A DNA stretch of 50,649 bases from a virus, in the IMG/VR virus record IMGVR_UViG_3300005534_000003, positions 1-50,649 of that record. One strand, written 5' to 3'. Position numbers and translations under genes: made by a program. Every line of letters starts with the position of its first letter. The stretch's first letter is position 1. The notes beneath the pieces are model-generated. The model was not told the DNA's origin, made no database searches, and saw only the letters and a list, made by a program, of their open reading frames with translations. Positions 1-50,649 of this stretch are shown piece by piece.

Positions 1-111
1 ATCTGCCGAAGTGCCTTCCAGTAGGCCTTCCCTTTCAGCTTGGAAAGGTCAACCTTGTTCTGCGGATTGGGATTGACCGTCTTCTTCTCCGGCACTGGAT
101 TGGCCGTGGTG
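1..111. repeat. Terminal direct repeat, left copy (contig closure)
   Basis: Bases 1-111 are identical to 50539-50649. A single exact overlap of this length at the two ends is what an assembler leaves when it closes a circular or circularly permuted genome. A true short terminal repeat is possible but less likely, because the repeat lies inside the scaffold gene. Confidence 0.9.
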
Positions 112-935
112 CGTTTATAACGATCAACGCGAGCCTTCGCGATCTTGTTCGACAGCGTTTCACCCACGTAGTTCAGGAGGGCGTCACCATCCAAGGATTC
201 CATCGTGGAGCGATGAATTTCCTTCAAGTCTCGGGCGACATAGGGAAGCACTTGCTCCACCGTGTATTCCTTCTTCTCGGACAAGCCCGCGTCGATGTAC
301 TGCGCGATGAGGGCGAGGCTGAGGCGCGTCTTCGGGATTTGGTTCGCATTCAATGCAACTTCGCATTCTTTCTCGAATTTCTGCGCCCACTCCTGGGTTT
401 TCCTGTTGGCTTCTGCGACTTTTGCCTCGGCTTCCTGTTGTTCTTTTAAAGCTTTGGCTTCTGCTTCACGTTCCTTGTATTCTTCAAGTTCTCGCTGCTC
501 CGGCGTCATATTCTGAAGGCGAAGTTGGTTGTAGAGAATCTCCGTAGCGAGCTTCGTTGCATCAATCCCCTGGAGTCTGCATTGCTTCTCGAACCCAAGC
601 GGATCAGACTGTAACATTCCTAGAAGCTTTTCTGCCATGTCCACCTTCTGGGCAGCAGTGCGAGCCTTCTCTTCTATTCCGAATACCTTCTGTAAGTCAG
701 CTTTTAACTTGTCCTCATTAGAGGCGTCATATTCAACATCTTTACCATTGACGTTCAGCTTATATATTTTCTTTGCAGAATCGAGAGCAACGCCATTCTC
801 GTCAACCTTAACGATTGGCGAGGCATCAACCTTCGGTGCAGGAGCTGAGGCATCGGCTTTAGACGCGGGGGCGGATACGTTGCTCGCGTCGCTAGATACT
901 GCTGGTGCAGCGGGTGTGGCGTTTGCATTTTCCAT
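1..935 (-). CDS. Capsid scaffolding protein (N-terminal part; gene continues at 50538-50487)
   Basis: Read across the circle junction this gene encodes 328 residues, ending at a TAA at 50487-50489. ATG at 935 follows AGGGGAG. The first 40 residues are Ala/Ser/Pro-rich and disordered. A short beta segment follows (KLNVNGKDVEY), then a long charged helical region rich in Glu, Lys and Ala (around residues 130-185, EEYKEREAEAKALKEQQ) that should form a coiled coil. The C-terminus is basic and Pro/Asn-rich. This composition and the place directly upstream of the major capsid gene (48814-50100) are typical of phage scaffolds, which fill the procapsid and leave it at packaging. The assignment rests on context and composition, not on a specific motif. 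Confidence 0.7.
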   Translation of the reverse strand, partial: MENANATPAAPAVSSDASNVSAPASKADASAPAPKVDASPIVKVDENGVALDSAKKIYKLNVNGKDVEYDASNEDKLKADLQKVFGIEEKARTAAQKVDMAEKLLGMLQSDPLGFEKQCRLQGIDATKLATEILYNQLRLQNMTPEQRELEEYKEREAEAKALKEQQEAEAKVAEANRKTQEWAQKFEKECEVALNANQIPKTRLSLALIAQYIDAGLSEKKEYTVEQVLPYVARDLKEIHRSTMESLDGDALLNYVGETLSNKIAKARVDRYKRTTANPVPEKKTVNPNPQNKVDLSKLKGKAYWKALRQ

Positions 936-946
936 TTGGTCTCCCC

Positions 947-1213
947 TTAATATACGTCACCAAGAATTGTCTTGGCGCGTTCGGCGACGTTGGTTATGTC
1001 CTTCGTTAACGTGTCCATTTTTGCTTTATGAGCTGCTATCGTCGCCATCATATCGGCGATGTCCGCGTCCCTGTTCTTTCGCGTCAAAACGGCCTCTGAT
1101 GCCTGTACGGCCCAGAGACCCACTATGGCTATTGCAGTCATAGGCGACCGAAGATAAATGGCGACGGCCAATAAAGCTATCGTTAGCAAATACAGTGGTA
1201 TATTCTGTTTCAT
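947..1213 (-). CDS. Small membrane protein with coiled-coil tail
   Basis: 88 residues with ATG after GGGGAGAG. Residues 5-40 hold one long or two short membrane segments (LYLLTIALLAVAIYL, then MTAIAIVGLWAV). A polar helical tail with heptad-like spacing follows (AAHKAKMDTLTKDI). It sits between virion genes and the scaffold in the late transcription unit. The topology would suit a holin-associated or spanin-like lysis protein, but no family motif proves this. It could equally be a minor virion membrane-interacting protein. Confidence 0.6.
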   Translation of the reverse strand: MKQNIPLYLLTIALLAVAIYLRSPMTAIAIVGLWAVQASEAVLTRKNRDADIADMMATIAAHKAKMDTLTKDITNVAERAKTILGDVY

Positions 1214-1228
1214 TGTTCTCTCCCCGAT

Positions 1229-1492
1229 CTATAGATAAACGTTGTGAAAATAATCTTCCGCCTTTTGCTCAATCTCATTGAACGCCCATCCATCCATGAG
1301 GTCATCTGCGGCCCCAATGGCATGCCCAAGCGTGGTGGCTATACCGTTCCGTCTTTCCACAACTGTATCATTATGGAGAAGAAGAATCTCTGCCGAGAAC
1401 AAATTATCTCCGTGTGGTTTTATCCTAAACGCAAGAGAGACTACCGCCTCTGCTTGCGGAACAGCCTCTTCCCCGACTTTTGTTTTAGACAT
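1229..1492 (-). CDS. Hypothetical protein, 87 residues
   Basis: ATG at 1492 is preceded by AAGGAGA at good spacing, so it is preferred over a longer frame starting at 1609, which would run into the preceding gene. The protein begins MSKTKVGEEAVPQ and has a compact mixed alpha/beta core (LAFRIKPHGDNLFSAEILL) followed by a helix with several acidic residues. I recognise no family. It is co-directional with the virion genes on both sides. Confidence 0.6.
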   Translation of the reverse strand: MSKTKVGEEAVPQAEAVVSLAFRIKPHGDNLFSAEILLLHNDTVVERRNGIATTLGHAIGAADDLMDGWAFNEIEQKAEDYFHNVYL

Positions 1493-1517
1493 TGATTTCT
1501 CCTTTTTTACAGTAGTC

Positions 1518-2039
1518 TTAGATAAATGTAACAACAACTTTTGCACCTGCACCTGGATTGGCTGTCCAAATAATCTTGAGAGAACCGTTCGTGTCATTCG
1601 TGAATCCAATCATAGCTACATTATTTGCGCCTGGCACTGATTGAGTAACGGCATAGATCGTGCTAGTCGTCAGAAGTCCGGCAATGGTCAACTCTTCATT
1701 GGCTGCACCGCCCACACTTGCGCTAGACAGGACATTAGAAAGAGTGGCTTGCTTTAATGCAGTATTGCCATTTAACTTATTGATTGCCTGCAAAATAGTG
1801 TCGGTAGCTGCAACTGTTCCAGCCCCTGAAATGTACCCTGTCAAAAGTTTCCCAGTAACAGTTGCCGATGAAATAGTAGCTGCTGCTGAGCCTGGACCGG
1901 TGGCGGTCACATCTCCGGTCAATGCAGTGATAGCATTCAGAGGAGCCTCTGGAATTTGAACGAGCCCGCTTTCAAAAACGTATTGCAATCCTAAATCTGA
2001 ATCAAACACAACTGCATATGGCTTTGGTCCTGATCCCAT
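1518..2039 (-). CDS. Fibre-like virion protein
   Basis: 173 residues, ATG after AAGGAGAA. The centre carries Gly/Ala/Thr-rich sequence of the kind seen in phage fibre and decoration proteins (LTGDVTATGPGSAAATIS; ILQAINKLNGN), low in Cys and charged residues. The C-terminal 60 residues are beta-rich and look like a globular domain. It is the last of a run of virion proteins between portal and scaffold. It is probably exposed on the particle as a fibre or neck-attached appendage; the exact role is inferred. Confidence 0.55.
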   Translation of the reverse strand: MGSGPKPYAVVFDSDLGLQYVFESGLVQIPEAPLNAITALTGDVTATGPGSAAATISSATVTGKLLTGYISGAGTVAATDTILQAINKLNGNTALKQATLSNVLSSASVGGAANEELTIAGLLTTSTIYAVTQSVPGANNVAMIGFTNDTNGSLKIIWTANPGAGAKVVVTFI

Positions 2040-2050
2040 TTAAATTCTCC

Positions 2051-2542
2051 TTATGACTGGGTTATTGTAACAGTAACGATGATACTAACTGCGGATGTTT
2101 TATTGAATGGTCCAATGGGAGCAATACGATTAAACATCGTAGATGTTCCATTAGTATTGCCATTAAACAATCCAAGCTCATTCCATGAAAAGTTCGCCAC
2201 GCCAGTCCCGAACGTCGAAACGATGGTGACGACCTCGGCGGTTCGAGAGGTGCCCGCGTCGGCAGTTTGAATCAAAACGGAGCCAGAGACAGAGGGGTTC
2301 AGCTTGGTCTGCCCGACGGCTGCAGCTGTGGAGTCGGTTCCGACGCCCACGTTGCCGACCGCTGCAGGGGGACCGCTTAGAGCGAAAAGTCGGTCCAATA
2401 ATAAATCTTTGCCAACTGTCACTATCAAATTATCGCCTTCGATGACCTTCAGAAGCTTGTCTCGTGTATCATTCTCATAAATCTCTAGCTTCCAGTGGCC
2501 CTTGAGACCGCAGCTTTTGTCGTGCAACTTAAGTTCGCTCAT
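2051..2542 (-). CDS. Virion structural protein, 163 residues
   Basis: ATG after GAGGAT. The N-terminus (LKGHWKLEIYENDTRDKLL) suggests a beta sandwich. A Gly/Ala-rich middle and a C-terminal strand-rich part (SWNELGLFNGN) follow. The last motif recalls short phage proteins that decorate capsids or tails. It overlaps the next upstream gene by ATGA-type coupling at 2539-2542. Assigned as structural from composition and position only. Confidence 0.5.
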   Translation of the reverse strand: MSELKLHDKSCGLKGHWKLEIYENDTRDKLLKVIEGDNLIVTVGKDLLLDRLFALSGPPAAVGNVGVGTDSTAAAVGQTKLNPSVSGSVLIQTADAGTSRTAEVVTIVSTFGTGVANFSWNELGLFNGNTNGTSTMFNRIAPIGPFNKTSAVSIIVTVTITQS

Positions 2543-2703
2543 ATCGTATCCTCGTGCCGTATGGCATATAAGAATGTGCTCGGATCATCTTGGTCGACTA
2601 CAAAACCTTTGTCTGTTATCGCCACCTGGAGGCGGTCCTTCCAGAGGTTGTACTCATCCAAATCCGCTCCGATGATCTTGATGTACGTCAGGCAAGTGGC
2701 CAT
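2539..2703 (-). CDS. Small hypothetical protein, 54 residues
   Basis: ATG at 2703 is preceded by AAGGGG at seven bases, so it is preferred over an upstream in-frame ATG at 2793 that would overlap the neighbouring gene by 106 bases. The product (start MATCLTYIKIIGADLDEY) is acidic with no recognisable domain. The start overlaps the end of 2688-2873 by 16 bases, and the stop overlaps the start of 2051-2542 by four. It is probably a coupled minor virion or assembly protein. Confidence 0.5.
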   Translation of the reverse strand: MATCLTYIKIIGADLDEYNLWKDRLQVAITDKGFVVDQDDPSTFLYAIRHEDTI

Positions 2704-2873
2704 GAGTATGTCCCCTTCTTTTGGATAGTTACCGTTTGGTTTCCAGGGTTCGCCTTCGTTAGCGTATACTCCTTCGAGTAAGTCGTCGCCCACGTTATCA
2801 TGGCGTTATATGTCGCCTGATCCTGAGCGGTAAATACGACTGTTGTAACCCCCGTACACGGCGAGATAGTCAT
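2688..2873 (-). CDS. Small hypothetical protein, 61 residues
   Basis: The start overlaps the preceding stop as TAATG, so translation is probably coupled, and there is no separate ribosome site. The protein is Thr-rich and predicted beta (VTTVVFTAQDQATYNAMITW). In position (directly after a large virion gene, TAATG overlap) it parallels the 49-residue gene at 4749-4898. Their sequences share only a vague TTW/ITW-centred pattern. Confidence 0.5.
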   Translation of the reverse strand: MTISPCTGVTTVVFTAQDQATYNAMITWATTYSKEYTLTKANPGNQTVTIQKKGTYSWPLA

Positions 2874-3592
2874 TAAATAACAGCGACAATGTCCGTTGCT
2901 CCAGCGTCGACATTTAACACGGCTGGGGTCACACCTGCAACAGCATCATTCGTCCTATGTAGAATTTGCAACGATTGCAACTTTGCCAAGGTATTCACAC
3001 CGGCGGCGAACAGATCAAAGGTAAAATCTCCCGTGTTGTGGTTCACGTTGCCGTTAAGGCCAGAAAACGTAAACATAGTTATATCCGTAAAAAGAGCCGA
3101 GGATGAGTGTGCAATGATTGATACAGTGCTCGTCAGCAAGGTCGTCGTCAGGTTAAACCAGCCGCGATATAGAACAGTCGAAAATGTGATCGTACCGATA
3201 TTTGATCCTATGTCTGAAGTCATCGTTATTGTCGCCGATCCGCCGATAGTGGTTTGTAAAACTGCAAAAGTGCCATCATTCGCTCCATTGGCATTCGCGG
3301 GATTCGTGACGCCTGTACCCGCAGAGTTAGATAACCAAACACGAAGCGTGACTGTTCGGGCATCCGTCGGTGCAGGATTTGAATCTCCGAAATCTCCGGC
3401 GGGAAACTTGAGCGAAGCGGCATCTGTCGGGGCATTGTTCGAGTCCGCTTCCAACAACTTCAGAAGAAACGATGCATTGTCGGTCGGGGTCGCGTTTGAG
3501 TCGGCAGCCACGATGTTCAGCTTGAATGCGTCTGTGAGTCCGCCTCCAACCACGGTCGTGACCTTCTTTATGATCGGAAAAATCTTTGCCAT
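2873..3592 (-). CDS. Virion protein with three N-terminal DSNxxPTD repeats
   Basis: 239 residues. Residues about 28-85 hold three tandem copies of a 17-20 residue unit with the core A/G-DSN-x2-PTD followed by a hydrophobic strand (ADSNATPTDNASFLLKL; ADSNNAPTDAASLKF; GDSNPAPTDARTVTLRV). A jelly-roll-like, Thr/Ser/Asn-rich remainder follows. It lies just downstream of the LamG-like gene and ends in a TAATG overlap. The repeats suggest a metal- or neighbour-binding stalk in a decoration or fibre protein; this is inference. No family name is known to me. Confidence 0.55.
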   Translation of the reverse strand: MAKIFPIIKKVTTVVGGGLTDAFKLNIVAADSNATPTDNASFLLKLLEADSNNAPTDAASLKFPAGDFGDSNPAPTDARTVTLRVWLSNSAGTGVTNPANANGANDGTFAVLQTTIGGSATITMTSDIGSNIGTITFSTVLYRGWFNLTTTLLTSTVSIIAHSSSALFTDITMFTFSGLNGNVNHNTGDFTFDLFAAGVNTLAKLQSLQILHRTNDAVAGVTPAVLNVDAGATDIVAVI

Positions 3593-3593
3593 G

Positions 3594-4736
3594 TTAGTAC
3601 CGGAATCCCCACACTTGTACGGTTGTCCCGCTATTGGCGAACACCTTCACTTTATTTGTTTTAATCGTAATTGGGTTCGGGATACCATCATCGCATCGGA
3701 TGCCGATACTAGCTGTGGGCGTACCGCCGAATGGGTCAAGTCGTGCCTGGCCGCCGTCTGCACGCACCCACAGCAACACTACAGGACCGTTCACAAAGCT
3801 GAAGGTGAGAGCCGCGCCAGCACCCGCCTGATCTGCCAGGACCTCTCCAGAGCCGTATATGTCCTGGTCCAGGGAACTAATCGGGGCATCAACGACGTCC
3901 ATGTGGTAAAGGGCCGTTGTGCTGCCGTCCGTGCCGAACTGCGTGTTTTGAATTGTATACGAGGCTCCGATGTAGCGAGCACTGCTGGAAACGCGGACCT
4001 CATTGATGCCGCCGTTGAAGGGAAAACTTGAGGTCGCCCCCGACTTGCCGATCCAGAAGTGCGTAGTTCCATTATACATTTGAAGCGATGAAACAGCCAA
4101 GCCGCTTCCGATAAGCGTGCCGTCCACATACAGCCGCAGGGTTGACCCGTCATAAGACATTGCAACATCATGGTTCCCAAGCGCGATGGCCGAGGATTGG
4201 ATTGTCTGAATGGTCGCTCCGCCGTCGGTCACGCGTCCATTGATTTTATTGGCCGCGTCTATGAAAATCTGGAAGTTCATCTGGGCATCGTCAGCTGTGC
4301 CTAGGATAACCTGCGTCACTCCCAGCTTTCTCAGGGAGAATTTACACTCCACGGTGAAATTCGTGCTCACGCCAAAGGCTCCGCAGTCAATCCCCTGGTT
4401 CACAGCGGAACTTCCGCGATCTAGGCCGTCAAAAAGCGTTATCGTCGGCCAATTTGTAAATGTACCGGTCTGAAGAGTGGCAAAAGTGCCCCCAACAAAC
4501 ACTCCAGTGTGAAGATTTCCGCTGGAGTCCACGACAACAGGAGCACCATAGAAGGGGTTTGTTACTCGGCCAATTCGTCTGGCTTCGCGATCTGAAATAT
4601 CAACAGTACCACTGATGGGCTGTGTAGCGGGAAAATTCGTTACCTGCGTCTTCTGAGTACCATCAGTCTGTGCGGCTTTTATAGCGTCTAAATTGCCATT
4701 AGTTTCCTGTGCTACATTTGTCGAATCAAGAGGCAT
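3594..4736 (-). CDS. LamG/concanavalin-like lectin domain virion protein
   Basis: 380 residues. Residues about 35-55 carry NFPATQPISGTV, a motif shared with the two upstream virion genes. Residues about 110-270 match a laminin-G-type beta sandwich: FTVECKFSL, the signature GSTLRLYVDGTLIGSG, FWIGKSG, and INEVRVSSSARYIG. Such domains bind glycans or surface proteins, so this is a good candidate for host-surface or environmental-glycan binding on the particle. The C-terminal 100 residues are a separate beta domain. The ribosome site is weak. Confidence 0.65.
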   Translation of the reverse strand: MPLDSTNVAQETNGNLDAIKAAQTDGTQKTQVTNFPATQPISGTVDISDREARRIGRVTNPFYGAPVVVDSSGNLHTGVFVGGTFATLQTGTFTNWPTITLFDGLDRGSSAVNQGIDCGAFGVSTNFTVECKFSLRKLGVTQVILGTADDAQMNFQIFIDAANKINGRVTDGGATIQTIQSSAIALGNHDVAMSYDGSTLRLYVDGTLIGSGLAVSSLQMYNGTTHFWIGKSGATSSFPFNGGINEVRVSSSARYIGASYTIQNTQFGTDGSTTALYHMDVVDAPISSLDQDIYGSGEVLADQAGAGAALTFSFVNGPVVLLWVRADGGQARLDPFGGTPTASIGIRCDDGIPNPITIKTNKVKVFANSGTTVQVWGFRY

Positions 4737-4748
4737 TGATTTAGTCCA

Positions 4749-4898
4749 TTAATGGTACACGATGTAAAATATGTCAGCTTGTGAAGTTATCCCATATATT
4801 GTGTTAGATGAGCTTAAGGTCGAAAGCCATGTTGTCACTTCCACTGGATTATTCATATCCGCCACTACTATAACCTTTAAATTAAAGTAGCTCGCCAT
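4749..4898 (-). CDS. Small hypothetical protein, 49 residues
   Basis: The ATG at 4896-4898 overlaps the preceding stop as TAATG. The product (start MASYFNLKVIVVADMNNP, end FYIVYH) looks like a small alpha/beta protein. The tight coupling and the absence of another gene in this 160-base gap support it. No family recognised. Confidence 0.5.
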   Translation of the reverse strand: MASYFNLKVIVVADMNNPVEVTTWLSTLSSSNTIYGITSQADIFYIVYH

Positions 4899-5347
4899 TA
4901 TGTCAATTCTGTAATACTAATCGTTTGTGCCGGACCAAAATAGTCAATCTCACCTTGCCAAATTGTTTCAGTAAGGCTGCTGTTATTGGTCGGAATAACA
5001 TACGTGTAACTGGTAGCAGATGCCGTTACGCCAAATTTTACGTAAGTGGAATTATTACCCGAAGGAAACCAAATTATAACCTTCTTACGATTGGCATTTG
5101 CGGCAACTAGCTGAATATTCGTGTTGGCAGAAGCCGTAACACGAGTTAAAGTAGAAGTACTAGAAAGTGCAGATGATACCTGAAGAGGATGTGCTGATGT
5201 ACCTAGGATATTAGTACCGTCGGTTACTTCAACAGTCCATGATCCGGCGGGAGCAGCGGCTGTTCCTTGATTAGCCGTTACTGTACCGCTAATTGGTACG
5301 TTTGTGCTTCCGCCTTCAACTGTTACATCACTTGTAAATAGGCCCAT
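4898..5347 (-). CDS. Virion protein, paralogue of 5357-6064
   Basis: 149 residues, ATG after AGGAGA. The N-terminus has VPISGTVTANQGT, shared with the next gene upstream. The last 75 residues match that gene's C-terminus: AANANRKKVIIW against ASNASRKMATIY, then YVKFGVTASATSYT against FVKFGTTASSTSFT, both ending TELT. The two genes therefore arose by duplication of a small beta domain, probably a decoration or fibre-tip domain. Confidence 0.6.
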   Translation of the reverse strand: MGLFTSDVTVEGGSTNVPISGTVTANQGTAAAPAGSWTVEVTDGTNILGTSAHPLQVSSALSSTSTLTRVTASANTNIQLVAANANRKKVIIWFPSGNNSTYVKFGVTASATSYTYVIPTNNSSLTETIWQGEIDYFGPAQTISITELT

Positions 5348-5356
5348 GTTGTTCTC

Positions 5357-6064
5357 CTAAGTTAGTTCTGTCATTCTGGCTGCGCCAACAGCAACGGTCC
5401 ATATACCATCTATCTGCCCAGTATAGACAGGCGATGGAAACTCATAGTATGAGTTGGCAGACATCTTAACGGTGAAACTTGTTGAACTCGCAGTAGTGCC
5501 AAATTTCACAAACAACACACTGTTCGAGTCATTGTAAATCGTGGCCATCTTACGGCTTGCGTTTGAAGCTAAAAGAGTAACACTAGAGGTTGACGCAGAT
5601 GTATTGGTCAATACCGAACTGCTTACTGTAGACGGGGAGACTGTTCCCGATACAACCCAAGGGGATGTACCTTGATTAGCTGTTACTGTTCCGCTTACCG
5701 GTTGCGTGGCCGGAAAGTTCCCCACATTGACGGAGTCCGTCGTGTTGAGAAGCGTCCACGTGCGTCCTGTCGTCCATGCGCCAGATTGAGTGACCGCTAT
5801 TGTACCGGTGATAGATACTGGCGTGGCTCGTAATTGGGCATCTGTCAAAGGACCGGTGACTGCCACCGATGCAGGAAAATTATTTACTGAAACAAGCCAA
5901 GGGCTTGTGCCGCCCAATCCTTGATCTACTTTTCCAATGTCAACACTACCAGAGGCCAGGACGACCTTTAAATTTTCGTCCATATCCACGCGAAGTGGAT
6001 GTGTTTTGTCGAAAATATCTAGTGCTGTATTATATGTATCTGTTTGTGACGGTGTTTGTGGCAT
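5357..6064 (-). CDS. Virion protein with NFPATQPVSGTV motif, paralogue of 4898-5347
   Basis: 235 residues. Two related motifs, NFPASVAVTG (about residue 60) and NFPATQPVSGTVTANQGT (about 115), suggest an internal duplication of a strand-turn-strand unit. The C-terminal domain of about 75 residues is homologous to that of the next gene. The start has a weak AAAGG and overlaps the 51-residue gene at 6030-6185. Low in Cys and rich in Ser/Thr/Val, as surface virion proteins often are. Confidence 0.6.
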   Translation of the reverse strand: MPQTPSQTDTYNTALDIFDKTHPLRVDMDENLKVVLASGSVDIGKVDQGLGGTSPWLVSVNNFPASVAVTGPLTDAQLRATPVSITGTIAVTQSGAWTTGRTWTLLNTTDSVNVGNFPATQPVSGTVTANQGTSPWVVSGTVSPSTVSSSVLTNTSASTSSVTLLASNASRKMATIYNDSNSVLFVKFGTTASSTSFTVKMSANSYYEFPSPVYTGQIDGIWTVAVGAARMTELT

Positions 6065-6185
6065 TTAACGCCTTTAAAGCCCTCACGACAGCCTTACCAA
6101 TACGTTCTGCTTGTATGTCTCCAACGCCTTCCTTTGCCAACTCACGCTTGATGACGCCTATGACGATGATGTCTTGCGCTTCCAT
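6030..6185 (-). CDS. Small helical hypothetical protein, 51 residues
   Basis: ATG at 6185, just after the stop of 6191-6553. The start MEAQDIIVIGVIKRELAKEG reads as an amphipathic helical protein with alternating charges. It overlaps the start of the next gene by 35 bases. Codon use and the fill of an otherwise empty 127-base gap support it; the ribosome site is weak. No family recognised. Confidence 0.45.
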   Translation of the reverse strand: MEAQDIIVIGVIKRELAKEGVGDIQAERIGKAVVRALKALNATNTVTNRYI

Positions 6186-6190
6186 CTTAC

Positions 6191-6553
6191 TTACCAGACC
6201 TGCGATCCGCCAGTGCCATACAACACGCCCTGCAACGCCAATGTACCCGCTGAAGGAGCGGCGGAGGATACTTGTAGAAAAGCATAGTCGATAGAACCAA
6301 GCTCAAACAAGGCATGGTCCGTGGTGCCACCGGTAAATGTGACGGTTTTAGCGGTGGAGAATCCAACAAAATTAACGCCGTCATTGCTGACTTGAAGCGT
6401 GACTACTCCCGTGGAACCCCCAATGGAAAAAGTGGAATTCAGCTGAAGGGAGGCACGATCTATCCCTTTCATGTCATACACAAAAGAGCCTGTACCGGCG
6501 GTGGCGGCTATGATCGTCTGCTTGTCTACAAATGGAACAGTCTGCATATTCAT
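6191..6553 (-). CDS. Virion structural protein, 120 residues
   Basis: ATG after GAGGAGA at six bases. Beta-rich throughout (GVVTLQVSNDGVNFVGFS; DYAFLQVSS), which looks like a single small beta-sandwich domain of the carbohydrate-binding or decoration type. It directly follows the portal gene in the late operon, so it may be a head-tail junction or decoration protein. Inferred from composition and place. Confidence 0.5.
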   Translation of the reverse strand: MNMQTVPFVDKQTIIAATAGTGSFVYDMKGIDRASLQLNSTFSIGGSTGVVTLQVSNDGVNFVGFSTAKTVTFTGGTTDHALFELGSIDYAFLQVSSAAPSAGTLALQGVLYGTGGSQVW

Positions 6554-6568
6554 TTCTTGTCTCCTCGG

Positions 6569-8665
6569 TTATTTTTTGGGCGGCGCAGCATTTCCCATCT
6601 GCGCGGCGGCAGCCGTGGTCAGCGGGGGTGTGGCTCTCGGCAAAATCGGTGCTCTTGGCGGCTTTATGTTTCCGGCTGCCTGGGCTAGTGGAGGTGTGGC
6701 ATTTGTCACTGGCGCGGCTCCGGCTGGCATAGGATTTGCTACCGGCCCTGGCGTTGGCTGTTCCGGCGCGGGTGCGCCTTGGGGTGCACCTTGCACATTG
6801 TTGCCCATCAAAGCCATGAGACGAGGGTCGGTAATATCGGCGATGCCAGGAAACAAGAAGCTCGCGTGAGACATAATATGCTGCATGGTGGCGGCAAACA
6901 CAGGATCGTTCTGCTTCTGCCGTAGCATGGGGTCCATCATAATGACGAAGTGCTGTGGAATGTGGTTCGCGTGGTTGTCCCACGGGGCGGCGATCTGCGG
7001 TATGCCACGCCGAAGCTGCTCGTTCTCTTTGATAATGAGCATGTTCTCGGCCTCGGGCCCTTCGGTCATGGGATCGAGCTGGCCGGTGGTGAGCACCTCG
7101 AAGTATTGGTTCGCGTCCTTTATGAGCCCCTTCGCCATGAGGTCCTGTGCGATCTGAAGCTTTCCCGCCTCTGATCTTGTGGCCGGATTGCCCGCAGATA
7201 CAATAACACGAGAAATATTTGAAAGATCGGCACCTGAGAATTCCCCCATGTACGGCTGTTTGCTCGCGCCCGCTATCGTAATCATGCGCTTCGTGCTGGC
7301 AAAGGACTTGAGCATGTTGAACAGACCGGTAGCCGACCGTTCCAAAAACGATATGTAGGCTTGTTGGATTGGGCTGTTGAATACGAGAGCCTGCGCCTGC
7401 AGAAACGCCATCGCCGTACCGGACTCCACGCCCGTCGGTGCCTGCCCACGAAGAATGGATGGCAAACCGGACAGCTTCTCCATCTGGTTCTCCAGCAACT
7501 CAAGGAACTTGAACACCTCAGCTGGCGTTTTGCATAACTCCAGCCCCACGGGCACGCCGTTCTTCATGTTCGTCTTTATGAAATTCAAGCCCTCGATCAC
7601 CTGTTCAGGTTTGGTCTGCGTAGACTCATCAATCACAATGTTGGTGATGGCAAAGGCTTGCTGATTGGTCACGATGACGCTTAGCGTCTTGTCGTAGGCA
7701 TACTGTAATTTAACCAATGAGGTCATCACAGTGCTGCCAAAATTGTTGAAGAGGGTCTGGTCCGGCATCATCGGGTAGAGCGGAATCTCGTCGTACGGGA
7801 GCGCAGTGTCGAGTATCCACGTCTCCGCGTCGATGTACTGAGTGAGCCGTCCTTCTGGACAGGATGCTGTCTTCCGGTGAACGAACGTGTAGACGGGAAT
7901 CAAATCTGAATTGGATGTCTGAGCATCTACAATGTGACCAAATCGAAACCGCTGGAGAGTGGTGGGCATACTATAGCCCTTCAACTCGTCCGTCAAGTCG
8001 GGCCGCTGCGCTATCAAGTCCCACTTATTGAGATATTCACGGACAATGTACCAGTCGTTGTTCGTGTCCATCCGCGTGTAGTCGCGAATTACGTCCATCG
8101 GGCCTAACACGGCGAACTCCACGTCCCCTTCCTTAATCGGCACCTGCTTTCCCGTGGGATCAGTCGTCACATCCACAATCTCGCCGATGTCGGCGTTCCA
8201 CTTCTCGAATAACCACCCTTCGCCCGTGACAAGGCCATACGTGAGGCCCATCTTGTACGAGTCTTCAAGCCTCTTGGCTTTTAAATAGTAGTTTGAAACG
8301 GAATCAAAGATGATGTCCTGGGACATACTCTTGTGGTCATCATTGATGGCTTCGGGCTGAAAACTTGGCCGTTGATTTGCGATTGTGCTAACCAAACCTG
8401 TGACGATAGATCGGTAGATATTTGATTCGATGAGTTTGTATTGTCCACGATCTCCTCCAAAGCGGATGCCAATTTTCATCTCCGAGCGCATCCACATTTC
8501 CCAGTTGGTGCGCCACGTGGTCAGCTTGCCGGTTCTCAGGGCATAGTCCTGGTAATCGTTTACGCGACGCTCACATTCTGATAGAAGGTCCTCTACCGGT
8601 AGCGTTGCGAAATACTGGTCCGGCTCTCCGCCGAAGGTCTTCGAGTTCATTGAGCCGCTGGCCAT
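6569..8665 (-). CDS. Portal protein
   Basis: 698 residues, about the size of podoviral portals. Features: an acidic N-terminus, a helix-rich core with DWYIVREYLNKWDL, a long helical stem region (around residues 330-430, ending MEKLSGLPSILRGQAP then ESGTAMAFLQAQALV), and a disordered Pro/Ala-rich tail of about 80 residues. The portal forms the dodecameric ring at the capsid vertex through which DNA is packaged and ejected. It lies directly after the large terminase, separated only by a 52-residue gene, as usual for this pair. ATG follows CGGAGAT and overlaps the preceding stop as TAATG. Confidence 0.88.
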   Translation of the reverse strand: MASGSMNSKTFGGEPDQYFATLPVEDLLSECERRVNDYQDYALRTGKLTTWRTNWEMWMRSEMKIGIRFGGDRGQYKLIESNIYRSIVTGLVSTIANQRPSFQPEAINDDHKSMSQDIIFDSVSNYYLKAKRLEDSYKMGLTYGLVTGEGWLFEKWNADIGEIVDVTTDPTGKQVPIKEGDVEFAVLGPMDVIRDYTRMDTNNDWYIVREYLNKWDLIAQRPDLTDELKGYSMPTTLQRFRFGHIVDAQTSNSDLIPVYTFVHRKTASCPEGRLTQYIDAETWILDTALPYDEIPLYPMMPDQTLFNNFGSTVMTSLVKLQYAYDKTLSVIVTNQQAFAITNIVIDESTQTKPEQVIEGLNFIKTNMKNGVPVGLELCKTPAEVFKFLELLENQMEKLSGLPSILRGQAPTGVESGTAMAFLQAQALVFNSPIQQAYISFLERSATGLFNMLKSFASTKRMITIAGASKQPYMGEFSGADLSNISRVIVSAGNPATRSEAGKLQIAQDLMAKGLIKDANQYFEVLTTGQLDPMTEGPEAENMLIIKENEQLRRGIPQIAAPWDNHANHIPQHFVIMMDPMLRQKQNDPVFAATMQHIMSHASFLFPGIADITDPRLMALMGNNVQGAPQGAPAPEQPTPGPVANPMPAGAAPVTNATPPLAQAAGNIKPPRAPILPRATPPLTTAAAAQMGNAAPPKK

Positions 8666-8823
8666 TATTTATCTCCGTTTTCGCGTTGCTGAAATTCAAT
8701 CACTATCCGACTAAAAATACGCCTAATACAATCCTTACATGAGCCAATGTGATGGAGAAAAGCGGCAAAATCTTCGGCGTCAGTATCTCCATGCTTTATC
8801 TTCTCGCAATATTGGCTAGTCAT
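8665..8823 (-). CDS. Small Cys/His protein between terminase and portal, 52 residues
   Basis: Overlaps the terminase stop by eight bases and the portal start by one (TAATG). The centre has HHIGSCKDC, a His-His plus C-x2-C cluster that could bind zinc with the Cys at position 6. Its beginning (EKIKHGD) shares KIKHGD with the 32-residue gene at 11430-11528. Too small for a family call. Confidence 0.55.
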   Translation of the reverse strand: MTSQYCEKIKHGDTDAEDFAAFLHHIGSCKDCIRRIFSRIVIEFQQRENGDK

Positions 8824-10288
8824 AGCTGTCATCGTGCTCTTTGACGTTGAATTCTTGTGCCATTGCCGCGTCCATGCCCGCGCTTATGATCTCAGCGGTT
8901 TGCGCCTTGTCACCCTCCAAGAGCTTCTTGGGGATGAAGGTGTTCTCCTCGTTGTGCCTGAATGCCGGTGGGAGCGGGTTCGTCAGCAAGTCCACGCTCC
9001 GCACGAGGTACATCAGCATGGCGAAGCCATCATAGTGGCCGAATGTCTTTGATCGCGAGAACTCCTTGCCCCGAGCCCCGCCCTTCGTCTTGGTCCACAC
9101 CCCGTTCTTGAGACAGCCAAGCGTCTGCACGCATTTCGGACTTACGAAAACACGCCCTTCTTTGATAAGCTCACGCACATCTGACACCATAACGTCCAAA
9201 TAGGTCTTGCTTTCCACGGGCGAGAAGTAGAGATGATGCCGCAAATTGAAGTCCTGAAGAAGCGACGGTGTGTTGTTGTCCGCTATTCGCTTCTTGATCT
9301 CCGCATCCGCGAACACCTCTTTCTCCTTCGCTATGATTCGCTCAGCCAAAAGATCGGTGGTCTGCTCGGGGCTCTTCATACAAACCTCATCCCGAAGCAC
9401 GATTACTGACTTCCCACCAACCCATTCCACGCTAGCGAATCCGCACACGGAATTGTCCGTCCATCCCTGGTCCAGCGCATCGTACTTGAACCAAAACTTG
9501 AAGTTGTCCGTCTTCGGCATCTCTTTCTCATACTCCGGCTTCCACTCTGGGCACAGCTGAAAGTCGGTGTCGATGACGAACTCGCAAAAGAACTCGCGCC
9601 GTACCTTGTGGGAGGTGATGCCCCCAAGGTCCTTTATGAACTTCTCCTGCCGCTCCAGCGAGTAGTGGCTGTCGCGGATGGTGAGCTTCATGTAGGCCCC
9701 GTCTATTTCGGCCTGGTCGCAGTAGCCCTTGAACGCGTGGTCGGGAGTGACCGGAGGCGTTGACAGTAGGAGCATGTTGCCATTACGCGGGATCAGTGTA
9801 GACACCAACGCGCCATCGACTATCTCATCAAGATTCGCAGAGAAGCCCGCCTCGTCGAGTATGATTAGGTCGAACGCAAAAGAACGAAGGTTGTTGTAGG
9901 ACGTTCCCACGCCCTTCCCCACGCCCCTGAAAAGTATCTTGGACCCGTTTGGGAAGACGAGTTGCGTCTTCCTAAGCTTTGGCCGCAGGTGCTCTGGGCA
10001 TGTCGCGAACACCACATCGTAGAGCTGCCGCACGTACTCCTGCACGTCATCCACGGTGGGGGCTATGAACGCCACGAGGGCGTTCTTGTTGGCGATGCAC
10101 GTTTCAGCCCCTAGGAACAAGCCGAGGACGCTCTTGCCTATCTTTCTGGAGCAGTTGACGACGAACTTGGAGTTCTTGCCGATACTCAGCTTGAACCGGT
10201 CATAAATCTTCTTCTGGGACGGGTTCAGGTGAACATAGAGCCGCCCTATCTGCCAGGAAGCCTCGATGGCCTTCTCGGCGTCGGTCAC
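8816..10288 (-). CDS. terL: Terminase large subunit
   Basis: 490 residues. ATPase domain: Walker A CSRKIGKS (46-53) and Walker B DLIILDE (140-146) with the catalytic Glu next to it. An RNase H-like nuclease domain follows: first Asp in KYDALDQGWTDN (about 270), a second acidic site around 335-340 (IADNNTPS), and the last in GHYDGFAM (about 425). It cuts concatemers and drives DNA into the procapsid through the portal. The start is GTG at 10288, four bases after the preceding stop. Length and motif order are normal for the family. Confidence 0.93.
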   Translation of the reverse strand: MTDAEKAIEASWQIGRLYVHLNPSQKKIYDRFKLSIGKNSKFVVNCSRKIGKSVLGLFLGAETCIANKNALVAFIAPTVDDVQEYVRQLYDVVFATCPEHLRPKLRKTQLVFPNGSKILFRGVGKGVGTSYNNLRSFAFDLIILDEAGFSANLDEIVDGALVSTLIPRNGNMLLLSTPPVTPDHAFKGYCDQAEIDGAYMKLTIRDSHYSLERQEKFIKDLGGITSHKVRREFFCEFVIDTDFQLCPEWKPEYEKEMPKTDNFKFWFKYDALDQGWTDNSVCGFASVEWVGGKSVIVLRDEVCMKSPEQTTDLLAERIIAKEKEVFADAEIKKRIADNNTPSLLQDFNLRHHLYFSPVESKTYLDVMVSDVRELIKEGRVFVSPKCVQTLGCLKNGVWTKTKGGARGKEFSRSKTFGHYDGFAMLMYLVRSVDLLTNPLPPAFRHNEENTFIPKKLLEGDKAQTAEIISAGMDAAMAQEFNVKEHDDSYD

Positions 10289-10291
10289 TGG

Positions 10292-10513
10292 CTACTCTAC
10301 AAACGTCTGTTGTGGCGGCAACTGACCGCTCGCCACACCGTTCGGCCCGCATATAACATGGCCCATGCACCCAGCGCGCCCACAATATCCGCACGTCCAC
10401 TGCGGCCAATACTGCGCGGGATACACGACCGGCCATAGCTGACCAGCCCGAGCCTGCGTGCAGGCGTGGCATTCGCATCTTTGGTGCATGTTTGACAGGT
10501 TCCCGTTGTCCAT
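10292..10513 (-). CDS. Small Cys-rich zinc-binding-like protein, 73 residues
   Basis: Starts as TAATG on the preceding stop with GAAGG just upstream, and ends four bases before terminase. Cys spacing: CECHAC near residue 13, then CGYCGRAGC and C near 41-55, enough for one or two zinc sites. It is one of about twenty tiny Cys-pair proteins in this genome. Function unknown. Confidence 0.6.
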   Translation of the reverse strand: MDNGNLSNMHQRCECHACTQARAGQLWPVVYPAQYWPQWTCGYCGRAGCMGHVICGPNGVASGQLPPQQTFVE

Positions 10514-10848
10514 TATGCCTTCGGAGCCTCGGCGGAGCCATGCTCGTCCGACAGGGACGCGGCGGTGGCCTTCTTGGCCTCGTCCACATTCACCTTGCTC
10601 AGCTCGGCCTTCGCAGCGGCCTCGATCTGCTTCGCCAGGTTCTCTCCCCGCACCTTAAAATCATTGTACTGGAACGCTAGGAAGTTCAGCACCTCCGCTA
10701 CCTTGCCACCTAGATGCCCAGGATGCGATGCTTGGGCTATGTAGTCGTGCGCGCGGGCAAAGAGGTCACGGACGGCTTCAATGTCCTTTAAAGACGCGGC
10801 AGGCGGCTGTGCGGCTGGTTGCGGTACGGCATTAGGTGTTTCGTTCAT
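10513..10848 (-). CDS. Helical phage protein upstream of terminase, 111 residues
   Basis: ATG after GGGGAGA. A disordered Pro/Ala N-terminus of 18 residues, then a helical domain (IEAVRDLFARAHDYIAQA; VAEVLNFLAFQYNDF) and a Lys/Ala-rich tail. I have an impression of similar small helical proteins in other phages but cannot name the family. The place two genes ahead of the large terminase would also allow a small-terminase-like or assembly role; this is weak. Confidence 0.55.
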   Translation of the reverse strand: MNETPNAVPQPAAQPPAASLKDIEAVRDLFARAHDYIAQASHPGHLGGKVAEVLNFLAFQYNDFKVRGENLAKQIEAAAKAELSKVNVDEAKKATAASLSDEHGSAEAPKA

Positions 10849-10904
10849 TTTCGATTCTCCCCGATGTTTATTTCCCGTTAGGGATTATTGTGCTACAAAT
10901 AGAT

Positions 10905-10933
10905 CAATAAAACGTTGTGCTATCTTTATAGCA
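10905..10933 (-). terminator. Possible weak terminator
   Basis: In leftward reading TGCTAT-AAAG-ATAGCA forms a six-pair hairpin (10918-10933) that includes a stop codon. CAACGTTTTATTG follows. The stem is A/T-rich and the T-run short, so it could only reduce read-through from the small genes into the packaging genes. The 77 bases to the next gene also hold a direct repeat of AGCACAA. Confidence 0.25.
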
Positions 10934-11048
10934 ACTGGTAGCTGGCCCAAACCACCCACACGCTCCTGCACTTCGGGCACATTGTCGGCCCCAGCTTCCC
11001 CTCGAAGCGGTACCGACAATAGTCGTCCATGCAGACGTACTGTTCCAA
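10926..11048 (-). CDS. Zinc-ribbon mini-protein, 40 residues (TTG start)
   Basis: The frame contains a clear four-Cys site, C-x4-C then CPKC (residues about 6-29), which must lie inside the protein. The only suitable start upstream is the TTG at 11046-11048, one base after the preceding stop and preceded by AAGGGG. An ATG start would lose the first Cys. Function unknown. Confidence 0.5.
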   Translation of the reverse strand: MEQYVCMDDYCRYRFEGKLGPTMCPKCRSVWVVWASYQLL

Positions 11049-11049
11049 G

Positions 11050-11436
11050 CTATCGCCCCTTCTCCTCCGGCACCTTAATGCCCTCGACATCGTACACGCA
11101 TCCGGTGATCCCCTCACTCCACCCGAGGCCATTTATGTCGCACCAGTATCGGCTATTCAGGTCATTGTCAGCGCAGTCCCTCAGCCAGTGCAGCATGATC
11201 TCCCCGCCGCACGTGACGCACTTGCGCCCCATGAACCGGTCCAGGCCCTCGGGATTGTACTCGTCTAATCGGATGATGCCATTCTCTGTCAGCTCGTGTA
11301 TCGGACATCCGTCCTCGCGTGCTTTCGTGGGCGTCTTCATGCACCACTTGCAACGCATGAGCATAACCGTCTCGTGGGGATTGTCCCCTACTTCCATTGA
11401 GCGTCCCGGCATGTCCGTGAAGTCGTGGCCTAGCAT
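11050..11436 (-). CDS. Cys-rich zinc-binding-like protein, 128 residues
   Basis: Carries CKWC (about residue 29) with a further Cys in DGCPIH, and CVTCGGE (about 73) with later Cys residues, suggesting two zinc-ribbon-like units. The segments LHWLRDC and YWCDINGLGW are consistent with a folded domain. It overlaps the 32-residue gene before it by seven bases. No enzymatic motif seen. Confidence 0.6.
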   Translation of the reverse strand: MLGHDFTDMPGRSMEVGDNPHETVMLMRCKWCMKTPTKAREDGCPIHELTENGIIRLDEYNPEGLDRFMGRKCVTCGGEIMLHWLRDCADNDLNSRYWCDINGLGWSEGITGCVYDVEGIKVPEEKGR

Positions 11437-11528
11437 CCTCGCCCCCCGCCATACATCTCATAAAGCTCATGTATCCATTCAGGAATATGGCATGGGCATC
11501 CATCACCATGCTTGATCTTGTCACTCAT
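11430..11528 (-). CDS. Mini-protein, 32 residues
   Basis: ATG at 11528 follows GGGAAAGGTGG. The product begins MSDKIKHGDGCPCHIPEW and ends in a Gly-rich stretch with a last Cys. CPCH plus that Cys could hold one metal. It is coupled at both ends (8-base and 7-base overlaps). It shares KIKHGD near its start with the gene at 8665-8823. Confidence 0.45.
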   Translation of the reverse strand: MSDKIKHGDGCPCHIPEWIHELYEMYGGGRGC

Positions 11529-11643
11529 TCGGCCACCTTTCCCTCTCGGCAAACTCTGGACATCTACACATGAGACACGGCCCATCTGAATGTGACGACT
11601 CGCTATGGTCGCACGCGCATACCCTAGGAATGCTTCGAGTCAA
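11521..11643 (-). CDS. Zinc-binding mini-protein, about 40 residues (TTG start)
   Basis: The frame contains VCACDHSESSHSDGPC and then MCRCPEF, i.e. C-x-C-x-H, a second His, and C-x2-C-x-C followed by Phe. Short phage proteins with this Cys/His order exist. No ATG or GTG fits, so I take the TTG at 11641-11643, which overlaps the preceding gene by 20 bases. The start is uncertain, the frame fairly convincing. Confidence 0.5.
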   Translation of the reverse strand: MTRSIPRVCACDHSESSHSDGPCLMCRCPEFAERERWPNE

Positions 11644-12028
11644 GGACGTGCTCAATGAATCTATTCTGCACAACGACGCGCATGGCTCGCTTAGGAAGTT
11701 TGGCTATCATGCGCCGCACCTCGTCGTTATCCTTGGGGTCCAATGCTCCGACACGTATCATGTTAGGCGGCATAGGTGCCAAGAAATCATTGTCCGTATC
11801 CAGCCAGTCGCTTGCCCCTTCATACAAGCCGAGCAGGTCAAGGCTGAAGCTATCCAAGGATACGCCTATCATCGTATAGCCTTGTAGCTCGTCATGCTTA
11901 CGTTTAATCGTTTGCTCTAGATACAATTCCCCGACATTATAACCGTTCGCATCTTGATACTTCCTAACGATACACAAGTTAACGGGACGCGGGCTAAAGA
12001 GATTCTTTAGATAAGCTATCAAGCGCAT
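11624..12028 (-). CDS. Hypothetical protein, 134 residues
   Basis: ATG follows GGAGG at seven bases. An N-terminal hydrophobic helix (MRLIAYLKNLF) precedes a mixed domain; near the C-terminus is a helix with KDNDEVRRMIAKLPKRAMR. No catalytic or metal site is apparent. It overlaps the end of the endonuclease VII-like gene by 35 bases. Unknown function. Confidence 0.55.
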   Translation of the reverse strand: MRLIAYLKNLFSPRPVNLCIVRKYQDANGYNVGELYLEQTIKRKHDELQGYTMIGVSLDSFSLDLLGLYEGASDWLDTDNDFLAPMPPNMIRVGALDPKDNDEVRRMIAKLPKRAMRVVVQNRFIEHVLDSKHS

Positions 12029-12428
12029 CCGCTAACCTCCGAAGAATAGTAGGATTATCTTTCCCCATACCTAGGACATGATTACAATCGGAGCACAATA
12101 GAAAGCGAAATGTTCCCGTCTTATGGTCGTGGTCAGCGTTTAGTCGTTCCTTCAATTCTGATTGATGACGCATACAGCCAACACATTTCCCACCTTGGAT
12201 TTGATATTGTCTATCGTAATCGACGGGAGTAAATCTAGAACCGTCCACATTTTTAATCCCTTGACTAGCCCATTTGCTAGCGCGTTGCCAAGGCCGATAC
12301 ATGTCGGGATGCGCTCTACGCCAAACATCCGATGCCTTGTTAGCACACGTTCGACAACCACGGCTTGTGGTGCGGCCAACAATATGGGTGTCATGACCCT
12401 TAACGCAAAACTGTTTCGGTATGCTCAT
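11994..12428 (-). CDS. Endonuclease VII-like HNH nuclease
   Basis: 144 residues from ATG at 12428, which follows GAGGGGAGA; a frame-extended start at 12545 lies inside the preceding gene and is rejected. An N-terminal Cys site (C-x2-H and CRTC) is followed by KCVGC, then ADHDHKTGTFRFLLCSDCNH, the recombination endonuclease VII signature (zinc Cys pairs around a His-metal nuclease loop). Free-standing relatives act as homing nucleases or Holliday-junction resolvases. A relative lies at 48467-48814. Confidence 0.8.
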   Translation of the reverse strand: MSIPKQFCVKGHDTHIVGRTTSRGCRTCANKASDVWRRAHPDMYRPWQRASKWASQGIKNVDGSRFTPVDYDRQYQIQGGKCVGCMRHQSELKERLNADHDHKTGTFRFLLCSDCNHVLGMGKDNPTILRRLADALDSLSKESL

Positions 12429-12820
12429 TCTCTCCCCTCTAGCGCATCCAGCGCAATTATAGCCGCCTTGCTTGCCCTGCCTTTCCATTTCCGTACGGGT
12501 ACTTTGTTTGTCGTGGTGATAAGATACGGCAAGAGCCGGAGCCATAATTTGATACGCGCCCGATTATTTGCAAGGATAGCGCGGGCAAAGTCTTCCTGCC
12601 AATTCAGCCCTGCTTTACGGAATGCCTTGGATATACTGCTCGGATGCTTGGCGTGCAGGTTGCGGGCACCTTTTGGCCTGCCGGTTGACTTGTTAAGCTT
12701 AGCTAACGGTATCCCCGCACCGTTAACAGGTGTTAAGGATTCCATGCCCGCTTGCATTGCTTTAACACCTACCGCAAAACTACTTGATTCTTCTATCATA
12801 AATTGGGTACTATGGCCCAT
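12425..12820 (-). CDS. Possible terminase small subunit or DNA-binding protein
   Basis: 131 residues from ATG 12820; ATG 12799 is an alternative and neither has a Shine-Dalgarno site. The centre has STGRPKGARN, a basic minor-groove-type motif, followed by a helical domain (FRKAGLNWQEDFARAIL; ARIKLWLRLLPYLI). Small terminases of many phages start with such a GRPKG-type element. It is the first gene of the leftward unit that later encodes the large terminase. The link is inferred from this and from context. Confidence 0.4.
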   Translation of the reverse strand: MGHSTQFMIEESSSFAVGVKAMQAGMESLTPVNGAGIPLAKLNKSTGRPKGARNLHAKHPSSISKAFRKAGLNWQEDFARAILANNRARIKLWLRLLPYLITTTNKVPVRKWKGRASKAAIIALDALEGRE

Positions 12821-12850
12821 GTGGGCAGAATACGGGGCGAATAAATGGGT

Positions 12851-12856
12851 ATTATA
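12851..12856 (-). promoter_or_regulatory. Leftward -10 box (TATAAT)
   Basis: A perfect TATAAT in leftward reading, 24-30 bases ahead of the first leftward ATG. TTGATA lies 20 bases upstream, which is longer than the ideal 17. It is therefore a moderate sigma-70-type candidate for leftward transcription. Confidence 0.4.
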
Positions 12857-12962
12857 AATCTACCGCACAATGCGCCTATCAAGAAATAAACGCATTATAT
12901 GCTAGCATTCTAGCAACGTAGTGACCTAACAAGCTAGTATGTTAGTTTTTTACTATCCTACT

Positions 12963-12976
12963 TTGCAACGTTGCAA
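12963..12976. promoter_or_regulatory. Perfect 14-bp palindrome, operator candidate
   Basis: TTGCAACGTTGCAA is a perfect inverted repeat in the divergent region, of a size suited to a dimeric regulator. CAACGT occurs again at 12915-12920 and 13221-13226. No repressor gene is obvious in the genome. Confidence 0.35.
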
Positions 12977-13150
12977 GCTCACTACTTTCAACGCTATAAC
13001 TAGCACGGATAAGCACTAGCATACAAAGAATACAGAAAACGCAAGGAGACATATAGACGTTGCCGCCATTTGGATTATGTCACCTCAGTGACCCCGCCTA
13101 CTGGTGTCTCACGTCCAGGGGCGAACAATCTTAAACGCTATTGCCTAGGA

Positions 13151-13181
13151 TAAAAGAAAAAGAAGCATACGCAATGTATGC
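13151..13181 (-). terminator. Hairpin plus T-run directly after the leftward promoter-like element
   Basis: In leftward reading GCATAC-ATTGC-GTATGC (13181-13165) is followed by TTCTTTTTCTTTTA. The stem has six pairs. It begins at the start site predicted from TATAAT at 13194-13189, so a transcript from there could end after about 30 bases. Confidence 0.35.
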
Positions 13182-13221
13182 CCCTCTCATTATAGGGGCC
13201 AATAACAGCGTTTTGCCGTAC
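13176..13221 (-). repeat. Promoter-like inverted repeat element, copy 1
   Basis: In leftward reading this copy shares GTACGGCAAAA, a half-conserved 10-base spacer ending TTAT, and GGCCCCTATAATGAGAGG with 17681-17726; about 35 of 40 bases are identical. TATAAT is at 13194-13189. This copy is not followed by a start codon. Confidence 0.6.
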
Positions 13222-13306
13222 AACGTCGCGGGTAGCCGCGCCGATGCTATAAAATAAATCGGATGTCGAATTCTCATATACTACAATGCGTTTTGTTTCC
13301 TATCCC

Positions 13307-13335
13307 TTGACATTCTAGCGTTTTGGTGATATCCT
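13307..13335 (+). promoter_or_regulatory. Rightward early promoter
   Basis: TTGACA (13307-13312), a 17-base spacer, then TATCCT (13330-13335) make a strong sigma-70-type promoter. The predicted start is at about 13341-13343, on the ATG of the first early gene. That gene has no Shine-Dalgarno site, which fits a leaderless mRNA. Confidence 0.6.
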
Positions 13336-13340
13336 TACGC

Positions 13341-13535
13341 ATGGACAACAAACAAGCGAAAGCAGAAGCAATGAAGCAAGTGGAAGCATGGATAGCGAAG
13401 AGCAAACAAACGAGACAAGCGAAGACTGACTACAATGATAAAGCGATAGAAGTACCTAGTGCATGGGCACACCAATGCCCATACGGACTGGATCACGATG
13501 ATGTGGAAACGTTAAGAGACTGGGGGATAATTTAA
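13341..13535 (+). CDS. First early gene, 64-residue hypothetical protein
   Basis: ATG at 13341 is preferred over an in-frame TTG at 13323 that lies inside the promoter. The N-terminal half is a charged helix (QAKAEAMKQVEAWIAKS); the C-terminal half has AHQCPYGLDHDDVETLRDWG. As the first gene of the rightward unit it would be made immediately after infection, so a role in host takeover is possible but untested. Confidence 0.65.
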   Translation: MDNKQAKAEAMKQVEAWIAKSKQTRQAKTDYNDKAIEVPSAWAHQCPYGLDHDDVETLRDWGII

Positions 13536-13768
13536 TGACCCAAACAAAGACCTATCATAGAAGCGGATGCGAGAGAGTGTTTAAACGATATGATGCGGCA
13601 TGTCCCCGCTGTCAAGAGCTGGCCGCCGGAGCGGAAGCGCGGCGAGGCTGGGGGCCGTCTCGTGAGCAAAGAGACGCACAAGCAAGCGCGGAAATACACG
13701 CGCATTTCAGCGGCGAGAAACACCGCTCGGGCGGATGCGGCGTTGTGTGTACGTTCGGGGAGTGGTAA
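13535..13768 (+). CDS. Conserved-looking Cys-pair phage protein, 77 residues
   Basis: Starts by TAATG overlap with the first early gene. It has FKRYDAACPRCQELAAGAEA then RRGWGPSREQRD, an HAHF segment and a terminal GGCGVVCTF. From memory, small proteins of this pattern (YDxxCPRCQEL, a Gly-Trp-Gly turn, HF, CGxVC) occur in unrelated phages. The four Cys probably bind zinc. Function unknown. Confidence 0.7.
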   Translation: MTQTKTYHRSGCERVFKRYDAACPRCQELAAGAEARRGWGPSREQRDAQASAEIHAHFSGEKHRSGGCGVVCTFGEW

Positions 13769-13770
13769 AC

Positions 13771-13941
13771 GTGGAAACGTGCGAGACATGCGGCAAAGAG
13801 ATAACGGACCCTCGCGAAGTGGCCTATCCGCACGGACACCACGGCGAGGACGTGCAATGCCTTGGATGCTATACAAGCGGCGCGGACGCCATATATGAAG
13901 AGTCACAAGATAGACGCGGGATTGACGGCAATTTAAAATGA
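13771..13941 (+). CDS. Zinc-ribbon-like small protein, 56 residues (GTG start)
   Basis: GTG at 13771 lies two bases after the preceding stop, with GGGGAG upstream at good distance. CETCGKE and VQCLGCYTS form a C-x2-C pair set, with GHHGED between. An upstream ATG at 13735 would overlap the previous gene and is not needed. Function unknown. Confidence 0.6.
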   Translation: METCETCGKEITDPREVAYPHGHHGEDVQCLGCYTSGADAIYEESQDRRGIDGNLK

Positions 13942-14018
13942 GCCAAAAGACCCATTGCAATTAGGTCCGACATATGTTAAGCTTAAAGCGACACCAAAAA
14001 ACAAAAGGAGATAACACA

Positions 14019-14279
14019 ATGAACCTAACACCGATAAGAGCGAACATGACCGAGCTGGAGCTGGACGGAATGACGGTGCTTTTCAGCTACAAAACACCAG
14101 TGGCCGCGCTCGTACGCGAGCAAACAGCAGACGGTTTAATGACTTGGCACCAATATAAAACGGAAAAGTTTTGGTCCCGCACAACGTCGCGCCATATCAA
14201 CCAATGGAATCCACGCGGTGGCGCATTTGGTCTTAAACCTCAAGAATATTTCGACAATCTTCTCGCGGAGGTGAAATAA
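14019..14279 (+). CDS. Hypothetical protein, 86 residues
   Basis: ATG at 14019 follows AAAGGAGA; a longer frame from 13974 lacks a ribosome site. It reads as a small alpha/beta protein with DGMTVLFSYKTPVAAL and KFWSRTTSRHINQWN. Proteins with the string YKTPVA and a Thr-Ser-x-His-Ile motif are known to me as uncharacterised phage proteins. The 77 bases before it (13942-14018) show no gene. Confidence 0.65.
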   Translation: MNLTPIRANMTELELDGMTVLFSYKTPVAALVREQTADGLMTWHQYKTEKFWSRTTSRHINQWNPRGGAFGLKPQEYFDNLLAEVK

Positions 14280-14280
14280 C

Positions 14281-14418
14281 ATGGGCCCATGGTATATGTG
14301 TCCCTTGTGCTTCAAAGACATAGAAGGGTGGGTACGTATTCCAAATCCCGTGCCATGTGACGAGTGTGCTAGTACGCTAGTGCTCAACGCTATAAATTCT
14401 AAGGAGGAAACAATATGA
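14281..14418 (+). CDS. Zinc-ribbon mini-protein, 45 residues
   Basis: Begins one base after the preceding stop; the upstream GCGGAGG serves as ribosome site. MCPLCFKD and PCDECAS give two C-x2-C pairs about 19 residues apart, a classic zinc-ribbon spacing. Ends as ATGA with the next gene. Function unknown. Confidence 0.6.
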   Translation: MGPWYMCPLCFKDIEGWVRIPNPVPCDECASTLVLNAINSKEETI

Positions 14419-14627
14419 ATCTTTCAGAATTAGTAGATGAAATGGTACAGGATTCTATAGAACATTTTGAAGAAGACGGTATGACTGTTACTATGCCGGA
14501 TGATGTTAAATTAAATCTCAAAAATGAAATGTGGCAAAGACTATACGACGCTGTAAATGATATCAGAGACGATATTGAGCTAGACGTAAGAGCTCATGCT
14601 GTTATGAATGACGAGGAGGTAGCATAA
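14415..14627 (+). CDS. Acidic helical protein, 70 residues
   Basis: A strong AAGGAGGAAA precedes the ATG. The protein is highly acidic and helical (MNLSELVDEMVQDSIEHFEE), with no Cys. An acidic early protein of this size could mimic DNA or inhibit a host factor, but nothing in the sequence proves it. Confidence 0.6.
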   Translation: MNLSELVDEMVQDSIEHFEEDGMTVTMPDDVKLNLKNEMWQRLYDAVNDIRDDIELDVRAHAVMNDEEVA

Positions 14628-14628
14628 T

Positions 14629-14811
14629 ATGCCAACCAAACAAAAGCCGCTCATGCGTAAAGAACGTCCCCAGTCTGATTTTAAAGGGGGATGGTTTGAA
14701 ATGTGGACTATCATTTCACCATTCTATGACGAAAAAGGATTTAATCGCGAAGGTAGCACATTCTCCCGAGAGGGATTAGCTCGACTAGGTATTACGCCGG
14801 AGGTTAAATAA
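14629..14811 (+). CDS. Hypothetical protein, 60 residues
   Basis: Starts two bases after the preceding stop, using GAGGAGG within that gene. The N-terminus is basic (MPTKQKPLMRKERPQ); the rest has aromatic residues (GGWFEMWTIISPFYDEKGF). It ends as TAATG with the next gene. No family recognised. Confidence 0.6.
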   Translation: MPTKQKPLMRKERPQSDFKGGWFEMWTIISPFYDEKGFNREGSTFSREGLARLGITPEVK

Positions 14812-15149
14812 TGTCCCCCGCAATGACGTGCCAGCTTTGCCATAAATTGTTAGCCGGTAGCGTCGACGGACAAACGGCGCATATGCGAAGATACCACAAT
14901 GTAAGTATAACTCGCAAATATATACCTATGGACCCCGAAGTAAAAGCACGGATTGTACAAAAAGTAGAGACCCGCCTAGGGGATCATATCATAGGCACGA
15001 ATGGGCGGCCCGTCTTTGTAGCCTCAAAAGCATATGAGGCACGAGCACAAGCGCGGCAACTATTAACACAAGCGACGGACGAAAGCACACGACAAGAGCT
15101 AGAAAAAATGATTGACGATTTAACGATAATCATAAGGGGGCAAAAATGA
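14811..15149 (+). CDS. Single C2H2-like zinc-finger protein, 112 residues
   Basis: Residues 7-29 read CQLC, about 12 residues, then HMRRYH, a C2H2-type finger. The remainder is helical and basic (KARIVQKVETRLGDHI; ARAQARQLLTQATDE). Starts as TAATG on the previous gene. It may bind DNA or RNA. Confidence 0.6.
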   Translation: MSPAMTCQLCHKLLAGSVDGQTAHMRRYHNVSITRKYIPMDPEVKARIVQKVETRLGDHIIGTNGRPVFVASKAYEARAQARQLLTQATDESTRQELEKMIDDLTIIIRGQK

Positions 15150-15622
15150 AACGTACATTAGTGATAGGAATCATAGTTTTAGGATTGTTTGGCCGTGCTT
15201 ATGCCGATGATGATGGAGAGATAGGGCCGCAAGGTCCTGTCGGTCCACAAGGACCGCAAGGGATACAAGGTCCTATAGGACCCGCCGGTAAAAATGGTGT
15301 CAATGGGCAACCCGGCACAAACGGAATAAATGGAATACAAGGTCCGGCAGGTGTAAAAGGTTCTAGTGGCGCGAACGGAACTAATGGGACAAATGGTACT
15401 AACGGAAAAGACGGTGACAGCGGATTAGATGCTACTCATGAAAATATAGGGGTGACAGTCCGATGGATCGATAAGCAGCGATTCTTTCTGACGAGTGGTT
15501 ATAAGTTTGACGTAAATCATCATGAACAAGAGATAGATATGATGGTATTAAATATAAAAATCGGATCATCTTATGAAGAACGCGAAATATCGCATCTTCG
15601 CAAACAGTTAGGGCTAAAATGA
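15146..15622 (+). CDS. Secreted collagen-like protein
   Basis: 158 residues after GGGGGCAAAA. A signal peptide (MKRTLVIGIIVLGLFGRAYA) is predicted to be cut after AYA. About 24 uninterrupted Gly-X-Y triplets follow (residues 25-96), many of them G-P-Q and G-T-N, then a 60-residue C-terminal domain with strands and a final helix. Collagen-like triplets form trimers. In phages they are usual in tail fibres, but here the gene lies in the early arm, in a separate direction from virion genes, and has an export signal. A role at the host envelope or outside the cell is inferred. Confidence 0.75.
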   Translation: MKRTLVIGIIVLGLFGRAYADDDGEIGPQGPVGPQGPQGIQGPIGPAGKNGVNGQPGTNGINGIQGPAGVKGSSGANGTNGTNGTNGKDGDSGLDATHENIGVTVRWIDKQRFFLTSGYKFDVNHHEQEIDMMVLNIKIGSSYEEREISHLRKQLGLK

Positions 15623-15660
15623 GTTGGCCAAAACAAAAATCGCCACAAGGGGGTAATACG

Positions 15661-15786
15661 ATGAGTTGTGAACGTTGGCAACACCAATATCAGTTTGTAA
15701 GTTGTCACATGGGTGAGGAAGAATATCGTTGTATCCATTGTGGTGACGAGCGGCGGCAATATGCCGATACATGCTCGGGGGGATAA
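15661..15786 (+). CDS. CHC-type mini-protein, 41 residues
   Basis: ATG at 15661 follows AAGGGGG at seven bases; an ATG at 15619 coupled to the preceding stop would add 14 residues. Order of ligands: C, C-x-H, then CIHC and a last Cys (starts MSCERWQHQYQ). Probably one zinc site. Function unknown. Confidence 0.5.
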   Translation: MSCERWQHQYQFVSCHMGEEEYRCIHCGDERRQYADTCSGG

Positions 15787-15787
15787 T

Positions 15788-15913
15788 ATGAAACCATATG
15801 CACTTTGTTCTAACTGTTTAGATGGTCACGCAATACTTACATGGTGGCAAGATGGAGGAGCAAAAGTTTTTTACTGGTTTTGTATAGATTGTCATATCGA
15901 AATGCCACGATAG
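15788..15913 (+). CDS. Zinc-ribbon mini-protein, 41 residues
   Basis: ATG follows GGGGGGAT. LCSNCLDGH and FCIDCHIEMP form two C-x2-C pairs about 23 residues apart, with an aromatic centre (ILTWWQDGG). Stop is followed by GGGGGAT for the next gene. Function unknown. Confidence 0.6.
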   Translation: MKPYALCSNCLDGHAILTWWQDGGAKVFYWFCIDCHIEMPR

Positions 15914-15922
15914 GGGGATAAC

Positions 15923-16273
15923 ATGGAAGAACACAAGCTAATAAAAGTGACGAACGGATGGACAACGGACTACGAAATATTTTCAGAGGCAACTATATGG
16001 ATATTCAATAAGTTTCTAGATTCTCGTCGAGAATTATTTGTATGCTCCGAAGATGCGATAAGAGGCGAACGCTTTACCAATGATTCAAGGGTGCTTTTAC
16101 GGCTTCAGTCGATGTTTTCTGAGCAAGACTTTCTGGCAAGGCCGCAACAGTGCATAGACGCGGCGTTGCTTAATTGTGCTAAATCAGATCGTTGGTACGC
16201 ATTTGAAAAAGACTGGGGCAATGACGACAATGAGTTATACGATGCGTACGGGGATGAAGGCAATGATTATTAA
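15923..16273 (+). CDS. Hypothetical protein, 116 residues
   Basis: ATG after AGGGGGAT. An acidic protein with aromatic-rich segments (TNGWTTDYEIFSEATIWIF) and a very acidic C-terminus (GNDDNELYDAYGDEGNDY). No motif or homology is recognised. It overlaps the secreted protein that follows by 20 bases. Confidence 0.6.
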   Translation: MEEHKLIKVTNGWTTDYEIFSEATIWIFNKFLDSRRELFVCSEDAIRGERFTNDSRVLLRLQSMFSEQDFLARPQQCIDAALLNCAKSDRWYAFEKDWGNDDNELYDAYGDEGNDY

Positions 16274-16442
16274 AACTCTGTATCTCATTCTCTATGTCTT
16301 CACGGGACATCCAGCTATTGGAATCGGCGCGGCTTGTGCATGGGACGAGCCCACAAAGCAATGGGTATGCAACTACGAAAGTATCAAAGATTGTCTCGCG
16401 TATAACGACGATTGTATCAAACGAAGGAGGTTTGGAAAATGA
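16254..16442 (+). CDS. Small secreted Cys-rich protein, 62 residues
   Basis: Starts at ATG 16254 inside the end of the previous gene (alternative ATG 16263). Residues 1-22 form a hydrophobic export signal (IIKTLYLILYVFTG), then four or five Cys in ACAWDEPTKQWVCNYESI and KDCLAYNDDC, suited to disulphide bonds in the periplasm. One of several exported early proteins. Function unknown. Confidence 0.55.
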   Translation: MKAMIIKTLYLILYVFTGHPAIGIGAACAWDEPTKQWVCNYESIKDCLAYNDDCIKRRRFGK

Positions 16443-16654
16443 ATACATTCACTGATAATGATTTGAAGCGGTTGAAAGAAAACTTGAAGCATTATAGTCC
16501 TCACGTGCCCTTGAGTACGGTTGATGGTACAGCTCTCCTCGCCCGTTTGGAAGCGGCGGAACAATGTTTTACTGAGCGAGAATGTGATTGTATGGAAATC
16601 CCTTGTTGGCATAGAAAGAGTTTAGAAAAATGGCGCAAGGCGGCGGGGAAATGA
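16439..16654 (+). CDS. Hypothetical protein, 71 residues
   Basis: ATG at 16439 follows GAAGGAGG. A helical protein, with Cys residues in CDCMEIPCWH that may form a small metal site, and a basic C-terminal helix (KSLEKWRKAAGK). Overlaps both neighbours by four bases. No family recognised. Confidence 0.6.
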   Translation: MNTFTDNDLKRLKENLKHYSPHVPLSTVDGTALLARLEAAEQCFTERECDCMEIPCWHRKSLEKWRKAAGK

Positions 16655-17145
16655 TTAAAAAGATTTGTGCCGTCTGCGGCCAGTTAAAAACCGGCAAAGA
16701 CTTCTATCTTCGTGGCGGAAAAGAGCGGAAGAAAGCATATCTTAGAAGTGTTTGCATTAAATGCTATTGGAAAAGTCGTGCAAGTGCTCATAAGAAGTGG
16801 GCGCATACTACCCACGGACGCTTTTTAATGGCGAGAAAAATTGCTAAAATGCACAAACATATCTGGGCTCTATCCGAAGAAGACTATACTGTTCTCTTAA
16901 AACTCCCATGCTACTATTGTCGACGCATTCATTTTGAGACGGGGATCGGTCTTGACCGTATCGACAATAGTTTGGGATATGAAAAGACAAATGTTTTACC
17001 ATGTTGTGGGACATGCAATAGAATACGCTGTCATCTTTTAACAGTCGAAGAAATGAAAGCAGTGATGGAAATGTTAATCAAGTTTCGCGCGGAGAAAAAA
17101 ATAAAAGAAAGTCTAGCCGTCGGAGGACTACGAGGTGCGACATGA
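16651..17145 (+). CDS. HNH endonuclease
   Basis: 164 residues from ATG 16651. An N-terminal zinc ribbon (CAVCGQLK with CIKCYW) comes first, then the nuclease core: CYYC near residue 90, GLDRIDNSLGY (the metal-binding Asp region) and NVLPCCGTCNRIR. This is the common phage free-standing HNH type, which cuts DNA and often spreads as a homing gene. It sits between early genes with ATGA overlaps, unlike a recent insertion. Confidence 0.8.
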   Translation: MIKKICAVCGQLKTGKDFYLRGGKERKKAYLRSVCIKCYWKSRASAHKKWAHTTHGRFLMARKIAKMHKHIWALSEEDYTVLLKLPCYYCRRIHFETGIGLDRIDNSLGYEKTNVLPCCGTCNRIRCHLLTVEEMKAVMEMLIKFRAEKKIKESLAVGGLRGAT

Positions 17146-17510
17146 TAATCAAAGCACTATTGCTAGGCACATTGATAGCGACCAGTTATCGGCCAGTCCC
17201 GTGGCAAACGAAACCAGAATGTATGAGCCGCGACCATTGCAGGACGGCCAACAATGAAAACGTTTCTGAACTGGGTGTGGCTGTATCTCAGGACTTTCTT
17301 GATAGCGGGGTTTTGCATTACGGTGATTGCTTGTATATTGATGGGGTGGGCTTTCGTTTGGTTAACGATTGTCTTAATCGTCGGTATACAAAAAGTGTTG
17401 ATGTTTTTGTCTATACTCAAAAAGAAGAACGAGCATTCGGGGTCCGACATTTAAAAGTGTGGCTCATAACACAGCCGGTCAAAACAGAAATCGCCGAGGA
17501 GGCAAAATGA
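17142..17510 (+). CDS. Exported 3D-domain (double-psi beta-barrel) protein
   Basis: 122 residues. An N-terminal signal or anchor (MIIKALLLGTLIATSY) is followed by SELGVAVSQDFLDSGVLHYG, DCLYIDGVGFRLVNDCLN and KSVDVFV, then ERAFGVRHLKVW. This order (barrel strand with a D-x-N turn, S-V-D-V, Phe-Gly-x-Arg) is the 3D or RlpA/MltA-like barrel. Such proteins act on or bind peptidoglycan, so this may be a lysis or entry-modifying enzyme. Starts with GAGGTG upstream. Confidence 0.6.
   Translation: MIIKALLLGTLIATSYRPVPWQTKPECMSRDHCRTANNENVSELGVAVSQDFLDSGVLHYGDCLYIDGVGFRLVNDCLNRRYTKSVDVFVYTQKEERAFGVRHLKVWLITQPVKTEIAEEAK
17254..17454 (+). CDS. Possible holin-like frame nested in the 3D-domain gene
   Basis: 66 residues in the +1 frame of 17142-17510, with ATG after AGGA at nine bases. 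The product is strongly hydrophobic (LRTFLIAGFCITVIACILM; WAFVWLTIVLIVGIQKVLM), two potential membrane helices, and ends in a charged tail (KKKNEHSGSD). That is holin architecture. The T-rich third positions of the host frame could create it by chance, so confidence is low. Confidence 0.3.
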   Translation: MKTFLNWVWLYLRTFLIAGFCITVIACILMGWAFVWLTIVLIVGIQKVLMFLSILKKKNEHSGSDI

Positions 17511-17662
17511 ACTATAAATCGTATCCAAACTGTAAGACAACGCGTTCGCGGCTAGCCCGCAAACATCTCCGTCAAGAAGTGTTCATGTTCAACAAGAAGG
17601 CAGCCCGTGCGCGGCGCAAAGCGGTTCGGCTTTTGAGACGCCAGTTAGAACAAGGCGAATAA
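17507..17662 (+). CDS. Small basic protein, 51 residues
   Basis: ATG at 17507 follows GAGGAGG. Extremely basic (RSRLARKHLRQEV; KKAARARRKAVRLLRRQL), with predicted helices, so probably a nucleic-acid-binding protein. It ends just ahead of the promoter-like element at 17681. No family recognised. Confidence 0.6.
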   Translation: MNYKSYPNCKTTRSRLARKHLRQEVFMFNKKAARARRKAVRLLRRQLEQGE

Positions 17663-17680
17663 TCAATGGGAATACACGGT

Positions 17681-17726
17681 GTACGGCAAAATGGCCTTAT
17701 CGGCCCCTATAATGAGAGGAGTCTAC
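17681..17726 (+). promoter_or_regulatory. Promoter-like repeat element, copy 2
   Basis: Shares GTACGGCAAAA and GGCCCCTATAATGAGAGG with the inverted copy at 13176-13221. TATAAT is at 17708-17713. The predicted start is near 17720, only eight bases before the ATG of the next gene, so the GAGAGGAG here would lie in or just before the 5' end of the RNA. It heads the operon with the sigma-like gene. Confidence 0.6.
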
Positions 17727-17727
17727 C

Positions 17728-17883
17728 ATGCTAAAAAACGTTACAACGAATGATGAAACTTTTCTATGCGAAGATGGACAAGGAAATGGGTGCGGTCGTC
17801 TATTCGATGGCGTCGCTATACGCCAAATCCGAGGCCTCTGTGAGGTTTGCGCGGCTGACTTGCCAGACGAGGAAGGTTGCTAA
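17728..17883 (+). CDS. Zinc-ribbon-like mini-protein, 51 residues
   Basis: ATG follows GAGAGGAG. CEDGQGNGCGR and LCEVCAAD supply four Cys, plus a last Cys before the stop. Ends as TAATG with the sigma-like gene, so the two are probably made together and could act together. Function unknown. Confidence 0.55.
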   Translation: MLKNVTTNDETFLCEDGQGNGCGRLFDGVAIRQIRGLCEVCAADLPDEEGC

Positions 17884-18278
17884 TGTCAAAGTATATTAAA
17901 ACACAAAAAACTCGCGTTAGACAAAGTAAAGATGCAAGTTTTAGTGAGAGTTCACCCTATTGGGATGATGTTAGACAGCATGGGCGTACTGGAAACAATG
18001 AAGAATGGGACGAACATCCCCAAGCAAATCCCGATGTATTGCCTGAAACGGATATAGCCGCTCCTTCGACTCCTCAACTCTTAATGGGCGAAGCGATTGA
18101 ACATCTGCAAGGGCGACAAAAAGAAGTGTATTTTTTAATTATGCGAGAGAATAAGTCTGAATCTGAAGTCGCAGAAATTCTAGATATTCCAAGAGGAAAT
18201 GTAAGTAAATATAAAAAACGTGCGGTAAAATTCATCTCACAATATTGTAAAGCGGCAATAGCAAAAGGGAGAGTATAA
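17883..18278 (+). CDS. Sigma-region-4-like helix-turn-helix protein
   Basis: 131 residues. The first 60 are polar and disordered (HGRTGNNEEWDEHPQ). Residues about 65-125 read as sigma region 4: EHLQGRQKEVYFLIMREN, then SESEVAEILDIPRGNVSKY (helix-turn-helix), then KKRAVKFISQY. There is no region 2, so it is not a complete sigma factor; it may redirect host RNA polymerase or bind promoter DNA alone. It is preceded by the repeat element at 17681-17726, hinting at self-control. Start chosen at ATG with GAGGAAGG upstream. Confidence 0.65.
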   Translation: MSKYIKTQKTRVRQSKDASFSESSPYWDDVRQHGRTGNNEEWDEHPQANPDVLPETDIAAPSTPQLLMGEAIEHLQGRQKEVYFLIMRENKSESEVAEILDIPRGNVSKYKKRAVKFISQYCKAAIAKGRV

Positions 18279-18454
18279 TGCCTAAACTAGATGGTGGTAC
18301 ATGGGTTGATATGTTTGGCGTAGTTATTCTTATCCGGTTGATATTGCCTCTTTTCCATTTTCCGCCGATGACATATGCGGAAGCGGGAATTTGGGGAACA
18401 ACGATAGCCTCATTTGCCTATAGTAATACGGGCAACGGACCCAAACAATCGTGA
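18278..18454 (+). CDS. Two-helix membrane protein, 58 residues
   Basis: Starts as TAATG on the sigma-like gene. Two hydrophobic segments (FGVVILIRLILPLFHF and AGIWGTTIASFAY) with short polar ends. First of three tightly coupled membrane-protein genes. The topology fits a holin or a superinfection-type membrane protein; no direct evidence. Confidence 0.55.
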   Translation: MPKLDGGTWVDMFGVVILIRLILPLFHFPPMTYAEAGIWGTTIASFAYSNTGNGPKQS

Positions 18455-18579
18455 AGATACTTTTAGCAATGGTGACGGGAGCAGTGACTAGTGCGGCATG
18501 GATCGCGCCAAAGCCTTGGCACTACTTGCTCGCGATTGTTTCGCTGGTGTTGTTTATAGTCACACGGGAGATACCATGA
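18451..18579 (+). CDS. Small membrane protein, 42 residues (GTG start)
   Basis: GTG overlaps the preceding stop as GTGA and the gene ends as ATGA. Hydrophobic segments LLAMVTGAVTSAAWI and YLLAIVSLVLFIVT flank a short PKPWH turn. A hairpin membrane protein; middle of the three-gene membrane cassette. Confidence 0.5.
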   Translation: MKILLAMVTGAVTSAAWIAPKPWHYLLAIVSLVLFIVTREIP

Positions 18580-19076
18580 TACGATTACGTTATAAGATTT
18601 TAGCCATTCTAGCATTGCTCGCTGGTATAGTCGGATGGTTGCATTTCAAGCGGCCTATTCCAACGATCACACTGCCTGGAGTAGATGGGACGACTTTAAC
18701 CAAAAGACGTACTGACGAAAGCAAATTAAAGTTGCCAGACTATGGACATGGGAACATTATCATAGTCAAGAAAGAAGGAAATAAAACTGTGACAACGATT
18801 ACACCAAAGGTTATGGGAATGCCGTTTGACTTTGGTGCGTCCGGTGCGATTGGTGGAAAGAATACGGAACTATATCTGACCACGGAAATAGCTTACTATC
18901 GCCATGCGGAACTTTTAACCGGAGTGGGCATATCGTATCCTATCATTCATCCTCGCGTTATGCTCGCTGTCGGTTATCGTTTACCGTGGAAAGATGTAGA
19001 TAATATTTCGTTGTTTGCGGGATACAATTTTAACTACCCTATCGTCGGAATTTATGGACGATTTGGGTCAAACTAA
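18576..19076 (+). CDS. Membrane-anchored beta-rich protein, 166 residues
   Basis: ATG at 18576 follows GGGAGA; a longer frame from 18498 overlaps the previous gene and is rejected. A single N-terminal membrane helix (ILAILALLAGIVGWLHF) is followed by a linker and alternating amphipathic strands: LYLTTEIAYY, LLTGVGISYPII, VMLAVGYRLPW, ISLFAGYNF and YPIVGIYGRF. The strand pattern resembles the glycine/aromatic hairpins of outer-membrane barrels, but with an inner-membrane anchor. An envelope-spanning role is inferred. Confidence 0.55.
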   Translation: MIRLRYKILAILALLAGIVGWLHFKRPIPTITLPGVDGTTLTKRRTDESKLKLPDYGHGNIIIVKKEGNKTVTTITPKVMGMPFDFGASGAIGGKNTELYLTTEIAYYRHAELLTGVGISYPIIHPRVMLAVGYRLPWKDVDNISLFAGYNFNYPIVGIYGRFGSN

Positions 19077-19095
19077 GACCAAAGGAGAAAACGAA

Positions 19096-19455
19096 ATGGG
19101 TAGAACAATCGCAGATGAAAATGGTGGCGGAGGAGACTTTAATCCAACCGCTATGTTGAGAGAAGCAGGAGCGATGCTCAAGGGTATTCTCGTGGGCAAG
19201 CGCGATGTGAAGACGCAATATGGTGCAAAGCCAGTCTATACGTTTCAAGTATTGGATGCTTCATGTAAGTTCATGGCCAATAAAGCTGAAGTACAGCCCG
19301 CTGAAGGCGATAAGGTCGATGCCTTTGCGCCGACACGGTTGGCTCGCCAATTAGCGCATGTGAACACTGGCGAAACAGTGACGATTACTTATGCAGGGCA
19401 GAAGAAAGTAGGACGCGGTAATCCTGCGCATATATTCACAGTTGAGGTGGAATAA
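19096..19455 (+). CDS. OB-like protein, putative ssDNA-binding
   Basis: 119 residues from ATG 19096, after AAAGGAGA. After a Gly-rich start (ENGGGGDFNPT), the core LKGILVGKRDVKTQYGAKPV, VYTFQVLDAS and VTITYAGQKKVG is a five-strand OB-like pattern. It lies next to the RecB/Cas4-like exonuclease, as phage recombination ssDNA-binding proteins often do. It lacks the acidic C-terminal tail of classical SSBs. Inferred. Confidence 0.5.
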   Translation: MGRTIADENGGGGDFNPTAMLREAGAMLKGILVGKRDVKTQYGAKPVYTFQVLDASCKFMANKAEVQPAEGDKVDAFAPTRLARQLAHVNTGETVTITYAGQKKVGRGNPAHIFTVEVE

Positions 19456-19629
19456 ATGAGAATATTTACACAATTCGGCAATTTCACATTGGATGCCGAC
19501 CAAGTGTTGCATAGCGATCCAACGAGTAATCTAGTGAAAGTTTGCAAAAACTATAAAGAAGTAGCCGTATTTCGTGCGAGTGATGTTAAAGGCTATATTT
19601 TGGAGGAAAAACAAGATGCCATTGCTTAA
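19456..19629 (+). CDS. Small beta protein, 57 residues
   Basis: ATG follows the preceding stop, with GAGGTGG upstream. The sequence (MRIFTQFGNFTLDADQVLH; YKEVAVFRASDVKGYIL) reads as a small beta-barrel like the short phage proteins that bind nucleic acid. Overlaps the next gene by 14 bases. Confidence 0.5.
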   Translation: MRIFTQFGNFTLDADQVLHSDPTSNLVKVCKNYKEVAVFRASDVKGYILEEKQDAIA

Positions 19630-19921
19630 AAAAACAAATGGAGCCGTTGTAGAGCCACCGAAGCAAGACGCACCTACGCCCGCGCAAGCGGCGCATGTAG
19701 CCGCTGTGAAAAGGACCGTAGGAAAAGCCGCAAGTAGTGAAACCATGTCGAAAGCTGATTGGGCTGCAAAAGACTTGCGTATCTCGCGTCAAGGATTGTT
19801 CCAAGCCGCGCTTCAAAGCACCGGCCTATTGCAGCTGAACACCGGCAATACCCTCGAAGACTACCTCAAGCTCGTCGAACAAGCCGCTGAACGCGGATTG
19901 CAATTCGTGAATAGGGCCTAA
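19616..19921 (+). CDS. Hypothetical protein in recombination cluster, 101 residues
   Basis: ATG at 19616 follows GGAGGAAA. A disordered Lys/Pro/Ala N-terminus, then a helical C-terminal domain (ADWAAKDLRISRQGLFQAAL; LEDYLKLVEQAAERGLQFV). Ends as TAATG with the exonuclease, so it may be its partner. No family known to me. Confidence 0.55.
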   Translation: MPLLKKTNGAVVEPPKQDAPTPAQAAHVAAVKRTVGKAASSETMSKADWAAKDLRISRQGLFQAALQSTGLLQLNTGNTLEDYLKLVEQAAERGLQFVNRA

Positions 19922-20562
19922 TGCCACATAGCGAGTGCTTCATCGACGGAATTTGGTATCCAAGCGTGACGACTATCATGCGCGCTGAACCAAAGCCGTG
20001 GCTTGATAATTGGCGCGAGAAGTGGGGTACACGAGCTACGCGTAAAATGGATATCGCCGCTGCTGTTGGAACGGCATTCCATGATTGTGTCGAGCAGTAT
20101 CTTGACACGGGAAAATTCACGGCGAGAATGGAAAAATATTCGTCTTGTATTCCCCGCGTAGTAGGGATGATGGAGTCATGGATTGATTGGGCTGTGAACG
20201 TGGATGGCACAATAGATCATACGGAATTGAAAGTGATAAGTAAATTGTATACCTATAGCGGTACGTTTGACGCTGTGGGCCATATCGGTAAAGCACTTAG
20301 GCTGATCGACTGGAAAACGAGTAGTCGCATTTATGATGACTTCGAGTTGCAATTAGCCGCCTATGCTCAAGCATATAAAGAACAAACAGGCGTCGATGTT
20401 AGAGTTGGGTTGATCGTTCACGTCTCCAAAGATAAACCGCGATTCAAATTGACGACGAAAGAGTTCAAACTCGGGAAGCGTGTGTTAAGTAAATTCTTAA
20501 AGCTGCGGGCAATGTTCGATGAAATACAAACACCCGCTGAAGGAGTGACAGCAGATGAATAG
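19921..20562 (+). CDS. RecB/Cas4-like PD-(D/E)XK exonuclease
   Basis: 213 residues. GTAFHDCVEQY places His54 and Glu58; GTFDAVG gives Asp117; RLIDWKTSS gives Asp130 and Lys132 (the D-x-K core); and QLAAYAQAY is the Gln/Tyr motif that follows in this family. It has no C-terminal Fe-S cysteines. It should resect DNA ends for replication or recombination together with the upstream putative ssDNA-binding protein and the ligase gene. Confidence 0.8.
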   Translation: MPHSECFIDGIWYPSVTTIMRAEPKPWLDNWREKWGTRATRKMDIAAAVGTAFHDCVEQYLDTGKFTARMEKYSSCIPRVVGMMESWIDWAVNVDGTIDHTELKVISKLYTYSGTFDAVGHIGKALRLIDWKTSSRIYDDFELQLAAYAQAYKEQTGVDVRVGLIVHVSKDKPRFKLTTKEFKLGKRVLSKFLKLRAMFDEIQTPAEGVTADE

Positions 20563-21598
20563 TTGGCATTCTTATAGTTCGATTTTCAACATGGGCCATA
20601 AGGCGATAGCAGATTTGCTCAAAGGGCCGGTATATGTCGAAGAGAAAGTGGACGGCTCACAATTCTCATTCGGCTTAATCGAAACATCCGAATTTGAACA
20701 ATCCCGAGGGAAAGAACCTTTTAAATTGCGGGTTCGTTCTAAAGGGGTTGAAATGGTGTTGGATGCGCCCGATAAGATGTTTTCATTGGCTGTCGCCACC
20801 GTAAAAGAGTTGAAAGATAAACTCCATCCTGGGTGGACATACCGTTGTGAATATCTTCGCGCACCTAAGCATAATGCTTTAATCTACAAACGTATCCCCG
20901 AGAAACATCTTATTATATTTGACATCGAAATCAACGAATGCGAGTTTCTTTCGTATCAAGAGAAGTTTGCTGAAGCTCAACGTTTGGGACTCGAAACTGT
21001 TCCATTATTGCACGAAGGAATTGTCAAAGACATCGAGGAATTCCGTCATTTCTTGAACTTGCAAAGCATTCTTGGTGGTCAAAATATTGAAGGCGTCGTA
21101 GTGAAGCCAGTAGGTTATGGCTTGTTTGGCAAGGATAAGAAAGTGCTTATGGGCAAATTCGTGAGCGAGGCATTCAAGGAAGTGCACGCACATATGTGGA
21201 AGGCCGACAATCCCACGGTCAATGACATTGTGGCAGCTCTTGGCACATCCTATGGCACACAAGCGCGTTGGCAGAAAGCTTTGCAGCATCTTTTGGAACA
21301 GGGGCTTATCACAGATGCACCGCAGGACATCGGCTTATTGATGAAAGAAGTACCAGTGGACATTAAGCGCGAGTGCCACGAAGAGATCATGGACAAGCTT
21401 TTCGCGTTTGCATGGCCGCACATATCGAGAATGGTCGTGCGAGGCTTGCCGGAATGGTACAAAGATTTGCTTTTGAAGAAACAATTTGAGAGGGAGGACA
21501 ACAATGAAAAAGCCCCCGTCGAACAAGCGGCAAGCGGTGAAGAAAATCAAAGTGTGCATTCGGGAGAGTCGGAAGCTGGCGCGGCAAATCAATCGTAA
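20555..21598 (+). CDS. RNA ligase (nucleotidyltransferase)
   Basis: 347 residues. Motif I EEKVDGSQ with nucleophile Lys31, motif III YRCEYL, motif IIIa LIIFDIEI, motif IV EGVVVK, motif V KVLMGKF. The order and spacing match Rnl2-type RNA ligases more than DNA ligases. The C-terminal 40 residues are acidic and disordered. Phage RNA ligases repair tRNAs cut by host defence nucleases; this phage carries its own initiator tRNA at 50407-50481. Overlaps the exonuclease gene by eight bases. Confidence 0.75.
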   Translation: MNSWHSYSSIFNMGHKAIADLLKGPVYVEEKVDGSQFSFGLIETSEFEQSRGKEPFKLRVRSKGVEMVLDAPDKMFSLAVATVKELKDKLHPGWTYRCEYLRAPKHNALIYKRIPEKHLIIFDIEINECEFLSYQEKFAEAQRLGLETVPLLHEGIVKDIEEFRHFLNLQSILGGQNIEGVVVKPVGYGLFGKDKKVLMGKFVSEAFKEVHAHMWKADNPTVNDIVAALGTSYGTQARWQKALQHLLEQGLITDAPQDIGLLMKEVPVDIKRECHEEIMDKLFAFAWPHISRMVVRGLPEWYKDLLLKKQFEREDNNEKAPVEQAASGEENQSVHSGESEAGAANQS

Positions 21599-21677
21599 AC
21601 TTGCATCATTGGCGGAATGGAACAAAGCCATTCAAGCGGCCAAGGAAGAATTGGTGAAACTATGCGGGCTAAAATGA
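21504..21677 (+). CDS. Small basic protein, 57 residues
   Basis: ATG at 21504 after GAGGGAGGA, out of frame inside the disordered end of the ligase gene. Strongly basic and helical (KKPPSNKRQAVKKIKV; RESRKLARQINRKLASL). The strong ribosome site and 79 bases beyond the ligase stop support it. Possibly RNA- or DNA-binding. Confidence 0.5.
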   Translation: MKKPPSNKRQAVKKIKVCIRESRKLARQINRKLASLAEWNKAIQAAKEELVKLCGLK

Positions 21678-21714
21678 TAGACTTATTTGATGCAATTATC
21701 GAAAGGATTATTTT

Positions 21715-21789
21715 ATGGTCACTAAGATAAAGAAATGTCGATGCAAGTATTGTCGGGAGCGTGAAGCATGGATAGACCTAGGGAGATGA
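21715..21789 (+). CDS. Micro-protein with C-x-C-x2-C, 24 residues
   Basis: ATG follows AAAGGA at seven bases. The product carries KKCRCKYCRERE, basic with three Cys, and ends in TGA overlapping the ATGATGATG series of the PrimPol gene. It may be translated mainly to couple ribosomes into that gene, or be a real metal-binding peptide. Confidence 0.4.
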   Translation: MVTKIKKCRCKYCREREAWIDLGR

Positions 21790-23360
21790 TGATGCAACAC
21801 GCATTACGCTACGCCGCCGATGGCTTCGCTGTGTTTCCCGTCTACGAACCGACGTGGAATCATCTTTTAGATGGTTGTGCGGCACTTGAATGTTCATGCG
21901 GGAAGTTTGGATGCAAAGGTAAACATCCGCGCACGGCAAATGGATGCACCGATGCAACGACGGATGCCGCTACGATAAAGGAATGGTGGACAAAATGGCC
22001 AAACGCGAGCGTGGGCATAGCGACTGGGAAAAAGAGTGGTTTAGCGGTAATAGATTTGGATGGTCCCGAAGGGATAATTTCGGGAAGACGTTTAGGGCTC
22101 TCATCATTAGTCACGGCCTTGACGGGGAGTGGCAGTCAGTTATTTTATGCGGACCCTGGGGGCCGACTAAAGAATTCTGTGAAGAAATTAGCGGGAGGGG
22201 TCGATACGCGTGGCGAAGGTGGCTATATAGTCTCCCCGCCAAGCCTTCATCCGAATGGAAAGAGATATTGTTGGAAAACAACACCACTATCGCGTATCGC
22301 TCTACCCCCACTCCCGCAAAGCCTCGCGGAAGAACCTTCAAAGCCAGCTGGATTGACGAGTACAATTCGTAAGCCTGATGGATGGATTGCTGCCGCTCTT
22401 GAGGAGATGAAAAAAGGCCATGTACACAATACTCTTATCAGTGTTCTCGGTAAATTTAGAGTACATAACTTCAGCGAAGAAGATACATTCAAGCTCTTGC
22501 ACCCTTATGCACTTGTTGACGGTAGACCCTATGAAGGACTTCGAGATAAAATTACAGAGATTTGGCGACGTTACCCGCAGACTAATACTGGGTCCGAGCG
22601 GTCTGAGTCAATAGATACATTCCTAGAGGATATAAAAGAGGTGGACTGGATATGCAAACCCTATATAGCAAAAAAATCAATCGGTTTCGTCGCTGGCTTG
22701 CCCGAAACACTAAAAACGTGGTTGTGTGCCGATTTAGCTGTGGAGTGTGCTCGGGGCGATGGCATGTGGCTTGGGATGTTTCCGGTGACAAACTGCAAGA
22801 TTTTATTCATCGACCAGGAGCGATGGAAAGGAGAAACGCAGAGGCGTTTCGGCTCCATCCTTGCAGCCAAGGGAATCTCCCATTCGCAACTCAGAGATTC
22901 ATTGAGTGTGAAATCTGGAACGACCATACGCTTAAACTTAGACTCCTCGTTCCAAGCTTTCCGAACAGAACTTCTGGAGATGCGGCCTGATTTAGTTATC
23001 GTCGATAGCTTTGTAGCCTTTCATACTGTGCCCGAGAATGATAAAGCGGAGATTCAAAAAGTGTTAGAACGAGTGAAATCGCTACGAAATGAAATTGGTT
23101 GTACGTTTTTATTCATCCACCATGAAAACAAGAATGCTTATCCAAACGGTGAACCGCAAGGCGAACCGAATATGAGCACTTTGTCTGGAAGCACAGGAAT
23201 ACCGGCTGCCGCTGAGTTTTGTCTCATTGTTCGTAAAGTTGAAGAGAATATGTCAATGGTTTGGCATGTCAAAAGCACAATGGCAAAAAAGACAAAACCG
23301 TTTTATGCTTCTGTGCAAGATGTGGATAATGGGATTGTTGTTCGCGGATTAAATGACTAA
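21768..23360 (+). CDS. PrimPol-helicase replication protein
   Basis: About 530 residues. The N-terminal primase-polymerase domain has ALRYAADGFAVFPVYEP, GKHPRT, TIKEWWTKWPNASVGIATG, the catalytic LAVIDLDG, GSGSQLFYADPG and VDTRGEGGYIVSPPS. The C-terminal RepA-like (RecA-fold) helicase has Walker A GLPETLKT, a Walker B-type FIDQE, LVIVDSFVAF and FLFIHHE. One protein thus primes and unwinds at the fork for the DNA polymerase at 26363. Starts at 21768 (GGGAG at eight bases) and 21792 (GGGAG at six) are both possible. Confidence 0.85.
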   Translation: MDRPREMMMQHALRYAADGFAVFPVYEPTWNHLLDGCAALECSCGKFGCKGKHPRTANGCTDATTDAATIKEWWTKWPNASVGIATGKKSGLAVIDLDGPEGIISGRRLGLSSLVTALTGSGSQLFYADPGGRLKNSVKKLAGGVDTRGEGGYIVSPPSLHPNGKRYCWKTTPLSRIALPPLPQSLAEEPSKPAGLTSTIRKPDGWIAAALEEMKKGHVHNTLISVLGKFRVHNFSEEDTFKLLHPYALVDGRPYEGLRDKITEIWRRYPQTNTGSERSESIDTFLEDIKEVDWICKPYIAKKSIGFVAGLPETLKTWLCADLAVECARGDGMWLGMFPVTNCKILFIDQERWKGETQRRFGSILAAKGISHSQLRDSLSVKSGTTIRLNLDSSFQAFRTELLEMRPDLVIVDSFVAFHTVPENDKAEIQKVLERVKSLRNEIGCTFLFIHHENKNAYPNGEPQGEPNMSTLSGSTGIPAAAEFCLIVRKVEENMSMVWHVKSTMAKKTKPFYASVQDVDNGIVVRGLND

Positions 23361-23468
23361 ATGGCCAATCGAATTCTTTATTGCTTTTGGTGCCATCGGC
23401 GAAATCGAAAAGGTTGTTGCGAAATTTGTTGGCTTGATTTCACTCGTTTCATGCTAGGGAGGGATTAA
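23361..23468 (+). CDS. Cys-rich mini-protein, 35 residues
   Basis: ATG directly after the PrimPol stop. YCFWCHRRNRKGCCEICWLD has two C-x2-C pairs eight residues apart, a knuckle-like zinc site with a basic loop. Its end supplies CTAGGGAGG for the HNH gene that follows. Confidence 0.5.
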   Translation: MANRILYCFWCHRRNRKGCCEICWLDFTRFMLGRD

Positions 23469-23828
23469 GTGCGGAACTTTTGGACTTTTGTAGAAATGAG
23501 ACCAAAAAGCGAATGCCTGTTTTGGAAAGGCTCTAAGAATCCCAAAGGTTATGGTTTGTTAGGGCCTCAATATAAACCGTATCGACGTGCTCATCGTTAT
23601 GCCTGGTTTCTATCGAATGGTCAAATACCGAAAGGTATGTTTATTTTGCATGTTTGCGACAATCCTAGTTGTGTAAATATTGGTCATTTAAAATTGGGAA
23701 CGGCAAAAGAGAATACCCAAGATATGATGGATAAAGGTCGTAATAACTATAATGCGGCAAGATTAAAACAAGTGGGATTTAAAAAAGGTAATCCTGGTTA
23801 TGGCTATAGGAGAAATAAAAATGCATGA
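23469..23828 (+). CDS. HNH endonuclease (HNH_3 type, GTG start)
   Basis: 119 residues, GTG after AGGGAGG. Shows CLFWKGSKNPKGYG, HRYAWFLSNGQIPKG, FILHVCDNPSCVNIGHLKLG and TAKENTQDMMDKGR, the usual order of phage HNH homing nucleases with the C-x4-C zinc site and catalytic His. It is more A/T-rich than its neighbours, consistent with later acquisition. Confidence 0.85.
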   Translation: MRNFWTFVEMRPKSECLFWKGSKNPKGYGLLGPQYKPYRRAHRYAWFLSNGQIPKGMFILHVCDNPSCVNIGHLKLGTAKENTQDMMDKGRNNYNAARLKQVGFKKGNPGYGYRRNKNA

Positions 23829-24252
23829 TTGGTCTGACGAAAACGTAGACTGGCAAGGTATAAATGATGCCGCCGAATATATCGGCGATTGGCTGAATAA
23901 GTGGGCACGGCTCGGAAATTCTCAAAAAGAAAAGTGGGGAACTGTTCGTGTCAATATTCTTTCGTTTGGTTGGCACGGAATTTATCCGATCTATCGACCA
24001 GGATATTATTGGTATCCAACATGGTGGCCTATGCGTTTAGATTTTTGGCTCGCAAATACTAAAGTTTGGCAGTGGTTTAATAAATTGGTTATTCTTCTTC
24101 AGCAAAGGGCTTATGTATGGATATATAAAAGAGCGGTACAGAAATGGCCCCATTTGTATAAAGAGATTGTTAGTCAAGCAGATTATGGGGAATTGTTTGA
24201 AGGGAAGATACCAGGCTATAAACACTCGGACTATTGGAGAACAGTGTGCTAA
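23821..24252 (+). CDS. Aromatic-rich conserved-type phage protein, 143 residues
   Basis: ATG at 23821 follows AGGAGA. Unusually rich in Trp and Tyr (YRPGYYWYPTWWPMRLDFW; AYVWIYKRAVQKW), with an acidic, Trp-containing N-terminus. It overlaps the end of the HNH gene by eight bases. The sequence looks soluble rather than membrane-bound. No function known. Confidence 0.6.
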   Translation: MHDWSDENVDWQGINDAAEYIGDWLNKWARLGNSQKEKWGTVRVNILSFGWHGIYPIYRPGYYWYPTWWPMRLDFWLANTKVWQWFNKLVILLQQRAYVWIYKRAVQKWPHLYKEIVSQADYGELFEGKIPGYKHSDYWRTVC

Positions 24253-24755
24253 AATTCATGCCTAAAAAGTATCTTCTCAAGGATGGTAGCATTTACTGGC
24301 ATAAATTGTATTTCGATTTGATGCCCGATTGGACCACAAAGGCTGGCCCCCTAGGTGGTAATTACAACTATGCCTATTATTTCGTTAAGCCGTCGAAATT
24401 GGTCGAAGATTGGTACTATCAAGCGAAATGGTTCATTCAGCGCGGATACCGAGGATACTCAGATAGTGATGTATGGGGATGGTATTCTCATATGGCTAGA
24501 ATCAATGTCGCGGCTTTACGGCGGTTGGCGGATAACAAGATAGGACATCCTTGCGGTATGACGATGAAAGGATGGCATATGCGCCTTCTCAAGATGGCAG
24601 ACGGATTTCAAGCAGTTATAGATGAGGAAGATGACATGATTTCGTACAAACGCCTTAGTCGCAAAGAATATTTATCATTATGTAGGCATCGCCAAAGGCG
24701 TCTTGAGGCGGGATTAAAATTGTACAGCAAATGTTTTCAAAACCTATGGGATTGA
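24246..24755 (+). CDS. Conserved-type phage protein, 169 residues
   Basis: I take GTG 24246 (GGAGA at five bases); TTG 24234 and ATG 24258 are alternatives. The core RGYRGYSDSDVWGWYSHMAR, then AALRRLADNKIGHPCG and WHMRLLKMADGFQAV, matches my memory of widespread uncharacterised phage proteins with a G-(Y/F)-S-D-x-D-x-W motif. Also aromatic-rich in its N-terminal half. Function unknown. Confidence 0.65.
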   Translation: MLKFMPKKYLLKDGSIYWHKLYFDLMPDWTTKAGPLGGNYNYAYYFVKPSKLVEDWYYQAKWFIQRGYRGYSDSDVWGWYSHMARINVAALRRLADNKIGHPCGMTMKGWHMRLLKMADGFQAVIDEEDDMISYKRLSRKEYLSLCRHRQRRLEAGLKLYSKCFQNLWD

Positions 24756-24763
24756 GGTATACT

Positions 24764-24955
24764 ATGACTAAAATTTGTCCTATTTGCGACTATGGCCTCA
24801 AAGACGGTGATGATGTGGTTGCCATCATGGTGGCCAAGTTTAAGATGTTAGACAGTGATACTACCTTTGCTATTGAACACCCAACAAGGTGTATTGAAAT
24901 TGTTCACAACGAATGTTTCGACTGGGAAGATTACCCTGAAGAGGAGAGTAACTAA
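24764..24955 (+). CDS. Small zinc-ribbon-like protein, 63 residues
   Basis: ATG at 24764 after GAGGT. CPICDYGLKDGDDVVAIMVA starts with a C-x2-C knuckle; HPTRC and HNECFDW supply later His and Cys ligands. The layout recalls phage zinc proteins that open with CPIC and end with VHxxC. Function unknown. Confidence 0.6.
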   Translation: MTKICPICDYGLKDGDDVVAIMVAKFKMLDSDTTFAIEHPTRCIEIVHNECFDWEDYPEEESN

Positions 24956-24956
24956 C

Positions 24957-25400
24957 GTGAAGAATCTGAAATACGACTGCTATCTCGCGGGAGCTATGCA
25001 CAAGCGGCTCGGACGAGATGTGCTTGCGGAACGCGAGAACGCAAAAGTGATTTGCAAGCAACTTGGCCTTAAATATTATGATCCGGCGGAAGACGAGTTA
25101 ATCAAACCCCATTTGGTCATTGATGCGAAGCCAGATATGCGGCGAATGAAATGGTATGTCGCGAAGGACTTTAAGAATCTCGACAAATGCAAATCCGTGG
25201 TGGTGCTCACTGGTGATAGCTCAAGTTCCGGTACCGCGTGGGAAATGGCTCGCATGTATTTCAAGCATAAGCGGCCCATCATCCTCGTAGCCCCACGTAT
25301 GTATGACCGGCAACTCACCAACTTCACAACGATACTCGCCACAAAAATATGTGCGACGCAGAAACAAGCGTTAGCGTATCTCAAACGGAGGCTAAAATGA
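24957..25400 (+). CDS. Nucleoside 2-deoxyribosyltransferase-like protein (GTG start)
   Basis: 147 residues, GTG after GAGGAGAG. CYLAGAMHK at the N-terminus, ENAKVICKQLGLKYYDPAED, KDFKNLDKCKSVVVLTGDSS, then SSGTAWEMARMYFKHKRPII follow the deoxyribosyltransferase/DUF4406 order: the glycine loop, a catalytic Glu in WEMA, and the substrate Asp. It would exchange bases on deoxynucleosides and adjust the nucleotide pool. Confidence 0.7.
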   Translation: MKNLKYDCYLAGAMHKRLGRDVLAERENAKVICKQLGLKYYDPAEDELIKPHLVIDAKPDMRRMKWYVAKDFKNLDKCKSVVVLTGDSSSSGTAWEMARMYFKHKRPIILVAPRMYDRQLTNFTTILATKICATQKQALAYLKRRLK

Positions 25401-25537
25401 AGGTATTTCGCGTCATAGATAATAGTGATTGTGTTCTCACAACCGCAGATGAGTTAACCGCATTGCGCTTGCTCCAAAGAATTATGGAAAAGCATGATGT
25501 GACGTGGGGCTGGGTAGATACTGAGGAGGTAAAGTAA
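25397..25537 (+). CDS. Small hypothetical protein, 46 residues
   Basis: ATG at 25397 after GGAGG, coupled as ATGA to the preceding gene. It reads as a beta-alpha-beta fragment (MKVFRVIDNSDCVLTTADEL; ALRLLQRIMEKHDVTWGWV). No family recognised. Confidence 0.55.
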   Translation: MKVFRVIDNSDCVLTTADELTALRLLQRIMEKHDVTWGWVDTEEVK

Positions 25538-25795
25538 ATGCCATACATCGACAAGGCTATACGGGCATCGTTGGAAGACGGTCGCAAAGCAACAAAACCA
25601 GGAGAATTGAATTTCTTAATTAGCGAGCTGGTGGATAATTACTTGATGGGAAGAGGAGTCTCATACACCTCGTTGAATGAGGTCATAGGTGTATTGGCAT
25701 GTGTTCAAGCAGAAATATACAGACGCGTAGCCGCGCCATACGAGGACAAGAAACAATCCGAGAATGGCGATGTATTTAAGAGTGTGTCTCGATGA
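25538..25795 (+). CDS. Conserved phage protein (DUF6899-like), 85 residues
   Basis: Directly after the preceding stop, with GAGG upstream. MPYIDKAIRASLEDG, GELNFLISELVDNYL, SYTSLNEVIGVLACVQAEI and YRRVAAPYEDKKQSENGDV closely match my memory of a helical domain family found in many phages and some bacteria. Its biochemical role is unknown. Confidence 0.75.
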   Translation: MPYIDKAIRASLEDGRKATKPGELNFLISELVDNYLMGRGVSYTSLNEVIGVLACVQAEIYRRVAAPYEDKKQSENGDVFKSVSR

Positions 25796-25950
25796 ATTGG
25801 CGACCGAAGCTTTGGTTTTTCAATTCGGGTAGTTCAGTAATCATCGCTGTCATATTCGCATCGGCGGGTAGGCCGATTTGTTTTGTTTTCGGAGCATTGG
25901 GTGCCTTCTATTGGCATATGGGAAATATAGCTATTGAACAGTACAAATAG
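25792..25950 (+). CDS. Small membrane protein, 52 residues
   Basis: ATGA overlap with the preceding gene. One or two hydrophobic stretches (SSVIIAVIFASAG and CFVFGALGAFYW) with a short loop. No family recognised. Confidence 0.5.
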   Translation: MNWRPKLWFFNSGSSVIIAVIFASAGRPICFVFGALGAFYWHMGNIAIEQYK

Positions 25951-25961
25951 GGAGAATAAAC

Positions 25962-26342
25962 ATGAGTTTTGACACGAAAGACAGTGGAAAACGCGAGGAA
26001 TTCACGACAGGAATGGTGAGGGACACACAAGATGACAAACCACGATATGATCTCATTGATGCGGTATTTCTCAAGCGTTGGGCCGAGCTTATGGCAAGAG
26101 GAGCACGAAAATATGGCGAGAATAATTGGCGAAAAGCTGCTACAGAAGAAGAACTTAGACGTTTTAAGGCAAGCGCAATTCGCCACATGTATCAATGGCT
26201 CAGCGGCGATCTTGATGAGGACCATGCCGTTGCAGTTGCGTTTAATTTGGCCGGAGCAGAAATGGTTAAAGAAAAACTCAAAATGCAAGTAAAAGAAAAC
26301 ACTTGTTTAACATGTGAAGGAACAGGAGAGATGCCATTCTAA
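25962..26342 (+). CDS. dATP/dGTP diphosphohydrolase-like protein (DUF5664 type)
   Basis: 126 residues, ATG after GGGAGAAT. The domain shows RYDLIDAVFLKRWAELMARG, ARKYGENNWRKA, RFKASAIRHMYQW and DEDHAVAVAFNLAGA, the conserved His/Glu/Asp helices of the phage dGTP_diPhyd_N family. The tail CLTCEGTGEMPF adds a C-x2-C. It probably hydrolyses purine dNTPs, balancing pools for the polymerase encoded next. Confidence 0.75.
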   Translation: MSFDTKDSGKREEFTTGMVRDTQDDKPRYDLIDAVFLKRWAELMARGARKYGENNWRKAATEEELRRFKASAIRHMYQWLSGDLDEDHAVAVAFNLAGAEMVKEKLKMQVKENTCLTCEGTGEMPF

Positions 26343-26362
26343 CTTACGAGGGCAAGCGCATC

Positions 26363-28177
26363 GTGGTCGTTGACTTCGAGACCTTCTATGATCGGAAGAG
26401 TGGCTACGACTTGAAGGCGATGAGCAACACAGAGTACGTGCGGGACAGCCGATTTTGGCCGCATGGCGTCGCTTATCGTTTCTTGGACGAAGACAAGACG
26501 CATTGGGTGACCAATCAGGATGGTTTCCCTGCGATGGTAGCATGGATCAACTCCGTGGATTGGAAGAATACTGTTGTGGTGGCGCATAATGCCCGCTTCG
26601 ACGGTTCCATCTTGGCGTGGCGATTCAATGTCAAGCCCTTTGCATGGTTGGATACTGTAGGGCTCGCTAAGGCGGTTTTAGGGGAGAATGTGTCGGGATA
26701 CTCCCTCAAACGCTTGGCTGAGTATCTTGGCTTGCCCGCCAAAGGGGACATATCGTGCGAGGGGGTCCGAGAGCCCTCGGCGGAGCAACTGGCGGCTCTA
26801 GGCGAGTATTGTAAGAACGACGTGGACTTGTGCAAGGGGATATATGAAAAGCTTATTTCGCAGTTTCCGGCAAGTCAACTCGGAGCTATCGACTGGACTA
26901 TCCGTGCTTTTGTCGAACCGGTACTTGTTCTTGACGCCGCAGTTCTGGAAAAAGGAGTGCAAAATGAAAAAGCGAGACGCGAGGAAGCCATCAAGAAAAG
27001 CGGGGTGGATAAGGCCATCCTCTCTAGTAATCAACAATTCGCGGCGCATCTTGCCGCGCAAGGGATACCAGTCCCCACAAAGCTTTCGAGCCGGACTGGT
27101 AAGCAGATTCCTGCGTTCGCCAGAACTGACGAGGGCCTTGCAAGACTCGCCATCGAAAACCCCGTCCTCCACGCCGCCCGCATCGCAAGCAAGTCGAACC
27201 TTCTTGAGACCAGGGGAGAGAGTCTTCTATCGGTGGCTAAGACTGGGACCTTCCCTTTTGATGTGGGCTTTTCGGGAGCGGTGCAAACACATCGTTACTC
27301 AGGTGGCTCCGGTGCCGGTGGAAATCCTCAGAACTTTACGCGCCAAAGCTTCCTACGAGACGCGATTTGCGCTCCTCGTGGACACTCTTTGGTTGTGGGC
27401 GACTTTGCCGCGATTGAATTACGACTCCTCGCATGGTTAGCCAAAGAACCCAAGCTTATGGGCAAAATCATAAACAACGAAGACATCTACTGTGACTTTG
27501 CTTCACTTAAATATGGACGCCGCATTACAAAATCAGACAAGATCGAACGCCAGTTCGGTAAATGTTCTATACTCGGGCTTGGGTATAACATGGGCTCCAA
27601 GAAATTCAGGTTTACAGTAAAGACGCAGACCGGCATGGACATAAGCGAGGAGGAAGCATGGAAGACAGTGAGCCTTTATCGGGATACATACTTCAATGTC
27701 CCGAAACTATGGGAGCAGACACATGCGCTTTTACCTTTAATCGCGACCGGCAGAGTTGGGTGTATCTGGTTTGCACCGTTCATCAAAGTTCGCCGAAACG
27801 CACTTATTTTGCCTTCAGGGTTGGAGATCAAGTACCCCAATTTGAGATTGGAGAATGACGAATGGGTCTACGATGTGTACCACAAGGTCTACGTCGCCGA
27901 GCCCACGAAGCTCTACGGCGGCAAAATCATCGAGAACATATGCCAGGCACTCGCCGGAGAGCTTTGCAAGGAGGCCATAACCCAGGCCGAAGCGGGCGGC
28001 CTCCGTTGCGTCGGCCAAGTGCACGATGAAATTCTCGCGGTCTGTGACGAGCGATACGACAGCGAAGCGGCAGGTCTGCTTAAAAGTTGCATGGAACGGT
28101 CACCTAAGTGGATGCCAACACTACGACTCAAAGCGGAGGTAGGATATGGCACGAATTGGAATGACGCAAAAGTTTAA
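26363..28177 (+). CDS. Family A DNA polymerase with 3'-5' exonuclease
   Basis: 604 residues from GTG 26363. Exonuclease motifs: VDFETFYD (residues 3-10), AHNARFD (74-80) and YCKNDVDL. Polymerase: RYSGGSGAGGNPQNF, motif A VVGDFAAIELR, motif B with KCSILGLGYNMG, motif C QVHDEIL. All metal-binding acids are present. The start may lie nine codons earlier at an ATT (26336), which has AGGAG at seven bases and would complete the first strand (TYEGKRIVVVDFET). It is the replicative polymerase of this phage, working with the PrimPol-helicase. Confidence 0.93.
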   Translation: MVVDFETFYDRKSGYDLKAMSNTEYVRDSRFWPHGVAYRFLDEDKTHWVTNQDGFPAMVAWINSVDWKNTVVVAHNARFDGSILAWRFNVKPFAWLDTVGLAKAVLGENVSGYSLKRLAEYLGLPAKGDISCEGVREPSAEQLAALGEYCKNDVDLCKGIYEKLISQFPASQLGAIDWTIRAFVEPVLVLDAAVLEKGVQNEKARREEAIKKSGVDKAILSSNQQFAAHLAAQGIPVPTKLSSRTGKQIPAFARTDEGLARLAIENPVLHAARIASKSNLLETRGESLLSVAKTGTFPFDVGFSGAVQTHRYSGGSGAGGNPQNFTRQSFLRDAICAPRGHSLVVGDFAAIELRLLAWLAKEPKLMGKIINNEDIYCDFASLKYGRRITKSDKIERQFGKCSILGLGYNMGSKKFRFTVKTQTGMDISEEEAWKTVSLYRDTYFNVPKLWEQTHALLPLIATGRVGCIWFAPFIKVRRNALILPSGLEIKYPNLRLENDEWVYDVYHKVYVAEPTKLYGGKIIENICQALAGELCKEAITQAEAGGLRCVGQVHDEILAVCDERYDSEAAGLLKSCMERSPKWMPTLRLKAEVGYGTNWNDAKV

Positions 28178-28376
28178 TCCTAGGACAAAGCAGTCATTGA
28201 ATGGCGAACTTGGCCTTATCATCGGAGAGATGGGTCGAGCTATGTGGAATGCAGATAGAAAATATATTGCTGAACAACCAGCATGTTCGCATGAAAGTTG
28301 GATTCGTTTTACTCCCGCAATGTGGGCAGTATGGAATAAATACGTGGAATTTTGCTGGAGGAATCCCAATGCTTAA
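28146..28376 (+). CDS. Hypothetical protein, 76 residues
   Basis: ATG after GGAGGTAGG, overlapping the polymerase end by 32 bases. Helical, with conserved-looking Trp residues (GEMGRAMWNADRKYIA; MWAVWNKYVEFCWRN). No family recognised. Confidence 0.55.
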   Translation: MARIGMTQKFNPRTKQSLNGELGLIIGEMGRAMWNADRKYIAEQPACSHESWIRFTPAMWAVWNKYVEFCWRNPNA

Positions 28377-28548
28377 GAGAATTGGTAGAGCTGTTTATCG
28401 TCGGGGAAAGCTTCACTTTGACGAGGTAGGATGGTCCATGATAAAAGATGTCGCCAAACGAACACATAAGTCGCCACGATGCGTCGTCATTGCCGCACTT
28501 ATGCGTTATGCAAAGTTGTATAATAATGGCAACAAAAGGATATTATAG
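28369..28548 (+). CDS. Small basic DNA-binding-like protein, 59 residues
   Basis: ATG at 28369 after GGAGGAAT. LHFDEVGWSMIKDVAKRTHK, then SPRCVVIAALMRYAKL, gives a short strand and two helices like a ribbon-helix-helix or other small DNA binder. Basic N-terminus. Inferred only from composition. Confidence 0.5.
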   Translation: MLKRIGRAVYRRGKLHFDEVGWSMIKDVAKRTHKSPRCVVIAALMRYAKLYNNGNKRIL

Positions 28549-28854
28549 ATGAAAAAGGCTAAGACACTTGAAATGAAACTCCGTTCAGCGATTCGTTTGA
28601 TTTGGTCACGGAGTGCAGAACGACGAGCCATTATAAAAGCCGCTACAACAGAAGATGGTTTATTTGTTTGTCCAATATGTGCACGCGAAATGTATATTCA
28701 AATGGCTGAAGTTGACCACGAACCTCCACTTGGAACATTCAATGACTGGCGCGACATCAAAAGTTTCATCGAGCGCATGTTTTTTGGACCGCAACGCGCT
28801 ATTTGCAAACTTTGTCATAAGCGTAAAACGGCAGAACAACGGAGGAAAAGATGA
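28549..28854 (+). CDS. HNH-family nuclease-like protein, 101 residues
   Basis: Begins directly after the preceding stop. CPICAREMYIQMAEVDHEPP, then FFGPQRAICKLCHKRKTAE, gives two C-x2-C pairs around E-V-D-H, the HNH core with catalytic His. N-terminal 35 residues are a basic helix. It is less like a homing nuclease than the other HNH proteins and may act in DNA processing beside the polymerase. Confidence 0.7.
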   Translation: MKKAKTLEMKLRSAIRLIWSRSAERRAIIKAATTEDGLFVCPICAREMYIQMAEVDHEPPLGTFNDWRDIKSFIERMFFGPQRAICKLCHKRKTAEQRRKR

Positions 28855-28997
28855 TTATATTTGAGCTAAATACCGATAGTGGATTTACGCGAAATGTTAT
28901 TTGGCTTGGAAGCACTATTTTAACAGATAATGATAAGTATGAGCAAGATGGAATATATGAACAACTTACCGCGCACGAGATTTTCCTCGATGAATAG
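28851..28997 (+). CDS. Small hypothetical protein, 48 residues
   Basis: ATGA overlap with the HNH gene and GGAGG upstream. Acidic, with strands MIIFELNTDSGFTRNVIWLG and an acidic helix. No family recognised. Confidence 0.5.
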   Translation: MIIFELNTDSGFTRNVIWLGSTILTDNDKYEQDGIYEQLTAHEIFLDE

Positions 28998-29151
28998 ACC
29001 GTCGGAGCTTGACATAGCCCAAATGAAGTTCGAGCTACGCCAGATGTACAAGCATCTTGGCTTCGAGGGATCAATTCAGGTCCTTTATGAGTTCATGGTA
29101 AGCGCACATCTGCTCGCGGAAGTCATACAGGAAGAAAGGAGCAAGGAATGA
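28990..29151 (+). CDS. Small helical protein, 53 residues
   Basis: ATG at 28990 overlaps the preceding stop by eight bases and has no ribosome site of its own. Helical with alternating charges (ELDIAQMKFELRQMYKHLG; LYEFMVSAHLLAEVIQEER). Coupled at the end as ATGA. Function unknown. Confidence 0.5.
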   Translation: MNRPSELDIAQMKFELRQMYKHLGFEGSIQVLYEFMVSAHLLAEVIQEERSKE

Positions 29152-29435
29152 CCAAAGCACAGACAAAGACACGCGTATGGACGATCACTTGTCCACAATG
29201 CAAAGTAGAATTCTTTAGCCGTGCCCGCCATGACTATAGACTATGCGGATGTCCCGCTCAGACTATGGTGAATGGTGGCTTTAGCGGTTACGTGCGGTAC
29301 GGAGGACAAGATGTCACTCTTCTCAAAGCGTCCTTCCGCTACCGCTTCGTCAAAGCATCAAAGCAGGAATTATATGACGATTGGAACAGAATGCAAAATA
29401 GATTCGGCGTTATAAGCAAAAAGGGAGCCAAATAA
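29148..29435 (+). CDS. Conserved-type zinc-ribbon phage protein, 95 residues
   Basis: TCPQCKVEFFSRARHDYRLC, then GCPAQTMVNGGFSGYVRYGG, reads as a zinc ribbon; ELYDDWNRMQNRFGVI closes it. From memory, similar proteins (CPQC, CGC, then RYGG and ELYDDWN) are common in phages. Ends as TAATG. Function unknown. Confidence 0.7.
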   Translation: MTKAQTKTRVWTITCPQCKVEFFSRARHDYRLCGCPAQTMVNGGFSGYVRYGGQDVTLLKASFRYRFVKASKQELYDDWNRMQNRFGVISKKGAK

Positions 29436-30190
29436 TGGCAAATCTTCGAGTGCTGGTATTCGACATAGAAACAGCCCCTATGACGGCCTACATTTGGGCG
29501 TTAAAGGACCAATATGTTGATGTCAAGCAATTGAAAACCGACTGGTATGTCTTAGCATGGGGCGCAAAGTGGCTCGGTGATCCGCCGTCGAAGGTTATCT
29601 ATCGAGATCAGCGAAATGCTGCGAAAATAGAGAATGACAAGCCTTTGCTTCTTGAGCTTTGGAAGTTATTGGATGAGGCTGACGTTGTTATCACACAAAA
29701 TGGCGAGAAGTTTGATAGTCCTCGCCTCAATGCTCGTTTCATGTTGCACGGGATGAAGCCCCCACGTCCTTATAGGCACATAGATACGTTTAGGCTCGTC
29801 AAAAAGGTCGCTGCCTTTACTTCCAATGGCCTTGAGTATTTGACGAAGAAATTCTGTGTTAAATATAAGAAGTTATCGCACAAGAAGTTTCCTGGTTTGT
29901 CATTGTGGACGGAATGTATTGCGGGAAATAAGCGAGCTTGGGAGGAAATGAAACGTTACAATATCCATGACGTTCTTTCCACTGAAGAATTCTACATGAA
30001 GATACGGGCATGGGCTCCTGAGTCTATGCCTACGCCTTTCCTTGCAGAAAAGGTTTCTATCTTGTGCAAAACCTGCGGTGACAAGGGACATATGACTAAG
30101 CAGGGCTTTTCTGTGAAAAATAAGTTCAAGTATCAACAATGGCAATGCCAAACTTGTGGCAAGTGGGCCACGGGTGATAGAATTAAATGA
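29435..30190 (+). CDS. DnaQ-like 3'-5' exonuclease with C-terminal zinc ribbon
   Basis: 251 residues. RNase H-like exonuclease: VFDIETAP (Asp10, Glu12), VVITQNGEKFDSPRLNARF (second Asp), YRHIDTFRLVK and YNIHDVLSTEEFY (His/Asp). Residues about 211-245 hold CKTCGDKGHM and CQTCGKWA, a zinc ribbon. Probably trims DNA or RNA ends. The DNA polymerase has its own exonuclease domain, so this one likely acts separately. Confidence 0.8.
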   Translation: MANLRVLVFDIETAPMTAYIWALKDQYVDVKQLKTDWYVLAWGAKWLGDPPSKVIYRDQRNAAKIENDKPLLLELWKLLDEADVVITQNGEKFDSPRLNARFMLHGMKPPRPYRHIDTFRLVKKVAAFTSNGLEYLTKKFCVKYKKLSHKKFPGLSLWTECIAGNKRAWEEMKRYNIHDVLSTEEFYMKIRAWAPESMPTPFLAEKVSILCKTCGDKGHMTKQGFSVKNKFKYQQWQCQTCGKWATGDRIK

Positions 30191-30360
30191 GTGTCTACGA
30201 GATCATTACGACCCTCACAGAATTATATATTGCCGGTATCTTGACGGCGGAGTATTTTTGGGGTCGCTCGGATACTGACATGAAAAATGAAGCCAAAAGA
30301 AAGAGAAAGTTTCGAGAGAAGCACAACTTCGAGCGATTGACAACGGGGGAAGGAAAATGA
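30187..30360 (+). CDS. Small protein with hydrophobic N-terminus, 57 residues
   Basis: ATGA overlaps at both ends. A hydrophobic helix (YEIITTLTELYIAGILTAEYF) followed by a very basic helix (KNEAKRKRKFREKHNFE). Possibly peripheral or membrane-anchored. Function unknown. Confidence 0.5.
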   Translation: MSVYEIITTLTELYIAGILTAEYFWGRSDTDMKNEAKRKRKFREKHNFERLTTGEGK

Positions 30361-30458
30361 GCGATAACATCATTATGTTAGGAGTAGTTATTATATACGC
30401 GGGCATCGCGGGTATTGGGACAGCACTCGTGTGGCTTTGTATTTGGTTGATGTTTTAG
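30357..30458 (+). CDS. Single-helix membrane peptide, 33 residues
   Basis: ATG overlaps the preceding stop, with GGGGGAAGG upstream. Almost entirely hydrophobic (VVIIYAGIAGIGTALVWLCI). Similar in style to the 39-residue membrane protein at 33005. Confidence 0.45.
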   Translation: MSDNIIMLGVVIIYAGIAGIGTALVWLCIWLMF

Positions 30459-30466
30459 GAGGGACT

Positions 30467-30676
30467 ATGGTGCAAGAAGGTTTCCTCACAAATATTCGTA
30501 CCGCTGAGTTATTTTTTCGTGTTTGCCGACGATATCATATCGAGGCGGAAAAAGATCGCATTTTGCTATTGCGAGAATTGACAAAGCGACATAAAGCAAA
30601 GTATGTACGAGACGTGAGTCCATTGTTGTCCGGCAAGAAAGTCCTGAAAATAGGATTTAAGCCAAAGGAGAAGTAA
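30467..30676 (+). CDS. Basic helical protein, 69 residues
   Basis: ATG at 30467 after AGGAGGG. Helical and basic (AELFFRVCRRYHIEAEKDRI; LRELTKRHKAKYVRD) with a Lys-rich C-terminus. No family recognised. Immediately precedes the protease gene. Confidence 0.55.
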   Translation: MVQEGFLTNIRTAELFFRVCRRYHIEAEKDRILLLRELTKRHKAKYVRDVSPLLSGKKVLKIGFKPKEK

Positions 30677-31408
30677 ATGAAACGAACCATTAGAACGTGC
30701 GCCATTCTCATCCTGCTTGGCCTTGGAATCTACGGATACAAGAAAAATCGTATACCGGAAATCAGAGCTAAAATGCCTACCACGCGTTATCACGGCTATG
30801 AAATAAACCGCGCGGCCATCGCTAGAACCAAGGCTTTCACTGTCCTTATAAGCAATGAGGGCATTGGTGGTGTTGGTCGTGGTACCGGCATCCTCATTGA
30901 CGCTACGCATGTTCTCACATGCGCTCATATGGTACGAAGTCCGCAGGATGACTTGTGGATTTTCCCCTTTCCTGTAGGTGTCGTGGCTAAAGGAAAACCT
31001 GTATTCGTCGGTAAGTCGGTGGACCTTGCCATCCTTGAACTTGACAAATCCATTGATCTGGAACATTATGCGACATTTCAAGAGGAGCACTATGATGGGG
31101 AACCCATAACGATCATCGGTAACACAAAAGGCTTGATGATGTGGTTTGTGAGTTTCGGTATCATTAGCGGCAGCCAAGAAAACTACTTGCTAACCGATGG
31201 TACACTTTACGGTGGCAATAGTGGAGGCCCGTGGATCAACGAGAAAGGCGAAGTGTTGGCTTTGACCGATTGGACGCTTGTTTACAATGGGGTTGAGAGC
31301 GGCATTCATGGTGGTGTGTCGGCTAAGACAATCAATGAGTTTCTAGGCGTATGGAAGAATCCAATGGTGGGGATGTTGTTGAAAATTCTTAGTGGAGGTG
31401 GCAAGTGA
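30677..31408 (+). CDS. Trypsin-like serine protease, membrane-anchored or secreted
   Basis: 243 residues. An N-terminal hydrophobic segment (TIRTCAILILLGLGIYGY) acts as signal or anchor. Chymotrypsin-fold triad: His84 in TCAHMV, Asp116 in VDLAIL, Ser182 in GGNSGGP, with the oxyanion Gly before it and the strand GVGRGTGILI ahead of the His. No PDZ domain follows. It would cleave proteins in the host envelope or outside the cell, or mature other exported phage proteins. ATG follows GGAGAAGTAA. Confidence 0.8.
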   Translation: MKRTIRTCAILILLGLGIYGYKKNRIPEIRAKMPTTRYHGYEINRAAIARTKAFTVLISNEGIGGVGRGTGILIDATHVLTCAHMVRSPQDDLWIFPFPVGVVAKGKPVFVGKSVDLAILELDKSIDLEHYATFQEEHYDGEPITIIGNTKGLMMWFVSFGIISGSQENYLLTDGTLYGGNSGGPWINEKGEVLALTDWTLVYNGVESGIHGGVSAKTINEFLGVWKNPMVGMLLKILSGGGK

Positions 31409-31596
31409 GACGATTCATTAGTTTGGGCTTGTTGCTTTCCTTGATTCTCTTCCCTCTTTTCGCATATACCTACATAAAGGGATGCCAAGATGGCGTAGCA
31501 CGGTACAAAAGAAGCAAGAACTTCATGCTCACGCTCTATAGTATGTATAGATATGGTTTAAATGATGGTTGTACCGATAAGGCCCTTTGCAAATGA
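31405..31596 (+). CDS. Small exported or membrane protein, 63 residues (GTG start)
   Basis: GTGA overlap with the protease gene and GGAGGTGG upstream. Signal-anchor (FISLGLLLSLILFPLFAYTY), then a basic segment and Cys residues in GCQDG and DGCTDKALCK. Translational coupling makes it a possible partner or substrate of the protease. Confidence 0.55.
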   Translation: MRRFISLGLLLSLILFPLFAYTYIKGCQDGVARYKRSKNFMLTLYSMYRYGLNDGCTDKALCK

Positions 31597-31748
31597 ACGA
31601 TTGGTTCATTTGCGAGGATTGCGGTGGCTCGGGCTGTACGAATAGGGGCTTAATTTTGGATGTGTGCCGAAATTGTGGTGGAATGGGACGGCGACAGAGG
31701 AGAACTCTCGATGAAAAAAGCAATAATGTGGATAGTCAACTATCTTAA
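31593..31748 (+). CDS. DnaJ-type zinc-knuckle mini-protein, 51 residues
   Basis: ATGA overlap with the preceding gene. CEDCGGSGC and CRNCGGMG are two C-x2-C-G-G-x-G elements as in the DnaJ central zinc finger; a polar tail follows that overlaps the next gene by 38 bases. It could bind unfolded protein or nucleic acid. Confidence 0.55.
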   Translation: MNDWFICEDCGGSGCTNRGLILDVCRNCGGMGRRQRRTLDEKSNNVDSQLS

Positions 31749-32955
31749 AGTCGGATTGGCGTGGTTGTTGGACTTCGTGAATTGGGCCTACGATCCCTTC
31801 AAGGAATTCACTCGGCCCGACGATATTAAATACGCCGAGAGATTGAACGAGAAGGAAGCCAAGTTCTCTATGGATATGGAGCGTTTTTGGTGGCCCGCTC
31901 GCAAGGTCTATCTCTACACTCTCCCAGGCAACTCCGGCGATCAATGCCTTCATCATGGCATCTATACCGCTATGACAGCCTGCAAGTATGCCGTTACGAA
32001 GGACGAGATTACTCTTAGCAAACTAAAGGATTGCGCTTTGGGGCTTAGGATGCACCAAGTGTCGGATTCTGGTGACGAGATTCGTCTCATTCGTGGCTGG
32101 CGTTCCGACGCGACGTACGAGGACAACGTTTCCAACGATCAAGCATCCGGCCATGTCCTGGGTATCTACTTCCTTTGGAAATATGGCGACATTTTGTCGC
32201 GAAATATGTCGCGAGGACTTATTGTCGGGTTAGCAAATGAATTGCTCGCTCACGATAATTGTTTCGTGAATGCCGATGAGACTCCGACACCATTCGGGAA
32301 ATTGGTGGATGGTTATCTAACAGACCCCCTTAACTTGACCCTTTGCTTGGTAATATACAAGTTGGCGCACGAGATGACGGATGATGTCCGCTATGAAGTG
32401 GCCTATAACGACATCTTGTCATTATACAAGCCGCTCATTCCCTATGCGAATCTCAAGCTCTGGTGGTGGAAGCAGGACTCCTGCGCCGTGCGAGCCGCCA
32501 TCCACTACACTATTCTTTGTGATTTGGAGAAAGATCATGACACACAACGAATGTATTTGAGGGGCCTTCTTCGCACATGGCGGATGGAACGAAAGACGGC
32601 CAATCCACTCGTCTACTTTCTCATGCGACGGATTTGCTTGTATGATCCAGCTTATGAGGACCGTATAAGGAGACATTTACGTGAAATGACGCTTGAAGAC
32701 AAAGGAAGCAACATTGAACGAATCAATTCTACTCGTGCGGGAGTAGAATCATTCAAGTGGGGAAATTACTTACGCTCGCGCCAACCACTCGCCTTATGGC
32801 GCATGGGTGCCCAGGATTCATTTTGGCTTCGTAATTTGTCGTCAGTAGACGATTGGGTAGGAAATAAAGTGCCCGATACGCAATACAACGGCGGAGATTT
32901 TTTAATTGCCTACTGGGGACTTCGATCCCTTGGAATTATTGGGAGTGCGGAATGA
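31711..32955 (+). CDS. Large helical protein, possible alpha-toroid enzyme
   Basis: 414 residues from ATG 31711, after AGAGGAG; a start at 31660 lacks a ribosome site. An N-terminal hydrophobic helix (AIMWIVNYLKVGLAWLLDFV) is followed by helix pairs with Gly/His/Asp-rich turns: GDQCLHHGIYTAMTACKYA, DNVSNDQASGHVLGIYFLW, and WGNYLRSRQPLALWRMG ending YNGGDFLIAYWGL. The repeated helical hairpins and the conserved-looking DQ and GH sites recall six-hairpin glycosidase-like folds. Activity and substrate are unknown. It is the largest unassigned early gene. Confidence 0.5.
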   Translation: MKKAIMWIVNYLKVGLAWLLDFVNWAYDPFKEFTRPDDIKYAERLNEKEAKFSMDMERFWWPARKVYLYTLPGNSGDQCLHHGIYTAMTACKYAVTKDEITLSKLKDCALGLRMHQVSDSGDEIRLIRGWRSDATYEDNVSNDQASGHVLGIYFLWKYGDILSRNMSRGLIVGLANELLAHDNCFVNADETPTPFGKLVDGYLTDPLNLTLCLVIYKLAHEMTDDVRYEVAYNDILSLYKPLIPYANLKLWWWKQDSCAVRAAIHYTILCDLEKDHDTQRMYLRGLLRTWRMERKTANPLVYFLMRRICLYDPAYEDRIRRHLREMTLEDKGSNIERINSTRAGVESFKWGNYLRSRQPLALWRMGAQDSFWLRNLSSVDDWVGNKVPDTQYNGGDFLIAYWGLRSLGIIGSAE

Positions 32956-33008
32956 ATTGCGAGGGGTGTGGATTGCCAGGAGAGGCATGCCACTGTTTGC
33001 AATTATGA
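32952..33008 (+). CDS. Micro-protein, 18 residues, Cys-rich
   Basis: MNCEGCGLPGEACHCLQL, with ATGA overlaps at both ends. C-x2-C and C-x-C could bind one metal ion. It may be a true peptide or a coupling device between genes. Confidence 0.35.
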   Translation: MNCEGCGLPGEACHCLQL

Positions 33009-33124
33009 AATTAGGTAAGTTAGTTGTTATGGTGGGAATATTTGTTTTATTGGCGTGGTTTTCTTTTTGGTTACATCATTCTATAATTTCTATAAATTGG
33101 GGGCCGTTCTTTAAAGCGGATTGA
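33005..33124 (+). CDS. Single-helix membrane protein, 39 residues
   Basis: Starts in the micro-protein's stop. A long hydrophobic helix (KLVVMVGIFVLLAWFSFWLH), then a short polar end. Last gene of the rightward unit; its final 49 bases overlap the end of the leftward DUF5675 gene. Confidence 0.5.
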   Translation: MKLGKLVVMVGIFVLLAWFSFWLHHSIISINWGPFFKAD

Positions 33125-33423
33125 ATCAATGGAAACAAACGATCAAATGCCTCCCTCGATTCCTCTAATGTGTCTCCTGTGCGTTGATCCCCGAGAATTA
33201 TACAACCCTTACTATCTTGGAAAACATTCCCGCAATGTATTTCTATCTCACTTCTGTTCGGAACATCTTTTAGAATTGGTACAAGATGTCCTGCATGAGG
33301 TGAGTCATAGAGGTCTAGGCCATATTGTCCCGCTGGAATTGATAAAGCCCGATTCTCCAGCGTAAAACAAAAGCGTTCTCCCCTAAAGTCCATATCTCCA
33401 ACCAGACTGCTTGTCGTCGACAT
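33076..33423 (-). CDS. DUF5675-like protein
   Basis: From ATG 33423, 115 residues; a shorter ATG is at 33393. Family features: FCFTLEN, SIPAGQYGLDLYDSP, PILKDVPNRSEIEIHCGN and SKGCIILGDQ. The family's first strand (LLRVRR) is also encoded in this frame upstream of the ATG, within the preceding zinc-protein gene, so the true start may be a TTG at 33477 or another unusual signal. Such genes often lie with phage lysis genes; an envelope role is possible. Its stop overlaps the convergent gene. Confidence 0.6.
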   Translation of the reverse strand: MSTTSSLVGDMDFRGERFCFTLENRALSIPAGQYGLDLYDSPHAGHLVPILKDVPNRSEIEIHCGNVFQDSKGCIILGDQRTGDTLEESREAFDRLFPLIQSALKNGPQFIEIIE

Positions 33424-33601
33424 CGATAGGTTTCTTCGTACTCTTAGGAGCGGGCTTGTCGCACTCGTGGATGTCAAGATTGAAGCTGCAACGTTCTCGG
33501 GGGCACTTGGTGATGCGCCACCACTGTTTTGTTTTTGCATCGTGCTCGAAGATTGCAATAGGTTCAATAGAGAGGTTGCAACCTGGACAAATAATTGCCA
33601 T
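33383..33601 (-). CDS. Zinc-binding-like protein, 72 residues
   Basis: ATG after GGAGGGAAG. CPGCNLSIEPIAIFEHD and TKCPRERCSFNLDIHEC supply five Cys and a His, one zinc site with an aromatic core (KQWWR). A Lys/Pro/Asp-rich tail follows. Overlaps the DUF5675 gene by 41 bases or more. Confidence 0.6.
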   Translation of the reverse strand: MAIICPGCNLSIEPIAIFEHDAKTKQWWRITKCPRERCSFNLDIHECDKPAPKSTKKPIDVDDKQSGWRYGL

Positions 33602-33617
33602 ACACTTCCCTCCATAT

Positions 33618-33791
33618 CTATTTCCCCCAGAGATGAACGTGCTTAATAGCTTCCACGAGAACTGGAGAGCCTAGCACGAACCAAATCATTTTTTTCAGCC
33701 ACTTCAGATCGCCGCGAATTTCGCCAGACTCGATTAAGTGATTTTCCACAGTTTTTTCAAGGCTTGTCAAACGCTTATCGAGGCTTGGCAT
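33618..33791 (-). CDS. XhlA-like haemolysin/holin-associated protein
   Basis: 57 residues. ATG 33791 has AAGGAG at seven bases (ATG 33794 adds one Met). An N-terminal coiled coil (LDKRLTSLEKTVENHLIE) leads through a basic stretch (DLKWLKKM) to one membrane helix (IWFVLGSPVLVEAI). This is the XhlA plan: coiled coil plus a C-terminal membrane segment, acting with holins in lysis. Overlaps the end of the virion gene before it by 17 bases. Confidence 0.65.
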   Translation of the reverse strand: MPSLDKRLTSLEKTVENHLIESGEIRGDLKWLKKMIWFVLGSPVLVEAIKHVHLWGK

Positions 33792-35658
33792 CATAACTCT
33801 CCTTCTTTGTTTTTATAAATGCCTGGAGTTGATCTTTCATGTCGGTGTTAAATTGTCCATCACCTTTCTTGGCCACCACTCCACCTTCTGCCATTTTGGC
33901 AGGATTATTGGCCGGTTGATTTGGTAGACTGTTGGATGATTCTTTAGACACTGGATTATCGGACATTTTCTGTTTTGCCGCTGCGTAGGATGGATCGCGC
34001 TGACTCAACACGAAGTCTGTGATAGCTTGAGACTTTTGCGCTTCACCCGCATTTGTGGCAGTGGCCGCATTCTTTTGAAATGTTGCTTTCCAAGGAGCCA
34101 TCGCCGGATGGTTTACATCTAAACTCGTAGGACTAGTAGGAGTAGATGTAGAAGGTTCAGAATGAACTGGTTTCGTTTCACCCATATTCTGGTGGATAGG
34201 GCCGGTGGCAAGTTGTGCTCCAGCGATAGGTAATGCCCCGGCAATTCCTGGAACTGCTCCCGCCGCTTTTGTTGCAAGGCTTGACATTGCACGAGGATTT
34301 TGTAATGTTGCAGTGGCCGCTCCGATAGCCCAAAGAGGATGGCCCGCGCCTAGAAGACCCATAGAGGTGAGGGCATTGATAGCGGGCTTATCTTGGCCTG
34401 GCATTTGTCCGACAAGCTTTCCGATCATACCAAAGCCTTTGGCCGGAACATTCCCTGCACGTTCGCCGCCTAAAACATCTTTCAATCCATTAACAACGGG
34501 ATAGAGTTTAGAATAATCTGACATAGCGGTTTTTAAATCTTCGGGAAGATTAGGATTTGCCGCCGCTTTGTCAATGATGGTCTTTTGTCCTGCGCTAAGT
34601 TGGCTGTAGACATCCGCCGCTGCTGGATTTTTTACCGCACCATTTTCGAAGGCTGAATTGCCGTAAGATTTCTTTAATTGCTGTAATTGATCGAAGCTCA
34701 CGAAACTCCCTGGTTGCTCCGTGAGGATATCAGGAGCGATCCGTTCAGCCCCATTCCGATTGGCCATAGCTAAGATGTCCGCCGCACCGCGCTTATAAAA
34801 TAGAGCCGCCTTTCGTTCATCTGGATTGGCTAATTGGGAAGCTGCTTGATATTTCGCTTCGAGAGCATCTAGGAGTGGCTTTGTATCGGCGGTCAAGCCC
34901 AAATCTTTAGATTGTGCACCGATTTGCCCGATTTTCTGCCCGGCTTCTTCGTGCAAATTTTTAGCCGCATCAAACATCTCTTGTGTAGAAGCCCCTTCTC
35001 TCACAATACCTTTATCCATGAGCATTTTGCCGGTGTCAATGACCTCTTGTTGGCTCATATTGCCAAGCTCTTTGGACCCCATACCAACGCCCTGGGCCGC
35101 TTTTCGTGCGGCATATTCTTCGATGCCTGGGACGGCCTCTGTGGCCAATCCGGCAAGCTTTTGACCGACGGCTCCCCCTGCCGCGCCTAATCCTGCCCCT
35201 AAAGCCACGTCCCCTACCGCTTTGGCTCCTGAACCCCCGCCAGCAAGCGTATCTATAGCGTTTCCTGCCCCAAATCCGCCCCCAATTACCGCTCCTTGGC
35301 CTGCGGCACCCGCGAGGCTCTCTGGGACGCTAGAACCCCCCGTTACGAGCGCGGGAGCCACTATCCCAGCGGCTTGCCCTGCCACTCTGGCCACGGGATG
35401 ATTGGCCTTGTCGGCGGCCACTTCTTTTTCCAATTCTTGGCGTTCCTGCAAATAGGGTTTGTTTTCCGCCGCTCCGGCAATGGCAGAATAAGCTTGTTCC
35501 CCCAGGGGTATCATACTGGCCGCGCCGCGCCCAGCCGCGCCTAGGGCCGTCGTCTCGTCTACCGGTTCGTCCTGGCCCACGGCGGGGATGCCGCCGATGG
35601 CCGAGAAGTCTATCTTGCCCGTGTGGGCCGGTGTTCCGCCAATTTGTGAAAAGTCCAT
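33775..35658 (-). CDS. Internal virion / DNA-ejection protein with glycine zippers
   Basis: 627 residues. It starts with a duplicated motif, DFSQIGGTPAHTGK then DFSAIGGIPAVG. Residues about 95-170 are Gly/Ala-rich zipper segments (AGQGAVIGGGFGAGNAI; GDVALGAGLGAAGGAVG), as in ejection proteins that enter membranes. A helical middle and a disordered Ser/Thr/Pro part follow, and AEGGVVAKKGDG near the end is shared in style with its neighbours. Its place among podoviral tail genes supports injection with the DNA. Confidence 0.6.
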   Translation of the reverse strand: MDFSQIGGTPAHTGKIDFSAIGGIPAVGQDEPVDETTALGAAGRGAASMIPLGEQAYSAIAGAAENKPYLQERQELEKEVAADKANHPVARVAGQAAGIVAPALVTGGSSVPESLAGAAGQGAVIGGGFGAGNAIDTLAGGGSGAKAVGDVALGAGLGAAGGAVGQKLAGLATEAVPGIEEYAARKAAQGVGMGSKELGNMSQQEVIDTGKMLMDKGIVREGASTQEMFDAAKNLHEEAGQKIGQIGAQSKDLGLTADTKPLLDALEAKYQAASQLANPDERKAALFYKRGAADILAMANRNGAERIAPDILTEQPGSFVSFDQLQQLKKSYGNSAFENGAVKNPAAADVYSQLSAGQKTIIDKAAANPNLPEDLKTAMSDYSKLYPVVNGLKDVLGGERAGNVPAKGFGMIGKLVGQMPGQDKPAINALTSMGLLGAGHPLWAIGAATATLQNPRAMSSLATKAAGAVPGIAGALPIAGAQLATGPIHQNMGETKPVHSEPSTSTPTSPTSLDVNHPAMAPWKATFQKNAATATNAGEAQKSQAITDFVLSQRDPSYAAAKQKMSDNPVSKESSNSLPNQPANNPAKMAEGGVVAKKGDGQFNTDMKDQLQAFIKTKKESYDAKPR

Positions 35659-35671
35659 TTTTAACCCCTAT

Positions 35672-37918
35672 TTACGGTTGAACCTGGAGATTCGGGTCCA
35701 TTTGTTTGGCTTTTGGCAAGTTCTGCGCGGGAATCCACTGTGCCGGTCCGCCGTCCGAGGGCTTCACGAGGACGTTCCCCTTCGCCCTGTTGAAATACTG
35801 GTCCGCCAGCTTCGCGCCGCTCGCCTGCAGCTGGGCTGAGCTTGGCTTTATGCCAAGGACCGAGGCGTTCTTCACCGCATTGTCCACGTCCGTGCCTGCC
35901 TGCGCGTGAGCCTTCATGTACAAGTCCGCGTCCTTCTCCTGCTTGGCCACTTGAGCCGACATGAGCTGAAAATACGTATTTAAGTCCTTCTTCATGGTGC
36001 CCTTCGGGGCTCCAATGAGGCTGTTCAAGTGTTCATCCACGCCATATGCGTCAGCAGCAGCGGCCTGCTTCAAGGCGTTGTCGCCCATCTGCGTCTGCAA
36101 CTGTAGCTTCTCGATCCTGTCCTGCCGAGCTTTGTCGAAGTTGGCCAGGGCCTCGTCGCGCTGGGTCTTCTCCATGCTGAATATGTTCTGGAGCGAGTGC
36201 TGCTCTCTGCCGCCCTTCGCCGCGAGTGCGTCGCCGAGGCCGGAGACGGCCTGGGCTATGATGCTGCCGATGCCATGCTGCTGCTCCTGCAGTTTGTTTG
36301 CGAGGGCCTGTCGGTCTTCCGCGTTCACGCCTTCCGTTAACTTCGACGTGTCCTGGTTGAATATGGTCTTGAGATTCGGCATGTCGCTGCTCGCTGTGCT
36401 ACTGGTCCCTCCAATGGCTGTCGAGGGAACCATCGGCGGCATCGTAGGAGTTGGGGCCGTCGGCATCGCAGCCGGAGAAATCGGCGGGGTAGCTGGACCG
36501 CCTGCTATCGGGGGTGTGGGAACCGGCAAGCTCGCGCCGGTGAGCTTATTAACTGCAGACACAGCCGGTGGGATCAGTGGTGCAGCCGCGCTTCCCGCCG
36601 CTTGGGCCGGAACCGCCGCCGCGCCTGCCGCGCTGGCCATAGGGGATGTCACCTGAGTGAGTGCCGCCTTGATCTGGTCCCAGTATGTCGGGTCGCTCGG
36701 GCTCGGGGCAGAGGGTTGCAGGCCGCTCGGCGTCGCGTCGCTGACCGAAACTCCGCCATCCGCGTACTTTTTTATGCCCATAGCCTTGTAGATTTCTTTG
36801 AGTTTGGCTTCGTGCGATAGATCGGTGAGGCTTGGCTTTTCCGGCTCCTTGTTCGCCGGTGGAATCGCGCCACCGTCGGCATGGTGCCACTTTTTCGCGT
36901 TGATGGCGAACTGCGCCCGCTTGCGGAGCGTCTCGTTGTCCGAGTTGGCTGCGTGTTCAAGCTTCTTTTCAGGAATATTTTTGTCCTCGGATACACCAAG
37001 TTCCTTATGCAAGGCTCCTTTCTTTAATCCTTCTAGGAAATGTGGCGTCTTGCCACCCTTTGCCATGTGCGCTGGATTTTCTTTCTCGCCGGTTTCTGTC
37101 GTGGTTGTGGGACCCGCCGGTGCACCCTCCATATGAGTGTCCTTCTTGACCTGCTCGGGGCTCTCGTTCTCTAAAAACGTGACGTGCGGGTAGCCACCCT
37201 CGGCGTAGCCGCCGTCGGACATGGCTCGGGCCATCATGCCGTTCGGCACGGGATGTGCCAAAGAGGATCGCATGACGGGTCCACCTTTTTCATAGTTATT
37301 CGGAGCATATTTCGAGACAGTATTGATATCCGTTGCATTGACTTTGGGCAAATCTCCTAGCTTGTCCGTTTCTTCCATGATTGGAGCGGATTGAGTAGAA
37401 GCTCCCGTCTCGGCGGGCAATAGACCCTTCTCACGCAAAATATGTTCAGGCACCGATGCAGGATCAGAACCATAGCCTAGCTTGGCTATCTCGTCAGGAT
37501 CGCCGCGCACGCCCCATAGTTTTACTTCATTGCCCGTGGGGCTTTTTTGAATTCCTTTGATAAAGGCTTCAACTTTCGGGGCACTCTCAGTCGCCGCTTC
37601 CTCCACTTTCGGGGCAATTGTGATTGCACCCTTCTCGCCCAATCCTTCAATAGCCGGAAGAGCTTCGTTAATAGCTCCTCCTTTCATGGCCGGTCCTAGC
37701 AAAAACGGCAATAGAAAATCCGTCGCGGTCGCATCCTGCACGCCAGGCTCGTTAGGGTCCGGCTTGACCTCTCCGCCTTCGGCCATGTTCTTTCCGCCGT
37801 TTGGATGCGCGTTGTGCAACGCTGCGGCGACGGCCTGGTCATGTGGATGGCCTGACGCAACCATCTCATGTATATTTTTTGCTATTACTTCTTTGGACTT
37901 TCCTTCGTGTAATGGCAT
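35672..37918 (-). CDS. Internal virion protein with repeated D/E-GG motifs
   Basis: 748 residues, ATG after GGAGAGG. The N-terminus (GKSKEVIAKNIHEMVASG, then PHDQAVAAALHNAH) is a phage motif I have seen at the start of such proteins. At least seven short motifs of the form (A/E/S/K)-(D/E/K)-G-G follow (MAEGGEV, YEKGGPV, SDGGYAEGGY, AKGGKT, HADGGAI, YADGGVS). Then a Pro/Ala-rich linker and a long coiled-coil C-terminal half. Probably an internal core or ejection protein. No enzyme motif seen. Confidence 0.55.
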   Translation of the reverse strand: MPLHEGKSKEVIAKNIHEMVASGHPHDQAVAAALHNAHPNGGKNMAEGGEVKPDPNEPGVQDATATDFLLPFLLGPAMKGGAINEALPAIEGLGEKGAITIAPKVEEAATESAPKVEAFIKGIQKSPTGNEVKLWGVRGDPDEIAKLGYGSDPASVPEHILREKGLLPAETGASTQSAPIMEETDKLGDLPKVNATDINTVSKYAPNNYEKGGPVMRSSLAHPVPNGMMARAMSDGGYAEGGYPHVTFLENESPEQVKKDTHMEGAPAGPTTTTETGEKENPAHMAKGGKTPHFLEGLKKGALHKELGVSEDKNIPEKKLEHAANSDNETLRKRAQFAINAKKWHHADGGAIPPANKEPEKPSLTDLSHEAKLKEIYKAMGIKKYADGGVSVSDATPSGLQPSAPSPSDPTYWDQIKAALTQVTSPMASAAGAAAVPAQAAGSAAAPLIPPAVSAVNKLTGASLPVPTPPIAGGPATPPISPAAMPTAPTPTMPPMVPSTAIGGTSSTASSDMPNLKTIFNQDTSKLTEGVNAEDRQALANKLQEQQHGIGSIIAQAVSGLGDALAAKGGREQHSLQNIFSMEKTQRDEALANFDKARQDRIEKLQLQTQMGDNALKQAAAADAYGVDEHLNSLIGAPKGTMKKDLNTYFQLMSAQVAKQEKDADLYMKAHAQAGTDVDNAVKNASVLGIKPSSAQLQASGAKLADQYFNRAKGNVLVKPSDGGPAQWIPAQNLPKAKQMDPNLQVQP

Positions 37919-37919
37919 C

Positions 37920-39239
37920 TTATTTACCTCTCCGGTAGCCTTTCGTGAACGATGTCAAATCGACTTTCTTGCCCGTGCCTGGGACTGGGGCATTTTTGGC
38001 GAACTCTTCCATGTGTGGGCCATCTTTTGGCACCGAGCGCGGGATAACAAGCTCCCCTGGGCTCAAAAGCGCGGGCACTGTGTCGTTCTCCTCACTGTCG
38101 CCTTCTACCTTGGCATGTCCGCTGATATGGCCGCCAAGTTTCATACAAATCGCATGATCGTGCGCCACACCACCGTCTGCATAGCAGGTGTAGCCACCCT
38201 TAGAATAACCGATTACTCCACCGTTGGCTAATGGTTTATACTGGTTCGGGTTTGTCGGTGTTGAGATGGGTTGTCCCTGATTTTGTCCGATCACTTTAGA
38301 TGCCTGCCCGCCGATTGCTGCACCGACCGGACCGCCAATGGCAGCTCCGCCGATTGTCCCTGCCGCTCCGAGTAACGATCCTGCAAATCCCAAGTTCGCG
38401 TTCGTGGCGTTCTGGGCTGCGCCCGCCTGTTGTTGGCTCACTCCGGCTATTCCAGCCGCCTTGTTTAACTCATTGTTGAATTGCTGCTGAGGAAGAGCCG
38501 CATTGTAGTAAACTTTATTTTGTCCAGCGGCAGTATTGGCTGCGTTGACGCCTTGCGCTGTGTTCGTGTTGAATTCACCAGTTTGAATTTGATTTGCCAC
38601 ATTGCCAGTATTTGCGGTATTTATGTAGCCCTGATTTACTGCATTAATTTGATTCTGAGCCGCAGCCTTGGCCGCAGCCTGCGCATAGTCTGAGGCGTTC
38701 ACGCCCCCGCCGATGTTCGCCATAGCGTTTAGAGCGGCTTCCCGATTGGCCTCCGCCATAGCGGCGGTCTGCAGTCCCTGCTCCGCTCCCGTGTTTGATG
38801 CGCCCTGCGCCGCGATGGCTCGTTGCGTGAGAGCGAAGTCCCCTCCTCCTTGGCCTTCGGCTTGGGCTGCGTTCATAATCGCGCCTTGCGCTCCTCGTGA
38901 CTGTGTATTGGCAGCATCAATGGCCTGCTGAAGAGCTAACTTGGCGTTTGCGTCAAGACCGCCCGCATTTGCGATGTCCGTATACTGACCTAAAGCTGCC
39001 ATTTGGGCGGCTCTTGTTGCGGGATCGAGGGAAATATTGTTGTAGGCCGATGGGGCTTGCTCTGCCACCTGGATGGGGGCCGGAGTGACAGTTCCCTGCA
39101 CCGACTCCATAGGGAGGTTCCCCACCGTCTCGGAGGCGATGGTAGGCACATTGGCGTTTTGATAGGCCGCTAGGGCCTGTTGCAGATATTTTTGCGACTC
39201 CGTGTCGGAAGAGCCGAATAGATTGTCGAATAAGCCCAT
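37920..39239 (-). CDS. Internal virion protein, Ala/Gln/Asn-rich
   Basis: 439 residues, ATG after AGGAG. The first 280 residues are helical and rich in Ala, Gln and Asn; a glycine-zipper segment (GSLLGAAGTIGGAAIGG) follows, then KGGYTCYADGGVAH and NDTVPALLSPGELVIPRSV, the latter common in phage tail or internal proteins. It fits the set of ejection proteins at 33775-41367. Confidence 0.6.
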   Translation of the reverse strand: MGLFDNLFGSSDTESQKYLQQALAAYQNANVPTIASETVGNLPMESVQGTVTPAPIQVAEQAPSAYNNISLDPATRAAQMAALGQYTDIANAGGLDANAKLALQQAIDAANTQSRGAQGAIMNAAQAEGQGGGDFALTQRAIAAQGASNTGAEQGLQTAAMAEANREAALNAMANIGGGVNASDYAQAAAKAAAQNQINAVNQGYINTANTGNVANQIQTGEFNTNTAQGVNAANTAAGQNKVYYNAALPQQQFNNELNKAAGIAGVSQQQAGAAQNATNANLGFAGSLLGAAGTIGGAAIGGPVGAAIGGQASKVIGQNQGQPISTPTNPNQYKPLANGGVIGYSKGGYTCYADGGVAHDHAICMKLGGHISGHAKVEGDSEENDTVPALLSPGELVIPRSVPKDGPHMEEFAKNAPVPGTGKKVDLTSFTKGYRRGK

Positions 39240-39240
39240 G

Positions 39241-39459
39241 TTAGCGTACTCCTGTTGGAAGCCTGTTTATCAGTCCTTGGAACGGCGGCTGGGACTGTTG
39301 CTTTGTCTTCATATATTGCTGCATTGCTGCTAGAAATTGAGCATCGTTCACGTCAGGAAATTCTTTTGCAAACTTTTTGATGGCCTCCATGAGTTGTGGC
39401 TCGGACGCTTTTGGCATCGTGTTCTTTAGAACTTTCAGGACATTTTGCACATTAATCAT
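39241..39459 (-). CDS. Small helical virion-cluster protein, 72 residues
   Basis: ATG directly after the preceding stop, with GGAGG ten bases upstream. Helical (NVLKVLKNTMPKASEPQLME; FPDVNDAQFLAAMQQYMK) with a Gln/Pro-rich end. Lies between two internal virion genes and may be part of the same core. No family recognised. Confidence 0.5.
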   Translation of the reverse strand: MINVQNVLKVLKNTMPKASEPQLMEAIKKFAKEFPDVNDAQFLAAMQQYMKTKQQSQPPFQGLINRLPTGVR

Positions 39460-41367
39460 CTAAAAGAGACCTCCAAAAAAGTCACCGATTTTTCCCAGAA
39501 CATTTTGGACGGACGATCCGAGACTCTTGATAACACTTGGGTCAAACATCAAAGACCCAAGGCCCAAAGTTCCTATGGAGGCGGCTATGTTCCCGATATT
39601 GTTCTGCGTAAGATTTTGGTAGATTCTGTTCCCCGCCTCAGCGGCCACGGTGGGAATTGTTGCCACCCCACTCGCTAGACCGGCATTTCTCAATGTTCGC
39701 AGAGTGTTATCGTTCGCAGGAGTTGGAGCAGACGGAAGACTTATGCTGCCTACGGGTGCCAAGTCGGCCTGCAATTTTGTGAGGAGATTGTTGTAGTTTG
39801 TGGCTGTCTGCGGAACCCATCCTATGCCCTGTGCTGCTCCAGGTTTTGCAGCATCTCCCGCATTTGCCTTTTGAACGGCGGCATTTGCCTGTTGTTGTAA
39901 GGCCTGCCATGCTGGATTGGGTACTGATTGTTGGATCGTTGGTGGTTGGCCGTGGCCAGAAGAGGGATTTCTTACTGTTTGTGTGATCGTAGCGGGCACC
40001 TTGTTGCCGTTCGCGTCATAGAGGACTGGATTGTTTTGGGGAGTCACGGGAGTGTAGATGTTTGGTGTGCTTTCTCCCGTTATCTTCATAAAGTCTTGTC
40101 GTCCGGCGTCGGCATTCGCCTGTGCTGCCTGAAAGGGAGCCATCGCCTTCGTAATCTGGCCGCCAATGCCGGAAAGCTCACTCGTCATCGCTGCTGGCAC
40201 TGCACCATTGCTCAAAGCAGCCAATATATTTTGATAGTCAACCGGAAGAGCCGTACCAGCTTGCGAAGCGGTGCTCGCGTTGATATTCGTGCTTACGGGA
40301 TTCGGGCCATTCAGCGTCTGCAAGGCAGCTGCAGTGGTGTAGTCCTGGGGCGTTGCCACCTGGGCCAATGTTGGAGCCCCGCCATATGGCTGCAAATTCA
40401 TCCATGCACTAAAATCGGCGGTGGTGGGATTCGTTATCTGCGGATTTGCCCGCAGGAAGTCCTGAACGTCCGCATTGTAGGACGTGGCCGCGCCCGTTAA
40501 GGCAGACACGTCCTTGTTGTATCCGGCGATGTTCCCTTGGGCGGTGGTCAGCTCATTGCCCACCTGGGCGTTCAAAGCGGCTGTTTGGTCGGCTATGGCT
40601 TTGTTCGCCGCCGCGTTGGCCGATGATATGTCGCCCTTCGTCTGTGCGATGTTCTTGTTCACGTCCGCCGCGCCGCCGCTGAGGCTCGTCAGTAGATTCG
40701 AGAATGGGTCATAGGCAGTTTCTACAGAATTCAAGGCTGTCGGACTTTGGGACAAAATCGCGCTGTCAAGAGCAGTCACGCCAGGACTTTTCACCTGTTC
40801 CGCGTTTTGCAGAAGCCCCTCGCGTCCCGCCTCGGTTTTTGTAGCATTTTGTCCCTGGGCGATGGCTTGGTTTATAGCCGTCTGCTGATTTTGATACTGA
40901 TTCGTGCTCTCGGCAGATGCGGGACCGTTGTATGTCGCGTTCAACAGCTTTTGAAAAGAAGGGATATTACTCGGATTGCTAGCGAAGGATACTGGGTTGG
41001 CCGATTCCGCCGCTATCGTCTCACTGGCATTCGGGACGGCATTGGCCGACACCTGTTTTCCGATGTCGCCTAAAGTGGAAGTATTTTGTGTGGCCAAGTT
41101 TTGATACTGCTTGTTGATGCCGCCAGTAATTTGTCCGGCTAGGGGTTCTGCTTGTCCCTGGTTGGCCGTGAGATATTGGTTTAAAGTAGCAAATTGACCG
41201 CCAGCCGACGTTGGCGTAGTACCGCTTGGTTGTGGACCGCCACCAGCCGGAGCCACAGACGTGGAAGGAGCAAGGTGAACCGCACCTCCTCCGCCGATTG
41301 GTGAGACTGGACCGGAAGGAGCGGTCATTTGGTCCTTTTCTTGATCCATGTTTTCAACGAATGGCAT
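39460..41367 (-). CDS. Large internal virion protein, Gln/Asn/Ala-rich
   Basis: 635 residues. A disordered Pro/Gly/Ser N-terminus of 55 residues, then long helices rich in Ala, Gln and Asn (AQTKGDISSANAAANKAIAD; ALQQQANAAVQKANAG), and a hydrophobic C-terminus (IGTLGLGSLMF ... IGDFFGGLF). It is the first of four such proteins after the tail genes. Role in the inner core or in DNA ejection is inferred from order and composition. Confidence 0.6.
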   Translation of the reverse strand: MPFVENMDQEKDQMTAPSGPVSPIGGGGAVHLAPSTSVAPAGGGPQPSGTTPTSAGGQFATLNQYLTANQGQAEPLAGQITGGINKQYQNLATQNTSTLGDIGKQVSANAVPNASETIAAESANPVSFASNPSNIPSFQKLLNATYNGPASAESTNQYQNQQTAINQAIAQGQNATKTEAGREGLLQNAEQVKSPGVTALDSAILSQSPTALNSVETAYDPFSNLLTSLSGGAADVNKNIAQTKGDISSANAAANKAIADQTAALNAQVGNELTTAQGNIAGYNKDVSALTGAATSYNADVQDFLRANPQITNPTTADFSAWMNLQPYGGAPTLAQVATPQDYTTAAALQTLNGPNPVSTNINASTASQAGTALPVDYQNILAALSNGAVPAAMTSELSGIGGQITKAMAPFQAAQANADAGRQDFMKITGESTPNIYTPVTPQNNPVLYDANGNKVPATITQTVRNPSSGHGQPPTIQQSVPNPAWQALQQQANAAVQKANAGDAAKPGAAQGIGWVPQTATNYNNLLTKLQADLAPVGSISLPSAPTPANDNTLRTLRNAGLASGVATIPTVAAEAGNRIYQNLTQNNIGNIAASIGTLGLGSLMFDPSVIKSLGSSVQNVLGKIGDFFGGLF

Positions 41368-41376
41368 TTAATTCTC

Positions 41377-41802
41377 CTAATTGACTATCGGGGCCCAGCG
41401 GATTTCTACTGTTATACTGTACGTCACTCCGTCTGTGAGACCACAAATTCCCAAAATATTGAGTAGTCCATTGGCGAATGACCAACTCACGAAGGGAGCA
41501 GTCGTAAATATTGGACTTGATCCATCTGTCGGAACAATTTTACCAAGGGTCAAGCGACTCGGTTGATACGAAAACAGCGTGAGAAAGCTGAACACGTTGT
41601 TGCTCGGCGTGGACGAGCCCGTCAACGTGAATGTCTTCACCTGACAAATATCGTTTTGCTCCGGCGTGAGCTGATTCTGCAGACCATAGTATATCTGTTG
41701 AAAGTATAGATTAATCGCGTAGAGCAACTTCTGCTTCCAACTTCCTTTTGGAGCATCCTGCAAATCTTCCTCAGTTATGCGCCTGTACGTTGGAAGTATC
41801 AT
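41377..41802 (-). CDS. Tail-associated protein, 141 residues
   Basis: ATG at 41802 overlaps the stop of the nozzle-like gene as TAATG and follows GGAG; a longer frame from 42003 is rejected. N-terminal helix segment RRITEEDLQDAPKGSWKQKL, then beta-rich sequence ending ITVEIRWAPIVN. Coupled to the large tail protein, so probably a tail component or its chaperone. Confidence 0.55.
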   Translation of the reverse strand: MILPTYRRITEEDLQDAPKGSWKQKLLYAINLYFQQIYYGLQNQLTPEQNDICQVKTFTLTGSSTPSNNVFSFLTLFSYQPSRLTLGKIVPTDGSSPIFTTAPFVSWSFANGLLNILGICGLTDGVTYSITVEIRWAPIVN

Positions 41803-44633
41803 TATTTGCTCCGAGTCGTAACGTCCGTGTATTGAACCACACAACCACCATACGTGAATCCCACCATCGCCTGATTCAAGCTGAGCGACAAATTGAGCCA
41901 ATGGGCACGTCGAGCGTATATTGGGACGTATGTGCGAACGGATGATACGGCGAATGGGTCCAAGCCGCCCCAAGGAATTTGCCCCCAGGGAAATTGACCC
42001 CATCCCACAGATGTCCCCACCGGCACAAGGGGTATGGTGGTTGCGCTCGCCAAAAAATCACTGGAAAAACTCACGCCCACGGAAGTAAACTGAACATTCT
42101 GGAAGAAAAACTGCACTTCCTTGAAAAACTTTATAAGACTTGGATTCCCAGGCATGTTTGCATATGCGCCTGTTCCGCTTATCGGGCAATACCGCACCGC
42201 CACCGGAATGGGTTGTTCTATAGCAGTAAATGGAGTTCCGGTCAAATCCCAAATAATTGTGTCTGCAACAGTAATCTGCGTGGAATTTAAAATGCCGGTG
42301 ATGACCGATATATTCTTAACCTGCGATATGGAATTCCCCGTTCCTGCTATCAGCTGAACAAGGCTCCATCCTAGTTGCACTTGTGAAGTGTCTGTTAAGG
42401 TCACCGTAGTACCACTAAAACCAGTAATTATCACGGGAAGCTCAACATCCGCGAAGTCTATGCGCGTGAACGTCTTCCGCTCCTGAAACACATACGGATA
42501 AGCGGTGGATGCGGATGTCACATACAATCGCTGCTCTGTCGGGCTCTCAAGAATATCCCATACAGGAATCGGATAGAGATAGGTGGTCCATGACTCAGTG
42601 ATGGTGTCATAGACGTACTGGATCGTGGCCTTCTGGAATTTGTCAGCAGAAGAAATCGTGCTCATCAGGTACTTTCTGTCCGTCTGATACGCCGTTCCGA
42701 ACGTCACCACGGGAAAATTTGGGTATAAAACGGAGCTTATTGGCTGAAGGATGTTCTCGATGGGCCGAGATATGATCCCTGGTCCCGTCTCCGATATGGC
42801 CACGACGCCTTGGTTCGTGTACGCGAACACCTGGTTGTTCATCACGGCGCACGATTCTGGTGCGGTCAATATAGTGCCAGTGTCCAACGTCGTCACCGTG
42901 AATGGAAACGTGGTTCCCGTGAGCTGGAACAATCCATCCTGCTTCAACACGATGACGCTGTTTCTTAGAGGAAGACAACGAAGCCACTCAAAGTTCGGAT
43001 TGCCGACATTTATGGTGTTCGCCAAGGGCACAGCCTCTGGCTGCTGGAACTTAGAACAAAAGCCCATTCCCTTTCCACCACCAGCCAACGATATGGAGCC
43101 TACGGATATGTCCTGCGCCGTACCGGTGGTGAAACCAGTCGTATTCGCCACAACAAGATGAGTAGCATCCATCACGGTGGTCACCGTGGTCGCGAACGTA
43201 CTTTGCGTGATGGTGTCTCCAGCTGTTATTCCAGTGGTAGAAACAACTGTCAAATGGGTCATGTCAACTACCGTGGAAATCGTGAAGTTTAGAATCGGCT
43301 GCAACGCCGGAGTCCAGCACGTTGACCGCGAGGAAAACACGTAGAATGGACCACCGCCTACGCCCTGTTCTTGCAAGAAGAAGTCCCCTGGCAGTGACGT
43401 GGTATTGTTCGGGTCCGTTGCGTCAAAAGCATACACGAGCGTCTGCGACTGCCTATTAAGCACGTGGATCAATGATTGTTTGGTCTGAACAAGGTCGCTT
43501 CCAGGGGTGCCGCCGGAGAAAACCTGAAATTGGCCCAGGCCTATGTTTTCACTCGCGGCTCCCGTGAGGATGAACTGTGTGGCCCCGTTCGCCACGGTGA
43601 AGGTGTCCCCAATTTGGATGCCATTTGGCGGCTCGGATGATAAAAGCGATAGGAGAAACTTCTGCTGCGTTGTACAAGAACCATATATCACATAGCCAAA
43701 GTAAAAACAAAGATCATTGGAAAGCGGAGGAATCGTGTTGGCCTGGGCGATTCCTTGCTGGCCGGAGTTCGTGTAAAGGGCCGCGCCGAGCTGGCTTTGC
43801 GGAACTGTGTCCTTTACCGTGAAAAATCCGTTGGATATGTCCGTCGAAGTGGGATTTCCCTGCAAGACTTCCTGCAACTCGTCCGACGGAGCTGTTGTTC
43901 CAGTTGCTGACATGGGGGAGCGATATATCTTCCATTGCTGGGCTGTTGTCGCGCCATGCGGGATGGTGAACGTGAGCTGCACGTTTCGACTGCCGCCAGA
44001 ATTGTTGGCAATAACGACACGCGTGCTTGGCGCGCCTTCCACTGCGTTATGGTTCGCATCGGTGAATGTCCATGTTATCCGATAGGCCACTTCTGTGTTC
44101 GTGGACATGAATCCCGCGACATCGGTAAGGGCCGCCGATCCATCCAACCCTGGCAATCCACCAGCAGAATAGAGGGGATTTGCCGGAGCATCCGTCTTCA
44201 ATATGCCATTCGCCGATGTTAGATAGAGATTGTTGTTGCTCTGCGTCGAACGATATGTGTCCGTTAATTTATATGCAGGGGAAGGAAATGGGTGGGTCGT
44301 TTGCACCCACGTCCCGAGGCCGTCGCTGTCATAGGCGAAGTAGGCCCTTGCCGCGCTTGCTATTGCTGCCGTGGAATCCCCATACCATATGAGTTTTGTA
44401 CCCTTGTAGAAGAACTCCTGAAAAATCTCCGTGTTCGGGTTTCCCGTGAGCGTCGCAAGATTCGTGCCAAATTGTTTGATGCCTCGGCGCACGCTAAGGA
44501 GGCCATTGTAGTCTACAACAACATTCTGAGCCTGTAGCAAGGAACCCTTCGGCACCTGCGACAGACTATTGGGCATCGTGAATAGGCCCTTACAGTCGAG
44601 TTGTATGTATTGTGGATCTGTCTGTAGAGTCAA
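41802..44633 (-). CDS. Podoviral tail nozzle / stabilisation-like protein
   Basis: 943 residues, beta-rich throughout. N-terminus LDCKGLFTMPNSLSQVPKGS, then LQAQNVVVDYNGLLSVRRG, is typical of tail-tubular-B or P22 gp10-like hubs, where subunits form the tail tip. Features such as YRITWTFTDANHNAVEGAPS (an Ig/fibronectin-like strand set) and PWGQIPWGGLDPF near the end fit this. The preceding gene encodes the probable adaptor ring. The start has no clear Shine-Dalgarno site and lies nine bases after the adaptor stop. Confidence 0.65.
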   Translation of the reverse strand: MTLQTDPQYIQLDCKGLFTMPNSLSQVPKGSLLQAQNVVVDYNGLLSVRRGIKQFGTNLATLTGNPNTEIFQEFFYKGTKLIWYGDSTAAIASAARAYFAYDSDGLGTWVQTTHPFPSPAYKLTDTYRSTQSNNNLYLTSANGILKTDAPANPLYSAGGLPGLDGSAALTDVAGFMSTNTEVAYRITWTFTDANHNAVEGAPSTRVVIANNSGGSRNVQLTFTIPHGATTAQQWKIYRSPMSATGTTAPSDELQEVLQGNPTSTDISNGFFTVKDTVPQSQLGAALYTNSGQQGIAQANTIPPLSNDLCFYFGYVIYGSCTTQQKFLLSLLSSEPPNGIQIGDTFTVANGATQFILTGAASENIGLGQFQVFSGGTPGSDLVQTKQSLIHVLNRQSQTLVYAFDATDPNNTTSLPGDFFLQEQGVGGGPFYVFSSRSTCWTPALQPILNFTISTVVDMTHLTVVSTTGITAGDTITQSTFATTVTTVMDATHLVVANTTGFTTGTAQDISVGSISLAGGGKGMGFCSKFQQPEAVPLANTINVGNPNFEWLRCLPLRNSVIVLKQDGLFQLTGTTFPFTVTTLDTGTILTAPESCAVMNNQVFAYTNQGVVAISETGPGIISRPIENILQPISSVLYPNFPVVTFGTAYQTDRKYLMSTISSADKFQKATIQYVYDTITESWTTYLYPIPVWDILESPTEQRLYVTSASTAYPYVFQERKTFTRIDFADVELPVIITGFSGTTVTLTDTSQVQLGWSLVQLIAGTGNSISQVKNISVITGILNSTQITVADTIIWDLTGTPFTAIEQPIPVAVRYCPISGTGAYANMPGNPSLIKFFKEVQFFFQNVQFTSVGVSFSSDFLASATTIPLVPVGTSVGWGQFPWGQIPWGGLDPFAVSSVRTYVPIYARRAHWLNLSLSLNQAMVGFTYGGCVVQYTDVTTRSK

Positions 44634-44642
44634 ATTGAACCT

Positions 44643-45569
44643 CTAGTCCCAGGCGTAAAGAGAATTGGGCGTCGTCAAGCGAATAACATTGCCATCTACG
44701 CGAGGTGTTATAACTGAAATAAAGAACTCTTTCATGTCGGTCGCTTGTGACATAGCCACATTAAATCCTTGAGTGTCTCCGTGAATCTCAAGGCATTTGG
44801 CCGCCGAGAGTTGGAGCAATAGCTGAAAGCCAGGCTTGAATGGAATCTGCGGGATCGGCGATTGCATGGCAAGACAAACCCAGTCACCCACTTGAACCGT
44901 AGGAGGCAACGCAGTGAAAGTTATGTTGCTGCCAGTGATGTTAGTGACAGTCAAGTCATCGCCCTGGCTTACGAACATCTGAGGGCTATTCGACACAATG
45001 TCATAGGTCACGCTAGTCGTGAATGTCAACGGAACATTGCCGACCGTCACCACGTTTCCAGTAATGGCCGTGATCTGCCCGCAATTCGTGGAAAGCACGA
45101 GCGTGCTGGGCATTCTGACATATCGCAAACGGAGAAACTTGTAGGCTTGGCTTGTTCCAGTGAAGCTTCCCAAATAGAGCACGCATTTGTCATTCTGCAG
45201 ATAGAAACCCCATAAGGCGGGATTGATTGCCAAACCCGTGGAGTTGACGTTCGACATGATGTCCTCAGGTCGTAAGCGGGGAATGCGAATCTCATTGTTG
45301 TTCGAGTCCACGAATGAGACGGATCGCAGCTTGTCCGCCGTGGCCCGCACGGGAAGCGGATATACGGTCACGCTTTGATTGTATGGAATGTCGGCTGGGA
45401 CAATGAAGTATTCCTCCGCTTGGTTGTCGATCAACGGAAGAATCTTCGAACTCATCTCAAAGTCCATAATGTTCGTGAGGTCCATGTCCGAGAACAATGC
45501 CTGGACAGATGGCATGAGCGGAAGAAGACGAAGCATGGTTAAAAGAGAATCAACAGTATATGGAGACAT
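44643..45569 (-). CDS. Probable tail adaptor (tail tubular A / gp4-like)
   Basis: 308 residues. Beta-rich centre with QGDDLTVTNITGSNITFTAL and an alpha-helical C-terminus (GFQLLLQLSAAKCLEIHG, then SQATDMKEFF). In podoviruses a protein of this kind joins portal and nozzle, next to the nozzle gene. ATG follows GGAG (AAGGAGCTAGA). The call relies mainly on gene order. Confidence 0.45.
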   Translation of the reverse strand: MSPYTVDSLLTMLRLLPLMPSVQALFSDMDLTNIMDFEMSSKILPLIDNQAEEYFIVPADIPYNQSVTVYPLPVRATADKLRSVSFVDSNNNEIRIPRLRPEDIMSNVNSTGLAINPALWGFYLQNDKCVLYLGSFTGTSQAYKFLRLRYVRMPSTLVLSTNCGQITAITGNVVTVGNVPLTFTTSVTYDIVSNSPQMFVSQGDDLTVTNITGSNITFTALPPTVQVGDWVCLAMQSPIPQIPFKPGFQLLLQLSAAKCLEIHGDTQGFNVAMSQATDMKEFFISVITPRVDGNVIRLTTPNSLYAWD

Positions 45570-45578
45570 TCTAGCTCC

Positions 45579-47645
45579 TTAAATCGGATAAGAAAACTGT
45601 ACGGCAACGGTATCACTAGTAGTATATAAATCTGTTCCTGTATTTTTACTTATATTTCCTCCACCAGCTGCAGCTATGCCAACATAAACAACTGTTCGAT
45701 CTGTCCCTGATGAAAATATTTGACCGAAATCAGAACTTGCAAATGAAGCACCAACATTTGCAACTCTTAATGCTTGTCCTAAACGAGGATTTCCAATAAG
45801 AACATTTATTTTTGAACCATTTACAGAGGTGCTATTTGGCAATGAAAATGTAACAGTTGTTGCTGATGGAGTGCCACATTGAAACTGTCCTTGAACAAAA
45901 ATTGTTTTACCAATTTGTTGCCACCAAAATTGTGCATTAGAAACAGTTCCGCATCCAGTAACAGTTGGTGTATATGATGCCCAATCAGTAACCGTCGGTA
46001 TTTGACCAAAAGCGGCAGCATCACTAGAAGCTGTTCCATTTGCTAAACCAGTAATTTTGTTGGTTCCCATCGCAATCGTCGAACCAGACATTGTGATTGC
46101 GCCTGCTCCACCGGTGTACGTATAACTGCCATTTATAGATGCGCCATTCGCATCACTTACGGCATTCGTGCTTGTCGCATAGTAGGCGAGATGTGTCGCT
46201 GTCCCACTATTAACTGTGCCTGTCCCAGCTACATTTTGAAAGGTAGGAAGAGCACCGGCTCCATTCGATGTCAAAACCTGACCAGAAGAACCGACACTAA
46301 CGACATTCTGCAAAGCCCCAGTAGACGTAATTCCGCCACAAATCAATGTGTAGGCAGTGAAAGAGGCGTCACCCGTGCCCCCATTTGCAACAGTAAGAGG
46401 ATTCGTAAGCGTTAAGCTTGCGAAAGTAGGGCTAGAAGTTGTGGCGATGCTCTGCGGCAACGATAAAGTAACTGAACCAGTTGCAGAAGAAGCTATGACT
46501 TGATTGGTGGTGCCTGTGATTGAATTTACAATGGCCTGAAAAGTTGGATCAGTCGTCGCTCCCGTCGAGACAAGAGCGAAATTCGTGGTTCCAGGTCCGG
46601 CAAATGCTATAGGAGATGTCCCTTCGCCTAAGAGAACGGAGTGGGCAGTTAAAGTAGAGTCGCCAGTTCCACCATTAGCAACGGGCAATATGCCAGTAAC
46701 GCCAGTTGTAAGAGGCAAACCTGTGGCGTTTGTTAAGACAACCGCAGATGGCGTTCCAAGATTGGGAGTAACCAAAGTAGGACTAGTGGCCAAGACAACG
46801 CTTCCTGAACCTGTCGAAGAGCTTGATATAGATGATTCCACGATTGCGCCAGCAGATGAGGCCATCAATTTGCCATTGGCCAAAGCCGTGGAGCTATTCG
46901 TTCCTCCATTGGCTATCGGCAGAACACCTGTTACTCCGGTCGTGAGTGGCAAGCCTGTTGCATTCGTTAGTATCGCGCTCGTCGGCGTGCCCAAGGCTGG
47001 CGTCACGAGCGTCGCATTCGTCCATGTTCCCGTTAAAGTGTAGTTTCCCTTGTCCAATAAGAAGTTTGCCGATGCGCCCGCGTCGGGAATAATATACGTT
47101 CGCGACGCAGAAGGAGCAGTTGCTGAGATAGTAGTAGTATTGGTTGTACCGAGGATGAGTTGATTTGTAGTATTGGAGAGAATTTCTGACGCAAATGTAG
47201 GGCTAGAGGATAAAGCGATGCTTTGCGGAAGGGAAAGAGTGACATTTCCAGTCGATGAAGAGGCAATGACTTGATTGGCAGTTCCAATTATGGAAGTCAC
47301 ATCACCTGTGCTCGTGGCGATGATGTCCCCGCGCCACGTCAGATTGCCGCTTCCGTCGGTCGTAAGGGGATAGTTGCTCGCGCTGAAGGCGATTACGTCC
47401 GTGCCGCTTAGGCGTAGTACGCCCGTGGTCGCGATGCCCGCACTTTCTGACTTGTAGTACGGGCTCTTTATGCCAAAGGTGGGTCCGAAGTCAACCTCGG
47501 CGGTCAACGGGAAGCTTCCACCGGCTTTCTGGAGCATACCTGCGGTGACGGCCTGAGCCCACCCAGTCGCATTGACTCCCCAATTTGTGTCAAAGTCAAC
47601 TGGGTATTGAAAGGTTACACCGTTAATTATAAGAGGAACCGCCAT
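45579..47645 (-). CDS. Tail-fibre protein with repeated NATGLPLTTGVTG units
   Basis: 688 residues, rich in Ser/Thr/Gly/Ala. Two pairs of repeats stand out: LTNATGLPLTTGVTG(V/I)LP with ANGGT (around residues 230 and 310), and NQVIASS(S/A)TG(N/S)VTLSLPQS with SSPTFAS (around 123 and 380). The C-terminal 120 residues are non-repetitive, beta-rich and include Cys, probably the receptor-binding tip. Such repeats are usual in trimeric fibres. ATG follows AGGAGAAA. Confidence 0.75.
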   Translation of the reverse strand: MAVPLIINGVTFQYPVDFDTNWGVNATGWAQAVTAGMLQKAGGSFPLTAEVDFGPTFGIKSPYYKSESAGIATTGVLRLSGTDVIAFSASNYPLTTDGSGNLTWRGDIIATSTGDVTSIIGTANQVIASSSTGNVTLSLPQSIALSSSPTFASEILSNTTNQLILGTTNTTTISATAPSASRTYIIPDAGASANFLLDKGNYTLTGTWTNATLVTPALGTPTSAILTNATGLPLTTGVTGVLPIANGGTNSSTALANGKLMASSAGAIVESSISSSSTGSGSVVLATSPTLVTPNLGTPSAVVLTNATGLPLTTGVTGILPVANGGTGDSTLTAHSVLLGEGTSPIAFAGPGTTNFALVSTGATTDPTFQAIVNSITGTTNQVIASSATGSVTLSLPQSIATTSSPTFASLTLTNPLTVANGGTGDASFTAYTLICGGITSTGALQNVVSVGSSGQVLTSNGAGALPTFQNVAGTGTVNSGTATHLAYYATSTNAVSDANGASINGSYTYTGGAGAITMSGSTIAMGTNKITGLANGTASSDAAAFGQIPTVTDWASYTPTVTGCGTVSNAQFWWQQIGKTIFVQGQFQCGTPSATTVTFSLPNSTSVNGSKINVLIGNPRLGQALRVANVGASFASSDFGQIFSSGTDRTVVYVGIAAAGGGNISKNTGTDLYTTSDTVAVQFSYPI

Positions 47646-47699
47646 ATATTTCTCCTGTACTAAATTGCGGGGGTTTTTCGAAGGAAATCACCCCAAACC

Positions 47700-47729
47700 T
47701 GTAAGAAAAAGGACGAATTTTTTCTTACA
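47700..47729. repeat. Perfect 11-bp inverted repeat with A/T-run
   Basis: TGTAAGAAAAA and TTTTTCTTACA are separated by eight bases (47711-47718), between the acidic protein gene and the fibre gene. A second small hairpin (GGGGT with ACCCC, near 47670-47695) follows in leftward reading. The T-run sits in the stem, so it is not a classical terminator; it may lower read-through or protect RNA ends. Confidence 0.5.
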
Positions 47730-47732
47730 AAA

Positions 47733-48167
47733 CTACTTCTTTTTCTTTTTGGCGAACAAGCTCGCGAACATGGAGGTTGGCTCGGAAACCGGCTCAACGT
47801 CTCCTTCAGCTTCGCGTTCTGCTTCGGATTCAGTGGCTTCTTCATGTGCTGATCCTTCTTTGTCAGGATGACCTTCCGCTGATTCGTAGGGAATTGGCCC
47901 TGAATGAATGTTAGGAGTAGGATCAGTGGCGTTAACTTTCTCCACGACTCCACCCTTACTCAACTCATGCGTTACCACATCATGCTCTGGTGTGGGATGA
48001 TCCATGTCGTGATCGGCTACCTCGACGCGCTCGGCTTGGATGCCGTGCATGTCGCCCTCGCCTTCGGGATGTTTGAGTCCGCCTTCTACCTCGCCTACGG
48101 CGTGGGATTTAAGCATTCCCAGTAGTTTCTGAATCATTTTATGTTTTTCGTCGAAATGGTCTGTCAT
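47733..48167 (-). CDS. Acidic hypothetical protein, 144 residues
   Basis: ATG after AAGGAGA. Highly acidic with many His (DMDHPTPEHDVVTHELS; EEATESEAEREAEGD) and a C-terminal KKKKK. Mostly disordered apart from an N-terminal helix (FDEKHKMIQKLLGML). Such low-complexity proteins near capsid genes may serve in assembly; function unknown. Confidence 0.6.
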   Translation of the reverse strand: MTDHFDEKHKMIQKLLGMLKSHAVGEVEGGLKHPEGEGDMHGIQAERVEVADHDMDHPTPEHDVVTHELSKGGVVEKVNATDPTPNIHSGPIPYESAEGHPDKEGSAHEEATESEAEREAEGDVEPVSEPTSMFASLFAKKKKK

Positions 48168-48191
48168 TGTAGCGTCTCCTTGGAAGCCGTA

Positions 48192-48377
48192 TTAAGAAAC
48201 AGCCGTAGTGAAGGATGTTTGATTAAAAGAACCATTAGAAACCCCTTCAAGGTATCGCGCGGCTCGCATAATCGCTTCCGCATTGTTTGAGTTTGAAGTA
48301 GTTCCAACGCCTTGCAACTGATCCGTCACCATAGCGACAGAATCAGGAGTTACAATTGTAATAACGAGCGTGGCCAT
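48192..48377 (-). CDS. Small virion-cluster protein, 61 residues
   Basis: ATG after AGGAGAA. A strand (MATLVITIVTPDSVAMV) and a helix (NAEAIMRAARYLEGVSNG). Compact and neutral; lies between capsid and fibre genes and may be a decoration or connector subunit. Confidence 0.5.
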   Translation of the reverse strand: MATLVITIVTPDSVAMVTDQLQGVGTTSNSNNAEAIMRAARYLEGVSNGSFNQTSFTTAVS

Positions 48378-48407
48378 GTTTATTCTCCTGTGTTTTATAG
48401 TTTACAT

Positions 48408-48454
48408 CTCAACACTCTTGCCGCCGTCGGGGGAGGCAGCGGCAAGGTATTGAG
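48408..48454 (-). promoter_or_regulatory. Two-part stem-loop after the capsid/endonuclease genes
   Basis: In leftward reading CTCAA...TTGAG encloses CTTGCCGC...GCGGCAAG around a C-rich 14-base loop. No T-run follows, so it is not a clear terminator. It may stabilise capsid mRNA or partly stop transcription. This 89-base gap (48378-48466) holds no gene. Confidence 0.4.
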
Positions 48455-48466
48455 ACAGGTGATTAA

Positions 48467-48814
48467 CTACCGAAGGTAATCAATCGCTTTTTGGAGGATC
48501 ACTATACTATCTCTTGCTTTTCCAACCATATGATTACAAGAAAGACACAATAAGCCGCGTACTTTACCTGTCAAATGGTTATGATCTACATGAGCAGTAT
48601 AGAGTGTTTCAAAGGGTAATGAACAAATTTTGCATTGCCCATTTTGACTTTTAAACATCTCCGTTTTTTCCTGAAGGGTGATACCGTACTTCGAAAGCAA
48701 TTTTCGATTGACGACCTTATCTTTATGAACTTGCTCATACTTTAGACTTGCAAGCCGATGTTTTTCGGGATGCAATCTATTATATTCGCGATGATAGGCT
48801 CGTCTATCTTTCAT
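48467..48814 (-). CDS. Endonuclease VII-like nuclease directly after the capsid gene
   Basis: 115 residues, TAATG overlap with the capsid stop. Basic N-terminal helix, then KYGITLQEKTEMFKSQNG, QCKICSLPF, HVDHNHLTGKVRGLLCLSCN and a final helix: the full endonuclease VII order. It shares DHxHxTGxxRxLLCxxCNH with 11994-12428, so the two are paralogous or separately acquired. Next to a conserved capsid gene this looks like a free-standing homing nuclease. Confidence 0.85.
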   Translation of the reverse strand: MKDRRAYHREYNRLHPEKHRLASLKYEQVHKDKVVNRKLLSKYGITLQEKTEMFKSQNGQCKICSLPFETLYTAHVDHNHLTGKVRGLLCLSCNHMVGKARDSIVILQKAIDYLR

Positions 48815-50100
48815 TAGCTTCGCGGAACGATATTGTTAATCAAGCACATATGTGAGGGAGTTTCGGCAAACACTGTATTGTCTGCCCAAATTCTCACTTG
48901 GTACCCAGCGAAGTCTCCGAGAGGAACCTGGAGATAGCTGTCCGTGGAAGTCCCAGGGAGCTGGAACGTCAGCTCGCTTGAACCGATGCGGGTGATGCTA
49001 TCCGTAGGATAGAGCAGAGCCTCGCCGCGCTTCATCAGCGGGTGCGGGACAATGGTCATCGTACCGGAAGGAGAATAGAACTCAAGGGCGTCGGCCCCGT
49101 TGTCCATTTTCTTCCCTTTCACATCGCCGTATCGGCGGGCAGCCGCCTGCTCGGTCAAGAGGTCGCTGAAGGATGTCAAGGGCACCAGCACGGTGCACTC
49201 TTCGCCCATCAGTCCCTTGTCGCCAGGCAGAGTGATAGCCTTTTGCAGCTTGCCGAAGGACAGAGGAGCCGTACCGGCGTCGTACGTATTCCCTTGCCAA
49301 AGCGGCCACGTCACTGAATTGATGCTGAACAGCGTTCCCATGTTGGAGGCAATGGTGATTAAGCCAACGCCTTCGATGGGGGTAGTGAACGTCGATCCGA
49401 ACGCGCCGTTGAAAGCAACGTTCAGCGGTGTGGCGGTCAAGGCAACGAGAGCAGTGCTGCCAGTCGTGGTACCATTGACAGTGATCGTGAAGGACGTGAA
49501 GTTCATACCAACCACTTGGAACACGGAATCCGCGCCAGAAGAAACTAACGCATTCGTGTCAGAGCGGTAGAACTGCACTTGCGCTCCAATCGAGGAAGCC
49601 CAGATGCCAGTCGCCCAAGAATCGGCGGTCAGTTGCACCGTAGACTGCGTGGAGCTAACGGCTGTGACAGAAGACGAAAGACCAATACCACGGGTTCCGT
49701 GGAGATAGGTACATTCGAGGCGGAAGCCCGCCCCTTCGGTCATGTCGTTGAGCGTGATGTCAACGGCCTTTCCGAAGCTGTTCTTTCCAGCCGAACGGCT
49801 GATGGCCGTGTAGCTGATGTTGTCTCGGCGAATGAGGCTGAACGCCGGTACGAGAGCATTTTCCATCTGGAGCCCAATGGCCGCGTTCAACGCGAAGGCT
49901 GAGCCATCGGTGTTGTACGTGTATCCCTGGCCGGACTGGACTTTCACCGGAGCGTTGAACTTGTCTCCGAGTTGCTTCATCCCTTTTTCTACGGTCGTGT
50001 TCTTGAGAATGTACGCGTAGTTGGGAACTAAGTCTTTGATCTTGTCCTGGTAGGCTTGTTTAAAGTCACCATTCAATGCACTTAAATCTACGTCACTCAT
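48814..50100 (-). CDS. Major capsid protein (HK97-type)
   Basis: 428 residues, ATG after AAAGGA. N-terminal helix (DLSALNGDFKQAYQDKIKD), then a long-loop region (GKAVDITLNDMTEGAGF). Residues about 140-235 form a Thr/Ser/Val-rich insertion like an Ig-type or I-domain. The C-terminal axial part has LVPLTSFSDLLTEQAAARRYGD, GTMTIVPHPLMKRG and ELTFQLPGTS. Its size, the scaffold upstream and the portal in the same unit support the call. Confidence 0.8.
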   Translation of the reverse strand: MSDVDLSALNGDFKQAYQDKIKDLVPNYAYILKNTTVEKGMKQLGDKFNAPVKVQSGQGYTYNTDGSAFALNAAIGLQMENALVPAFSLIRRDNISYTAISRSAGKNSFGKAVDITLNDMTEGAGFRLECTYLHGTRGIGLSSSVTAVSSTQSTVQLTADSWATGIWASSIGAQVQFYRSDTNALVSSGADSVFQVVGMNFTSFTITVNGTTTGSTALVALTATPLNVAFNGAFGSTFTTPIEGVGLITIASNMGTLFSINSVTWPLWQGNTYDAGTAPLSFGKLQKAITLPGDKGLMGEECTVLVPLTSFSDLLTEQAAARRYGDVKGKKMDNGADALEFYSPSGTMTIVPHPLMKRGEALLYPTDSITRIGSSELTFQLPGTSTDSYLQVPLGDFAGYQVRIWADNTVFAETPSHMCLINNIVPRS

Positions 50101-50296
50101 TTTGTTTTTCCTTTACTGCATGATCGCCACCAATCAAAGCTACTCGCCGAGGATTTGGATAGGTGTTAGCGTCCTCTTTCTCGTCTTTCGACAGGGTACG
50201 GTGGTCGTCATCTTCCGCTTCGGCTTGATCTGGTCCCCTCGCGGCTTGGGGATGCAGATAAATCGTGTCAGGTTTTTTGGAAAGAAAACTTGACAT
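50093..50296 (-). CDS. Small charged protein ahead of the capsid gene, 67 residues
   Basis: Ends eight bases inside the capsid start. Polar and disordered (ARGPDQAEAEDDDHRTLSKD) with an N-terminal SSFLSKKPDTIYLHP. No clear ribosome site ahead of its ATG, so it could be non-coding leader; coupling to capsid translation argues for it. Confidence 0.4.
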   Translation of the reverse strand: MSSFLSKKPDTIYLHPQAARGPDQAEAEDDDHRTLSKDEKEDANTYPNPRRVALIGGDHAVKEKQNE

Positions 50297-50304
50297 AAAA
50301 ACTT

Positions 50305-50375
50305 AGTCCCAGATAAGACTTGCACTTATAACCTAGCCCCTACGGGCTACTCTCTCGTTGTTGAGCTACTGGTAT
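50305..50375 (-). other. Degenerate tRNA-like structure
   Basis: In leftward reading there is a T-arm (ATAAG, a seven-base loop TGCAAGT, CTTAT), a D-arm-like GCTC...GAG, and acceptor halves ATACCAG / CTGGGAC that pair at five of seven positions. The anticodon arm pairs as TAGCC/GGCTA around an abnormal six-base loop with GTA. No CCA is encoded. It may be a decayed tRNA or another structured RNA. Confidence 0.3.
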
Positions 50376-50406
50376 CCCTTTTCGGGCTGGTTTGACCAAT
50401 TCCAGA

Positions 50407-50481
50407 TGGTTGCAGGGAAGGGAGTCGAACCCTCTATCTTCGGCTTATGAGGCCGACGAGATGCCGTTTCTCCACCCTACG
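50407..50481 (-). tRNA. Initiator tRNA-fMet (anticodon CAT)
   Basis: 75 bases with CCA encoded. Acceptor CGTAGGG/CCCTGCA pairs at six positions, with a C1 x A72 mismatch; D stem GAGA/TCTC has A11:T24; anticodon stem TCGGC/GCCGA; loop CTCATAA with CAT; T stem GAGGG/CCCTT with loop TTCGACT. The C1/A72 mismatch, A11:T24 pair and CTCATAA loop are hallmarks of bacterial initiator tRNA. It starts six bases after the scaffold stop, so it is cut out of the late transcript. Confidence 0.92.
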
Positions 50482-50486
50482 AATCT

Positions 50487-50538
50487 TTACGAGTTGCCTG
50501 GCGCGCCAGGATGAAGCCCGATCCCCTGCTCCGACTTC
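50487..50538 (-). CDS. Capsid scaffolding protein, C-terminal 16 codons and stop
   Basis: This is the end of the gene that starts at 935. Crossing the circle junction the frame reads on through MKSEQGIGLHPGAPGNS and stops at TAA. Bases 50539-50649 repeat window bases 1-111 of the same gene. Confidence 0.8.
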
Positions 50539-50649
50539 ATCTGCCGAAGTGCCTTCCAGTAGGCCTTCCCTTTCAGCTTGGAAAGGTCAACCTTGTTCTG
50601 CGGATTGGGATTGACCGTCTTCTTCTCCGGCACTGGATTGGCCGTGGTG
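50539..50649. repeat. Terminal direct repeat, right copy
   Basis: Identical to bases 1-111. Joining the copies keeps the scaffold frame open, which supports a circular map of about 50,538 bp. Confidence 0.9.

Follow-up and report, generated by a model that had tools for sequence, protein, structure and literature searches.

In initiation complexes, the A1339 and G1338 residues of 16S rRNA contact the 30:40 and 29:41 pairs of the initiator tRNA anticodon stem through A-minor interactions, and changing G30:C40 into C30:G40 lowers translation 20-fold (PMC11497404). The initiator tRNA-fMet is also cut by VapC toxins in its anticodon stem-loop (PMC7180214, PMC5408214). The cuts made by tRNA-attacking VapC toxins fall in the anticodon, or 3′ of the anticodon before the stem, and leave 3′-OH and 5′-phosphate ends (PMC7180214); since the ends are of this type, an RNA ligase alone can seal them and no kinase is needed. 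Phage tRNAs have been argued to escape host anticodon nucleases (PMC10264068). According to the same study, phages whose hosts have the Shigella VapC tend to lack tRNA-fMet (PMC10264068), a trend that is evidence against the simple form of the nuclease-escape idea.

Initiator-class tRNAs are a known kind of phage tRNA, and in the case described here it is the anticodon stem that varies. The nuclease-escaping phage tRNAs and the T4 Rnl1/Pnkp repair system both resemble the present case, in that a variant anticodon arm goes together with an RNA ligase in the genome. In the present case, however, the target would be an initiator, and the changed pair lies in the stem rather than in the loop.

Location and identity of the tRNA gene

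The window (the whole stretch of DNA analysed, 50,649 nucleotides) carries an exact 111-bp terminal overlap, positions 1-111 being identical to 50539-50649, and the gene upstream of the tRNA runs across the contig ends (50487..50649 on the minus strand plus 899-3, also minus). The overlap and the gene crossing the ends together indicate that the genome is complete, at about 50.5 kb, and that it has one tRNA; the record is labelled linear, yet it holds a complete, circularly permuted genome. ARAGORN, which the sequence-only reading had named as a check, calls exactly one tRNA in the whole window, a tRNA-Met(CAT) at 50407-50481 on the minus strand, and the same interval gives the sole Rfam hit across the 50.6 kb (RF00005, 54 bits, E 6e-9). 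Read arm by arm on the minus strand, its 5′ half is CGTAGGG TG GAGA AACGGCA TCTC G TCGGC CTCATAA GCCGA and its 3′ half is AGATA GAGGG TTCGACT CCCTT CCCTGCA ACCA.

The features that had been picked out from the letters are all present. The 1:72 position is a C1×A72 mismatch, the 11:24 pair is the purine:pyrimidine pair A11:U24, the CAU anticodon sits in a CUCAUAA loop, and A73 is followed by an encoded CCA end. The E. coli metZWV/metY tRNA-fMet likewise has a 1:72 mismatch, A11:U24, CUCAUAA, A73 and CCA, and shares G29:C41 and G30:C40 with the window tRNA; it differs at the third anticodon-stem pair, which is G31:C39 in E. coli and C31:G39 here, so that the strict run of three G:C pairs is interrupted. 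The window tRNA also departs from it in having a 7-nt D loop and A15/A48, which form no Levitt pair, while T8/A14 and the T loop TTCGACT are in place. Aligned with E. coli tRNA-fMet, 57 of 75 positions are identical with 2 gap positions (alignment score 36.5), and the tRNA model shows no defect in this copy. A cellular initiator of identical sequence was searched for and none was found, and the gene does not copy any known host gene. As judged from its sequence, 50407-50481 very probably encodes a competent initiator-class tRNA; its identity is read from the sequence, and its function is what we infer.

The tRNA was described as lying between scaffold and capsid genes, and this placement holds for a putative scaffold. 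The upstream protein, whose 3′ end reads ...KAYWKALRQMKSEQGIGLHPGAPGNS*, was traced by tblastn with a 326-aa homologue from the relative L010 (88-90% identity); its stop codon occupies 50487-50489, and the tRNA starts 5 nt later. We call it scaffold-like for its position and composition, the closest PHROG having no name. On the other side, about 300 nt away, lies the 428-aa putative major capsid protein (48814..50100, minus strand), which matches NCBIfam capsid_maj_Podo with an E of 1.1e-6, under the curated cut-off. The capsid recurs in fifteen IMG/VR loci, with full-length matches 77-95% identical, and no capsid relatives were found among 84,980 species genomes. Host assignment through the nearest isolate relative, a Silvanigrella-associated phage at 26-28% identity, was considered too weak to name a host.

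Anticodon-stem variation in viral and cellular initiators

The suggestion that an initiator tRNA is a rarity in phages does not survive comparison. With E. coli tRNA-fMet as query, 295 of 50,697 phage records match at E<=1e-5, and initiator-like tRNAs also match many IMG/VR contigs. Phage tRNAs from the E. coli tRNA-fMet search (11) and from the search with the window tRNA (3) were checked individually. The 1:72 mismatch and A11:U24 occur together in phiKX1 (Komagataeibacter), NV1.1.1 (Sinorhizobium), phiCbK (Caulobacter), Roots515, Lak-B5, Muntaha (Streptomyces) and DoCa5 (Xanthomonas), and all of these except Roots515 and Lak-B5 have the anticodon stem altered as well, several of them departing at 29:41 or 31:39. 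The window tRNA is the sole tRNA of its genome and stands within the head-gene block, whereas the tRNA-Met of the Vibrio V05 phage stands in a tRNA array.

We have sampled IMG/VR with a pattern in which the initiator D arm and anticodon loop were fixed and the anticodon stem was left free, which gave 117 matches before duplicate removal and 106 distinct sequences. G30:C40 is retained in 105 of the 106. At 29:41 the distinct viral initiators have A:T (59), G:C (31) or T:A (16), and at 31:39 they have G:C in 87 cases and another pair in 19. The 1:72 position is a mismatch in 80 and a T:A pair in 18; the mismatches take many forms (CA, TT, GA, AA, CT and AC, in loci L304-L415 and others).

The same pattern was applied to two phyla, Pseudomonadota and Bacteroidota, which make up the cellular baseline, the matches listed being counted by hand. 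Among the 150 Pseudomonadota matches listed there are 74 AGG:CCT stems, 75 GGG:CCC stems and one Achromobacter locus that had served as the search seed and was excluded from the comparison of cells with viruses; the Bacteroidota gave 147 GGG:CCC and 1 AGG:CCT (n=148). Neither a 31:39 pair other than G:C nor T29:A41 occurs among the resulting 297 cellular matches listed. The difference between viruses and cells is significant by Fisher tests on the 117 undeduplicated viral matches (7e-13 for 31:39 and 1e-11 for T29:A41). Any proviruses or host flanks among the IMG/VR contigs would only dilute it. Thus the cellular matches listed vary only at 29:41 and never at 31:39, whereas the window tRNA varies at 31:39. 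Of the 84,980 species genomes, 9 have C31:G39 together with an initiator D stem, four of these copies being in tRNA arrays.

The altered three-G run had been noted as a departure from the usual. The C31:G39 pair is real, but an altered run is not unusual, since the run is commonly altered in Pseudomonadota (A29:U41) and in viruses. Because the strict run fails in 74 of the 150 Pseudomonadota matches listed, it does not define the family; G30:C40 does, and the window tRNA has it. From this listing, alphaproteobacterial initiators would resemble the window tRNA in having the canonical run altered with G30:C40 kept. The initiators of mycoplasmas do so too.

The window tRNA keeps 29:41 and 30:40, and the flipped pair 31:39 is the one that 16S rRNA leaves uncontacted in the initiation complexes. 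The viral pattern fits a tRNA that keeps what the ribosome reads and changes elsewhere. The variation of the stem in viruses, set against its constancy in the sampled cells, appears to us to be the most interesting point from these sequences, and no paper describing it was found in the literature searched. With 30:40 nearly fixed over 106 viral sequences, and 31:39 and 29:41 free, unlike in the sampled cells, viruses may show, as a natural experiment, which features of the initiator tRNA are indispensable to the ribosome.

Clavibacter phage CN1A (50108-50183) and Phocaeicola phage PV4-TP1 (71157-71230; L487 and L489) have unannotated tRNAs with an initiator-like body and unusual anticodon loops (CTCATAT and ATCATAG).

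A candidate RNA ligase and a possible role for the tRNA

The genome also encodes a candidate tRNA repair enzyme, a putative RNA ligase of 347 aa with the nucleotidyl-transfer motif EEKVDG (20555..21598, plus strand; PF09414 5.5e-14, phrog_548 5.7e-24). Its AlphaFold2 model is poor (pLDDT 38.5). Of seven genomes of roughly 50 kb, the ligase is present in three (G000, G001 and G009, the window among them) and missing in the other four (G005, G006, G012 and G013) from the corresponding place between the exonuclease and primase genes. An Rfam-detected tRNA occurs in exactly the same three of seven, the tRNA of G001 being divergent (26.8 bits). The co-occurrence gives a Fisher value of 0.029 with n=7, ignoring relatedness, and a tree-based sign test has too little power. 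In the primase tree the three genomes do not form one clade (three changes), which speaks against pure common descent, although seven genomes carry no strong claim. G005 and G006, which have neither gene, appear to be complete, since their ends repeat exactly over 37 and 24 bp; the tRNA and the ligase are therefore dispensable, and the tRNA is an accessory element. It is possible that the ligase is a functional partner of the tRNA. An AAA_33-type kinase/phosphatase was searched for as partner and none was found, a difference from T4 Rnl1/Pnkp; a search for a peptide deformylase likewise gave none, and no further RNA- or tRNA-modifying function came out of scans against Rfam and Pfam.

One role raised at the outset was to stand in for an initiator that host defence has destroyed. 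The ligase and the location of the variant pair lend it circumstantial support: the flipped 31:39 adjoins the anticodon loop, next to the region where VapC cuts (the comparison being with canonical G31:C39). In such a scheme, the tRNA would be co-transcribed with the late head genes. Host RNase P and 3′ processing would release it, host MetRS and MTF would charge and formylate it, and IF2 would load it, so that the phage would add an initiator pool of its own in the late phase of infection. The phage RNA ligase could reseal VapC-type cuts, and the main selective reason for the gene would be sustained initiation while the host attacks its own initiator tRNA. We consider the chances evenly balanced that this is a working phage initiator tRNA, providing an extra, nuclease-tolerant pool that keeps initiation going under host attack. 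A plausible reading of the sequences, which we hold tentatively, is that the tRNA serves mainly as a counter-nuclease supply.

A wider proposal is that viral initiators are a class remodelled under host attack, combined in this phage with a ligase pairing and with a chain of RNAs controlling the capsid gene. As a joint reading it seems unlikely to hold in full. Its statement about the class, made within that joint reading and equally doubtful, is that the 1:72 mismatch and G30:C40 are kept while 29:41 and 31:39 are changed, so that nucleases would miss the tRNA. If the stem changes do shield the tRNA from VapC-like toxins, there would be a reason for phages to carry an initiator tRNA at all, and the nuclease-escape idea would extend from codon-reading tRNAs to translation initiation.

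An added initiator might also simply raise initiation on abundant late mRNAs, with no relation to host defence. The position of the gene within the late head-gene block and its intact initiator determinants agree with such a dosage effect; however, the tRNA is missing from close relatives that share the capsid and the leader, and dosage leaves unexplained why 31:39 and 29:41 vary in viruses but not in cells, and we think this account rather unlikely. A further suggestion, that the tRNA favours leaderless or non-ATG starts, was rejected: ATG starts 17 of the 18 large minus-strand ORFs inspected, most of them with an SD-like motif, and the late genes, that of the capsid included, start with ATG and mostly have a purine-rich motif of this kind.

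Structured RNAs between the tRNA and the capsid gene

Downstream of the tRNA lies a second tRNA-like element, predicted to be non-decoding (50305..50397, minus strand). It has an 8-bp acceptor stem (GGTC//CCAG:CTGGGACT) with a 21-nt hairpin inserted into its 5′ strand, followed by a D-like arm, a short hairpin that replaces the anticodon arm, and a T arm with the invariant loop TGCAAGT. The same architecture recurs with compensated stems, including the T arms, in the relatives L013 and L014, and a related form in L002, L003 and L015.

The 160 nt upstream of the capsid ATG (50101..50260, minus strand) form a predicted leader RNA, in which P1, P2, a pseudoknot, P3 and P4 are arranged around the invariant loop GGACGYTAAYNCCTATCC (50157..50174), with helices compensated over 13 sequences, namely the window and 12 relatives (L002-L010 and L013-L015). 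A Shine-Dalgarno-like motif, AAAGGA (50109..50114), stands 8 nt ahead of the capsid ATG and is also invariant in the relatives. Within-sequence complementarity is significant for P2 (p 1e-3), the pseudoknot (5e-5), P4 (5e-5) and P3 (0.027). RNAalifold on a MAFFT alignment of the leader recovers only P1, P2 and the loop-closing pairs; since MAFFT misaligns the covarying helices, tests of each helix against its own and against other sequences were used instead. The folding of the window leader as a single sequence is not below that of shuffles (z -0.26). The leader has no Rfam match. From the alignment of relatives, it appears to be a covarying, pseudoknotted RNA restricted to this phage group, and it may exert translational control of capsid synthesis. 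It occurs with or without the tRNA, which shows that the two are separable.

Several further candidates were set aside. The leader loop motif in L020 and L027 lies in unrelated sequence, and the Tymo_tRNA-like and Twister-sister Rfam matches are under threshold; all were taken as chance. A 67-aa ORF over the leader (50093-50296, minus strand) is probably spurious, its reading frame not being conserved in relatives.

The tRNA site among close relatives

Within the clade, two loci have a canonical initiator-like tRNA at the site, namely L010 (57 bits) and the window (54 bits). Seven others (L002, L003, L005, L009, L013, L014 and L015) have divergent tRNA-like copies, most of which keep C1×A72, CUCAUAA and ACCA, and the tRNA is missing in L004, L006, L007, L008 and L011, L006 showing a clean empty site when compared with L010. 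In the divergent copies, G8/T14 or A8/T14 replaces T8/A14, and for three of them the Rfam model of tRNA gives no hit with the threshold relaxed to E 10. For the nine homologues, which were found by eye and by their CTCATAA loop and are hence biased to copies retaining it, the stems pair far better within than between sequences (permutation p 2e-5 for the anticodon stem, 4e-5 for the T stem and 2e-5 for the D stem); this suggests that the divergent copies are not simply rotting.

A serious rival to the counter-nuclease role is that the tRNA, the second element and the leader act in cis on the late transcript, as elements for its processing and stability. The upstream gene would be cut apart from the capsid gene by RNase P and tRNA 3′ processing, leaving a stable, separate and highly translated capsid mRNA, and charging would be irrelevant. 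Such a role would suit a junction filled by three consecutive structured RNAs, in which a promoter- or terminator-like site was searched for and none was found. It would also suit the divergent relatives, which hold the tRNA fold by compensated changes while most lack U8:A14 and three are not recognized by the tRNA model, and the copy in L015, which ends directly at the leader. Yet L004, L006, L007 and L008 retain the leader and the capsid gene without any tRNA, and C1×A72, CUCAUAA and the encoded CCA, which a processing signal does not need, are kept in most copies. On balance we judge it improbable, by about as much as a pure dosage effect.

Less probable by far is that the gene is a captured host initiator drifting and decaying as a passenger. 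The mixture of present, absent and divergent copies within one clade and the empty site in L006 are what a passenger would leave; the maintenance of stems by compensatory change in nine homologues, the defect-free copy in the window and the failure to find a cellular initiator of the same sequence speak against it. That the window tRNA is an elongator tRNA-Met or a lysidine-dependent Ile2 tRNA can be practically dismissed: these share its CUCAUAA loop, but C1×A72, A11:U24 and alignment scores of 10 against elongator Met and 1.5 against Ile2, compared with 36.5 against tRNA-fMet, contradict it.

Some minor observations were made in the same genomes. In L005, a second tRNA with the anticodon TGC (45.4 bits) lies directly after the initiator-derived copy, at about 9753-9825 on the plus strand. 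A short ORF encoding about 78-90 aa (...GTDxAWHxVTSA) stands between the upstream and capsid genes in L005, L006, L008, L009, L010 and L013, and is missing from the junction of the window. Elsewhere, the window encodes a small sigma-70 region 4 protein (17877-18278, plus strand) and a trypsin-like protease (30677-31408, plus strand).
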